In this document: piece by piece, positions 1-36,609 of the stretch
Layout: every line of letters begins with the position of its first letter
Position numbering within the stretch: the stretch's first letter is position 1
IMG/VR virus record: IMGVR_UViG_3300025889_000378
Location: 1-36,609 of that record
Origin: a virus
Length of the DNA stretch: 36,609 bases
Direction: 5' to 3' (one strand)
The notes under the pieces: model-generated
Seen by the model: the letters and a program-made list of their open reading frames with translations, nothing else
Database searches by the model: none
What the model was told of the DNA's origin: nothing
Made by a program: the position numbers and the translations under genes

Positions 1-186
1 TATTTCGAGGCCGGTCTATATTCGGGCCTATATGTCGATCCGGATGTCACCAAGTGGAATAAGGTCACGCGATTAGCGTTTGAATATCAATACTCATACA
101 GAGAGTTTAAGCAAAAGTTTGGTCAAGCGGCTTTAGATAAGTTAGCGCGTACAGATATCGAGGAGCACCGGACCGGCAAGCCGATA
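1..186. repeat. Terminal overlap copy 1 (circle-closing repeat)
   Basis: Bases 61-186 (126 bp) are identical to 36484-36609. Bases 1-60 match 36424-36483 except at seven positions (30, 36, 39, 42, 48, 51, 60), all third codon positions and all silent in the portal frame. The exact part is about one assembly k-mer long, so the repeat most simply reflects a circular or circularly permuted genome, not a biological terminal repeat. The unique genome is about 36,423 bp. Confidence 0.9.
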
Positions 187-1914
187 ATCTGCTTTGAATA
201 TCACGATAAATTCTTGCGTGAAGTAAGGTGGTTTGCTGAAAACTCCGAAGACTTCTTTCAGCCGCTCGGTATGCCGGAGGCCGATCCTGACGATATCCAA
301 GAGGTTGAAGCCGGAGGGTATGACAACTCAGATCTTTACGGGCTATCGGGGTTTTTCCCTTGTGCCGAGCCGTTAGTTATCAATCAATCGACGAAAGACT
401 TTTGGCCAACGCCTGAATATTTCCAGGTGGCCGACATTCTGGATGACATTCATAGCATTGTCGGGCGCATGGTGCTTTTAACAAAAGCCATCCGCGTAAG
501 GTTTCTATTCGATAGCTCGGTGAAAGAGCTTTCCGGCCTAATCGGAGAGACGGGGGAGGGCGGCGGCTTAGGGGTTCCAAACCTAGAGCAAGCATTGATG
601 AACGGGAAAGGCAGCTTAGTTAACTTAGTTGCTTACTTTCCTGTGGAGGAGATGATTAAGGGCCTCCAAAACATGTACACGGCCTTTGAGCAGCGCCTTA
701 ACATGTTTTATCAGGTGACGGGCCTATCTGATTTGATTCGCGGCCAAACTTCAGATGTTGAGAAGACGTACGGAGAGCGCCAACTAGAGGGGAAGTTTGC
801 GCTTAATCGGATTGAGCCTTACCAGCGCAAGATTCAGGAGTGGATTAAAGACAACTATCAGCTCCTCATGGAGATGGCGCTTAAGATGTTTAGCGATAAG
901 ACTCTTGATGAGTACATCACGCCGCAAACGTTAGACGATGAAGACAAGCAAAGGTATGTCCAGGCGCTTGAGCTTTTGAGGAGCAATAAGCGGCGGCGCT
1001 TCCGCGTAGATTTTGAGACTGATTCGACTATCGCAATTAATCAGGAATGGAAGCGCAAACAAGCGATTGACCTAGCGAATGTGCTCACTAAAGCGATGGA
1101 GTCAACGGCGAAGGTAGCAGAAACACAGCCGGAACTAGCAGCGACAGAGCTCAGTGTACTAAAGCATTTGATGGGAGAGTTTTCAGACGGCAAGCTTTTT
1201 GTTGATGAAATCCAAGATTCTATCCAGCAAGTAATTGACCGGGTATCTCAGCCGAAGCCGCCAGAGCCTAATATAGAGCTAGAAAAGCTTAAGCTTGAGC
1301 AGCAAAAGTTAGCGGCTTCCAGCCAGCTTGAGCAGCTTCAAATCCAGTCTAAGAACGCGCTTGAGACGGCGAAGCTGCAGCAACAAGAGAGATTCAGCCA
1401 ACTTGAGACGCAGCTAGCACATATCAAGATGATGAACGAAAACGGCTTTAAATCTGCAGAGATCCAGCAGAAGGCCGAGAGTTTGCAAGCTGAAATCGCA
1501 CTAGCACAGCAAGATCTTGTTTTGAAGCGCCAAGAGTTCTTACTAGCAGCGCAAGAGATAGCGAGCAAAGCAGAAGCGAAGCAGCTTGAAATGATGCTAG
1601 ATGCGCGGGTTGAGCAGCAAAAGAAACAACTCGAAGAGCTTTATTATGGGCTTGAGCGCGAGAAGGTAATGCTTGATGAGAAAGAGAAGTATTTAACAGA
1701 AGCGCGATTGCAAGCAGAGCACCAACTGAATGCGCTTACCAGCATGGCCGAGCTTCACAACACGATCAAGGAGGTTAAGCAATCGCCGCCGCCGGTCACG
1801 GTACACCTTCAGATGCCAGAAGCGCCGAAAACTCGCAAGAAGCGGAGAGGGCGAATTGTGCGCGACGAATTAGGCAACGCGACACAGATCGAGCTTGAAG
1901 AGGAAGAGGGGTAA
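1..1914 (+). CDS. Portal protein, C-terminal 637 codons (gene continues from 35746-36609)
   Basis: This is the distal part of the portal (head-tail connector) gene. The reading frame is open from base 1, and its first 62 codons repeat the codons at the right end of the window, so both ends belong to one gene of about 863 codons. The portal forms the dodecameric ring through which DNA is packaged and ejected. Residues encoded at about 1260-1760 are a long Gln/Glu/Leu/Ala-rich stretch with heptad character. This fits a C-terminal helical barrel or coiled coil, as in P22-type portals, but is unusually long. The end is basic (KTRKKRRGR) and then acidic (ELEEEEG). The position directly after the large terminase supports the call. 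The apparent start at 214 is internal to the gene. Confidence 0.88.
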   Translation, partial: YFEAGLYSGLYVDPDVTKWNKVTRLAFEYQYSYREFKQKFGQAALDKLARTDIEEHRTGKPIICFEYHDKFLREVRWFAENSEDFFQPLGMPEADPDDIQEVEAGGYDNSDLYGLSGFFPCAEPLVINQSTKDFWPTPEYFQVADILDDIHSIVGRMVLLTKAIRVRFLFDSSVKELSGLIGETGEGGGLGVPNLEQALMNGKGSLVNLVAYFPVEEMIKGLQNMYTAFEQRLNMFYQVTGLSDLIRGQTSDVEKTYGERQLEGKFALNRIEPYQRKIQEWIKDNYQLLMEMALKMFSDKTLDEYITPQTLDDEDKQRYVQALELLRSNKRRRFRVDFETDSTIAINQEWKRKQAIDLANVLTKAMESTAKVAETQPELAATELSVLKHLMGEFSDGKLFVDEIQDSIQQVIDRVSQPKPPEPNIELEKLKLEQQKLAASSQLEQLQIQSKNALETAKLQQQERFSQLETQLAHIKMMNENGFKSAEIQQKAESLQAEIALAQQDLVLKRQEFLLAAQEIASKAEAKQLEMMLDARVEQQKKQLEELYYGLEREKVMLDEKEKYLTEARLQAEHQLNALTSMAELHNTIKEVKQSPPPVTVHLQMPEAPKTRKKRRGRIVRDELGNATQIELEEEEG

Positions 1915-1917
1915 CAG

Positions 1918-2220
1918 ATGGCAGTTCAGAACGTAGCCAATAATCCAATAGGGAATTACCCGGTATTAGTCACTAAGCTTGCTGATTTATCCCAGGTGCA
2001 ATCAGTCAACGCGATTCTTCCATTTATCAGCAACCAGGACGATGACGGCGCCGGGACGGTATACACGGGCTACGCCTTGCGAGGGGCATCAGATGCAACC
2101 GCATCATGGTTCATCATGAAGCAAGTTACGAGCGGCGCTGTAACCACTATTCGCTTTGCTAGTGCGCCGTTTACGATGAATCAAATCTGGGACGATCGGG
2201 CTTCACTGACATATACATGA
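1918..2220 (+). CDS. Small virion-associated protein, unknown function (100 aa)
   Basis: The ATG lies 3 bases after the portal stop. The protein is small and beta-rich, with the pattern YTGYALRGASDATASWFIMK and a C-terminal WDDRASLTY. From memory this type of short protein sits next to portal and fibre genes in many tailed phages, generally without an assigned role. It has no signal peptide or membrane segment. Its last codons overlap the start of the fibre-like gene by ATGA, so the two are translationally coupled. A structural or fibre-attachment role is inferred from position only. Confidence 0.7.
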   Translation: MAVQNVANNPIGNYPVLVTKLADLSQVQSVNAILPFISNQDDDGAGTVYTGYALRGASDATASWFIMKQVTSGAVTTIRFASAPFTMNQIWDDRASLTYT

Positions 2221-4586
2221 CGATAACAATAAACCCATATACCGGATTACCGGACGTTATCGGCACCGGAGGAGTTGGCGCGGCTGGTGAGATCATGGTT
2301 GGTAGCGCCCCGCTTACGTCGACGGCATCGGTCGGGTCGGTTGTTTTCGAGGACGCCAACGGGGTTTCTTTCGGCTTAAACGGCCAGACATTAACGGCAA
2401 GCATCGGAGTTCTTGGGAGCGTAGCGGCCTCAGCTTCAAACGGGTCATTTACATTCAATACGCTGTCATTCGGCAATCAAGCCGGACTGTCTTTTTGGAC
2501 ATCTGGCGGGTCAATAGTTGGATCGCTTGGGCCGCTAGCGTTTTCAGGGTCGAACGGATCTTCAACCTTTTCAACTATTAGTTTTGGCAACTCTAACGGG
2601 GTGTCATTTTACGCTACAAATGGATCGCTAGTAGCGAGTCATAACGCATTAACAAGCCAGAGCAACCAAGCGTTAAGCGGCAGCAACGGAAGCTTTACGT
2701 TTCAAACTGCGACGTTTGGCAACACTCATGGGATTTCACATTTTACAAGTAATGGCTCTTTAGTAGCGAGCTATAACCCGCTTTCTATCTCGGCTGTCGG
2801 TGGCGGTGCATCGTCAGGCACGTTGTTTTTTTCTAATGCTAATGGCGCTTCGTTTGGAGTGATCGGCGGTACCGCAATGACTCTTTCGTATACGGTGCCA
2901 TCCGTTACAAATTCATCGTGGACGGTATCGGATGCAGCGGGAGCTTCTGGATCGGTTGCCCGGCTTCATTTTGCTAATGCTAATGGCGTTACATTATCGC
3001 TATCAACTGGCGGCGGTGGTAGCCATACGATTGTCGGATCGCACAATGCGCTTACGTCTCAAAGCGTTCAAGCCTTTTCCGCCTTTGGCGGCTCATCGAC
3101 ATTCCAAACGTTAATATTTGCCGATACTAACCAAGTTAGTTTCACAAACACCAACGGCTCAGTCGGAATTGCTTCCATCAAGCTTTCGATGTTCGCCGTC
3201 AGTAACACAACTCAAAGCTCAAACGGGACAGCTAACCACACGGCGCTATCTTTCGGCGGAGCTGGCATCGCTTCGGTTGGCGTTACTAACGGGTCGGTGG
3301 TGGTTTCTGCTTCGCAATCAAATCAAGCTTTCAGCGCGGCGGGAGGTTCTAGCGCGTTCCAGACTCTAAGCTTCGGCGATAATGTCGGTGTTTCATTCAC
3401 TAACTCAAACGGTTCGTTAGCAGTTGCTTCGGTCAAGCTCTCGCTTCATGCGGTATCGAATACTACTCAGTCAACTAGCGGTACAGCTAATCACTCTGCA
3501 ATCTCCTTTGGCGGCGCCGGAATTGCGAGCGTAGGAGTAACCGGCGGGTCAGTAGTAATATCGGTGCCAGCAGGAGCGCCAAGCCCTGTCAACTTTTCAG
3601 CCGGAGCAGCAAGCGCAGACCTTGGAAGCGTGGTTTTCTCTGATAGCAACGGCGTGTCATTTGGATTAAACGGGTCAACGATAACCGGGAGTCATAACGG
3701 ACTAACCTCACAATCGAATCAAGCATTCTCAGCAGCCGGAGGATCGTCGGCGTTTCAAACTCTCAACATCGCCGACACGAACGGTGTCAGCTTCACCAAC
3801 ACAAACGGGTCTCTTGGGGTCGCATCCGTTAAGCTCTCAATGTATGCGGTATCGAACACAACTCAAAGCAGTTCGGGAACGGCTAACCACACAGCGTTAA
3901 GCTTTGGCGGTGCCGGGATTGCGTCAGTGGCGGTGACGAATGGATCGGTAGTTTACGAAGTGCCGAAGTTCACGATCCGCGATTTTGAAAACATGCCAAA
4001 AGAAACTCTTAACCTAAATTCGAACATGATGAATGCAGCCGTTACTCAGCGGCCTATGTTCACTCCCGTTATAATTCCGGGGTATTTGACGCATAATGTT
4101 CTTCAGATCGAAGTGTCTCGCGCTACTTCCGGCAGTAATGCATTTACGGCACAAGCAGCGATTTATTCTTTTGTAAACTCTACTCAAATAGGGCTTATAG
4201 GGACGCTCCAAAATGTGTTTTCTAATACAGATACCGGCTCTATTTCAGGCATCCGGCGGTTGCAGATGACGGGGTGGGAAACAGCGGCAACGAACTTAAC
4301 TCCGGGGCATTATGTAATGATGCTGTACTTTTCAGCTACGGCAACGGCTTCAGCAAACTACTCGATTCGTGGAGCGCTCACAGCGAATCCGCCTGTCGGC
4401 GTTATCGGCGGTGGGACAGATGCGGTGACAACCGCAACAAGCGCGCTTGCTACAACGGTAGGTTTCGGCGCGTTTAAAGGTCGCTACACGACAACCACAG
4501 CTTCTCCGCCGTCTACGGTTGATTTTGCACATGTTCAAGGATGGACCACATGGGCGAATCCTTACATTTTTCTAGGACTAACGTAA
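2217..4586 (+). CDS. Repetitive tail-fibre-like protein (789 aa)
   Basis: The start overlaps the previous stop (ATGA). Roughly residues 30-580 are low-complexity, Ser/Gly/Asn-rich beta repeats built on variants of FxTxxFGNxNGVSFxxxNGS. Three longer tandem units of about 80 residues begin near bases 3070, 3320 and 3715. Each runs from QAFSAxGGSSxFQT to SFGGAGIASVxVTxGSV. A non-repetitive C-terminal domain of about 200 residues follows, starting near VPKFTIRDFENMP. This layout, a beta-repeat shaft plus a globular tip, is typical of host-recognition fibres. It has no catalytic motif and no signal peptide. It is followed, with TAATG coupling, by a glycosyltransferase gene that might act on it (inference). 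It could instead be a non-receptor head fibre. Confidence 0.75.
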   Translation: MTITINPYTGLPDVIGTGGVGAAGEIMVGSAPLTSTASVGSVVFEDANGVSFGLNGQTLTASIGVLGSVAASASNGSFTFNTLSFGNQAGLSFWTSGGSIVGSLGPLAFSGSNGSSTFSTISFGNSNGVSFYATNGSLVASHNALTSQSNQALSGSNGSFTFQTATFGNTHGISHFTSNGSLVASYNPLSISAVGGGASSGTLFFSNANGASFGVIGGTAMTLSYTVPSVTNSSWTVSDAAGASGSVARLHFANANGVTLSLSTGGGGSHTIVGSHNALTSQSVQAFSAFGGSSTFQTLIFADTNQVSFTNTNGSVGIASIKLSMFAVSNTTQSSNGTANHTALSFGGAGIASVGVTNGSVVVSASQSNQAFSAAGGSSAFQTLSFGDNVGVSFTNSNGSLAVASVKLSLHAVSNTTQSTSGTANHSAISFGGAGIASVGVTGGSVVISVPAGAPSPVNFSAGAASADLGSVVFSDSNGVSFGLNGSTITGSHNGLTSQSNQAFSAAGGSSAFQTLNIADTNGVSFTNTNGSLGVASVKLSMYAVSNTTQSSSGTANHTALSFGGAGIASVAVTNGSVVYEVPKFTIRDFENMPKETLNLNSNMMNAAVTQRPMFTPVIIPGYLTHNVLQIEVSRATSGSNAFTAQAAIYSFVNSTQIGLIGTLQNVFSNTDTGSISGIRRLQMTGWETAATNLTPGHYVMMLYFSATATASANYSIRGALTANPPVGVIGGGTDAVTTATSALATTVGFGAFKGRYTTTTASPPSTVDFAHVQGWTTWANPYIFLGLT

Positions 4587-5308
4587 TGAAACCTCAAATA
4601 ATAATCGAAGACCACAAAGGGCATCATAACGGGAGTGACTTTGCAAAGCGGCTTGAGAACGCCAAGCTCTACAAAGACTCCTCCACCATCTGCGTAGTGC
4701 CGACACGCGGGGAAATCCCGGCGAAGGTGGTTCAAAACTGGCTCGGCTTAATGACGCCGATGAATCAGAAGTTTACCCGCATTTTCATGATCGGCTTAGA
4801 AGTCGGGGAAGCGTACAGCCAGGTGGTTGACGCAATTCTAGCAGACAAAGAACTTTCAAAATGGAAGTACATGTTGACGCTGGAAGAGGACAACATGGTA
4901 CCGCCAGATGGTCTAATCAAGCTCATAGCTAACATCGGTGATTATGATGCTATCGGCGGCCTTTACTGGACCAAGGGAGAAGACGGCCAGCCGATGTGCT
5001 ACGGCCGGCCAGATGTGGCGCCGCTTAATTTCATTCCGCAAATCCCAGAGCCGGGAACGCTTACGCCGTGTAATGGCTTAGGTATGGGCTTCACGCTCTT
5101 TAAGATCGCAAGCCTTAAAAAGATGCAAGAGAAGTACGGATCGCCACTTTTCAAAACTGTACAGGTGTACGAGCCCGGCAAAGGTTCCCAGGCGTACACT
5201 CAAGACCTTTGGCATTTTCAGCGAGGCCGCGAAATGGGCCTTAAGTATGCGTGTGATTCGCGGGTGCTAGTTGGTCACTATGATTTTACTAACGATAGGG
5301 TGTGGTAA
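4586..5308 (+). CDS. Glycosyltransferase, GT-A-like fold (240 aa)
   Basis: I start it at the ATG whose A is the last base of the fibre-like gene's stop (TAATG), because the upstream in-frame codons have no ribosome site. The N-terminal half reads as a nucleotide-sugar-binding Rossmann-like fold (ICVVPTRGEIP; FMIGLEVGEAYSQVVD). An acidic motif LEEDNMVPP at residues 99-107 corresponds to the DxD-type metal site of GT-A enzymes. Next come IGGLYW and CNGLGMGFTLFK, and a late DLWHFQRGREMGLK segment like the C-terminal acidic/His region of family 2-like transferases. The expected reaction is sugar transfer from an NDP-sugar. The target is unknown: a virion protein (the fibre-like protein just upstream) or a host surface glycan. 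The gene is in the late operon, not in a separate conversion module. Confidence 0.78.
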   Translation: MKPQIIIEDHKGHHNGSDFAKRLENAKLYKDSSTICVVPTRGEIPAKVVQNWLGLMTPMNQKFTRIFMIGLEVGEAYSQVVDAILADKELSKWKYMLTLEEDNMVPPDGLIKLIANIGDYDAIGGLYWTKGEDGQPMCYGRPDVAPLNFIPQIPEPGTLTPCNGLGMGFTLFKIASLKKMQEKYGSPLFKTVQVYEPGKGSQAYTQDLWHFQRGREMGLKYACDSRVLVGHYDFTNDRVW

Positions 5309-5526
5309 TGGCAAACATAACGTTAACGATTCCAGATGATAAAATGACGCGAGTGATAGATGCGCTTGCATTCAAGTGGAACTATGACGCGGGAAGCGGG
5401 ATACCTAAAGGCCAGTTTGTAAAGTCTAAGCTCATCGAAGCTATCAAATATTGGGTGATTGAATCGGACCAAGAATCTACTCGGAGAGCAACGGAAACGG
5501 AGGTTGCCGGGATAGATATCACATAA
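5308..5526 (+). CDS. Small conserved-type phage protein, unknown function (72 aa)
   Basis: The ATG overlaps the glycosyltransferase stop (TAATG), with AGGG about 8 bases upstream. An in-frame GTG two codons earlier is less likely. The N-terminal ANITLTIPDDKMTRVIDAL looks like the opening strand and helix of a ribbon-helix-helix-like or small head-completion-type protein: similar short openings occur in phage proteins placed between tail and head genes. The remainder has a charged helix (KSKLIEAIKYWVIESDQES). No enzyme motif is visible. The function is unassigned. Confidence 0.7.
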   Translation: MANITLTIPDDKMTRVIDALAFKWNYDAGSGIPKGQFVKSKLIEAIKYWVIESDQESTRRATETEVAGIDIT

Positions 5527-5551
5527 AAACAACTGAAAAGGATAGGTAACT

Positions 5552-6088
5552 ATGGCAAGGAAAAGCCAGAAAAAAGAGACGCTAGTTAAATTGGATTTAG
5601 CTTGTGGAGATAATAAGCGGGAAGGTTTTCAAGGGGTGGACGTTCATAAAACGCCAGCCGTGGATATTGTCGCCGATCTCTTCAAGCCGAAATGGCCTAT
5701 TAAAAGCAACTCGGTGGATGAAGTTCACTGCAGCCACTTCATAGAACACCACCCAGATTTGTGCCTGTTTTGGTCAGAGCTTTATCGCATCATGAAGCCA
5801 GGCGGCACAGCTACAATCATCGCGCCTTACGGCAAGAATAACCGCGCGTGGCAAGATCCGACACATTGCCGGGCGATAGTAGAGGAATCGTTTTTCTACC
5901 TGGATAAGAATTTTAGGAAGATGAACAAACTTGATCATTACCTAGCCGATGTCGATTTTGAGTTCACGGTGGTCTATGTCGGCATAGATCCGATGTGGCA
6001 GAATAGAAGCGAAGAGGCCCGGAATTTTGCGATAAAACACCATTGGAACGTAGTAGCAGATTTACAAGCAACGCTTAAGAAACGATGA
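5552..6088 (+). CDS. SAM-dependent methyltransferase, class I (178 aa)
   Basis: Motif I of class I methyltransferases is seen as LDLACGD (residues 14-20), followed by the acidic strand QGVDVHKTPAVDIVADL and the post-motif region SVDEVHCSHFIEHHPD. LYRIMKPGGTATIIAPYG is the classic LkPGG turn. This arrangement matches the Methyltransf_11/23 type small-molecule, sugar or protein methylases. It does not look like a DNA methylase, because there is no DPPY/NPPY motif. It sits two genes after a glycosyltransferase, so the pair may build and cap a sugar decoration (inference). AAGGATAGG lies upstream of the ATG. Its stop overlaps the next start (ATGA). Confidence 0.82.
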   Translation: MARKSQKKETLVKLDLACGDNKREGFQGVDVHKTPAVDIVADLFKPKWPIKSNSVDEVHCSHFIEHHPDLCLFWSELYRIMKPGGTATIIAPYGKNNRAWQDPTHCRAIVEESFFYLDKNFRKMNKLDHYLADVDFEFTVVYVGIDPMWQNRSEEARNFAIKHHWNVVADLQATLKKR

Positions 6089-6351
6089 CGCTTCTTTATT
6101 ACTTAAGATCTTCTAATGGCAGCCAGCCAGCGAGCCCTTACGAGTGGGACAAAGATGATCTGTTTGAGAAGCGGAAGAAGAAAAAAGAGTCGTTAAGTAA
6201 GAAAAAGAAGCTTGAGAAAGAGAAGCTAGAGGCGTTTAGAAAAGAAGTTCAGGAGCTTGAAGCAAAGGCACTAGAGAAAGCAAGAAAGCGGAGGGATGAA
6301 GAGGATCTTCTTTTACTGTTAATGGACGAATTAGACGAGTTCGACGCATGA
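6085..6351 (+). CDS. Highly charged coiled-coil protein (88 aa)
   Basis: The start is coupled to the methyltransferase stop (ATGA). After about 30 residues, the protein is almost entirely Lys, Glu and Leu (runs such as KKKKESLSKKKKLEKEKLEA) and ends in an acidic LLLLLMDELDEFDA. One long amphipathic helix or coiled coil is expected. It lies in the head gene block before the probable scaffold, so an assembly accessory role is possible. No family is recognised. Confidence 0.65.
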   Translation: MTLLYYLRSSNGSQPASPYEWDKDDLFEKRKKKKESLSKKKKLEKEKLEAFRKEVQELEAKALEKARKRRDEEDLLLLLMDELDEFDA

Positions 6352-6836
6352 GCATAAGAACCAAAACATTCAATTACGGTAACGAGCACGAAGCAGAATG
6401 GCCGCCGAAGTACCCGCAAAAGCCGGGCGGCTTTGTGGGCTATTGGGATAAGGAAAGCCAGAGCTTTAAAGAAGGCTATCCACCGAGGCCGGAGAAGCAC
6501 GGAGAGGCACCGATAGTGATATTTGATTCTATGCCTAAGACCTATCACGAAGGGGCTTGCAGGGAGATCGAATCACGCAAGGAGTGGGAGCTAGCAGACA
6601 AGCAGCACGGGTGCATTACGTTTGGCGATAAAGAACAGGCGAAGCCGAGAGTTGACGCAGCGAATGAGGCAAAGCGCAAAAAGCAGGAGCTTCGTCAGGC
6701 AAGCCTTACGGCGCTTAAGGCGTACCGAGAGAATCCCAAGGAGATTAGCCAAAGGCTTCAAAAAGAGGCCGAGGCGCAGCGGGAAGTAGCCGAGAAATCG
6801 GGGTTAGATAAACTTATCAAGGAAATAAAAATATGA
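6348..6836 (+). CDS. Unknown head-module protein (162 aa)
   Basis: The gene is coupled by ATGA to the previous gene and to the next. The first 75 residues are rich in Trp, Tyr, Pro and Gly (AEWPPKYPQKPGGFVGYWD; FKEGYPPRPEKHGEAPIV), suggesting a folded or peptide-like domain. The rest is a charged helix ending KSGLDKLIKEIKI. There is no signal peptide or membrane segment. Immediately upstream of the likely scaffold and capsid genes, it may be an assembly factor or a minor head protein. I do not recognise a family. Confidence 0.65.
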   Translation: MSIRTKTFNYGNEHEAEWPPKYPQKPGGFVGYWDKESQSFKEGYPPRPEKHGEAPIVIFDSMPKTYHEGACREIESRKEWELADKQHGCITFGDKEQAKPRVDAANEAKRKKQELRQASLTALKAYRENPKEISQRLQKEAEAQREVAEKSGLDKLIKEIKI

Positions 6837-7885
6837 GCGATAAAATCAGTGAAGCAACAATCGAGCGGCCAGCGCCGGAAGTAACAGCCGGGGAAGAGTC
6901 TAAATTTGATGGCATGAGCAACCGAGAGGCGCTAGAAAAGGCGCTTATTGAAAAGCGGGAAACTCCAGATGACGAGCCCAAACAAGCGGCGCCGACAGTT
7001 AAAGAGGTAAAGCAAGCAGTAGCCGATGAACCAGAGCCGCCAGCCGAATTTAGCGCAGCGGGTAAAAAAGCATGGCAGGAAAAGGATATTACCGGGATTC
7101 AAAAGGAGTTCAGGCGGATTCATGACGCTAGGACTCAGGAGCTTTCACGGGCTCAAACCGAGGAGCGCAAAGCTAGGGAAGAGGGGAAGACCTACCGGGA
7201 GCTTGCGAAAATGGCGGCGCCTTACATTGAAGCGCGGGGGCAGGACGGGGTTACGCCAGAAAAGGCTATAATGGAGGCTTTGGCGTTAATCAACGAATTT
7301 AAGAAAGGTGATCCGGCAACCGTAAAGGCAGAGCTTAAAAAAGTTGGAATTGACTTAGACAAGGCGCCGGGAACAACCGCAACCATCCCGGATGAGATAA
7401 AAGCGGAGATTGCTGGTTTACGATCTACCGTTGATTCTGTCATTAAAGAGAAAGAGGCTCAGAATTTCCAAAAAATCGTTCAAACATTTGACACGGTTTT
7501 TACGAAGCTAACCTCTGAAAAGACTCGAACGGGCGAAACCGTTTTCCCTGACCTGCTAGACAATAGCGAGAAAGGTAAACAGTTCGCTAGAGAGTTAGGA
7601 TCTCTTACTCAAGACCAACGTTTCCAAGCGGGGGTTTTGCGCCGATTCCCTGATGCTGATCTAACGGTTGTAGTCCGAGAGGCTTACAAGTATTTAGGCG
7701 GCAAGGTATCTGGCGAACCAGTAAAAGTCTCCGAAAGCAATCAAAAACACATTGATAAATCGAGGCGAGCAGCGGCTTCTGCCCCTGGAAGGGTAGCGGT
7801 ACGAAATGACTCCTCGAATCTAGTTGGCAAGCTTTCCAAAAGAGCGGCGCTAGCTAGAGCTTTAGAAGAATCACGGGAGCATTAA
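6833..7885 (+). CDS. Probable scaffolding protein (350 aa)
   Basis: The start is ATGA-coupled to the previous gene. The protein is hydrophilic and largely helical. It has an acidic, Pro-rich N-terminus (about residues 1-70), a Lys/Arg/Glu helical centre, and a basic, Ser/Ala-rich C-terminal tail (KRAALARALEESREH). There is no membrane segment or enzyme motif. Size, composition and position immediately before the major capsid gene match tailed-phage scaffolds, which bind capsid subunits through a basic C-terminal helix and leave before maturation. That assignment rests on context and composition, not on a recognised sequence family. Confidence 0.68.
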   Translation: MSDKISEATIERPAPEVTAGEESKFDGMSNREALEKALIEKRETPDDEPKQAAPTVKEVKQAVADEPEPPAEFSAAGKKAWQEKDITGIQKEFRRIHDARTQELSRAQTEERKAREEGKTYRELAKMAAPYIEARGQDGVTPEKAIMEALALINEFKKGDPATVKAELKKVGIDLDKAPGTTATIPDEIKAEIAGLRSTVDSVIKEKEAQNFQKIVQTFDTVFTKLTSEKTRTGETVFPDLLDNSEKGKQFARELGSLTQDQRFQAGVLRRFPDADLTVVVREAYKYLGGKVSGEPVKVSESNQKHIDKSRRAAASAPGRVAVRNDSSNLVGKLSKRAALARALEESREH

Positions 7886-7890
7886 GTTAG

Positions 7891-7913
7891 ATCTCCCGTG
7901 CTAAACGGGAGAT
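7891..7913 (+). promoter_or_regulatory. Hairpin containing the capsid gene's ribosome binding site
   Basis: ATCTCCCGT (7891-7899) and ACGGGAGAT (7905-7913) form a perfect 9-bp stem with a 5-base loop. The 3' arm contains GGGAG, which ends 8 bases before the GTG start at 7920 and is the only Shine-Dalgarno match for the capsid gene. A weak T run (TTT) follows. It may be a partial terminator, an RNA-processing site or a translational control element. Confidence 0.7.
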
Positions 7914-7919
7914 TTTAAC

Positions 7920-8897
7920 GTGACTGTAAGTGATATTTACGCAACAACTTGGGAATACCGAGAAAAGAAACCGGCTGATGCCGTGGCCGATAACATCCCG
8001 CTTTTGTGGAAAATGCGGAAAAGCGGCGGAATCAAGACAATTGCGGGTGGTCGGTTCATTTCAGAAAACATCCGCATAGCTCAAAACCAGTATGTACAGC
8101 TAATCGATCCGGATGAAGAGATCGCAATGGGGTACAATAATACCCTAGCCGATTTCCAGTTCACGCCGAAGATTATCGTTACTCCAACGGTCATTAACGA
8201 GCTTGAAATGGCGCAGAACCAAGGGGACGCGCAATTCCTTGACTTGCTAGATGAGCGGCAGGAAGTAGCGGATGCTTCGACTTGGAACGTCATGGAAGCG
8301 ATGCTTCAGGGTGACGGCACTACATACGGCGGCAAAGCGTTCAGCGGTATCAGAGCATTTATCGTTGATACAACTACCTCCGGATCTGTAGGCGGCTTAT
8401 CGCGCACTACATATTCAGCAATTCGAAATTCCTCTGTGAATTTAGCTTCGGTGTTCGGTTCGGCAACGGACGCGAGCAATATCGAGGCGCGATTGAGGTA
8501 CACAAAAAACCTAATTGTGAGAGGCACGGACAAACCGGACCTAGCTCTTTTAGGTCAGACATACTTTAACGCCGGAGCGGATTCGTTCTCAGCGAAGCAG
8601 CGTTACACGGTCGATAAGGACATGTACGAAGCAAACTTTGATAACTACGTTATCGAAGGAATGACTGCAGTGTTGGCGGGTGGAAAGATCTTTTCGGGTC
8701 TATCGCACATCGCAGCGGATCGCGGTTATTTGCTGAATACCAAGACTTTCAATCTGAAAATGTATAAGGGCTACAACTTCCAGCCATTGAATAAGCGTAC
8801 TTCGTTTAATCAGTTGGTTGAAGCAGCTCTTTTACTCGGAATTGGAAACTTAACGATCAATAACCCAGGTTTGAACGCCGTGGCTTTCGACTCGTAA
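7920..8897 (+). CDS. Major capsid protein (325 aa)
   Basis: The GTG start is supported by GGGAG 8 bases upstream, inside the hairpin. The protein is mid-sized, has no signal peptide and is soluble, with alternating helix and strand. Recognisable features are an N-terminal arm (VSDIYATTWEYREKK), a central FQFTPKIIVTPTVINELEMAQNQG segment, and a C-terminal part (RTSFNQLVEAALLLGIGNLTINNPG) typical of HK97-fold capsid subunits. It is flanked by a scaffold-like gene before and a decoration-like gene after, the standard order. The subfamily cannot be named from the sequence alone. Confidence 0.85.
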   Translation: MTVSDIYATTWEYREKKPADAVADNIPLLWKMRKSGGIKTIAGGRFISENIRIAQNQYVQLIDPDEEIAMGYNNTLADFQFTPKIIVTPTVINELEMAQNQGDAQFLDLLDERQEVADASTWNVMEAMLQGDGTTYGGKAFSGIRAFIVDTTTSGSVGGLSRTTYSAIRNSSVNLASVFGSATDASNIEARLRYTKNLIVRGTDKPDLALLGQTYFNAGADSFSAKQRYTVDKDMYEANFDNYVIEGMTAVLAGGKIFSGLSHIAADRGYLLNTKTFNLKMYKGYNFQPLNKRTSFNQLVEAALLLGIGNLTINNPGLNAVAFDS

Positions 8898-8917
8898 TTA
8901 GTAGGAGATTTTAAAAA

Positions 8918-9403
8918 ATGACAGCTTTAGCAAAATATAACCTTACTAGTTCAGACGGCACCACAGCGGCGTTTGCGCTAGGGACTGAGATTAATGTTAA
9001 GGGGGCAACGTACCAGTATTTCAAGGCCGCCGGATCTATCGCAGCTTACTCACTTTGCACAGTGCAAAATGATTTTGATGCGGAAGAGGGAACCACTACA
9101 ACGTCAGGCGCCAAGCCGACAGGTTGTTGCGTTCCTCAGTTTGCGGTTGCAGACCTTGAATATTTCTGGGCGCCGGTCGGACCTTTCGGCCCGTATCGTG
9201 AAGACGGAAGCACAACGTTTAAAGTTAACGCGGCGCTTAACTGTGCTGGTAGCGTGAAGCTTTACACAACTGGCACCGATGGCGTAGTTGACGATTCAGC
9301 AACGGATCTAATTGCTGGCTTGTTACTCACTGAGACAATCACAACTGCAGAAGCCGCCGATTGTATCGCGGTTCAACGGTTGGTCACAAACTGCCAGGAT
9401 TAA
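8918..9403 (+). CDS. Probable head decoration protein (161 aa)
   Basis: A strong ribosome site (AGGAG) lies 11 bases before the ATG. The protein is beta-rich and acidic, with TTAFALGTEINVKGATYQYF-like strands, then SLCTVQNDFDAEEGT and an AVADLEYFWAPVGPFGPY segment. Such Thr/Ala/Gly-rich proteins directly after the capsid gene are usually capsid-decorating or cement proteins. The gene ends just before a strong terminator hairpin, so capsid and decoration protein form the highly expressed end of a transcript. The function is inferred from position and composition. Confidence 0.68.
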   Translation: MTALAKYNLTSSDGTTAAFALGTEINVKGATYQYFKAAGSIAAYSLCTVQNDFDAEEGTTTTSGAKPTGCCVPQFAVADLEYFWAPVGPFGPYREDGSTTFKVNAALNCAGSVKLYTTGTDGVVDDSATDLIAGLLLTETITTAEAADCIAVQRLVTNCQD

Positions 9404-9417
9404 TGCCTAACTAACAC

Positions 9418-9444
9418 CGGGGCGCTAGTTTAGGCCCCGTTTTT
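9418..9444 (+). terminator. Intrinsic terminator after the head genes
   Basis: The stem is CGGGGC (9418-9423) with GCCCCG (9434-9439), followed by TTTTTC. The 10-base loop GCTAGTTTAG can add an inner CTA/TAG pairing. It separates the capsid/decoration genes from the tail genes and would step down downstream expression. The same loop recurs in the terminator at 26613-26638. Confidence 0.85.
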
Positions 9445-9458
9445 CATACAAGGATTGC

Positions 9459-10175
9459 ATGGAAAGCGTAGAAACTTTTGGTTCTCCTCTTTTGCAGGAT
9501 GTTCAGTTTAACCAAGATGGTTCGCTGAAACAGTCAGGCAAACAGAACGTTAAATTTTACAACAAAAAGCGCCTATCTTTCAGAGCTAAGAAAGATGTAG
9601 ACGGCAATATCATCATCGATCCGAAGACCGGGCTTCCGTTTAAAGAAGCTTTTGAAGAGATCGTTGAAATGGTTCGCGTAGAAACGCGGGGCGATACGAA
9701 CATCAAAGATGACGTAGCCGACGATTTTATCAAGCGGCAATTTTACCGGCAATATAAGTATTTTCGTGAAGGCAAGATTCCGGACGGGAATCCGATAGAA
9801 GACTTTGATTTTCTGCAGCCGCCTACGATCATGGAATTACACATGCTAGGGATTCATGTAATCCAGCAAGTAGCGGAGATGAGCGATCTTGAGTGTTCGC
9901 AGTTAAAAGATCAATCCGGCTTCGAGGTGCGAGACATTGCAGCGCAGTGGATTAAAATCAACTCGCCGAATGGTCAGGCAGTAAAAGCAAGCCGATTAGA
10001 GCTAGAAAACGCTCGATTAAAAAGAGAATTGGAGGAGTCCAAGGGGCGCCGGGTAACTATCCAGGAGCCAGATGTTCAACAGGAAAGTGTTCATGCGGAG
10101 CCAGAAGCGCCGCTTGCGACGATAGAGTTGACGCCGGAGCAAATGGCAAAAGGCGTTAGGAAGAGAAAAGTTTAA
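9459..10175 (+). CDS. Unknown structural-region protein with C-terminal coiled coil (238 aa)
   Basis: AAGGA precedes the ATG by 5 bases. The first half is a mixed, charged domain (VKFYNKKRLSFRAKKDVDG; FIKRQFYRQYKYFREGKIPDG). The middle has helix LHMLGIHVIQQVAEMSDLECSQL. Residues about 180-205 (SRLELENARLKRELEESKG) are a clear coiled coil, followed by an acidic, disordered tail and a basic end (KGVRKRKV). There is no membrane segment. It lies between the head terminator and the exported-protein cluster. Its role is not recognised; it may be a head-completion or assembly protein. Confidence 0.65.
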   Translation: MESVETFGSPLLQDVQFNQDGSLKQSGKQNVKFYNKKRLSFRAKKDVDGNIIIDPKTGLPFKEAFEEIVEMVRVETRGDTNIKDDVADDFIKRQFYRQYKYFREGKIPDGNPIEDFDFLQPPTIMELHMLGIHVIQQVAEMSDLECSQLKDQSGFEVRDIAAQWIKINSPNGQAVKASRLELENARLKRELEESKGRRVTIQEPDVQQESVHAEPEAPLATIELTPEQMAKGVRKRKV

Positions 10176-10189
10176 GAGGACTTAAAACA

Positions 10190-11116
10190 ATGAAAAAGAT
10201 TTTAGCGTTACTTTTAGCGGTTATCGTTGGGGTACAGACGGCAAGGGCCGATAGTTGTTCAACGGCACTGATGCCTATCTTTACCAACGCGCAGGCTACA
10301 AAGCTTTGCGCTACGTTCCCGATCTCAAGCGTAGCACTAGCTACGTTAAGGCCAGGGAGCGATAACGCTTTTGACCTTGGGGCTACCTCTTTTAGCTGGC
10401 GGTCGATTTACATCGGTACAAGCCGGATATCCTTAACGTCAGATATTTTAAGAGTTCGCCAGGATGCTAATAGGCTTTTCACTTGGGACGGGTCGAGTGA
10501 CGCGGCGCTAACAGCAACTTTTGGCGATGGCGGGACGACCGCAACGCAGATACTTGTTTCTAGCGCAAGCACGGCTGACGCGGATGATGATTCAACATGG
10601 AGGCTTTGCGGCGGCGGTGCTTACGCATCCGATGGGTCAAGAGGTGCGTGTATCTCGTTACCAGGCGAAGAGGTGGCTGGCGGCGGAGATATCGCTTATG
10701 TAGCTGGCGCTTCTGATACCCATGTATTCTCGGCTGGCTCTACTCAGACGATGAGCATTTCAGCAACCGGACTAGTAACGACGGCAGCGGGGTTAACAAA
10801 TACAACCGGCGCAACTACCAACTCGGCAGCGGCTGATTTTGTTGTCTCAACGTCAGGCGGTACGCTTTCACTCCAGGAAGCGACGGCGGGCGCAGCTTGT
10901 TCAGGGACATTAACAGCTAACGGGGCTACGCCTGTAGTTGTCAGCACCACATGCGCCACAACGGGATCTAGAGTGTTTTTATCTCGTACTAGCGCAGAAA
11001 CAGGCACGGTTAATGCTTGGAAATCGGCACTGTCAAACGGCGTGAGTTTTTCGGTTACGTCAGAGGCCGCCGACACGGGGACTTATGACTGGCTTATCGT
11101 ACACGAGGCGCCGTAA
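10190..11116 (+). CDS. Exported virion-like protein with Sec signal peptide (308 aa)
   Basis: GAGGA lies upstream of the ATG. The N-terminus MKKILALLLAVIVGVQTARA is a clear Sec signal peptide with a likely signal peptidase I site after ARA. The mature part resembles phage fibre or decoration proteins: NAFDLGATSFSWRSIYIGTS is the 'layered strand' motif found in many tail-fibre domains. The end (GSRVFLSRTSAETGTVNAW through YDWLIVHEAP) matches a beta-sandwich end seen in virion proteins. A virion-type domain behind an export signal is unusual. It could be a host-surface protein made late in infection, or a virion component assembled from the periplasm. It is followed at once (TAATG) by a lipoprotein gene. 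Confidence 0.75.
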   Translation: MKKILALLLAVIVGVQTARADSCSTALMPIFTNAQATKLCATFPISSVALATLRPGSDNAFDLGATSFSWRSIYIGTSRISLTSDILRVRQDANRLFTWDGSSDAALTATFGDGGTTATQILVSSASTADADDDSTWRLCGGGAYASDGSRGACISLPGEEVAGGGDIAYVAGASDTHVFSAGSTQTMSISATGLVTTAAGLTNTTGATTNSAAADFVVSTSGGTLSLQEATAGAACSGTLTANGATPVVVSTTCATTGSRVFLSRTSAETGTVNAWKSALSNGVSFSVTSEAADTGTYDWLIVHEAP

Positions 11117-11295
11117 TGAGAAGCGCGATTATTGTAGTCCTTTTATTTGCGGGGTGTTCTTTACAACCGAAGCCTGATCCAGTGGTGGAAATGAAGCTGG
11201 ATCAGCATACGGTGATATTGAACGCGATCACAGCGTACATCGGCGATTTACAAGATAAGGGCGTATTGCCCAAACCGGAGCCTAAAGAAACATGA
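11116..11295 (+). CDS. Small lipoprotein (59 aa)
   Basis: This short gene has its ATG overlapping the previous stop (TAATG) and its stop overlapping the next start (ATGA). MRSAIIVVLLFAGCS has a charged n-region, a hydrophobic core and a lipobox (LFAGC), so Cys14 should be lipidated by signal peptidase II. The remaining 45 residues are a hydrophilic, mostly helical segment (VVEMKLDQHTVILNAITAYI) ending KPEPKET. It resembles Rz1-type spanin lipoproteins only in size. It lies 11 kb from the lysis genes, so a role with the neighbouring exported proteins is more likely. Confidence 0.75.
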   Translation: MRSAIIVVLLFAGCSLQPKPDPVVEMKLDQHTVILNAITAYIGDLQDKGVLPKPEPKET

Positions 11296-11819
11296 AATTA
11301 AGGGTAGCAATATCGCTCATCGCCGGGATGTTGTATCTCAGCGGCACGGCAAGCGCGCAAGTGGTGACAACGAAAACCATGGTTGTTGAAGCGGCGCCGG
11401 TTGTCGATACGAGTGCTTATGCAACCGGAGAGCTGATCGGCGGGAAGCTGACGCTTTCCAACGCTACGGCGATCAATGTTTTTAGCGGCATCATTAACAA
11501 CGTTGTGATTATCGATAAAGACAAAGAAGCGGCGGACCTTGATGTTGTTTTTTTTGATACTGATCCGACAGCTACCACGTTCACGGACCAAGCCGCTTTC
11601 GATCCAGACGATGCGGATCTTTTGAATATTATTTGCACGGTCAGCGTGACTACAGATGTAGCGTTTAGCGATAACGGAATGAGTTACGCGAACAACGTAA
11701 ACTGCCCGTTTAGGACTCCCGGAGTTAGTACGATTTATGCGGCTATCGTATCAAGAGGGACGCCGACATATACGAGCTCATCGGATTTGCTTCTTAGGGT
11801 CGGAATACTTCAGGATTAG
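11292..11819 (+). CDS. Exported virion-type beta-sandwich protein (175 aa)
   Basis: The start is ATGA-coupled to the lipoprotein gene. MKLRVAISLIAGMLYLSGTASA is a Sec signal peptide. The mature protein carries features I know from a family of small phage virion proteins: YATGELIGGKLTLSNA, NNVVIIDKDKEAADLDVVFF, TFTDQAAFDPDDADL, and the ending IVSRGTPTYTSSSDLLLRVG. Those relatives are generally cytoplasmic, so the signal peptide here looks like a deliberate addition. Two Cys residues (at about 115 and 139) could form a disulfide after export. Its role is unknown. Confidence 0.75.
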   Translation: MKLRVAISLIAGMLYLSGTASAQVVTTKTMVVEAAPVVDTSAYATGELIGGKLTLSNATAINVFSGIINNVVIIDKDKEAADLDVVFFDTDPTATTFTDQAAFDPDDADLLNIICTVSVTTDVAFSDNGMSYANNVNCPFRTPGVSTIYAAIVSRGTPTYTSSSDLLLRVGILQD

Positions 11820-11827
11820 AGGGATGG

Positions 11828-13486
11828 ATGCTCAAGAAATGTTTAATCCTTCTATGTCTTCTAGGGCTCATAAGCCCTAAAGAATCTTTAGCGCGGCCAA
11901 TCGGTCGCGGCTTCACTGGCGTTATATCAGGCGGCGGAGCGGCTAGTAATTCCGTGTTAGTGCCGTTTTGGTTTGATGGCGCTTCGGTTGGCAATTTTGA
12001 CAATTCGGCAAATTGGCAAGAGCTATCGGGGATTGCGTCAGCGAATCTAGCCGGTAATGAAGCTTACCTGTGGGTGATTTCAGACTCTCCAGCAAACATG
12101 CTAGCGGCTGTTTCAAAGACAAACGCGAGCAATCAAGGCGTTTGGACGCTGCAAACGCCGCCATCGTATGTTGATTGGGAAGATATCGATTCGGCGATAG
12201 TCTCCGGAGTGCCTTACCTTTACATATTTGATTTCGGCAATAACGGGTCTGCCGCAGATTCTCGCGGCGCGGGTATCGATATGAGAATCTTCCGGGCTAT
12301 CGAGCCGACTATCACAGGCGGCAATAGTCAGATTACGTCAGGCAATTACATTCAAATAGATGCGGCTTTCCCAGGCGGTAACCCTCCGGTATCGAGAGAC
12401 ACCGAAACGGCTTTTGTAGAATGGGACACGGGCAAAATCTGGATCATCATAAAGCGCGATGCAACACAGCTAGTTTATTCACTACCTCATGCAGCAAGTT
12501 ACAGCGGTACGCAAACATTGACCTACGAAGGGACGATGACAGCTATTCCTAGCTCTACGACACAACCCCTTGGCGCAACTCTCACCTATGCGGTTGATGG
12601 AGCAATGAATCCAGCGGGGACTGAGATCTTAATCAAAGGCTACGACAAGATGTATTTTTTCCCGCGCAATAAAGCTACGCAAACGGTTATGCAAGCATTG
12701 CAGCAATCGCTTGTAGAAGTGCCGTCTTATGTCTCGGGTGGTCATGACACGCCCTATAAGAGCCACCCGAATGCAGAGCCTCAAGGCGAAGGACTTTGCT
12801 ATTCTAAAGATGGGCGCGACCTTTATTCAAATTCTGAATATCTGGCTAGTGAAGGCGCGACAGCAGCGAGGTACCCGCTTTTTAAATACACGAGAGCAAC
12901 GAAAACGCCGAACACCACGATCTTTCAAGATGGGCTGACAGTTGCCGGGGCGACGTATGCGGGGACGGCAAGCACAACCATTTGGGACACCAATCCAGCT
13001 ACTAATTACGGGAATGATGCAACAAACGTTTTAGACAAAGCGATCGGCGTAGAAACAGACCAACGCAAAACGCTTTTAAAGTTTGACCTATCAGCAATTC
13101 CTACAACAGCAACGGTTATAGGTTGTCAGCTTGAATCATGGATCGCTGCAGAGGGGCAAGGGTGGACATGGTACAGGATGCTTGTGCCGTGGGACGAAAG
13201 CTCTACATACAACTCCTTAACTGGCGGCGTTAATGATGACAACGTAGAAGCATCGTCAACGGAGAGTGCACGAAACGGCGTAAATCTTGATACGATTTTA
13301 AACGTAACAGTAAGAGACAATCTTCTTGTGTCTGACTGTCAGGCGATGGTCAGCAATCCTTCCACTAATTACGGATGGCTTGGAGAGAGTACGGACATCA
13401 CGGGCGGCGATGGTGTTCAGTTCGATTCAGAGGAAAGTGTTACAGCTTCCCGGCGGCCTAAATTAACCGTGAGGTGGTACAATTGA
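11828..13486 (+). CDS. Secreted beta-propeller-like protein with C-terminal DNRLRE-type domain (552 aa)
   Basis: I chose the start at 11828 because MLKKCLILLCLLGLISPKES forms a signal peptide; an ATG at 11824 opens only a short frame. The middle shows spaced motifs of secreted bacterial propeller proteins: VDWEDIDSA then YLYIFDFGNNGSAADSRG, RIFRAIEP, DTETAFVEWDTGKIWIIIKRD and GEGLCYSKDGRDLYSNSE. The last 170 residues (ATYAGTASTTIWDTNPATNYG through DSEESVTASRRPKLTVRW) match the DNRLRE/CBM96-like beta-sandwich that ends many extracellular enzymes. It is probably a tail-spike-like or surface-binding protein. No catalytic site is certain. The architecture is bacterial in style, which suggests acquisition from a host. 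Confidence 0.75.
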   Translation: MLKKCLILLCLLGLISPKESLARPIGRGFTGVISGGGAASNSVLVPFWFDGASVGNFDNSANWQELSGIASANLAGNEAYLWVISDSPANMLAAVSKTNASNQGVWTLQTPPSYVDWEDIDSAIVSGVPYLYIFDFGNNGSAADSRGAGIDMRIFRAIEPTITGGNSQITSGNYIQIDAAFPGGNPPVSRDTETAFVEWDTGKIWIIIKRDATQLVYSLPHAASYSGTQTLTYEGTMTAIPSSTTQPLGATLTYAVDGAMNPAGTEILIKGYDKMYFFPRNKATQTVMQALQQSLVEVPSYVSGGHDTPYKSHPNAEPQGEGLCYSKDGRDLYSNSEYLASEGATAARYPLFKYTRATKTPNTTIFQDGLTVAGATYAGTASTTIWDTNPATNYGNDATNVLDKAIGVETDQRKTLLKFDLSAIPTTATVIGCQLESWIAAEGQGWTWYRMLVPWDESSTYNSLTGGVNDDNVEASSTESARNGVNLDTILNVTVRDNLLVSDCQAMVSNPSTNYGWLGESTDITGGDGVQFDSEESVTASRRPKLTVRWYN

Positions 13487-14403
13487 GCACGGTTAAGGCA
13501 TTGCTTGACGAATTTTGCGACAGAATTAATCAGCCGCGTGAGTCGAGCTATGTTGGCAACACTACGCCAGCAGCGCGGCAGTATGTGTCACTTTTTAAGT
13601 ACATCGGCGATCAACTCCTCGATTATGCAAATGGTTGGTGGCAGCTAAAAAGAGTTTATGTTTTTACAACTACAACCGGGGTTTCTAACTACCAGTTACC
13701 CGGCGATTTCCTTCGGATGCTTACGGGGACACAATGGGGCGTTACTAATCAAATCCCGCTAGCGGGGCCGCTATCAAATGCGCGTCTAGCTTTTCAGACT
13801 TACGGCGTTAATATTGCAACGCCTTTCGCTGGCTATCAAGTTAACGGAGCGCAAGGATACGTTTTCAATACTTCGCCTTACACGCAAAGATCAGCCGGAT
13901 ATTTTCAGATTTCGCCAGCGGGTCAAAACGACACGGACCAAAACGCGATCGCTTATACCTCATGTAATTATGTTTGGCCGACAGACTGGGTGTCCGGCCA
14001 AGCTTATTCAATCGGTGACAAAGTAACAGGCATTAACAACATATATATTTGCACGGATGCGATCACCACATCGGCAACAAGGCCGGACGCTACAACAGGA
14101 ACAGATACAGACGGTGACGGCGTATGGACTGTTTACACAGAGCCTTACCCGGTAACAGCAGACACGGACATAGTTCTTTTGGATGACGCGCTTTTTGTTG
14201 AGGGGCTTCGGTGGGCTTGGTTCGAATCTAAGCAACAATTCCAAGCTGCAGATAGGCTCAAAAAGAGTTGGGAAACCGACGTAACAAATGCACTAGGGCG
14301 GCAAAACGGAGCGATTTTACTTAATGCCGGATACGACACAACGGCCAACTGGGAATGGCCCGTTGTTCCGGTCGGCGCATGGTCAGGAACAGGAGGAGGT
14401 TAA
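13483..14403 (+). CDS. Tail connector / head-completion protein (306 aa)
   Basis: I chose the TTG at 13483, which overlaps the previous stop (TTGA). AGGTGG at 13472-13477 sits 5 bases before it and would overlap the alternative GTG at 13474. The N-terminal half (ALLDEFCDRINQPRESSYV, YIGDQLLDYANGWWQLKRVY, SNYQLPGDFLRML) resembles the adaptor proteins below the portal in short-tailed phages (gp11 or P22 gp4-like tail completion). A Thr-rich insertion and DTDIVLLDDALFVEGLRWAWFESK follow. Its position before the nozzle-like gene fits. The family is recognised by style, not by a certain match. Confidence 0.68.
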   Translation: MSTVKALLDEFCDRINQPRESSYVGNTTPAARQYVSLFKYIGDQLLDYANGWWQLKRVYVFTTTTGVSNYQLPGDFLRMLTGTQWGVTNQIPLAGPLSNARLAFQTYGVNIATPFAGYQVNGAQGYVFNTSPYTQRSAGYFQISPAGQNDTDQNAIAYTSCNYVWPTDWVSGQAYSIGDKVTGINNIYICTDAITTSATRPDATTGTDTDGDGVWTVYTEPYPVTADTDIVLLDDALFVEGLRWAWFESKQQFQAADRLKKSWETDVTNALGRQNGAILLNAGYDTTANWEWPVVPVGAWSGTGGG

Positions 14404-14406
14404 TAG

Positions 14407-15930
14407 GTGGCAATTTTTCAAAACGATCCATTTCCGGGGACAGACTACACGCAGTATGCGTCATGGCCGAAAGTCACGACTCCGGACGGGCGCACGTTCT
14501 ATGAGGTGCCAAACTATCCGGGATATGTCTTTGACCCTGTAGCTTCAAACGCGAGCGGAAGAAAAGTCTTCCATGCTAACCCGAAGCTTTCAATCGAGAA
14601 GGAACAGGAGAAGGAAGCGATTTTAAAGCAAGCTGCAGAACAGCAGAACTTTAATTCCAGCTTACCGGGCCAGTTAATACCAGTAGCAGCGGGGACAGCG
14701 GGGACGATAGCCGCAGCGGAAGCATTGAGGCCGGGGCCAAGCTTAGTAGATCAGGCGTTAGCGGCTAAGATCAGCGGGACTCCTTTCCCGTCAGTGCCAG
14801 GGGTGACGCCTTCGGCATCTGGGGCGGCACAAGCTGCAGCGCAAGGGGCGACAGGAGCGCCAGCAACGCCGAATGTTATCGGAGCCGCTAGGGTCAACGG
14901 GGCTGTACCAGTTGGCACGGCGCCGGGCGGCGGGACGATGATGAGCGACGGTTCTATAGTTACAGATCAGTTACCGCCTAACTCTGAAGTCGCTGCAGAT
15001 GGTTCTATTTTCAACTCAGAAACCGGCCAGATGATCGGGCGGGTAGCTCAAGGAGCTTTAGGCGCTTATCAGATCTATCAAGGCATCGGAGATTTTAAAG
15101 ACGATAAGATCGGCGGCGTTTTAGGAGTTGGTTCTGGCGCCGCTAATGTAGGGGCCGCTTTAGGGTCTGAAACTGCAGCCGACTTCGCGGCGCCGCTTAT
15201 GGCGGCTAAAGGCGCGTATGATATGTACGGCGCTTTTCAGCGCGGTGGCGAAGGGATCAGGACATCCGGCACGGAGTTAGGCGCGGGAATCGGTACGATG
15301 ATCCTTCCAGGGGTCGGCACATTGATAGGCGCCGGGGCTGGTAATCTTCTAGGCTACGGACTCGATAAACTCGGCCTATTCCACAAAACAACTCGGCAAG
15401 TAGCGCAGGAGCACACGGGCGATTTGCTCAAAGCGTCAGACGATCCGAGATACCAAACGTATGTCCAGGGGATGCGCGAGCAATACAACGCAGCGCCGCC
15501 AGATCCTTCAAAGCCTTTTCATGGCGGTCAATACGGATCTTTTGATGAGTATAAAGCTGCAGGACTCGATCCAAACGACCTAACGGGCGTGTACGGCAAT
15601 CTTAAAACGTTCGGTCCAGAGTGGGCGAATCTCACACAAGAGCAGCGGGTAGCAGTTACGAAGGGCCTTATAGATGCCGGGCTTTATGAGTCCAACAAAG
15701 GAGAGGTTGAGATTACCGATCCAGCAAAAGCGCTAGAAATTAAAAATAATGTGCTCACGGGCTTTAATGTTGGCGCGTCAACAACGGCGCAAGCTGCAGC
15801 GCAAGGAGCGACGCAAAAGCCGCCGGTTAATCCGGCTAATGTGATTAATGCCGTTCAGCAAAGCGCTAGGAGCCAAACGAGATCGCCGGGTATCGGGCTA
15901 AACGGAAAGCCTATTTTTTATAACGGGTAA
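14407..15930 (+). CDS. Probable ejection (internal virion) protein (507 aa)
   Basis: The GTG start has AGGAGG 8 bases upstream. The protein is rich in Ala, Gly and Pro with several glycine-zipper-like hydrophobic stretches (LIPVAAGTAGTIAAAEAL; GAGIGTMILPGVGTLIGAGAGNLLG) able to insert into membranes. An AQAAAQGAT motif occurs twice, near residues 142 and 461, inside near-identical DNA. This composition and the place between adaptor and nozzle genes match short-tailed-phage ejection proteins, which are stored in the virion and extend the tail across the envelope. The exact counterpart is unknown. The FxTPDGRTFYEVPNYPGYVF N-terminus may be a docking segment. Confidence 0.65.
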   Translation: MAIFQNDPFPGTDYTQYASWPKVTTPDGRTFYEVPNYPGYVFDPVASNASGRKVFHANPKLSIEKEQEKEAILKQAAEQQNFNSSLPGQLIPVAAGTAGTIAAAEALRPGPSLVDQALAAKISGTPFPSVPGVTPSASGAAQAAAQGATGAPATPNVIGAARVNGAVPVGTAPGGGTMMSDGSIVTDQLPPNSEVAADGSIFNSETGQMIGRVAQGALGAYQIYQGIGDFKDDKIGGVLGVGSGAANVGAALGSETAADFAAPLMAAKGAYDMYGAFQRGGEGIRTSGTELGAGIGTMILPGVGTLIGAGAGNLLGYGLDKLGLFHKTTRQVAQEHTGDLLKASDDPRYQTYVQGMREQYNAAPPDPSKPFHGGQYGSFDEYKAAGLDPNDLTGVYGNLKTFGPEWANLTQEQRVAVTKGLIDAGLYESNKGEVEITDPAKALEIKNNVLTGFNVGASTTAQAAAQGATQKPPVNPANVINAVQQSARSQTRSPGIGLNGKPIFYNG

Positions 15931-15931
15931 A

Positions 15932-17521
15932 GTGAGCAGTTCAGTTAATCTACCGGCCCCATTTGGAGGGATTAACAAGAAAACGCCAATTGCAGCGTTA
16001 AACTCTCCCTATTGTGAAGAGTTGCTAAATTTCAACACAACCGAAGCGGGGATCGAACTAAGAAACGGCGATAGCTTATGGAGTTATGTCCATAATACCG
16101 GGCCAGCGACAACGGACACATTTCTTGGCTTTGTGAAGTATGGCGATATCAAGCTTTTTTACGCTGCAGAGCCTAACGCCGGGAATACTCGATATTTTGA
16201 TATCACTTCCGCCGGGGCGCCATCGTTAGCGCATACGAGCGCAGCCGCTACGATTAACAGCGAGCTTTTCACGCTTTACTTCAATAAGTACGTTTATACA
16301 TTCGGGCCGAGCACGGCAGGGGGTGACTATTACAATGGATCGGCGTGGGCGTCGTGGACATGGACCTTTCCAACGATTAACCCGATTGGTGGGTGTGCAT
16401 TTAAAAATAGAGCTTATTTTGTTCCGAGAGGGTCGGCAACTTACGGCTATGGTGGGATCGGGGCGATAACAGGGACAGTCACGGAAGTTGATTTAGCGGG
16501 CATTATCCTTGAACAGTCTTACCTCTCAACAATTGCGCCCATTACGATTGTAAATAACGGGGCTACTTTGCAGCTTCTAGCGTTCGCCTTTTTTTCAGGA
16601 GAGGTGCTTTTTTACGCCGGGAGCTATCCAGATTCGGCAAGTTGGGAGCTAATCGGGCGCGGTAAAGTTGGTAAGCCGCTAAGTTATAACAGCTCGATAG
16701 ACTTTCAAGGCGATGCTCTATTGAGGACTCGGATCGGCCTTGTTTCCTTGCGCGATGTTTTCCTTTCGGGTGGCCAGATGGCGACAACAAAAACAGTGAG
16801 CGAAGAAATCGATCCAATTTGGATATCGTTGGTGAATGTGATTATCGCTCAAGGCGGATCTACATATAACGAAGCGAGCACGGGCCGTGTTAAGCGTGTT
16901 TTTGGTGATTGGTGGCCTTCAAAAAACCGAATTGTAATTAGTTTCCCGATTAAAGTAGTGGATGGCAATTTAGAGCTAGGGAACACCTATTTTGTTTTTG
17001 ACACGCTAAGAAAATCATGGAGCGTACATCGTTCATTTGGGATTGGAGGAGTGCAAGGGTTAACTCATTTTAAGGACAATATTTATATCTCAGGGGGGGA
17101 TGTCGCCGCCGCCACCACATACCTAACAGTTATGCAAAAGGAAGGCGGCACTGACTTTCAAGATGACAATTACGATGCAGTCACAAGCACGGATTATGAT
17201 TTTGAAATGCTCACGGCGCCAATTCCTTTTCCGAAAACAGCCGTTTATCAAGCGAGCTTAATCGAGCCTATCCTAGAATCTGATTTATACGGACAAACTA
17301 ACTGGAATTTCGTAGTCGATTTTGGAAGGCAGACTAGCGGCGATCAAACGACAGACGCCAGCACAACAGCGGTAGCAAAGCCAGCCGTGAACGTTGGGAT
17401 GCAAAATATCACTTTTGTTCAAGTCAAAATGTCCGGGACTACAACTAGCGGAAAGTCGGTTGGCTTAGATTTATATAGTTATAACGTTTGGTATAACGCG
17501 GGAGAAGTGGGGTCACGATGA
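15932..17521 (+). CDS. Tail nozzle-like / DNA-stabilisation protein (529 aa)
   Basis: The GTG start is one base after the previous stop. MSSSVNLPAPFGGINKKTPI and CEELLNFNTTEAGIELRNGD are the opening motifs of phage beta-propeller nozzle proteins (T7 gp12 or P22 gp10 type), in which the phrase on residues before a 'GGxN' start is common. The remainder is beta-rich with repeated blades (GYGGIGAITGTVTEVDL, SWELIGRGKVGKPLSYN, TYFVFDTLRKSWSVHRSF). It should close the tail tube and bind fibres. There is no signal peptide. It is ATGA-coupled to the next gene. Confidence 0.72.
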   Translation: MSSSVNLPAPFGGINKKTPIAALNSPYCEELLNFNTTEAGIELRNGDSLWSYVHNTGPATTDTFLGFVKYGDIKLFYAAEPNAGNTRYFDITSAGAPSLAHTSAAATINSELFTLYFNKYVYTFGPSTAGGDYYNGSAWASWTWTFPTINPIGGCAFKNRAYFVPRGSATYGYGGIGAITGTVTEVDLAGIILEQSYLSTIAPITIVNNGATLQLLAFAFFSGEVLFYAGSYPDSASWELIGRGKVGKPLSYNSSIDFQGDALLRTRIGLVSLRDVFLSGGQMATTKTVSEEIDPIWISLVNVIIAQGGSTYNEASTGRVKRVFGDWWPSKNRIVISFPIKVVDGNLELGNTYFVFDTLRKSWSVHRSFGIGGVQGLTHFKDNIYISGGDVAAATTYLTVMQKEGGTDFQDDNYDAVTSTDYDFEMLTAPIPFPKTAVYQASLIEPILESDLYGQTNWNFVVDFGRQTSGDQTTDASTTAVAKPAVNVGMQNITFVQVKMSGTTTSGKSVGLDLYSYNVWYNAGEVGSR

Positions 17522-18255
17522 AATACAGAAGCAGCAAAGGTACAGTAATCAATATACCTGACGGACTTTCGCCGAAGGAGATCGCCGCAATCAAGGCCGA
17601 TGCCGATGCGGGGTACGGCACAAGGGCGCAGAAAACAGCGTCTAAGTTGGGGGGCAAACGTGGCAACAAAAACAAGGCGCCGCCAACAGAAGCCGATCCT
17701 AACTCGGTGAATGATAATATTAATGATGACGGATCTATTACCAATCCGGAAGATTTAACTAATCAACTTGGTAAGCCGTTCGATCCGAACGATCCATTTT
17801 GGCAGGATTTATATAACAAAACCTACGAAAACCAATATTCGTTAGAGACGCGGGGGCTTGATGAGAGAAAGGCCCGTGAAATGGAAGAAGCGAAGCAGGA
17901 GGCGGCAAATAGGGGGCTACCTTATGATCCAGGGAATCCAGAAAGCGCGTACGGCAAGGCGCTTAGTGGCGTGACTACTAGGTATGACACGCTTTATGCA
18001 AACGCCGCGAATCAAGCAACGTCAGCAGCGCAAGGAGCGTATGCAGCTCAAGGCGGCCTAGCTAACCAAAGCTTTATTGCATCGTTACAAGCGGCGCTTG
18101 GAATAAGCGAAGCAGACGCAAGGGCAAAAGCGTTAGAGATTCAAAAGTATGGGATCGATGAAGATACTCGAACCAAACTTAAAGCTATCAACAAACCATC
18201 GGGCGGCGGTGGTGGCGGTGGATCGGGTGGCGGCGGCGGATTTGAAATCTCGTAA
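17518..18255 (+). CDS. Virion-associated protein with Gly-rich tail (245 aa)
   Basis: The start is ATGA-coupled to the nozzle-like gene. The protein begins KYRSSKGTVINIPDGLSPKE, a short segment often seen at the front of internal virion proteins, then a hydrophilic, acidic middle and an Ala/Gln-rich helical part (ANAANQATSAAQGAYAAQGG). It ends in a glycine run (KPSGGGGGGGSGGGGGFEIS). There is no membrane segment or enzyme motif. Its location among ejection-protein genes suggests it is packaged with them. The function is not known. Confidence 0.65.
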   Translation: MKYRSSKGTVINIPDGLSPKEIAAIKADADAGYGTRAQKTASKLGGKRGNKNKAPPTEADPNSVNDNINDDGSITNPEDLTNQLGKPFDPNDPFWQDLYNKTYENQYSLETRGLDERKAREMEEAKQEAANRGLPYDPGNPESAYGKALSGVTTRYDTLYANAANQATSAAQGAYAAQGGLANQSFIASLQAALGISEADARAKALEIQKYGIDEDTRTKLKAINKPSGGGGGGGSGGGGGFEIS

Positions 18256-18263
18256 GGAAAACA

Positions 18264-19667
18264 ATGGCAGACGGCGATTTACTCGGTATTTTAACATCTC
18301 CTGACCTGGAGCAGTTTAATCAGACTATCCAGCTAACTGATCCTTACGGAATGGCCGGGCGGTCGCTCGCACAGTGGCAACCGAATTACGGGACGCTTGA
18401 CGCTGCAGAAGGCGGCATCACGGCATTTAGCAAAGCTTTTTTATCTGGCTTGCTACAGCAATATTCTAGGAACAACGCTTCGGAGCAAGTCGGCAAAGTA
18501 GTTAATTTACTTCCGCAGTTGGGATCAACGCCGTACACGGTAGCAACTCCGGAAGGAGTAGATCCGGGGGCGTTCGGGATATTGAGGGGGTCGGCAATAC
18601 TAAAGAACGCACAGCAGCAAAACGTACTTGACCAAAGAAAAGAGACACGAATCAACTCGCTTTTGCAGTCAATATTGCCGGAAATGGTGCGAGGGCGACA
18701 AATTACAACGGATCAGGCGCTAGGGATAGCCACAAGCGACGATCCGACAAAAGCCATCCTAGCAGCCGCATCCAAAACGCCAACAGCAGACGCGGGGCCA
18801 ACAACTGCAGCCGAATCACTTAATCCGCTATCCTCCGGCAAGCAAGGGACAAGTGAAAAAATCAAAGCTTATTATGTGCAATTCCTTGAAAGCGGGATGC
18901 CTCCGACACAAGCGAGCGCAGCGGCAAGGCAGCAAGTTGAGGGGGAGATTAAGGCCAATAACAAATCGTTTGATGACGCAAAAGCAGCGCGAAGTTACGG
19001 CGAAAATCTTTTGCAGCTTGCTAATACAGCGAGGGCCGGATTGTCTCAAGCAGGGCAAACCGGGTCAGATCTAGCGAGCGGCTACGAAACATTGATTTCA
19101 ACGTTATCGCCGATTTTGCCCGGTTCTCAATCAGAAGCAAAACAGCAAGCGGCGGGCGATACTCTTCTCAATTCGATAGCTCCGGACATTATTAAGCTAG
19201 CGCGGCCAATCGGGGGCGGGGCTACATCGGACTTTGAAGCAAAAAAATATCTCGGTGCCGGGCCAAGTTCGAGCCTTACGCCGGAGGCTAATGTTCAGCT
19301 TATCGAAAAGCTAGAGAATCTCGGCAAACTTAATATGGAGTATGCCGACTTTTTAGAAGCATACAGAGACGCAAACGGCGGAAGCACCACAGGCGCAAAT
19401 GCAAAGTGGTCACAGTATAAAAATGCTTTCCCGCTATTCGTAGGCGATGGCGACGTTATGCAAATCAATTCGCAGCGGCCTAGCTGGCAAGATTATTTTG
19501 CGGCGGTTGGAAGCGGCGAAGATCCAAAGCAGCTTGTAGCGCCTCCTATTTCGCAAGGCGTGAAACCAAGCCAAGCGGCCTTACAAGCAGAAGCGAGAGC
19601 CCTTGCTAGCTCCGGAAAGTCACAGGCTGAAATAGCGGCAATGCTTCGGAGTAAATACGGTGGGTGA
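18264..19667 (+). CDS. Probable ejection protein (467 aa)
   Basis: AAGGAAAAC precedes the ATG. This is a mainly helical, Ala/Gln/Ser-rich protein with no signal peptide and no certain membrane segment. Notable parts are GTLDAAEGGITAFSKAFLSG, SEKIKAYYVQFLESGMPPTQ and a C-terminal ALQAEARALASSGKSQAEIA. The low-complexity helical composition and the place between two other probable ejection proteins suggest it is stored in the head and injected with the DNA. I know of no sharper family assignment. Its end overlaps the next gene by 8 bases. Confidence 0.62.
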   Translation: MADGDLLGILTSPDLEQFNQTIQLTDPYGMAGRSLAQWQPNYGTLDAAEGGITAFSKAFLSGLLQQYSRNNASEQVGKVVNLLPQLGSTPYTVATPEGVDPGAFGILRGSAILKNAQQQNVLDQRKETRINSLLQSILPEMVRGRQITTDQALGIATSDDPTKAILAAASKTPTADAGPTTAAESLNPLSSGKQGTSEKIKAYYVQFLESGMPPTQASAAARQQVEGEIKANNKSFDDAKAARSYGENLLQLANTARAGLSQAGQTGSDLASGYETLISTLSPILPGSQSEAKQQAAGDTLLNSIAPDIIKLARPIGGGATSDFEAKKYLGAGPSSSLTPEANVQLIEKLENLGKLNMEYADFLEAYRDANGGSTTGANAKWSQYKNAFPLFVGDGDVMQINSQRPSWQDYFAAVGSGEDPKQLVAPPISQGVKPSQAALQAEARALASSGKSQAEIAAMLRSKYGG

Positions 19668-21876
19668 TATTTTCGATGATATCGCCGCACAGGCCGTTGG
19701 AGGGGCGCCGCCTAGTGGGCCAGATATCTTTGACCAGATCGCGGCGCAAGCGGTTACCGCAGGGCCTCAAGCTGCAGCCGAGGAGCCTGTATCGTGGCGA
19801 AGCGCCATAATGGGGGGCCTTAAAGGCATCGCAAAGTTTGGTAGCGATGTTGTTACAGCACCGGCTGACCTTATTTATAGAGGTGGCAACGCAGCAATAG
19901 ATCTTGTTACCGGCCAGGATACGGATCTTGCAGGCGGGTATCCATCGGATTATCGAGATAGCTTCGTTGATTTTGTATCGGGCGGAGAAGGCGACAAGGT
20001 AACAGAGGATCAATCTAGGCTAGTTGGCAACTTAGCCACAGTCATAGGAGCGCCGAGCCAAGCAAAAAATATAGCTGCAAATATCCCTTTGGTTAGTCGA
20101 GTTGCACAGGGCGGAGGGACCGGATCTACGCTAGCGAAACTCCTTTCGAGCGCGATCGGATACGGCACCGAGGGCGCCGGGTATTCTGCATTATTCAATG
20201 CAAAAAGCGACAACCTCGGCGAAGACATGGCCGAAGGGGCGGCTATTAATATTGCGATTCCGGCGGCCTTTAGCGCGGCTGGTAGTTTGGCGAAGGGGCT
20301 CAAAAGTGGCACATCGGAAGCAGCGCGAAAATTAGAATTAAGTGCCTACGGAGGCAATCAAGCCCTAATCCGAAAAGCTTACGAGAAATCGCCTGAAATC
20401 CTGGACGATTTCGGGACTCAGAAGAATCCTCTCACGTTGGCTTTGAATAGCTTTCGCAAGGAAGGCGGCGGGGCTGGCAGCATGGAGGGCAAGGATCTTT
20501 TAAAAGAGTTATATTCACAAGAATCAAACTTTGCAAAAAGCCTTGGGTCCGAATTACGGAGTGCTACAGCTAAACAAAAAAATGCAATTGTTCCAGAGTT
20601 TAAATACACACGGGAATATATAGCAGGGCTCCCAGGTGTGGCAAAAGAAGAGGCTCAACTTATAGCCGACGAATTAATACCTAAAACTATTAACAATACT
20701 GACGGGACGCTTCTTTCCTTACAAGCAGAGAAAACAGGACTTCGGCAAGTAATCAAAGATTCCGCTTACGGGACTACTCAAAACCCAATTAAAACGGAGG
20801 TGTTGAAGCGAATCCGAGGAGATTTAAGGCGCACGATCGAAGAAAGTTATGAATCAATAACTGGCAAGTCTGGCGATAAGATTCGCAAACTAAATGAGGA
20901 GATCGCCCACAGGGAAAACCTAGAGCCTTTATTTGAAAACCTTCGCAATAGTGGGGAAGGGCGAACGGTTCTATCTTCCGGGCTTCAAAGTCTTAGGACA
21001 TCAGGAGGAGTAGGGCAACTTATTATTGCCGGGGCCGCCGGGATGGGCGCGGGGGGATTGCCAGCCGGAGTGGCGGCAGTTGGCGCAAATATGTATCTAC
21101 AATCGCCAGCGGGGAAAAGGGCGCTAGCTAACGGGTTAAGATCGTCTATTGTTCAGGCGCCGATTCAGGGAACCATTCAGGGTGCAAAGATCGGGCCTCT
21201 TCTAGGGAAAGTTTTGGCTGGTACACAGCCGAGCGAGACAACTCAGGAGGCCGAAGCGTCTCAAGCTTCCGCTCTACTCGCTCCACCGCTCTCCAGCACA
21301 GCCAAACAAACAAGATCGTTAAAAGCTGAATCGCTTCCATCATTAAATCCTACAGCCAGCTCCGGCGCTACTCAAGGGGATTATTCATTTATGAATACGC
21401 TGTTTAAAGGCGACAAACTGAAGCCTTCAGAGGCGCAAGTGCTTGAAGAGATTAAGAAAGACCCGGTTGACCATGCGATCGCAATCATGGAATCGGGCAA
21501 AAAGGACAAGGAAACAGGCCAGTGGGTGCTAGATCCTAAAGCTAAGAATCCAGAATCTAGCGCAAGCGGCCTATTCCAGCTCATTAAAAAGACAGCCGGG
21601 GATCTCGGCGTGAAGGATGTTTTCAATCCTAAAGATAATTACGAGGGCTATAAAAAGTTAAAAGCAGAGACGATCGAGAAGTTCGGAGCTTCCGATCCGT
21701 TCACGATTTACGCGAGCCATTACTTAGGCGAAACGACGCTTAGAAAAGTTCTAGATGGAAAATCATTAAGCGAGAAAGAGCGCAAGCAAGTTCAGTATCT
21801 CAAGACCGTTTTATTCCCGAAGCTAGAAAAGATTTACAACGGGCTAACTCAGGAATCGGGAGTAGTTGAAGCATGA
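19660..21876 (+). CDS. Large ejection protein with C-terminal lytic transglycosylase domain (738 aa)
   Basis: The GTG start overlaps the previous stop by 8 bases. The first 550 residues are Ala/Gly-rich and helical with glycine-zipper segments (GQLIIAGAAGMGAGGLPAGVAAV near residue 450), typical of membrane-penetrating ejection proteins. The last 130 residues form a lysozyme-like transglycosylase (SLT) domain: IAIMESGKKD with the likely catalytic Glu at residue 611, SSASGLFQLIKKTAGDLG at about 632-649, and a Tyr-containing FTIYASHYLGETT. The enzyme would cut peptidoglycan during DNA entry, as P22 gp4 or T7 gp16 do. The domain at the C-terminus, not the N-terminus, differs from T7. It is coupled by ATGA to the next gene. 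Confidence 0.8.
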   Translation: MGDIFDDIAAQAVGGAPPSGPDIFDQIAAQAVTAGPQAAAEEPVSWRSAIMGGLKGIAKFGSDVVTAPADLIYRGGNAAIDLVTGQDTDLAGGYPSDYRDSFVDFVSGGEGDKVTEDQSRLVGNLATVIGAPSQAKNIAANIPLVSRVAQGGGTGSTLAKLLSSAIGYGTEGAGYSALFNAKSDNLGEDMAEGAAINIAIPAAFSAAGSLAKGLKSGTSEAARKLELSAYGGNQALIRKAYEKSPEILDDFGTQKNPLTLALNSFRKEGGGAGSMEGKDLLKELYSQESNFAKSLGSELRSATAKQKNAIVPEFKYTREYIAGLPGVAKEEAQLIADELIPKTINNTDGTLLSLQAEKTGLRQVIKDSAYGTTQNPIKTEVLKRIRGDLRRTIEESYESITGKSGDKIRKLNEEIAHRENLEPLFENLRNSGEGRTVLSSGLQSLRTSGGVGQLIIAGAAGMGAGGLPAGVAAVGANMYLQSPAGKRALANGLRSSIVQAPIQGTIQGAKIGPLLGKVLAGTQPSETTQEAEASQASALLAPPLSSTAKQTRSLKAESLPSLNPTASSGATQGDYSFMNTLFKGDKLKPSEAQVLEEIKKDPVDHAIAIMESGKKDKETGQWVLDPKAKNPESSASGLFQLIKKTAGDLGVKDVFNPKDNYEGYKKLKAETIEKFGASDPFTIYASHYLGETTLRKVLDGKSLSEKERKQVQYLKTVLFPKLEKIYNGLTQESGVVEA

Positions 21877-22250
21877 GCGAATATTTCCGCACTAATCCTA
21901 GTAAGATTTATGAGTATGCTTCCGGCGTTTCTAAAGTCGCATCGGTCGCACTAGCGCCAGCAGTCGGCGCTAATCAAACGTTAATCGCTGCAATCACTTC
22001 GACGATCATCCGCGTTCACGGGATTTCGTTCCAGTCACAGACAGCGACGCAAGCCGGGATCGTAATCCTAAACGGCTCAGGCGGCACGATCTTGTATCGA
22101 CTAATTGCGCCAGCCTCTACTTTACCGCCATTTTTATTGCCTATTTGCGATTGTGGATATTTCGAAACGACTAGCGGGGTTGGCCTATTTGGATCGGTCA
22201 CGACCGGGGACGCTTATATCAACGTTTTTTACACAACTTACTCAGCATGA
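21873..22250 (+). CDS. Small beta-rich virion-type protein (125 aa)
   Basis: The start is ATGA-coupled to the ejection gene and the stop is ATGA-coupled to the next gene. The protein is a beta-sandwich-like string of short strands (ASVALAPAVGANQTLIAAIT; TIIRVHGISFQSQTATQAG; TGDAYINVFYTTYSA) with no charge clusters. Similar ~120-residue proteins are common in phages near tail or fibre genes and are probably small decoration or tip proteins. There is no signal peptide. The function is unproven. Confidence 0.66.
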   Translation: MSEYFRTNPSKIYEYASGVSKVASVALAPAVGANQTLIAAITSTIIRVHGISFQSQTATQAGIVILNGSGGTILYRLIAPASTLPPFLLPICDCGYFETTSGVGLFGSVTTGDAYINVFYTTYSA

Positions 22251-22564
22251 CGGCACCACTACGAACATACCAAAACGGCAGCATTGAAGAGAACAGCGGC
22301 GGGGGAGGTGGCGGCGATGGCAAGATCACTGCGAGCGTTCTTTTCAAAATCGGTGTGGCCGTGTCTGGTACCGTACTTACTGTTTTGTTTACTCGCTGGC
22401 TTGACCATGTTGACGACGAATTATCGAGTGTTAAAGCCTCTATCGTTGAGATTCGAAAAGAAGCTGCATTACGAGCTGAATCTTGGGCGCGAATGGAAGG
22501 CAAGCTTGATTTCTATTTTCAGCGGGAAGAACGAGATCGGAATAATGAACATAAAGGACCTTAA
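22247..22564 (+). CDS. Holin-like single-span membrane protein (105 aa)
   Basis: The start is coupled (ATGA) to the previous gene, opening the lysis cassette. A poly-Gly run (GGGGGGDG) precedes one hydrophobic segment (VLFKIGVAVSGTVLTVLFTR, about residues 31-50). A charged amphipathic helix (VDDELSSVKASIVEIRKEAA) runs to the end. The single span plus coiled-coil tail resembles phage membrane proteins annotated as holins or holin-associated. Its stop lies 20 bases inside the endolysin gene, typical of lysis clusters. It may be a pinholin or antiholin; the sequence does not decide. Confidence 0.6.
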   Translation: MTAPLRTYQNGSIEENSGGGGGGDGKITASVLFKIGVAVSGTVLTVLFTRWLDHVDDELSSVKASIVEIRKEAALRAESWARMEGKLDFYFQREERDRNNEHKGP

Positions 22565-22985
22565 GTTTGATTTGCTTATTAAAGCAGTGATCCAGCAAGA
22601 ATCAGCGGGGAAGTCTGATGCCGTGAGCCCGGCGGGTGCTCGTGGCGCAATGCAGTTAATGGATGCAACGGGGCAGGAGTGGCACAAGAAACTAAATATT
22701 CAAGAGCCCTATGATCCGTTCAATTATCACCAGAATGTCAAAATTGGGACGGCTTATCTTGAATGGCTTTGCAAAGTTTTTGGCGGGAATATTGAGCTAG
22801 CTTTGGCCGCTTATAATGGGGGTGTTGGTCGCGTGAGCCAAGCGGTTATCAACGCAAAATCCACAAATTGGGCTGAAGTTAAGCCGTTTTTGAAAGATAA
22901 GAAGGGAGAGCCATTATATGAAACTTTGCGATATCCGACGCAAGTTTTAGTTAAATACCAGATGTTAGAGAGCGCGGAAGTATGA
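22545..22985 (+). CDS. Lytic transglycosylase endolysin, SLT domain (146 aa)
   Basis: I start at the ATG inside the holin-like gene because a longer upstream frame would only overlap that gene. The opening MNIKDLKFDLLIKAVIQQES aligns with the domain start. The catalytic Glu is residue 19 (QQES), followed by SPAGARGAMQLM, NVKIGTAYLEWL and AAYNGGVGRV (about 88-97), the classic slt motifs. The enzyme cleaves the glycan strand to 1,6-anhydro-muramyl ends. There is no signal sequence, so a holin must release it. It is the second transglycosylase in the genome, after the ejection protein domain. Its stop overlaps the next start (ATGA). Confidence 0.85.
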   Translation: MNIKDLKFDLLIKAVIQQESAGKSDAVSPAGARGAMQLMDATGQEWHKKLNIQEPYDPFNYHQNVKIGTAYLEWLCKVFGGNIELALAAYNGGVGRVSQAVINAKSTNWAEVKPFLKDKKGEPLYETLRYPTQVLVKYQMLESAEV

Positions 22986-23938
22986 TCTTCGGAATCGACA
23001 CGCTAGGCGGCGCAAAATACCCGGATGTGGTCAGAAAGATCGCCGGGCCTGATGTAGCAATTGGCGGCTTTGATAATACTTTCGGGCCTTTTTTGCCAGT
23101 TGCAGAGAAGGCGCTAGCGAAGGGATCGCCAGTTGTAAGAATACAAATGCTTTGGAGTGATTCGCATCAGTTCGGCGTTTCAGATATCCCGAAGATCTCG
23201 AAAATAGCGCGGCAATATGAGCAGCTAGCAAGAAAGCATATAGGGCAACGGCTTGAGCTATCGCCATTCTGTGAGCACAATCTGAACGACCCGGATAGAT
23301 ATCTTGATATCGTTCAAGGCGAAGCGCCATCATGCTACGCAGTGAACACGCCTTGGAAGGGCGCATTTTCAACGCGATACAAAAATGAAATCCACGGCAC
23401 GAAAAAACCGCCGAAAGGTGAATACAATTTCAGTTATGACGGGCTGGATTGTTTCAACTCGGACGCTCAGTCTTTTAAAGACATGCACGAAAGAGCGAAG
23501 GTGTTTTTTTGGTGGTTCTCACAGTGTAACGGGCGAATGACATCAGCAGATAATACGCCGAGGCCGCAGCGCAAAGCGTGGCCGGATGTGAAGCTTTGTC
23601 AGTCTGCATTATACATGAATGACGATCGAGGTCCGGCGAAGCTACCTAGAAATTGGCTTTGGAAATCTCACGCAGAGCAGAAAAAACCAGAGGGAGATCC
23701 GAGGGCGAATAAGCCGGTATTAATCACGCCGCTAAAAGTGGATCGATTCCAGCTTGTAAATTCATCCGGGAAGGTGGTTTTGACACTGCCGTATTACGGT
23801 AGTTTTGTTGATGGGCGGCATCGCTATTACTCAAGCAAATATGGAATGGAGCTTGGGCCAAATCTCGCGTTAAGAGCTAAGGGGAAAGATTGGGGTGTAG
23901 TAAATGCGGGGTTCCGCTTCGGTGGATTCCGCGATTAA
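22982..23938 (+). CDS. Putative glycoside-hydrolase-like protein in the lysis cassette (318 aa)
   Basis: The start is coupled to the endolysin stop (ATGA). Strand-loop motifs are in TIM-barrel order: MIFGIDTLGG, VVRIQMLWSD, LELSPFCEHN (a possible catalytic Glu after a strand), CYAVNTPW, FSYDGLDCFNSD, FFWWFSQCNGRM. A smaller beta-rich end follows (FQLVNSSGKVVLTLPYYG). I do not know a named family. The barrel reading and the position between an endolysin and a small membrane protein suggest a second cell-wall or glycan hydrolase, or a lysis-linked host-polysaccharide enzyme. No signal peptide is seen. Confidence 0.6.
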   Translation: MIFGIDTLGGAKYPDVVRKIAGPDVAIGGFDNTFGPFLPVAEKALAKGSPVVRIQMLWSDSHQFGVSDIPKISKIARQYEQLARKHIGQRLELSPFCEHNLNDPDRYLDIVQGEAPSCYAVNTPWKGAFSTRYKNEIHGTKKPPKGEYNFSYDGLDCFNSDAQSFKDMHERAKVFFWWFSQCNGRMTSADNTPRPQRKAWPDVKLCQSALYMNDDRGPAKLPRNWLWKSHAEQKKPEGDPRANKPVLITPLKVDRFQLVNSSGKVVLTLPYYGSFVDGRHRYYSSKYGMELGPNLALRAKGKDWGVVNAGFRFGGFRD

Positions 23939-23948
23939 GGAGATAAAA

Positions 23949-24143
23949 GTGAGTAAATACTTATCAAGCAAAACCGTCTGGGGATTAATTGCCGTGGCCG
24001 TGCCGTATGTCGATCAGGTGTATCAGTACGCGCTAACGCTGCCCGAAGGAGTGCTGCCTAAACAAGCCCAACTGATCGTTGGCGGCCTTGGTTGGTTGCT
24101 CGCTCTTTATGGGCGCAAGGTCGCAACGGGGCCGCTTAAGTAA
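23949..24143 (+). CDS. Small holin-like membrane protein (64 aa)
   Basis: I chose the GTG at 23949 because AAGGAG (23936-23941) lies 7 bases before it; a more upstream ATG is inside the previous gene. There are two hydrophobic stretches, VWGLIAVAVPYVDQVYQYAL and LIVGGLGWLLALYG, separated by a short polar turn. It ends in a short basic tail (GRKVATGPLK). Length, topology and final position in the lysis cassette fit a class II-type holin. Either this or the single-span protein at 22247 could be the functional holin. Confidence 0.7.
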   Translation: MSKYLSSKTVWGLIAVAVPYVDQVYQYALTLPEGVLPKQAQLIVGGLGWLLALYGRKVATGPLK

Positions 24144-24150
24144 TTAGCGG
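24132..24150. terminator. Weak convergent terminator between lysis and leftward genes
   Basis: CCGCT (24132-24136) and AGCGG (24146-24150) can form a short 5-bp stem around the two abutting stop codons of the convergent genes. Rightward it is followed by TGCTTCTTTA; no strong T run exists on either side. It is a plausible but weak bidirectional terminator. Confidence 0.3.
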
Positions 24151-24590
24151 TGCTTCTTTAGCGCTTTGATCTGCTTTTTTAGCTTTGCATTTTGCGCTAA
24201 TAAAGAGTTATAGCCACCAACTAGGCTATTATATTGCGCGTTCAGCGAGTTGTATTGTCCGTTAGCCGTCGCAACCGTGGCATCGCAATTGGTTTTTAGA
24301 GCGCTACATTCATTTGAAAGCAAAGTATAAGCGCTAGACAAGGCCGAATAATCAACAGAGCACGATTCCGCACTAGCCTTGTTTTCTGCATTTCTACTAA
24401 TGACGATAGCCATCGTGACGCCGTAAAACGGACTGATCGATGATTGGTTAGTTGTCGATAACCAAGACAGCCCCACAGTCGGCTCATAGCAAAAGCCTGG
24501 GTTGCTAAACGCTACATAACATCCGTTCGGCAGACTTTCTGCTTGAACAATTGCCGGGATAAAAAGAAGTGCCAAAAGTAATTTTTTCAT
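24144..24590 (-). CDS. Secreted heptad-repeat protein, lysogenic-conversion candidate (148 aa)
   Basis: I start it at MKKLLLALLFIPAIVQAE, a Sec signal peptide, because GGAGG (24600-24604 on the plus strand as CCTCC) lies 9 bases upstream. The mature part has four or more Cys (NGCYVAFSNPGFCYEP; LSNECSALKTNC) that could form disulfides. Three exact heptad units, YNSLNAQ, YNSLVGG and YNSLLAQ, then lead into a basic coiled-coil end (KLKKQIKALKKHR). It runs opposite to the late genes and has its own promoter overlapping a TTGTACAA-like site (24612-24619). That arrangement fits a gene expressed from the prophage, for example one altering the host envelope. No family is recognised. Confidence 0.72.
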   Translation of the reverse strand: MKKLLLALLFIPAIVQAESLPNGCYVAFSNPGFCYEPTVGLSWLSTTNQSSISPFYGVTMAIVISRNAENKASAESCSVDYSALSSAYTLLSNECSALKTNCDATVATANGQYNSLNAQYNSLVGGYNSLLAQNAKLKKQIKALKKHR

Positions 24591-24611
24591 GGGCCATATC
24601 CTCCGTGATAA

Positions 24612-24646
24612 TTGCACAACTATACTTATGAGCAGCCGCGGATCAA
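24612..24646 (-). promoter_or_regulatory. Leftward promoter with overlapping operator for the secreted protein gene
   Basis: On the minus strand: a -35 TTGATC (plus 24641-24646), a 16-base spacer, and a -10 TATAGT (plus 24619-24624; 5 of 6 consensus). The near-palindrome TTGCACAA (24612-24619) sits at the end of the -10 and over the likely start site. It is one base away from the TTGTACAA motif of the main control region, so the same repressor may bind here. Confidence 0.6.
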
Positions 24647-24649
24647 TGG

Positions 24650-24880
24650 TTACTTTCCGAACTCATCATCTATAAGCTTGCCGAACTGATTCCAGCTCAA
24701 GCCGGATAACCTCCTTAAACCACTAAGGATATCCAAGCGCATCGACCGCGCCGTTTCTCGCTCATAGGCGTCAATGCCTTGGGTTGTAACCTCTACACCG
24801 TCGTTTCGAAGCCGCTTAGAGATGCCATAATTGGTTAACTCAGCGGACTCTCTAACCTTTTCAATCAATTTCATGCTCAT
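24650..24880 (-). CDS. Small HTH protein, candidate immunity repressor (76 aa)
   Basis: This leftward gene ends 59 bases before the next leftward start. The region LTNYGISKRLRNDGVEVTTQ followed by GIDAYERETARSM fits a compact helix-turn-helix of XRE/Cro type, in which YGISKRL and TTQGIDAYE form the turn and recognition helix. No C-terminal peptidase domain is present. If it is the repressor it would be of the small P2-C-like type and not self-cleaved after DNA damage. There is no Shine-Dalgarno; the -10 of its promoter ends 8 bases before the ATG, so the mRNA is probably leaderless. It is flanked by the TTGTACAA sites, the best evidence for its role. Cro-like or activator functions are alternatives. 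Confidence 0.68.
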   Translation of the reverse strand: MSMKLIEKVRESAELTNYGISKRLRNDGVEVTTQGIDAYERETARSMRLDILSGLRRLSGLSWNQFGKLIDDEFGK

Positions 24881-24887
24881 AACTTAT

Positions 24888-24915
24888 ATTGTACAACTAT
24901 TTCGTGTTACTGCAA
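24888..24915 (-). promoter_or_regulatory. Leftward promoter for the HTH gene
   Basis: On the minus strand: -35 TTGCAG (plus 24910-24915), a 16-base spacer, and -10 TACAAT (plus 24888-24893; 5 of 6 consensus). The -10 lies within operator TTGTACAA at 24889-24896. The predicted start site is at or next to the ATG at 24880, so the transcript would lack a leader. Autoregulation is implied. Confidence 0.6.
24889..24896. promoter_or_regulatory. Operator copy: TTGTACAA
   Basis: Perfect 8-bp palindrome that overlaps the -10 of the HTH gene promoter. It is the leftmost of four copies between the divergent genes. Confidence 0.65.
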
Positions 24916-24935
24916 ATATATTTGTACAAATATAT
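24916..24935. promoter_or_regulatory. Operator copy: extended 20-bp palindrome centred on TTGTACAA
   Basis: The TTGTACAA core (24922-24929) is extended by six more paired bases on each side to a perfect 20-bp palindrome. It is the strongest copy, lying between the leftward and rightward promoter elements, where a dimer could block both. Confidence 0.7.
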
Positions 24936-24936
24936 C

Positions 24937-24965
24937 TTGTCCGAGCATCAATATTGTTGTACAGT
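24937..24965 (+). promoter_or_regulatory. Rightward early promoter
   Basis: -35 TTGTCC (24937-24942), a 17-base spacer, and -10 TACAGT (24960-24965) drive the rightward early genes starting at 25006. The match to consensus is moderate (4 of 6 each). The operator copy at 24957-24964 overlaps the -10, as expected for repression in the lysogen. Confidence 0.5.
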
Positions 24966-24978
24966 AATTCTTGTACAT
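24957..24978. promoter_or_regulatory. Two operator copies: TTGTACAG and TTGTACAT
   Basis: The copies are at 24957-24964 and 24971-24978, with centres 14 bp apart and one mismatch each to TTGTACAA. They cover the rightward -10 and probable start region. The spacing from the central copy (35 bp) and from this copy to the next (14 bp) would allow cooperative binding. Confidence 0.6.
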
Positions 24979-25005
24979 GACGATATGAATACTGGAGCGA
25001 ATGAG

Positions 25006-25242
25006 ATGACACGAGACGAAGCAACAAAAATAGCAGCCGAACTAGCAGAGCAAACCGGAGTATACCATTGCGCGGTTAGAGATAACGGCGATTGGTTTTA
25101 CCCGTCAGGCTGGCATGTTGAGAACGTCAAGGGCGAAGAGATTGACGTTTGCAAATGCGATAGATGCGGGACGGTTGAAGAGCGGGAAGTTATGGGCAGT
25201 GTTGGGTCGCTTAAGTATTGTCAAATTTGTTTAGAAGACTAG
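25006..25242 (+). CDS. Small zinc-ribbon-like early protein (78 aa)
   Basis: I start at MTRDEATK because GGAG (24993-24996) lies 9 bases upstream; an earlier in-frame ATG has no ribosome site. The first half is a small alpha/beta fold (HCAVRDNGDWFYPSGWHV). The second has CKCDRCG and CQIC, a Cys4 arrangement for one zinc ion. As the first gene of the rightward early operon it may be a Cro-like, anti-repressor or transcription factor, but the sequence gives no DNA-binding helix. The function is unknown. Confidence 0.68.
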   Translation: MTRDEATKIAAELAEQTGVYHCAVRDNGDWFYPSGWHVENVKGEEIDVCKCDRCGTVEEREVMGSVGSLKYCQICLED

Positions 25243-25250
25243 AGGGAGCT

Positions 25251-25976
25251 ATGGACGAGCAAACAACAGAAACAATCACCACATGGGCAGCGCGGTCGGC
25301 GACGATCTCAAAGATCGCGGCGGCATTGAGCAAGGCACAGGCAGAGATAGAAGGGGCTAAAAAGGGGTCAGTTAACCCGCATTTCCGCTCGAAATATGCC
25401 GATCTGGGCGCGGTGTGGGACGCGATTAGAGGGCCGTTCACAAAGAACGAATTAAGTGTACTTCAGGAGCCGAGTGCAGCGAATGGCAAGGTAATTGTCA
25501 CCACTACGGTACTACATTCATCAGGCGAATATTTCCGGTCATCGCTTGAAATCCCGGTTAGCAAACAGGACGCGCAAGGCTACGGGTCGGGGATTACCTA
25601 CGGGCGGCGCTACGGACTCCAATCGGTCGCCGGTATAGCTCCAGAGGACGACGACGGCAACGCAGCGAGTCAAGGGGCGCCAACTCCTGCAGCCCTTGTT
25701 AACAAAGTGGCGGAACATGAAAAAAAGGTTCGTGAGGCAATGGCGCAGCGGCAAACGGTTACAAATGGCAACGGCGAGCCTGTCATGCCGTTCGGCAAGT
25801 ACGCTGGCAAGCCGATGAAGGACGTTCCAGCCGACTATTTGCAATGGATTTTAGATAACAAGCCAGCACATAAAGCGCTTGCAGAAACCGAGCTTATGCG
25901 GCGTGAGGCCGAGGTGATGCAATCGACAGAAGCCGATGAAGACGACTTACCGGCGGAGTGGAACACGAACGTATGA
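25251..25976 (+). CDS. erf: ERF-family single-strand annealing protein with C-terminal DUF3820-like domain (241 aa)
   Basis: I start at the ATG after AGGGAG, 6 bases away. Residues 1-140 show the ERF core: ISKIAAALSKAQAEIEGAKK, NPHFRSKYADLGAVWDAIRG, LSVLQEPSAANGKVIVTTTV, and YGSGITYGRRYGLQSVAGI. It anneals complementary single strands for recombination or circularisation. The C-terminal third holds MPFGKYAGKPMKDVPADYLQWILDN, the DUF3820-type (exonuclease-associated) motif, in place of the usual disordered tail. It is at the head of the early operon, as in many temperate phages. No phage-type exonuclease is clearly seen next to it. Confidence 0.85.
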   Translation: MDEQTTETITTWAARSATISKIAAALSKAQAEIEGAKKGSVNPHFRSKYADLGAVWDAIRGPFTKNELSVLQEPSAANGKVIVTTTVLHSSGEYFRSSLEIPVSKQDAQGYGSGITYGRRYGLQSVAGIAPEDDDGNAASQGAPTPAALVNKVAEHEKKVREAMAQRQTVTNGNGEPVMPFGKYAGKPMKDVPADYLQWILDNKPAHKALAETELMRREAEVMQSTEADEDDLPAEWNTNV

Positions 25977-26062
25977 AGCTAAAACTATTCTGGCTTTTGA
26001 TAGCAATCGGCGCTTGGGAGTGCGTGATTTTGGAATATTGGCAACTAACGGGGGAACTATGA
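25973..26062 (+). CDS. Membrane microprotein (29 aa)
   Basis: The ATG overlaps the ERF stop (ATGA). The peptide MKLKLFWLLIAIGAWECVIL plus EYWQLTGEL is a single hydrophobic span with a short tail. Its stop overlaps the next ATG (ATGA). The tight coupling at both ends argues for real translation, although its size leaves the function unknown. Confidence 0.5.
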   Translation: MKLKLFWLLIAIGAWECVILEYWQLTGEL

Positions 26063-26268
26063 CAAACGAAAACAAACTTCAGGAAACAGCCGCTAAGGTC
26101 GCAAACAATTTTGCAATTGAATTGGGCAAGGCGATTGTCCGAAACAATTGTGAAAGGTCTAAGCGGCGTTTCTTGAGGGTTTTAGACGAACTAACAAACG
26201 GGGGGAACCATGTTAATCGGAAGGTATGTCACGATGTTGATTCTAGCAGCGGCGATCTTAAGTCTTAA
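26059..26268 (+). CDS. Small charged early protein (69 aa)
   Basis: The ATG overlaps the microprotein stop and has GGGGGA upstream. The helix (LQETAAKVANNFAIELGKAI) and a basic stretch (CERSKRRFLRVLDEL) suggest a small helical, possibly DNA- or RNA-binding, protein. Its last 59 bases overlap the lipoprotein gene in a different frame. No family is recognised. Confidence 0.55.
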   Translation: MTNENKLQETAAKVANNFAIELGKAIVRNNCERSKRRFLRVLDELTNGGNHVNRKVCHDVDSSSGDLKS

Positions 26269-26353
26269 CGCTTGCAGCTTTAAACTTGAGTTTGGCTATC
26301 ACGGTGAAACCGGGGTAGATAACCGAACGGCTACGCAACAAAAGAAGGGGTAA
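26210..26353 (+). CDS. Small lipoprotein (47 aa)
   Basis: The ATG has a strong GGGGGAA ribosome site and lies inside the previous gene. A second in-frame ATG (26234) gives a shorter n-region. VTMLILAAAILSLNACSF contains a lipobox (SLNAC), so the Cys should be lipidated, leaving a short outer segment KLEFGYHGETGVDNRT. Small early lipoproteins of this kind sometimes act in superinfection exclusion; here that is only a suggestion. Confidence 0.6.
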   Translation: MLIGRYVTMLILAAAILSLNACSFKLEFGYHGETGVDNRTATQQKKG

Positions 26354-26355
26354 TC

Positions 26356-26604
26356 ATGGATAGATTAAAAAACTTTTGGCAGTGGTACCGGCAAACGGCT
26401 TGCATCTTGGGGGTTCCGCTACTTTTGGGCCTGATAGTGATCGGGACTCAAAGAACGGTGGCAACGTTCACATGCGAAACGGTCGGCTGGAAATGTGAGT
26501 CTGCTTTTGGTGCTTCGGATGCGGTCGGCGATTTCATGGCGCAGCTTGTCGACTCAAACCCGAATGTTGATATCGTGGCAAAACCGAAAAGCAAGGGGCG
26601 TTAA
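26356..26604 (+). CDS. Small membrane protein (82 aa)
   Basis: The ATG is two bases after the lipoprotein stop. The N-terminal WQWYRQTACILGVPLLLGLIVIGT holds one membrane span. The rest is an exported- or cytoplasm-facing segment with two Cys in FTCETVGWKCES. It ends basic (KPKSKGR). A terminator follows at once, closing this early operon. It has no known family. Confidence 0.6.
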   Translation: MDRLKNFWQWYRQTACILGVPLLLGLIVIGTQRTVATFTCETVGWKCESAFGASDAVGDFMAQLVDSNPNVDIVAKPKSKGR

Positions 26605-26612
26605 CTTTACCG

Positions 26613-26638
26613 GGCCGCGCTAGTTTAGGCGGCCTTTT
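26613..26638 (+). terminator. Intrinsic terminator before the integrase
   Basis: Stem GGCCGC (26613-26618) with GCGGCC (26629-26634), loop GCTAGTTTAG, then TTTT. The loop is identical to that of the terminator at 9418-9444. The integrase start codon begins right after the T run, so terminator read-through may set integrase expression. Confidence 0.82.
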
Positions 26639-27703
26639 ATGTATTTTATAGTTGGGATTAGCAGTTTTCCGGGGAATCCGTACAAAGATTATAGAGAGGG
26701 GCTTGACAAAAAATATGGTATTGACGCTGGTCAAACTGAGACGCCAAGCATGCATATCAAGCAAGCTTTACGCCTTTGGCTTTTCAACAAAGCCGGGAAT
26801 ACAAAAAGTACGTATGGCCAGATTGTCGCCGATTGGCTCTCTCATGTCCCGCATGACCGAATGTTGGAGCCTACTACAAGAGACGTTTACGAATATCTTG
26901 TGTATCTGGAGCGGAAGAAAGGCACAAAGACGCGAAACGATTTGGAAGGTAATTTTTGGCCCTCAACGATTCGGAAGTACATCACTTGTTTACGCTCTTT
27001 TTATAACTTTCTAGTGACTACAAACGCGGCGGAAAGTAACCCATTTTTAGATCCATCATTCGACCTTGGCATGTTCAAAGTTAGCCAGAAAAGACCAACG
27101 GAATTTATAGAGTTTGACGCCGTGGAGCGCATCCTTGCCGCGTACTCAGAGCGTGACGGCAAAACCGGGATCAGAAACCGGGCGATTATGGCCGTGCTTT
27201 TCGGTACGGGCCTCAGAAAGTCGGAAGTTAGAAACCTACTCCTTGGTGACGTTCGCAAAACGCCAGCGGGGACATGGTATGTACATCTCAGACACACCAA
27301 GTCTAAACGCGATAGAAGCCCGGCATTAGGCGATTGGGCCTTAGGGCCTATGCTCACCTATCGCCAACAACGAATCGACGAAGGGGCGAAGGATTCAAGC
27401 CCTTTATTCGTGGGCTATGAGCAGTCAACGGAGCGCCCGGCACAAGTTCCGATGGCGCCGAAAACGCTCTACCTGATTTTCAAATACGCAGCGGCTAGGG
27501 CTGGAGTATCTAGCGCCGCAACTTTTCATAGTGGCCGGGCAACGGTTGTTTCGAAGCTGTTAAACGATGGCGCGGAGTATCGAGAGGTCCAGGAAGTGAC
27601 GGGCCATTCATCGGTACAGATGGTTGAGAGCTACGACAAACGACAATACGGGCCGGATAAGTCGGCGACTAAAAAATTGGGGTGGGGCGATGGATCGATT
27701 TAA
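26639..27703 (+). CDS. int: Tyrosine-type integrase (354 aa)
   Basis: The C-terminal catalytic domain holds the expected residues: Arg193 in GTGLRKSEV, a Lys in HTKSKRDRSP, His297 and Arg300 in TFHSGRATVV, His323 in VTGHSSVQM and the nucleophile Tyr332 in SYDKRQYG. The N-terminal part has a core-binding domain (RKYITCLRSFYNFLVTTNAAE). It cuts and rejoins attP and attB for integration and excision. The ATG at 26639 has no clear ribosome site and touches the terminator; an ATG at 26750 would give 317 residues starting at the core-binding domain. An attP candidate lies 0.6 kb downstream, past the YopX-like gene. Confidence 0.92.
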   Translation: MYFIVGISSFPGNPYKDYREGLDKKYGIDAGQTETPSMHIKQALRLWLFNKAGNTKSTYGQIVADWLSHVPHDRMLEPTTRDVYEYLVYLERKKGTKTRNDLEGNFWPSTIRKYITCLRSFYNFLVTTNAAESNPFLDPSFDLGMFKVSQKRPTEFIEFDAVERILAAYSERDGKTGIRNRAIMAVLFGTGLRKSEVRNLLLGDVRKTPAGTWYVHLRHTKSKRDRSPALGDWALGPMLTYRQQRIDEGAKDSSPLFVGYEQSTERPAQVPMAPKTLYLIFKYAAARAGVSSAATFHSGRATVVSKLLNDGAEYREVQEVTGHSSVQMVESYDKRQYGPDKSATKKLGWGDGSI

Positions 27704-28151
27704 GTTTAGAGCTTGGAAGCCGTCAGTCAAGAAAATGTTTTACGATGTCCAAAGTATTTACGATCCAGGGGATTGGTCGGAATATGGGCCGCTCAAAGCA
27801 AATTGTTTTGGCTTCTTGCTAGGGCACGCTACGGACCCGATCGACACGGATGATTCGGTTGTTATCATGCAATGCTCGGGCGTGAAGGATAAAAACGGGA
27901 AGCTTATTTATGAGGGAGATGTGCTAGAAATTGTCAGCGTCAACGACTGGAACGATCGGGGCGTGCTCGCATGGGATGGGGTGCATGCTCGCTGGCTGAT
28001 GAAAGACGTTAGGCGTAAATGGTCCGATGGGCCATTTGATGGCGGGCGCTCGAGTTACTCCGGGATATTCTACAGTGACGCCGAAATCATCGGCAACATT
28101 TACGAAAATCTCGATTTAATCGAGACAGAGCAAAAAGATTGCAAGAAGTGA
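27690..28151 (+). CDS. YopX-family protein (153 aa)
   Basis: I start at MDRFKFRAW because GGGG lies 5 bases before the ATG and the longer upstream frame only overlaps the integrase end. KFRAWKPSVKKMFYDVQSIY, VVIMQCSGVKDKNGKLIYEG and AEIIGNIYENLDL are signature segments of the YopX family found in many phages and prophages. The molecular role is not established. The gene lies between integrase and attP, so it becomes the outermost gene of the integrated prophage. Confidence 0.82.
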   Translation: MDRFKFRAWKPSVKKMFYDVQSIYDPGDWSEYGPLKANCFGFLLGHATDPIDTDDSVVIMQCSGVKDKNGKLIYEGDVLEIVSVNDWNDRGVLAWDGVHARWLMKDVRRKWSDGPFDGGRSSYSGIFYSDAEIIGNIYENLDLIETEQKDCKK

Positions 28152-28223
28152 TGTTTTTTATTGCGACGTTTTCACTGTAGGGGTAATGTAAAAAAACTAG
28201 ATCGAAGTCTGATCTGGATCATA

Positions 28224-28359
28224 GATACCTTTCACAAATTGCGCTAACCACGCGCCGCCAGTCGCAAAGTTGTATGAATAGCGACGCCAAGAATCGAACT
28301 TGGGACCTCAGAATTATGAGTTCGGCGTATGGTGGGGGCGTACAAAACTGAAAGGTATC
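28224..28359. repeat. 11-bp inverted repeat flanking attP
   Basis: GATACCTTTCA (28224-28234) and TGAAAGGTATC (28349-28359) are perfect inverted copies on either side of the core, 44 and 28 bases away. They are candidate integrase arm sites or a binding site for an excisionase. Confidence 0.6.
28279..28320 (-). other. attP: attP core: 3' half of a CAU-anticodon tRNA
   Basis: Read on the minus strand from the anticodon loop CTCATAA (28314-28320, anticodon CAT at 28316-28318), the sequence gives the 3' anticodon stem TTCTG, variable loop AGGTC, T-arm CCAAG-TTCGATT-CTTGG (28287-28303, perfectly paired), acceptor strand CGTCGCT and a discriminator A. No CCA follows (TTC instead). The 5' half of a tRNA is absent, so this is not a tRNA gene but the copy a phage carries to restore a host tRNA-Met or tRNA-Ile(CAU) gene after integration. 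Whether the identity extends into the anticodon stem is unclear. Confidence 0.85.
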
Positions 28360-28386
28360 GAGGGTTTAAAAAAACAGCCTCGATAC
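28355..28386. repeat. Hairpin beside attP
   Basis: GTATCGAGG (28355-28363) pairs with CCTCGATAC (28378-28386), a perfect 9-bp stem with a 14-base A-rich loop. It overlaps the right inverted-repeat copy. No T run follows on the plus strand, so it is more likely a binding or structural site than a terminator. Confidence 0.55.
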
Positions 28387-28450
28387 TCGAAACGGGCGGC
28401 GATTGCCGCCACATTTCAAGGGCGAGGCACTTTCTAGGGCTAACTAGCAA

Positions 28451-28867
28451 GTGTCAACACCACGTAAAAGATACTCCAAAATCAAACCAAACGCTACGCC
28501 TGAAGAACGAGAGGCCATTAGAAAAATGCGCCAGCGTGATGCCGTTCGCAAATATTACGCCGAGAACCGGGAAGACCTACGAGCGAAAAAAAAGGCATGG
28601 AAAACGGAGCTAGGGGCAGAATTTAAGAGAAGGCAATTAGAATACTCGAAGCGCTCTATGGCCCGATACCCGAAACGGGAGCGAGCGCGGCAATTAACGG
28701 CAAATGCCATCGCTTGTGGCAAGTTGAAACGCAAACCATGCGTTGTTTGCAATAGCTCCCCAAGCGACGTGCATCACTTAGATTACGGCAATTGGGCTGA
28801 AGTTATGTGGCTTTGCCGCAAACACCATCTCGCATGGCATAGGCTTTTCATTCCGGAGGGCCTATGA
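28451..28867 (+). CDS. HNH-type zinc-binding endonuclease-like protein (138 aa)
   Basis: The GTG start is 7 bases after AGCAAG; a strong ribosome site is lacking. The N-terminal half is basic and helical (KNRREDLRAKKKAW-like). The end holds KPCVVCNSSPSDVHHLDY and VMWLCRKHHLAWHRL: paired Cys, a DVHHLDY core and the final Cys/His pair of the HNH fold. It is probably a small nicking or cutting endonuclease, or a DNA-binding relative of one. It is ATGA-coupled to the replication gene. Confidence 0.78.
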   Translation: MSTPRKRYSKIKPNATPEEREAIRKMRQRDAVRKYYAENREDLRAKKKAWKTELGAEFKRRQLEYSKRSMARYPKRERARQLTANAIACGKLKRKPCVVCNSSPSDVHHLDYGNWAEVMWLCRKHHLAWHRLFIPEGL

Positions 28868-29694
28868 GTCGCGTACAACTAAAACATCTTCTTTTGGATG
28901 TCGATTTTTTCGATAAGCCGAAAGTACGAGCCTTAGCATACAAGCACACTCAGCTTGCCGTTCTTTTATACATCCGCTGGCAGCTTCTTATGTCGCGTGC
29001 GACTGACGCGTTAGTAACGCGTGACTCACTCGCATCGGTTGCACATGAGGTGCTTGATGGCCTTGGGACCGCAGTAGCAACATTCGAATCGGTTTTGGAT
29101 TACTGCCTTAAAACAGGGATGATTGTTCAGGTTGGCCCGGATTCTTTCAGTAGTGAACGAGTAATTAAAGACCAGGAAACATGCGCTATTAAGCGGGCTG
29201 AAGGAGCTGAAAGACAAAAAAAATATCGAGCGAAAAAAGAGGATGTTAGTAACGCGTTACTAACGCGTTTACCTGTAACTGTAACTGATATTGTATCTGA
29301 AGATCTAAAGAAAGGATCGTCTCTCGAAATCCCAGAATCGTTTGACTACCCGGATGTTCGCCAAGCGTTAGCGATGTGGACATCAAACCTTCGCAAGCAC
29401 AAACGTAACATCGACCAGATCCAGATTGAGGCGCTTTGCGCTAGGTTCGGGACACCTAAAAAGCTTGTCGATGCGATTCGGTACTCTTGTTCACTTTCTA
29501 AGTGCTTGAACGTAATAGACCCCCCTGAAAAATCACAAACGCAATCGAGAGCAGGGCCAGGCGGCCAGATTGTTGGGAGCATCGCCGCGAGCGATAGCAG
29601 ACATCCGGCGTTGGTTGCTCAACGGCAACGGGACGCGCAGGAAAAGCGGGAAATGTTAGCAGCCGGGAATATTTTAAGAGGGGTTCTTAAATGA
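28864..29694 (+). CDS. Replication-initiator-like protein (276 aa)
   Basis: The ATG overlaps the HNH stop (ATGA). The first 110 residues read as a winged helix (FDKPKVRALAYKHTQLAVLL; LDYCLKTGMIVQVGPDSFSS) as in phage initiator/primosome proteins such as the O-like and DnaD-like groups, followed by a basic linker with RQKKYRAKK. The second half is helical (QIQIEALCARFGTPKKLVDA). There is no visible helicase or polymerase motif, so it would bind the origin and recruit the host helicase. Two 17-bp iteron-like repeats lie inside the gene (29006 and 29252), as expected for an origin in an initiator gene. The family match is by style. Confidence 0.68.
   Translation: MSRVQLKHLLLDVDFFDKPKVRALAYKHTQLAVLLYIRWQLLMSRATDALVTRDSLASVAHEVLDGLGTAVATFESVLDYCLKTGMIVQVGPDSFSSERVIKDQETCAIKRAEGAERQKKYRAKKEDVSNALLTRLPVTVTDIVSEDLKKGSSLEIPESFDYPDVRQALAMWTSNLRKHKRNIDQIQIEALCARFGTPKKLVDAIRYSCSLSKCLNVIDPPEKSQTQSRAGPGGQIVGSIAASDSRHPALVAQRQRDAQEKREMLAAGNILRGVLK
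29006..29022. repeat. Iteron-like 17-bp repeat, copy 1
   Basis: ACGCGTTAGTAACGCGT: two ACGCGT units 11 bp apart form an odd palindrome (8-bp arms, one central base). It is coding for DALVTR. It is the reverse complement of copy 2 at 29252-29268, so the same 17-mer is present on both strands about 246 bp apart. Confidence 0.72.
29245..29269. repeat. Iteron-like repeat, copy 2 within a 20-bp palindrome
   Basis: Bases 29252-29268 are ACGCGTTACTAACGCGT, the reverse complement of copy 1. Bases 29245-29264 form a perfect 20-bp palindrome, and 29251-29269 a 19-base odd palindrome, so overlapping symmetric sites exist here. This is a candidate initiator-binding site in the middle of the gene. Confidence 0.72.
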
Positions 29695-29873
29695 CCGAAG
29701 AACAACAAAAAGTTAAGCGGATTTTAACCGAAACTGAAGATAGAAAAGCTTACGACGACAAAATGAGGGCAGAGGGGTTTGTTAAGGTTAGGCAGTTTTT
29801 GGGGAACGGGCGTTATGCCGTTCGTTGGCTACCTCCGAAATATCAACTGCGGGTTGATGAGGAGCTAGCATGA
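29691..29873 (+). CDS. Small early protein (60 aa)
   Basis: The ATG overlaps the replication gene stop (ATGA), and its own stop overlaps the next start (ATGA). It is a charged helix (QKVKRILTETEDRKAYDDKM) followed by FGNGRYAVRW-type beta strand. No family is recognised. Tight coupling supports expression. Confidence 0.6.
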   Translation: MTEEQQKVKRILTETEDRKAYDDKMRAEGFVKVRQFLGNGRYAVRWLPPKYQLRVDEELA

Positions 29874-30169
29874 GCAACCAACTAGACATTTTCAGCTACC
29901 CCAATTCGCCTGGATTTAAAAAAGCCGGGACAAGCAAAGACGCTGCAAAGAAAGCAAAGCCGAATCAGCGTGATTCGTGGCGCAAGATCTTGGAGGTTTT
30001 AAGGCGCTACCAATTCACCAGCGATGAAGTTGCCCACGCCTTGCAACGTTCAATTTTGTACATCCGTCCGCGAATCTCGGAGCTAGTAGCTAAAGGCTTA
30101 GTAGTCGATTCGGGAACGCGGCGCACTAATGACAGCGGCCAATTCGCTACCGTTTGGAGGGCAGCATGA
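29870..30169 (+). CDS. Winged-helix early protein (99 aa)
   Basis: The gene is coupled by ATGA at both ends. The C-terminal 60 residues form a winged helix: SWRKILEVLRRYQFTSDEVA, LQRSILYIRPRISELVAKGL and a wing VVDSGTRRTNDSGQFATVWR. Such 'MarR-like without ligand' proteins occur in phage early regions. It could bind DNA as a regulator or help replication; the target is unknown. Confidence 0.75.
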   Translation: MSNQLDIFSYPNSPGFKKAGTSKDAAKKAKPNQRDSWRKILEVLRRYQFTSDEVAHALQRSILYIRPRISELVAKGLVVDSGTRRTNDSGQFATVWRAA

Positions 30170-30372
30170 TCCGGCGTTTCAGACTTTGGCTATCGGCTAA
30201 GATTTTAGACAAGCGGGACCGCGAAATTATCAGCGAGCAACTGCAATTTGCGTCTTTAGTTGTTCGGCGATGTGGGCCTGTTTTTGTGTCGGTGGTTTTG
30301 GACGAAACGAAAAAGATTTGGATTCAGCAGCATGATGAGTACGAGGGTATTTTAGAGGGGCCGATACAATGA
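30166..30372 (+). CDS. Small early protein (68 aa)
   Basis: I start at the ATG after GGAGGGCAGC, overlapping the previous stop. It is a mixed protein with helix REIISEQLQFASLVVRRCGP and strand VFVSVVLDETKKIWI. It shows no clear family. It ends 4 bases into the next microprotein gene. Confidence 0.6.
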   Translation: MIRRFRLWLSAKILDKRDREIISEQLQFASLVVRRCGPVFVSVVLDETKKIWIQQHDEYEGILEGPIQ

Positions 30373-30467
30373 ACACATATGTTTTCGCGGCAGGAGTTTG
30401 GTTGATAGTAATTGCATTGGCGGTATTTGTCGGCAAGGTTTGCGATCTTGGTGATACCGACGAGTGA
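30369..30467 (+). CDS. Membrane microprotein (32 aa)
   Basis: The ATG overlaps the previous stop (ATGA). MNTYVFAAGVWLIVIALAVF is one membrane span, with an acidic end (DLGDTDE). It is coupled to the next GTG by overlap. It is the second such span in the early region. Confidence 0.5.
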   Translation: MNTYVFAAGVWLIVIALAVFVGKVCDLGDTDE

Positions 30468-30667
30468 GACACGACGACTACGCACAAAAAGCGAGAGACA
30501 TAATCCACAATGTCGACGATCTGCGTAAGTGTTTGGAGGATGCAGGGATGCCAGATGTGCCTATCTGGGATGTGGGGAAGCTTCCGTCTGAGGAGGAATT
30601 GCGAGCAGTGATTAGAGCGTTAAACGATAGCGAAGCAAGGAGCAAAAATGACAGCGAAGAAAGTTAA
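30464..30667 (+). CDS. Small acidic early protein (67 aa)
   Basis: The GTG overlaps the microprotein stop. It is helical and acidic (ARDIIHNVDDLRKCLEDAGM; PSEEELRAVIRALNDSEARS). No family is recognised. It overlaps the next gene by 20 bases. Confidence 0.55.
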   Translation: MRHDDYAQKARDIIHNVDDLRKCLEDAGMPDVPIWDVGKLPSEEELRAVIRALNDSEARSKNDSEES

Positions 30668-30839
30668 GCGCAAAAACAAGCCGGATTTAACGGTGCGGAA
30701 TGCGAGGAGTTACAACAAAAGGCTAGTGGAGTTGGAAAAGTCGCTCGGCAATCTTCGGATGGTTGCTTTCGGTATCTATCATCTTATCGAGGACTATGTT
30801 TTTCGGGGCAAAGTGCCGTTTCCGAAGAGGCGCAAATGA
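30648..30839 (+). CDS. Small basic early protein (63 aa)
   Basis: AGGAGC lies 10 bases upstream of the ATG. The N-terminus is very basic (KKVKRKNKPDLTVRNARSYN), suggesting nucleic-acid binding; the rest is a helix (VELEKSLGNLRMVAFGIYHL) ending basic. No family is known. Confidence 0.58.
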   Translation: MTAKKVKRKNKPDLTVRNARSYNKRLVELEKSLGNLRMVAFGIYHLIEDYVFRGKVPFPKRRK

Positions 30840-30914
30840 GCGACTATTCATTGGATTTGTAGATCACGATTCCAGAAATTCTGGAGAACTAACTAAGCCG
30901 GGAGGGAGAGAGTG

Positions 30915-31151
30915 ATGGAAGAAGATTTTATAATTAAGCGGTGGGGATCGCCGGAATCGTACTTCGAGGAGTTGGAGACATTTTTAGAGACGCACGAAAA
31001 AGCAGATTGTCAGACTTTCGATAGCAATAAAAACCTAGTCGGAGTCACTTACTATTTTGGGCCGTACTTAGTGGCAAAAGAGCACATTGAATTAATGGAA
31101 CGCATAGCTGAAGCCAACAAACCGGAGCCCGGAAAGGAAGGGAGAGAGTAA
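30915..31151 (+). CDS. Small acidic early protein (78 aa)
   Basis: I start at the ATG after the strong GGAGGGAGAG (30901-30910); an in-frame GTG directly before it is the alternative. It is acidic with a strand/helix pattern (ESYFEELETFLETHEKADCQ; LVAKEHIELMERIAEANKPE). There is no enzyme motif. The 72-base gap before it contains a palindrome (30871-30885). Confidence 0.6.
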   Translation: MEEDFIIKRWGSPESYFEELETFLETHEKADCQTFDSNKNLVGVTYYFGPYLVAKEHIELMERIAEANKPEPGKEGRE

Positions 31152-31153
31152 TT

Positions 31154-31435
31154 ATGGAGGAGCTAAGGGCATCGTTACGGCGTCGAATGCAAGCTGATCG
31201 CATGAGCTATCGCGATGTGGAACAACTGACAGGAATTTCCGCTTCCACACTTTGCAGATTCGACAATGGCAAGCTGCTTACCTTCAAGAATTTTGACAAG
31301 CTCAACGATTGGTTCAACGGGAAGATATCGATCAAGTCTAATCCGATTAGCGTCAAGCGTTTCAGAGTTGGTCGCAAAACATTCCTTGTAACGATTGAGG
31401 AGATTACCACCAAACCGGAGCCGACAAATGAGTGA
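31154..31435 (+). CDS. XRE-type HTH DNA-binding protein (93 aa)
   Basis: GAGAGAG precedes the ATG. Residues 1-52 are a clear HTH of Cro/XRE type: MQADRMSYRDVEQLTGISAS then TLCRFDNGKLLTFKNFDKL, with SYRDVEQLTGIS and STLCRF as the two helices. The remaining 40 residues are a beta-rich tail. It is a probable regulator of the mid-early region or of the repressor switch. Its gene is in the same operon as the later early genes, not at the control region. Confidence 0.75.
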   Translation: MEELRASLRRRMQADRMSYRDVEQLTGISASTLCRFDNGKLLTFKNFDKLNDWFNGKISIKSNPISVKRFRVGRKTFLVTIEEITTKPEPTNE

Positions 31436-31643
31436 GCTAAGTCCAATAATGAAAGCAGCTCTACACTTAGATTGCTATGTCGCGCTACACCCCGCGACGG
31501 AGAAAGGCAAAATCGTGGGCGTTACAGCGTCATTACTCGACAACAACAGCGCAGAGTTACGGTTTGAAGGGCCGGTAGCGGCAACCGAGCGCGAAGCACT
31601 CGACAACTTATATGCGAAATTAAAGGAGGCGGTTAGTGGCTGA
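31428..31643 (+). CDS. Small early protein (71 aa)
   Basis: I start at the ATG that overlaps the HTH gene's stop region; the longer upstream frame would overlap that gene. It is a small alpha/beta protein (IMKAALHLDCYVALHPATEK; LRFEGPVAATEREALDNLYA). No family is recognised. It overlaps the next gene by 8 bases. Confidence 0.58.
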   Translation: MSELSPIMKAALHLDCYVALHPATEKGKIVGVTASLLDNNSAELRFEGPVAATEREALDNLYAKLKEAVSG

Positions 31644-31899
31644 GAAACCGATAGGCGTGAAAATAAGCGAAGCGGCGAGGGAGTATTCCGAAGGGCATGA
31701 GCGAGAGTGTGAATACACCTGGCACGATCTCGCTTGGGCGTTTGATGACGGGGCAGCGCATGAGAAGGAGCGCATACTTAAGCGCCTCAACAAATGGGCT
31801 GACGATCATTGGATTCCTTCGCCAACAGTCGACGATAGTTTTTGGCAAAACGACTTAATCAGAAGCCTCAGAGCTACAATCATCGAGGGCGAGAAATGA
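31636..31899 (+). CDS. Small early protein (87 aa)
   Basis: The GTG is preceded by AAAGGAGGCGG, a very strong ribosome site. It is helical and charged (EAAREYSEGHERECEYTWHD; HEKERILKRLNKWADDHWIP). It ends ATGA into the next gene. The function is unknown. Confidence 0.6.
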   Translation: MAEKPIGVKISEAAREYSEGHERECEYTWHDLAWAFDDGAAHEKERILKRLNKWADDHWIPSPTVDDSFWQNDLIRSLRATIIEGEK

Positions 31900-32105
31900 A
31901 CTGCCGAGATTGTGGAATAGCGATAACCGATCCGGGGCATCCTTGGCAGAGGTGCGTTAAATGTCATGCAGAATGGGAACGGTTAGTTACAAACTTCCAT
32001 CCGGCAATCGTGGCACAAATCGAAGCAGCTGTTAAAGAGCTTGAAGCGGAGAGAGCGCCACCTGAGAAGCAGGGCCAAAGCTCAAAGGAGGAAGAAAATG
32101 GGTAA
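31896..32105 (+). CDS. Small zinc-binding early protein (69 aa)
   Basis: I start at the ATG that overlaps the previous stop, after CGAGGGCGAG. CRDCG and CVKCH give a compact Cys4 zinc site in the first 30 residues, followed by a charged helix (VAQIEAAVKELEAERAPPEK). It is probably a small nucleic-acid-binding adaptor. Its end overlaps the HNH gene by 8 bases. Confidence 0.62.
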   Translation: MNCRDCGIAITDPGHPWQRCVKCHAEWERLVTNFHPAIVAQIEAAVKELEAERAPPEKQGQSSKEEENG

Positions 32106-32778
32106 GCATGCCCCGATGTTAGGACAACGGTTTGGGCGGCTTACCATTAAAAGGCTCCACAGCAAGACATCCCATCACAGGTGGCAATGTTTATGTGACT
32201 GCGGAGAAACCACAATAGTTACTACTCCAAAACTTAAAAGCGGCAACACAAAATCGTGCGGCTGTTTGCGTCTTGAAATGCTTCGAGCGCCGCGCCCGTG
32301 GCAGCAGAAATCGGAGAAGGCACCGAAAACATGGAAATCATCGCGAGAGTATGGAATTTGGAAGGGGGTGATCAGACGCTGCTATGACCCAAGAGGGATG
32401 GGATACCACAATTATGGCGGCAGGGGGATTCGCGTCTGCGAACAGTGGCGAAACGACTTTCAGGAGTTTCTGCGAGACATGGGGCCAGCGCCGTCCAGGA
32501 AGCACACGATTGATCGGATCGACAACGATGGAGACTACGCGCCCGGCAATTGTCGATGGGCTACTAAACTCCAGCAGGACAACAATAGGCGCACAAATCA
32601 CAAGATTCTCTACGGAGGGACCACAAAAACGCTAACTGAGTGGGCGAGAGAGTTGGGGATTGGCGCGCACAGGCTATCAACTCGCCTCAGTCGCGGCTGG
32701 ACCATAGAAGAAGCGTTTACAATTAAGAAATCGCATAGATGGAATGGAAGGAAGGGGGCAAATGACAGACGACAATGA
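32098..32778 (+). CDS. HNH endonuclease with zinc-finger front, AP2/HNH homing type (226 aa)
   Basis: I start at MGKHAPML after AAAGGAGGAAGA. Residues 25-65 hold a Cys-rich front (CLCDCGE, SCGC). The HNH core is YGIWKGVIRRCYDPRG, YHNYGGRGIRVCEQW, RKHTIDRIDNDGDYAPGNC and RWATKLQQDNNRRTN. A C-terminal HTH-like segment (KTLTEWARELGIGAHRLSTR) may bind DNA. This architecture is common in selfish or mobile HNH genes of phages. It lies in the early-to-late junction, upstream of the DUF1064-like gene, as an insertion between coupled genes. Confidence 0.83.
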   Translation: MGKHAPMLGQRFGRLTIKRLHSKTSHHRWQCLCDCGETTIVTTPKLKSGNTKSCGCLRLEMLRAPRPWQQKSEKAPKTWKSSREYGIWKGVIRRCYDPRGMGYHNYGGRGIRVCEQWRNDFQEFLRDMGPAPSRKHTIDRIDNDGDYAPGNCRWATKLQQDNNRRTNHKILYGGTTKTLTEWARELGIGAHRLSTRLSRGWTIEEAFTIKKSHRWNGRKGANDRRQ

Positions 32779-33076
32779 CCCGGACTACTGCGGACTCGGT
32801 AAGCTTGTCACCGGGGAGCATGACCCCTTTTGGGAAACCAGTTGCAAACCTCATGACAAGGCTTTCCAAGACTGGAAGGACGGCAAACCATCGAAGGGCT
32901 TAGTCAGAACCACAGCCGATTGGGCGGTTAATTGTACCAAAGTGTTTGCGCGTGGCGTTTGGGCTGTTGTCGGGTTCCCGTTTTACCTGATCGGCGGGGG
33001 CTTAGGCGGCATGCTGAGGTGGAGATTTATCAGGCCGGAGATTAAGCAAGACAAGCCAGGGGGCGAAACGTTTTGA
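32762..33076 (+). CDS. Small protein with HDxxF motif and membrane span (104 aa)
   Basis: I start at MTDDNDPDYCGLGKL, after GGAAGGGGG. The N-terminal half has Cys, Gly and HDKAF around a short loop (YCGLGKLVTGEHDPFW; SCKPHDKAFQDWK), which recalls the calcium loop and HD pair of small phospholipase A2-like proteins. The C-terminal half is a hydrophobic span (GVWAVVGFPFYLIGGGLGGM) followed by Arg residues. The enzymatic reading is weak, because a second Cys pair is missing. Membrane localisation is more certain. Confidence 0.6.
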   Translation: MTDDNDPDYCGLGKLVTGEHDPFWETSCKPHDKAFQDWKDGKPSKGLVRTTADWAVNCTKVFARGVWAVVGFPFYLIGGGLGGMLRWRFIRPEIKQDKPGGETF

Positions 33077-33435
33077 AGCGCAGCGCATTCAAACCCCGAA
33101 AGTGGAACAAGTTTAGAGCGGTCAAAACCTACGTTGATGGAATCAAGTTCGATTCAATGCTAGAGGCAGGGCGCTATGAACAACTCCGACTCTTAGAGAT
33201 GTCAGGCGACATCAAAGATCTAGAGATACAGAAGCAATTCAGCTTGTCAGTGAATGGCCGCCAAGTTTGCGTGATAATTCCCGATTTCGTTTATTGGGAG
33301 AAAGACGAATTTGTAATCGAGGACGCGAAGGGAGTCATTACGGATGTTTTTAGAATCAAATGGAAGTTAATGCAGATACTTTACCCGAATTTTGAGTATC
33401 GGATTTATCAGAAAAAGAAACGGAGGGCGGCATAA
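33073..33435 (+). CDS. DUF1064-family nuclease-like protein (120 aa)
   Basis: The TTG start overlaps the previous stop (TTGA); no better start exists. NKFRAVKTYVDGIKFDSMLE then AGRYEQLRLLEMSGDIKDLE, QKQFSLSVNGRQVCVIIPDF and EFVIEDAKGVITDVFRIKWK match the DUF1064 family, a small phage protein with a restriction-endonuclease-like core (D...ExK-type: PDF, EDAKG). It may be a Holliday-junction or packaging-related nuclease. It ends the early operon, just before a terminator-like hairpin. Confidence 0.82.
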   Translation: MKRSAFKPRKWNKFRAVKTYVDGIKFDSMLEAGRYEQLRLLEMSGDIKDLEIQKQFSLSVNGRQVCVIIPDFVYWEKDEFVIEDAKGVITDVFRIKWKLMQILYPNFEYRIYQKKKRRAA

Positions 33436-33437
33436 AG

Positions 33438-33470
33438 AAAAAGCCCTTAACCAATGCACCGGCTAAGGGC
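33438..33470 (-). terminator. Intrinsic terminator on the minus strand
   Basis: Read leftward: GCCCTTAGCC (plus 33461-33470 as GGCTAAGGGC) pairs with GGTTAAGGGC (plus 33443-33452), a 10-bp stem with one G-T pair, followed by TTTTTCTTT. On the plus strand it has no T run. It would stop leftward (antisense) transcription from the late side into the early operon. Confidence 0.72.
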
Positions 33471-33534
33471 CAGAATGAGATAGAGAAAAGGCGTCTGTCT
33501 TGCAATTAAAGCCTAACATATTTAGGGGGCTAAC

Positions 33535-33909
33535 TTGCAACCAGCGAAATCACCACAGATTGATGAGCGCCTATGCGAAGAGAATCCAAATCCGGCAGAG
33601 GTCAGTTTACTAGCGGCAATCTTAGAAAGAGCAATTTCGGATATACTCGGCGCGGTAATGCCGTGCTTCGGCAATCGCCAGAATGTGATCCGAGATGCCG
33701 AGAAATGGCTTTTAAGCTCATCACTAGAAAGCATTGACGCCGAGCCTTTTACCTACGCTTGGATCTGCGAGCATCTATGTATCTGTCCTCGCAAACTTAG
33801 AGTCCAACTAATCAACGATCTAAAACGCGGGAGAAAGTATACCCGCGATGGCCTTTGGCGCCGGTCTGCTAAAGAACGGTGGTTCTCGATCGCGCATGGA
33901 AATCATTAA
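33535..33909 (+). CDS. Unknown protein before terminase, possible late regulator (124 aa)
   Basis: The TTG start has GGGGG 8 bases upstream, and a 99-base gap separates it from the early operon. A basic C-terminal third with helix-turn-like segments (FTYAWICEHLCICPRKLRVQ; LKRGRKYTRDGLWRR) could bind DNA. The N-terminal half is helical (LLAAILERAISDILGAVMPC). Its place between the minus-strand terminator and the small terminase is where many phages keep a late-gene activator, but no family match is certain. Confidence 0.6.
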   Translation: MQPAKSPQIDERLCEENPNPAEVSLLAAILERAISDILGAVMPCFGNRQNVIRDAEKWLLSSSLESIDAEPFTYAWICEHLCICPRKLRVQLINDLKRGRKYTRDGLWRRSAKERWFSIAHGNH

Positions 33910-33952
33910 CATAGCTCATAAATACTTAATTCTGAAAACAGGATTTTAACAG

Positions 33953-34237
33953 GTGGGCGGCAAGTTCAAACCGGGGCAATCCGGCAATCCCGGCGGACGG
34001 CCAGCGGATTCGCCCGAAGTTGCAAAAGCTAAGGAGCTTCTTAGAAAGCTTTGCCCGAAAGCGGCGGAGGTGGTCGAGAAGTGCCTTAGAAGCAAGAAGT
34101 TTGGCGAGCAGAAATGGGCGGCTGAAACAATTTTAGGCTACGGCATAGGCAAGCCAGCGCAAGCGGTGGAGTTTTCAGACAAAGGCAATGAACAGCTAGC
34201 CGCAATTTTAGAGATCGTTAGGAAAGATCCGAAGTGA
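33953..34237 (+). CDS. terS: Small terminase subunit (94 aa)
   Basis: GTG start with CAGGA upstream. The N-terminal KFKPGQSGNPGGRPADSPEV is the GNPxGRP segment common to a group of small terminase or DNA-packaging proteins, followed by helices (KAKELLRKLCPKAAEVVEK; AAETILGYGIGKPAQAVEF) with an HTH-like feel. It recognises the packaging start site and regulates the large subunit. Its length is short for the family. The stop overlaps the TerL start (GTGA). Confidence 0.8.
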   Translation: MGGKFKPGQSGNPGGRPADSPEVAKAKELLRKLCPKAAEVVEKCLRSKKFGEQKWAAETILGYGIGKPAQAVEFSDKGNEQLAAILEIVRKDPK

Positions 34238-35745
34238 GGGAGTCGAGAGTATCAATCCCGGATTTTCATCCGAAGCAGGAGCTTTTTTACGAGAGCGAGG
34301 CAACGAGCATTTTGCTGGGCGGCGATACTCGTGGCGGTAAAACCGGAGGGCTTAAGCTAGCGTTAGTCCGTTGGTGCGCGTTAATTCCGGGGCTTCAGGT
34401 CGATATCTTCAGGCTTCATGAGGACGATGTGATCGGGTCATATATGCGCGGGGATTTCTCGTTTCCGGTCCTGCTTAATCAATGGGTTAAGGACAAGCTA
34501 GTCACGATGAACCAAACTGAAATTAAGTTTTGGAATGGCTCATATATCAGCTTAGAGCACTGCAGCACTGACGGCGCGATGTCTAAGCACCAAGGCATAC
34601 CGAAGCACATCAGGGTATTTGATGAAGCTGGCCAGATTCCAGAGCGCCGCATGAGGTGGCTTACCGGGTGGATGATTTTAAACGAAGACATGAAGGCCAA
34701 GCTTCCGGAAGAATACCGCGATAAGTTTCCGAAAATAATCTACCTTTCGAATCCGCTAGGGCCGTCAAAGCCGTTTCTTAGGAAAACATTCGTAAAAGCT
34801 AGGCCAAAGTTTTCGGTCGAAAAAAAAGGTGCATGGAAACTGCAGTACATACCTTTCCGAGTTGAAGACAATCCTTCGGAAGATGCCGAGATGACGCGGT
34901 TGAGAGTTGCGGATGCCGTGGATGAAGCGACGGCGAAAGCGCTTCTTAACGAAGATTGGGACGCACAGACAGGAAATTACTTTTCAGTCTGGGATTCTGA
35001 CCGGCATGTAATCAAAGATTTTGTTATCCCAGATTTTTGGCTTCGTTTTAGGACGTTCGATTACGGCAGCTATGAGCCTTGGGCGTGTCTTTGGTGGGCG
35101 GTGAGTCCAGGCACAGAGGTCAATGGAATTTACTTACCTAGAGGCTGTTTAGTCTGTTATCGAGAGTGGTACGGATGCAAAGCCGAGCATCCGCAGCGTG
35201 ACGCAGACAAGCTCATTACAAATTTAGCGCCGGAAGGCTGGTCTAACGCTGACATGGCAAACGGCATCATTGACCGGACCGAAGAGAGGTTCGACGGCCA
35301 GCCAACTTTTACCGACAAATTTCCGTTCAATAATCTTGGTGGCAGAACTATCGCCAAGGAGTTCAAGGATGTTGGCGTACTTCTCACGCTAGGGGATACA
35401 GATCGCAAGAATCGCGGCGCCCAAACTACCTCAAAGCTTAATGGCTTAAAGCTAATCGCCGGGTCAGATGAACACTGGCCGATGATCGTGTTTTTCGAAT
35501 CCTGCAAATACTGCCAAGACTATATGCCGATGATTGAGCGCCATCCGAATGAAGGGCGCTTATGGGATTACGCCGAAGACGGGGAAGCAACTCACATAGT
35601 TGATTGTGTGACGCTAGCGGCAATGGTCAATAACAAAGTTTACGATGCGCCGACGACGACAGAGGAAAGTGTTAACGCGGCATTAAAAGATCCTAAGAAC
35701 ACAAGGAGATCGGTCAGGGATCTAGTACCGGAGTTAACATTCTAA
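34234..35745 (+). CDS. terL: Large terminase subunit (503 aa)
   Basis: GTG start coupled to the small subunit (GTGA). The ATPase domain has Walker A GGDTRGGKTG (residues 29-38) and Walker B IRVFDEAGQ (about 126-134), then the coupling motif LSNPLG near 170. The C-terminal nuclease domain has FRTFDYGSYEPW with Asp276 as the first metal ligand and later acidic residues. It pumps DNA into the prohead and cuts it. A region LEHCSTDGAMSKHQG precedes Walker B, as in P22-like terminases. The next gene is the portal, as expected. Length is normal. Confidence 0.95.
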   Translation: MRESRVSIPDFHPKQELFYESEATSILLGGDTRGGKTGGLKLALVRWCALIPGLQVDIFRLHEDDVIGSYMRGDFSFPVLLNQWVKDKLVTMNQTEIKFWNGSYISLEHCSTDGAMSKHQGIPKHIRVFDEAGQIPERRMRWLTGWMILNEDMKAKLPEEYRDKFPKIIYLSNPLGPSKPFLRKTFVKARPKFSVEKKGAWKLQYIPFRVEDNPSEDAEMTRLRVADAVDEATAKALLNEDWDAQTGNYFSVWDSDRHVIKDFVIPDFWLRFRTFDYGSYEPWACLWWAVSPGTEVNGIYLPRGCLVCYREWYGCKAEHPQRDADKLITNLAPEGWSNADMANGIIDRTEERFDGQPTFTDKFPFNNLGGRTIAKEFKDVGVLLTLGDTDRKNRGAQTTSKLNGLKLIAGSDEHWPMIVFFESCKYCQDYMPMIERHPNEGRLWDYAEDGEATHIVDCVTLAAMVNNKVYDAPTTTEESVNAALKDPKNTRRSVRDLVPELTF

Positions 35746-36609
35746 ATGGCGAAAAGTAGCAGCGCACTAACGGCGCTTGATAAGCAAGTTCTAAATGATG
35801 ACACGCTAACGATTGCGGATGTCAAACAGTTTATTATTGACGCTAAAAAGAAGCGTGAGGACTATATCAACGTTGCTAGCCGGTCATGGAATGAGATCGA
35901 GAAGCGCAACAAAAAGGGCAAGCTTTACGGCGGGAACGATTTAGATCAGCGGCGAAGATGGACTAAATTTCCGCTTTGGTGGTCATGTTGGAAGATTCGG
36001 CAGCCGATCACACTAGCGCGGCTTCCTATCCCGGTGCTTAAAGACACTCAGGGCGATGATCCTTATGGCCGCACGGCTTGCGTGGTGGGTGAAAGGCTTA
36101 CACGCGGGATACTCAAAACCTTTGAGGCTTTACCGGAATTTTCATCAGCTAACGATGATTTCTTAGTGACTAACTTCGGGTGGGGCCGCGTTTTCTATCG
36201 GAATGAGGAATGTGTAGAGGATGAGAAGATCCGGCTTCAGGTGGTAGAGCCGCCGCCGATGGAGCCTCAGATGGGGCCGGACGGCCAGCCAATGCAGCAA
36301 CAACAGCAGATGCCACCTATTTTCGTCACTCCGGACGGTGAGCAAGTAGAGAATCCGTTACAAGATGAGTTTGGGCCGTATATTTTATCAGGCCAGGAAG
36401 TCACGATTGATAACGAAGAAGTTTATTTCGAGGCCGGTCTATATTCGGGCCTTTATGTTGACCCAGATGTTACGAAGTGGAACAAGGTCACGCGATTAGC
36501 GTTTGAATATCAATACTCATACAGAGAGTTTAAGCAAAAGTTTGGTCAAGCGGCTTTAGATAAGTTAGCGCGTACAGATATCGAGGAGCACCGGACCGGC
36601 AAGCCGATA
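35746..36609 (+). CDS. Portal protein, N-terminal part (gene continues at 1-1914)
   Basis: The ATG directly follows the TerL stop. It is open to the window end. The opening MAKSSSALTALDKQVLNDDT leads to a portal body with KFPLWWSCWKIRQPITLARL, FLVTNFGWGRVFYRNEE and DPDVTKWNKVTRLAFEYQYS, recurring parts of short-tailed-phage portals. A Gln/Pro-rich loop (GPDGQPMQQQQQMPPIF) is inserted near residue 185. Its last 62 codons are repeated at the start of the window with silent differences only. Confidence 0.88.
   Translation, partial: MAKSSSALTALDKQVLNDDTLTIADVKQFIIDAKKKREDYINVASRSWNEIEKRNKKGKLYGGNDLDQRRRWTKFPLWWSCWKIRQPITLARLPIPVLKDTQGDDPYGRTACVVGERLTRGILKTFEALPEFSSANDDFLVTNFGWGRVFYRNEECVEDEKIRLQVVEPPPMEPQMGPDGQPMQQQQQMPPIFVTPDGEQVENPLQDEFGPYILSGQEVTIDNEEVYFEAGLYSGLYVDPDVTKWNKVTRLAFEYQYSYREFKQKFGQAALDKLARTDIEEHRTGKPI
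36424..36609. repeat. Terminal overlap copy 2 (circle-closing repeat)
   Basis: This matches bases 1-186: 126 bp identical (36484-36609 with 61-186) and 60 bp with seven silent changes. It lies inside the portal gene. It shows that the window ends join, and that two closely related portal alleles were present in the sampled population. Confidence 0.9.

Follow-up and report, generated by a model that had tools for sequence, protein, structure and literature searches.

The closest described systems are the immunity switches of phages lambda and 434, in which a repressor gene diverges from the early operon and several operators lie over the two promoters between them. The 434 operator consensus is a 14-bp unit of the type ACAA-N6-TTGT, and Xre-type dimers, such as the 434 and lambda repressors, usually contact half-sites about one helical turn apart; in addition, lambda CI activates PRM. 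The lambda cI mRNA is leaderless (PMC4965119), and the hex gene of 434 is carried as cargo on the PRM mRNA (PMC3564112). The PaaR2 system of CP-933P is leaderless too, has the toxin-antitoxin pair paaA2-parE2 as cargo, and represses an additional promoter, PL933P (PMC8630535).

In this study, we have analyzed the virus contig IMGVR_UViG_3300025889_000378 over all of its 36,609 bp (the window). We postulate that it carries the immunity region of a temperate phage, similar to the lambda and 434 right operators, in which one small repressor acts on 14-bp dyads, one of them at the promoter of a cargo gene; we assign this reading a probability of about 0.72. What is predicted here, with good support, is a further example of the classic lambda/434-type switch that uses a new repressor family, and not a new kind of system.

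The ends of the contig (1-186 and 36424-36609) share a 186-bp overlap with 96% identity, and their junction is bridged by contig L002; therefore, the window is essentially a close-to-complete genome in a circularly closed assembly, though IMG/VR classes it as linear. It encodes TerL, a portal protein, an Erf-type annealing protein, and, as expected of a temperate phage, a tyrosine integrase (PF00589 match, 26639-27703). With short unsupported ORFs set aside, only two leftward genes have support, the 76-aa HTH gene and the cargo gene. By eye, two ORFs among the structural genes resemble a glycosyltransferase-type protein (4541-5308) and a SAM-dependent methyltransferase (5552-6088). The genes and predicted promoters of the proposed switch are as follows.

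24144-24590, minus strand: cargo gene (ORF from the ATG at 24590) for a 148-aa protein with a signal-peptide-like N terminus and a long C-terminal helix
24619-24646, minus strand: predicted cargo promoter, TTGATC-16-TATAGT (promoter scan)
24650-24880, minus strand: candidate repressor gene, 76 aa, predicted Xre/Cro-CI-type HTH protein (ORF, relatives, fold model)
24888-24916, minus strand: predicted repressor promoter, PRM-like, TTTGCA-17-TACAAT or TTGCAG-16 (promoter scan, position kept in relatives)
24937-24965, plus strand: predicted early promoter, PR-like, TTGTCC-17-TACAGT (sequence match)
25006-25242, plus strand: first gene of the early operon, 78 aa, no HTH family match (ORF list, family search)
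25251-25976, plus strand: Erf-type single-strand annealing protein, early operon (PF04404 and PHROG matches)
26639-27703, plus strand: tyrosine integrase, early operon (PF00589, E = 2.5e-26)
31154-31435, rightward early operon: HTH_26 protein, 93 aa (Pfam HTH_26, 25.6 bits against a cut-off of 22)

Comparison with described switches

The locus resembles those of lambda and 434 in its divergent repressor and early promoters, which have three conserved operator positions between them, in its 14-bp ACAA-N6-TTGT-like unit (434), in a probably leaderless repressor mRNA (lambda), and in having cargo on the repressor side, as with 434 hex and rexAB. It differs in that the window repressor has 76 aa and one domain, the HTH domain, with no cleavable C-terminal domain; the centers of the window units are 33 and 49 bp apart; the cargo has its own predicted promoter and a lone operator; and no recognizable Cro gene starts the early operon. 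No HTH family was recognized in the first protein of the early operon, either in the window or in three relatives, an undetectable HTH being possible; lacking a recognizable Cro at that place, the locus would work like a lambda-type CI/Cro pair but is not classed as one.

The PaaR2 immunity region of the cryptic prophage CP-933P shares with the window a small intergenic region with several palindromes, a repressor gene that is leaderless (probably so in the window), cargo behind the repressor, and a further promoter, PL933P there, with the same operators (PMC8630535). Unlike the proposed window regulator, PaaR2 acts with YdaS (Cro-like) and YdaT (CII-like), no counterpart of which was recognized beside the window array, and the CP-933P repeats are 18-bp palindromes of the GTTTAGTAA type. 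The controller protein C.Esp1396I is similar in size and fold (Z 7.8), and C-proteins likewise rely on one small protein and adjacent dyads at their own and a neighboring promoter; however, there are no restriction-modification genes in the window, and the array separates divergent phage genes. The N-terminal domain of AcrIIA1 has a similar fold (Z 7.6), a likeness common to many Xre proteins, but the window protein has no C-terminal inhibitor domain, and its gene, unlike those of AcrIIA1-type autorepressors, faces an early operon and lies outside any acr operon. Since repressor operons with cargo or an extra repressed promoter were already known (434 hex and PaaR2), the preliminary description overstated the case in calling the system unusually compact.

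Predicted operator sites and their conserved placement

Four copies of TTGTACA(A/G/T) lie between the HTH gene and the early genes, namely TTGTACAA at 24889-24896 and 24922-24929, TTGTACAG at 24957-24964, and TTGTACAT at 24971-24978; a related core, TTGCACAA, lies at 24612-24619 on the cargo promoter side. TTGTACA-type cores number 4 in 24881-25005, compared with 0.07 expected and with 2 at most in any of 20,000 dinucleotide shuffles, whereas the 8-mer with one mismatch allowed was not enriched over the whole window (16 matches versus 11.8 expected); the significance is in the clustering of the cores and not in their genome-wide number. A further exact TTGTACAT at 30056, inside an ORF, was set aside.

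The repeat is described better by a 14-bp dyad of the 434 type, RCA-N8-TGY (consensus about ACAA-N6-TTGT), and on the simplest reading TTGTACA (TTGT/ACA) marks where two such units abut. The ACAA...TTGT ends of the 434 class are found in the window dyads GCAAATATATTTGT and ACAGTAATTCTTGT. The units are listed below, with ranks among about 36,600 window positions from a 14-bp matrix built from relatives only; the unit itself was chosen with the window in view, and the cargo site had no part in that choice.

24616-24629, no strand: operator unit at the cargo promoter, ACAACTATACTTAT, with core TTGCACAA at 24612-24619; rank 3
24879-24892, no strand: operator unit O1, ATAACTTATATTGT, which extends from the start codon of the repressor gene to the -10 of its promoter, with core TTGTACAA at 24889-24896; rank 6
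24912-24925, no strand: operator unit O2, GCAAATATATTTGT, which overlaps the repressor promoter -35 and adjoins the core at 24922-24929; rank 1
24916-24935, no strand: perfect 20-bp palindrome ATATATTTGTACAAATATAT around the O2 core (palindrome scan), one of only two perfect palindromes of at least 14 bp in the window
24947-24960, no strand: possible weak unit abutting O3, ATCAATATTGTTGT; rank 24
24961-24974, no strand: operator unit O3, ACAGTAATTCTTGT, between the cores at 24957 and 24971, over the early promoter -10 and start; rank 2

The sites, their enrichment, their placement, and this out-of-sample ranking are all read from the sequence. The unit at 24616 stayed at ranks 1 to 4 when training subsets were dropped and reached the top three with only 1 of 200 column-permuted matrices; furthermore, in leave-one-lineage-out scans, the best match of each relative fell in its control region. 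Clusters of matrix matches in L063 and L064 were scattered through AT-rich sequence and were rejected.

Relatives were found by TerL-based and then HTH-based searches of viral contigs. Proteins related to the 76-aa protein, at 51 to 61% identity (L095, 61%; L096 and L097, about 60%; L100-L104, 53%; L098 and L099, 51%), are encoded on ten metagenomic phage contigs from four further lineages. In all five lineages, the window included, the operator array separates the HTH gene from the divergent early genes, and several operators lie over both predicted promoters at matching positions: O1 falls on the predicted -10 of the HTH gene, O2 follows at 33 to 34 bp, and the early promoter carries O3. This comparison supports the earlier proposal that the array is tied to the HTH gene in a lambda/434-like layout; moreover, all five of the sites originally claimed are present in the window, the second core lies within the 20-bp palindrome, and the three predicted promoters exist as sequence matches with TACAAT, TACAGT, and TATAGT as their -10 hexamers. 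Seven HTH-bearing relatives carry an integrase; none was seen in G011 (36 kb) or in the fragments G005 and G014, and the relatives with no integrase had no serine recombinase above the cut-off. Two candidate schemes were rejected: a distant TTGTACAA in L096 and L097 as a second cargo operator, because it lies inside an ORF, and a stoperator-like arrangement in G015-G019, where dispersed TTGTACA copies were not clearly above chance.

By number, the promoter matches are not above chance (4 found versus 2.7 expected), and their support comes from conserved position in the relatives. The distance from the -10 of the HTH promoter to the ATG is constant (region position 32-34 in the window, L096, L098, L100, and L103), and the early promoter, as TTGnnn-17-TAnnnT, recurs at region position 99-100 in the same relatives; L095 has weaker matches at both places. 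The window early promoter is an 8/12 match, below the scanner cut-off. The predicted start of the repressor transcript is at about 24881, next to the ATG; the constant -10 to ATG distance suggests that transcription starts at or adjoining the ATG, and the repressor mRNA is probably leaderless. For the early and cargo promoters, the predicted starts are at about 24972 and 24612.

From this arrangement we infer how binding, dimerization, promoter activity, the direction of regulation, and lysogeny may be connected. The 76-aa Xre/Cro-CI-type protein would bind the 14-bp dyads as a dimer. Occupation of O3 would cover the -10 and start of the early promoter and turn off the recombination and integrase operon, and O1, placed over the start of the probably leaderless repressor mRNA, would limit the level of the repressor itself. 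It can be envisaged that O2, at the -35 of the repressor promoter and between both promoters, couples the two; its center precedes the predicted repressor start by about 38 bp, near the place where lambda CI acts on PRM, and activation of the repressor promoter is therefore possible. The further unit over the separate promoter of the leftward exported-protein gene would make cargo expression follow the repressor level.

The predicted exported-protein gene and its candidate operator

The cargo gene lies 60 bp beyond the HTH gene, and its predicted -10 falls within that gap. The unit at 24616-24629 covers the -10 of TTGATC-16-TATAGT, and the best match in the genome to the 23-bp O1/repressor leader is the 23 bp at 24612, which is the cargo site (17/23). 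The suggestion that a related site lies at the cargo promoter thus gains from a matrix built on relatives alone, and the third rank of the unit, together with its position over the predicted promoter, supports the idea of cargo control.

The alternative that survives best, though we consider it unlikely, accepts the array as real and bound by the repressor but takes the cargo site as fortuitous, with the cargo cotranscribed from the PRM-like promoter as are rex and hex. The hex gene is a precedent (PMC3564112), and L095 has an exported-type protein, different from that of the window, whose gene overlaps the repressor gene at ATGA and is translationally coupled to it, an arrangement that leaves no gap for a promoter and suggests coexpression of such genes with the repressor. 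Taken alone, TTGCACAA is within the chance range for one-mismatch sites; however, the same variant is the natural O2 core in L100-L104, and the unit at 24616 not only is third genome-wide under a matrix trained without the window but also falls on a predicted -10 in the 60-bp gap. In other lineages the repressor is followed by terminase genes (L097) or by a convergent RHH gene (L098 and L099); therefore, the cargo is not a constant part of the module.

No relatives of the 148-aa cargo protein were found, and its low-confidence model has a helix at residues 81-147, the rest of the structure being poor. From its position and signal peptide, a role in lysogenic conversion or superinfection exclusion may be guessed at. 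Ltp of Streptococcus thermophilus phages is an exported lysogeny-module protein that acts in superinfection exclusion (PMC3952083). If the proposed control by the repressor is correct, the cargo site would provide a means of studying a predicted exported phage protein that possibly takes part in such exclusion.

The operator unit and its candidate binder

In the preliminary description the operator was the 8-bp palindrome TTGTACAA itself, a reading that we now regard as improbable, a little more so than cotranscription of the cargo. Among palindromes of the control regions, TGTACA shows the strongest enrichment (12 versus 0.76 expected), and an 8-mer matrix from the relatives also puts the window cluster at the top, with 24612 seventh; CAA-N6-TTG is enriched as well (6 versus 0.43), and the 14-bp matrix gives the cargo site a higher rank. 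When partner half-sites beside the cores were counted at gaps of 0 to 21, there was a sharp peak at gap 8, in 15 of 36 flanks compared with 3.9 expected, where 4 of the 15 counts stem from two core pairs with a 14-bp spacing and some of the partners at O2 fall on -35 boxes. No count as high was obtained in 3,000 shuffles, statistics that ignore relatedness among the lineages. A half-site spacing of about one helical turn is the usual one for Xre-type dimers.

The relatives L098 and L099 bear directly on the choice of unit. They retain the HTH gene, but in their array TTGTATA or CTATACAA replaces TTGTACA, and the 14-bp dyads survive as ACAACTATTTTTGT and ACAAAAATACTTGC. The predicted co-occurrence of HTH homologue and motif consequently holds for the array, which is present in all lineages, and fails for exact TTGTACA, so that the result named beforehand as refuting does occur for the 8-mer. 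A shift in operator specificity in L098 and L099 (recognition helix TTQGID to TIPGID, TTGTACA to TTGTATA) was considered and dropped, since the dyads keep ACA-N8-TGT. The literature searched gave no relevant account of TTGTACAA as a phage operator.

It is more doubtful still that the 76-aa protein is not the binder and that the sites serve another regulator, for example a host factor or the HTH_26 protein (31154-31435). The HTH_26 protein does pass the Pfam cut-off (25.6 versus 22 bits) and sits in the rightward early region, but it is not similar to the 76-aa protein, and HTH_26 or HTH_3 proteins occur in 1 of 11 relative records, whereas the 76-aa protein alone is common to all records with the array. 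Furthermore, the HTH-less TerL relative G010 has neither TTGTACAA nor a cluster. The HTH_26 protein could be a Cro-like regulator or an antirepressor, and its presence as a second, unrelated HTH protein means that regulation may not rest with the 76-aa protein alone. That the repeats are only promoter elements, with TTGTACAAT containing a -10 (TACAAT) and back-to-back promoters explaining the conservation, is hardly credible. Predicted -10 hexamers do coincide in part with O1 and with the copy at 24957, but O2 is not a -10, O3 of the relatives lies downstream of the predicted -10 and not on it, and a 20-bp palindrome and 14-bp dyads are not promoter features.

We therefore retain the 76-aa protein as the candidate repressor. 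Its AlphaFold model has five helices (pLDDT 88), and the best structural matches are all Xre-type regulators, namely ImmR (Z 8.1), SinR, C.Esp1396I, TP901-1 CI, and AcrIIA1, with 434 Cro lower. These matches are middling in Z, and the Foldseek E-values exceed 0.1; for this reason, we predict only the general Xre/Cro-CI-type fold. There was no significant match to the protein in Pfam, PHROG, or NCBIfam; one of six members of the family had a weak HTH_26 match (E 0.11), and the best PDB match in a profile search, AcrIIA1 5y69 (E 0.18), was not significant. Two scans of 84,980 bacterial and archaeal species genomes revealed no relative, and 50,697 phage records yielded one insignificant match only (E 0.3).

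These proteins would thus form a repressor family that current profile libraries miss and whose operator code is readable from comparison alone; the family can help to recognize temperate phages that are otherwise annotated with no repressor. In L100 and L103 (2876-3000, L100-L104), the repressor and array are almost exactly alike and the early genes differ directly after O3, as expected of a swappable cassette. More tentatively, and with the balance somewhat against it, previously unnamed single-domain repressors of about 76 residues may be the sole immunity regulator, with neither Cro nor a cleavable domain, in a swappable operator-array cassette that here also places a cargo promoter under the same 14-bp operator. 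If a single protein suffices, the natural switch so formed would be very small, and, with Cro and a cleavable domain both absent, the question arises of how induction works.

Other dyads were observed outside the arrays. The second perfect 20-bp palindrome of the window, GTTAGTAACGCGTTACTAAC at 29245-29264, lies within the ORF at 28864-29694, which is weakly DnaD/helicase-loader-like, and could be a replication or regulatory site. In L094, which belongs to the L098/L099 phage, the dyad TACACAA-CTA-TTGTGTA at about 2310-2336 stands before a further rightward gene, upstream of a CopG-like (RHH) gene, and may be a second operator.
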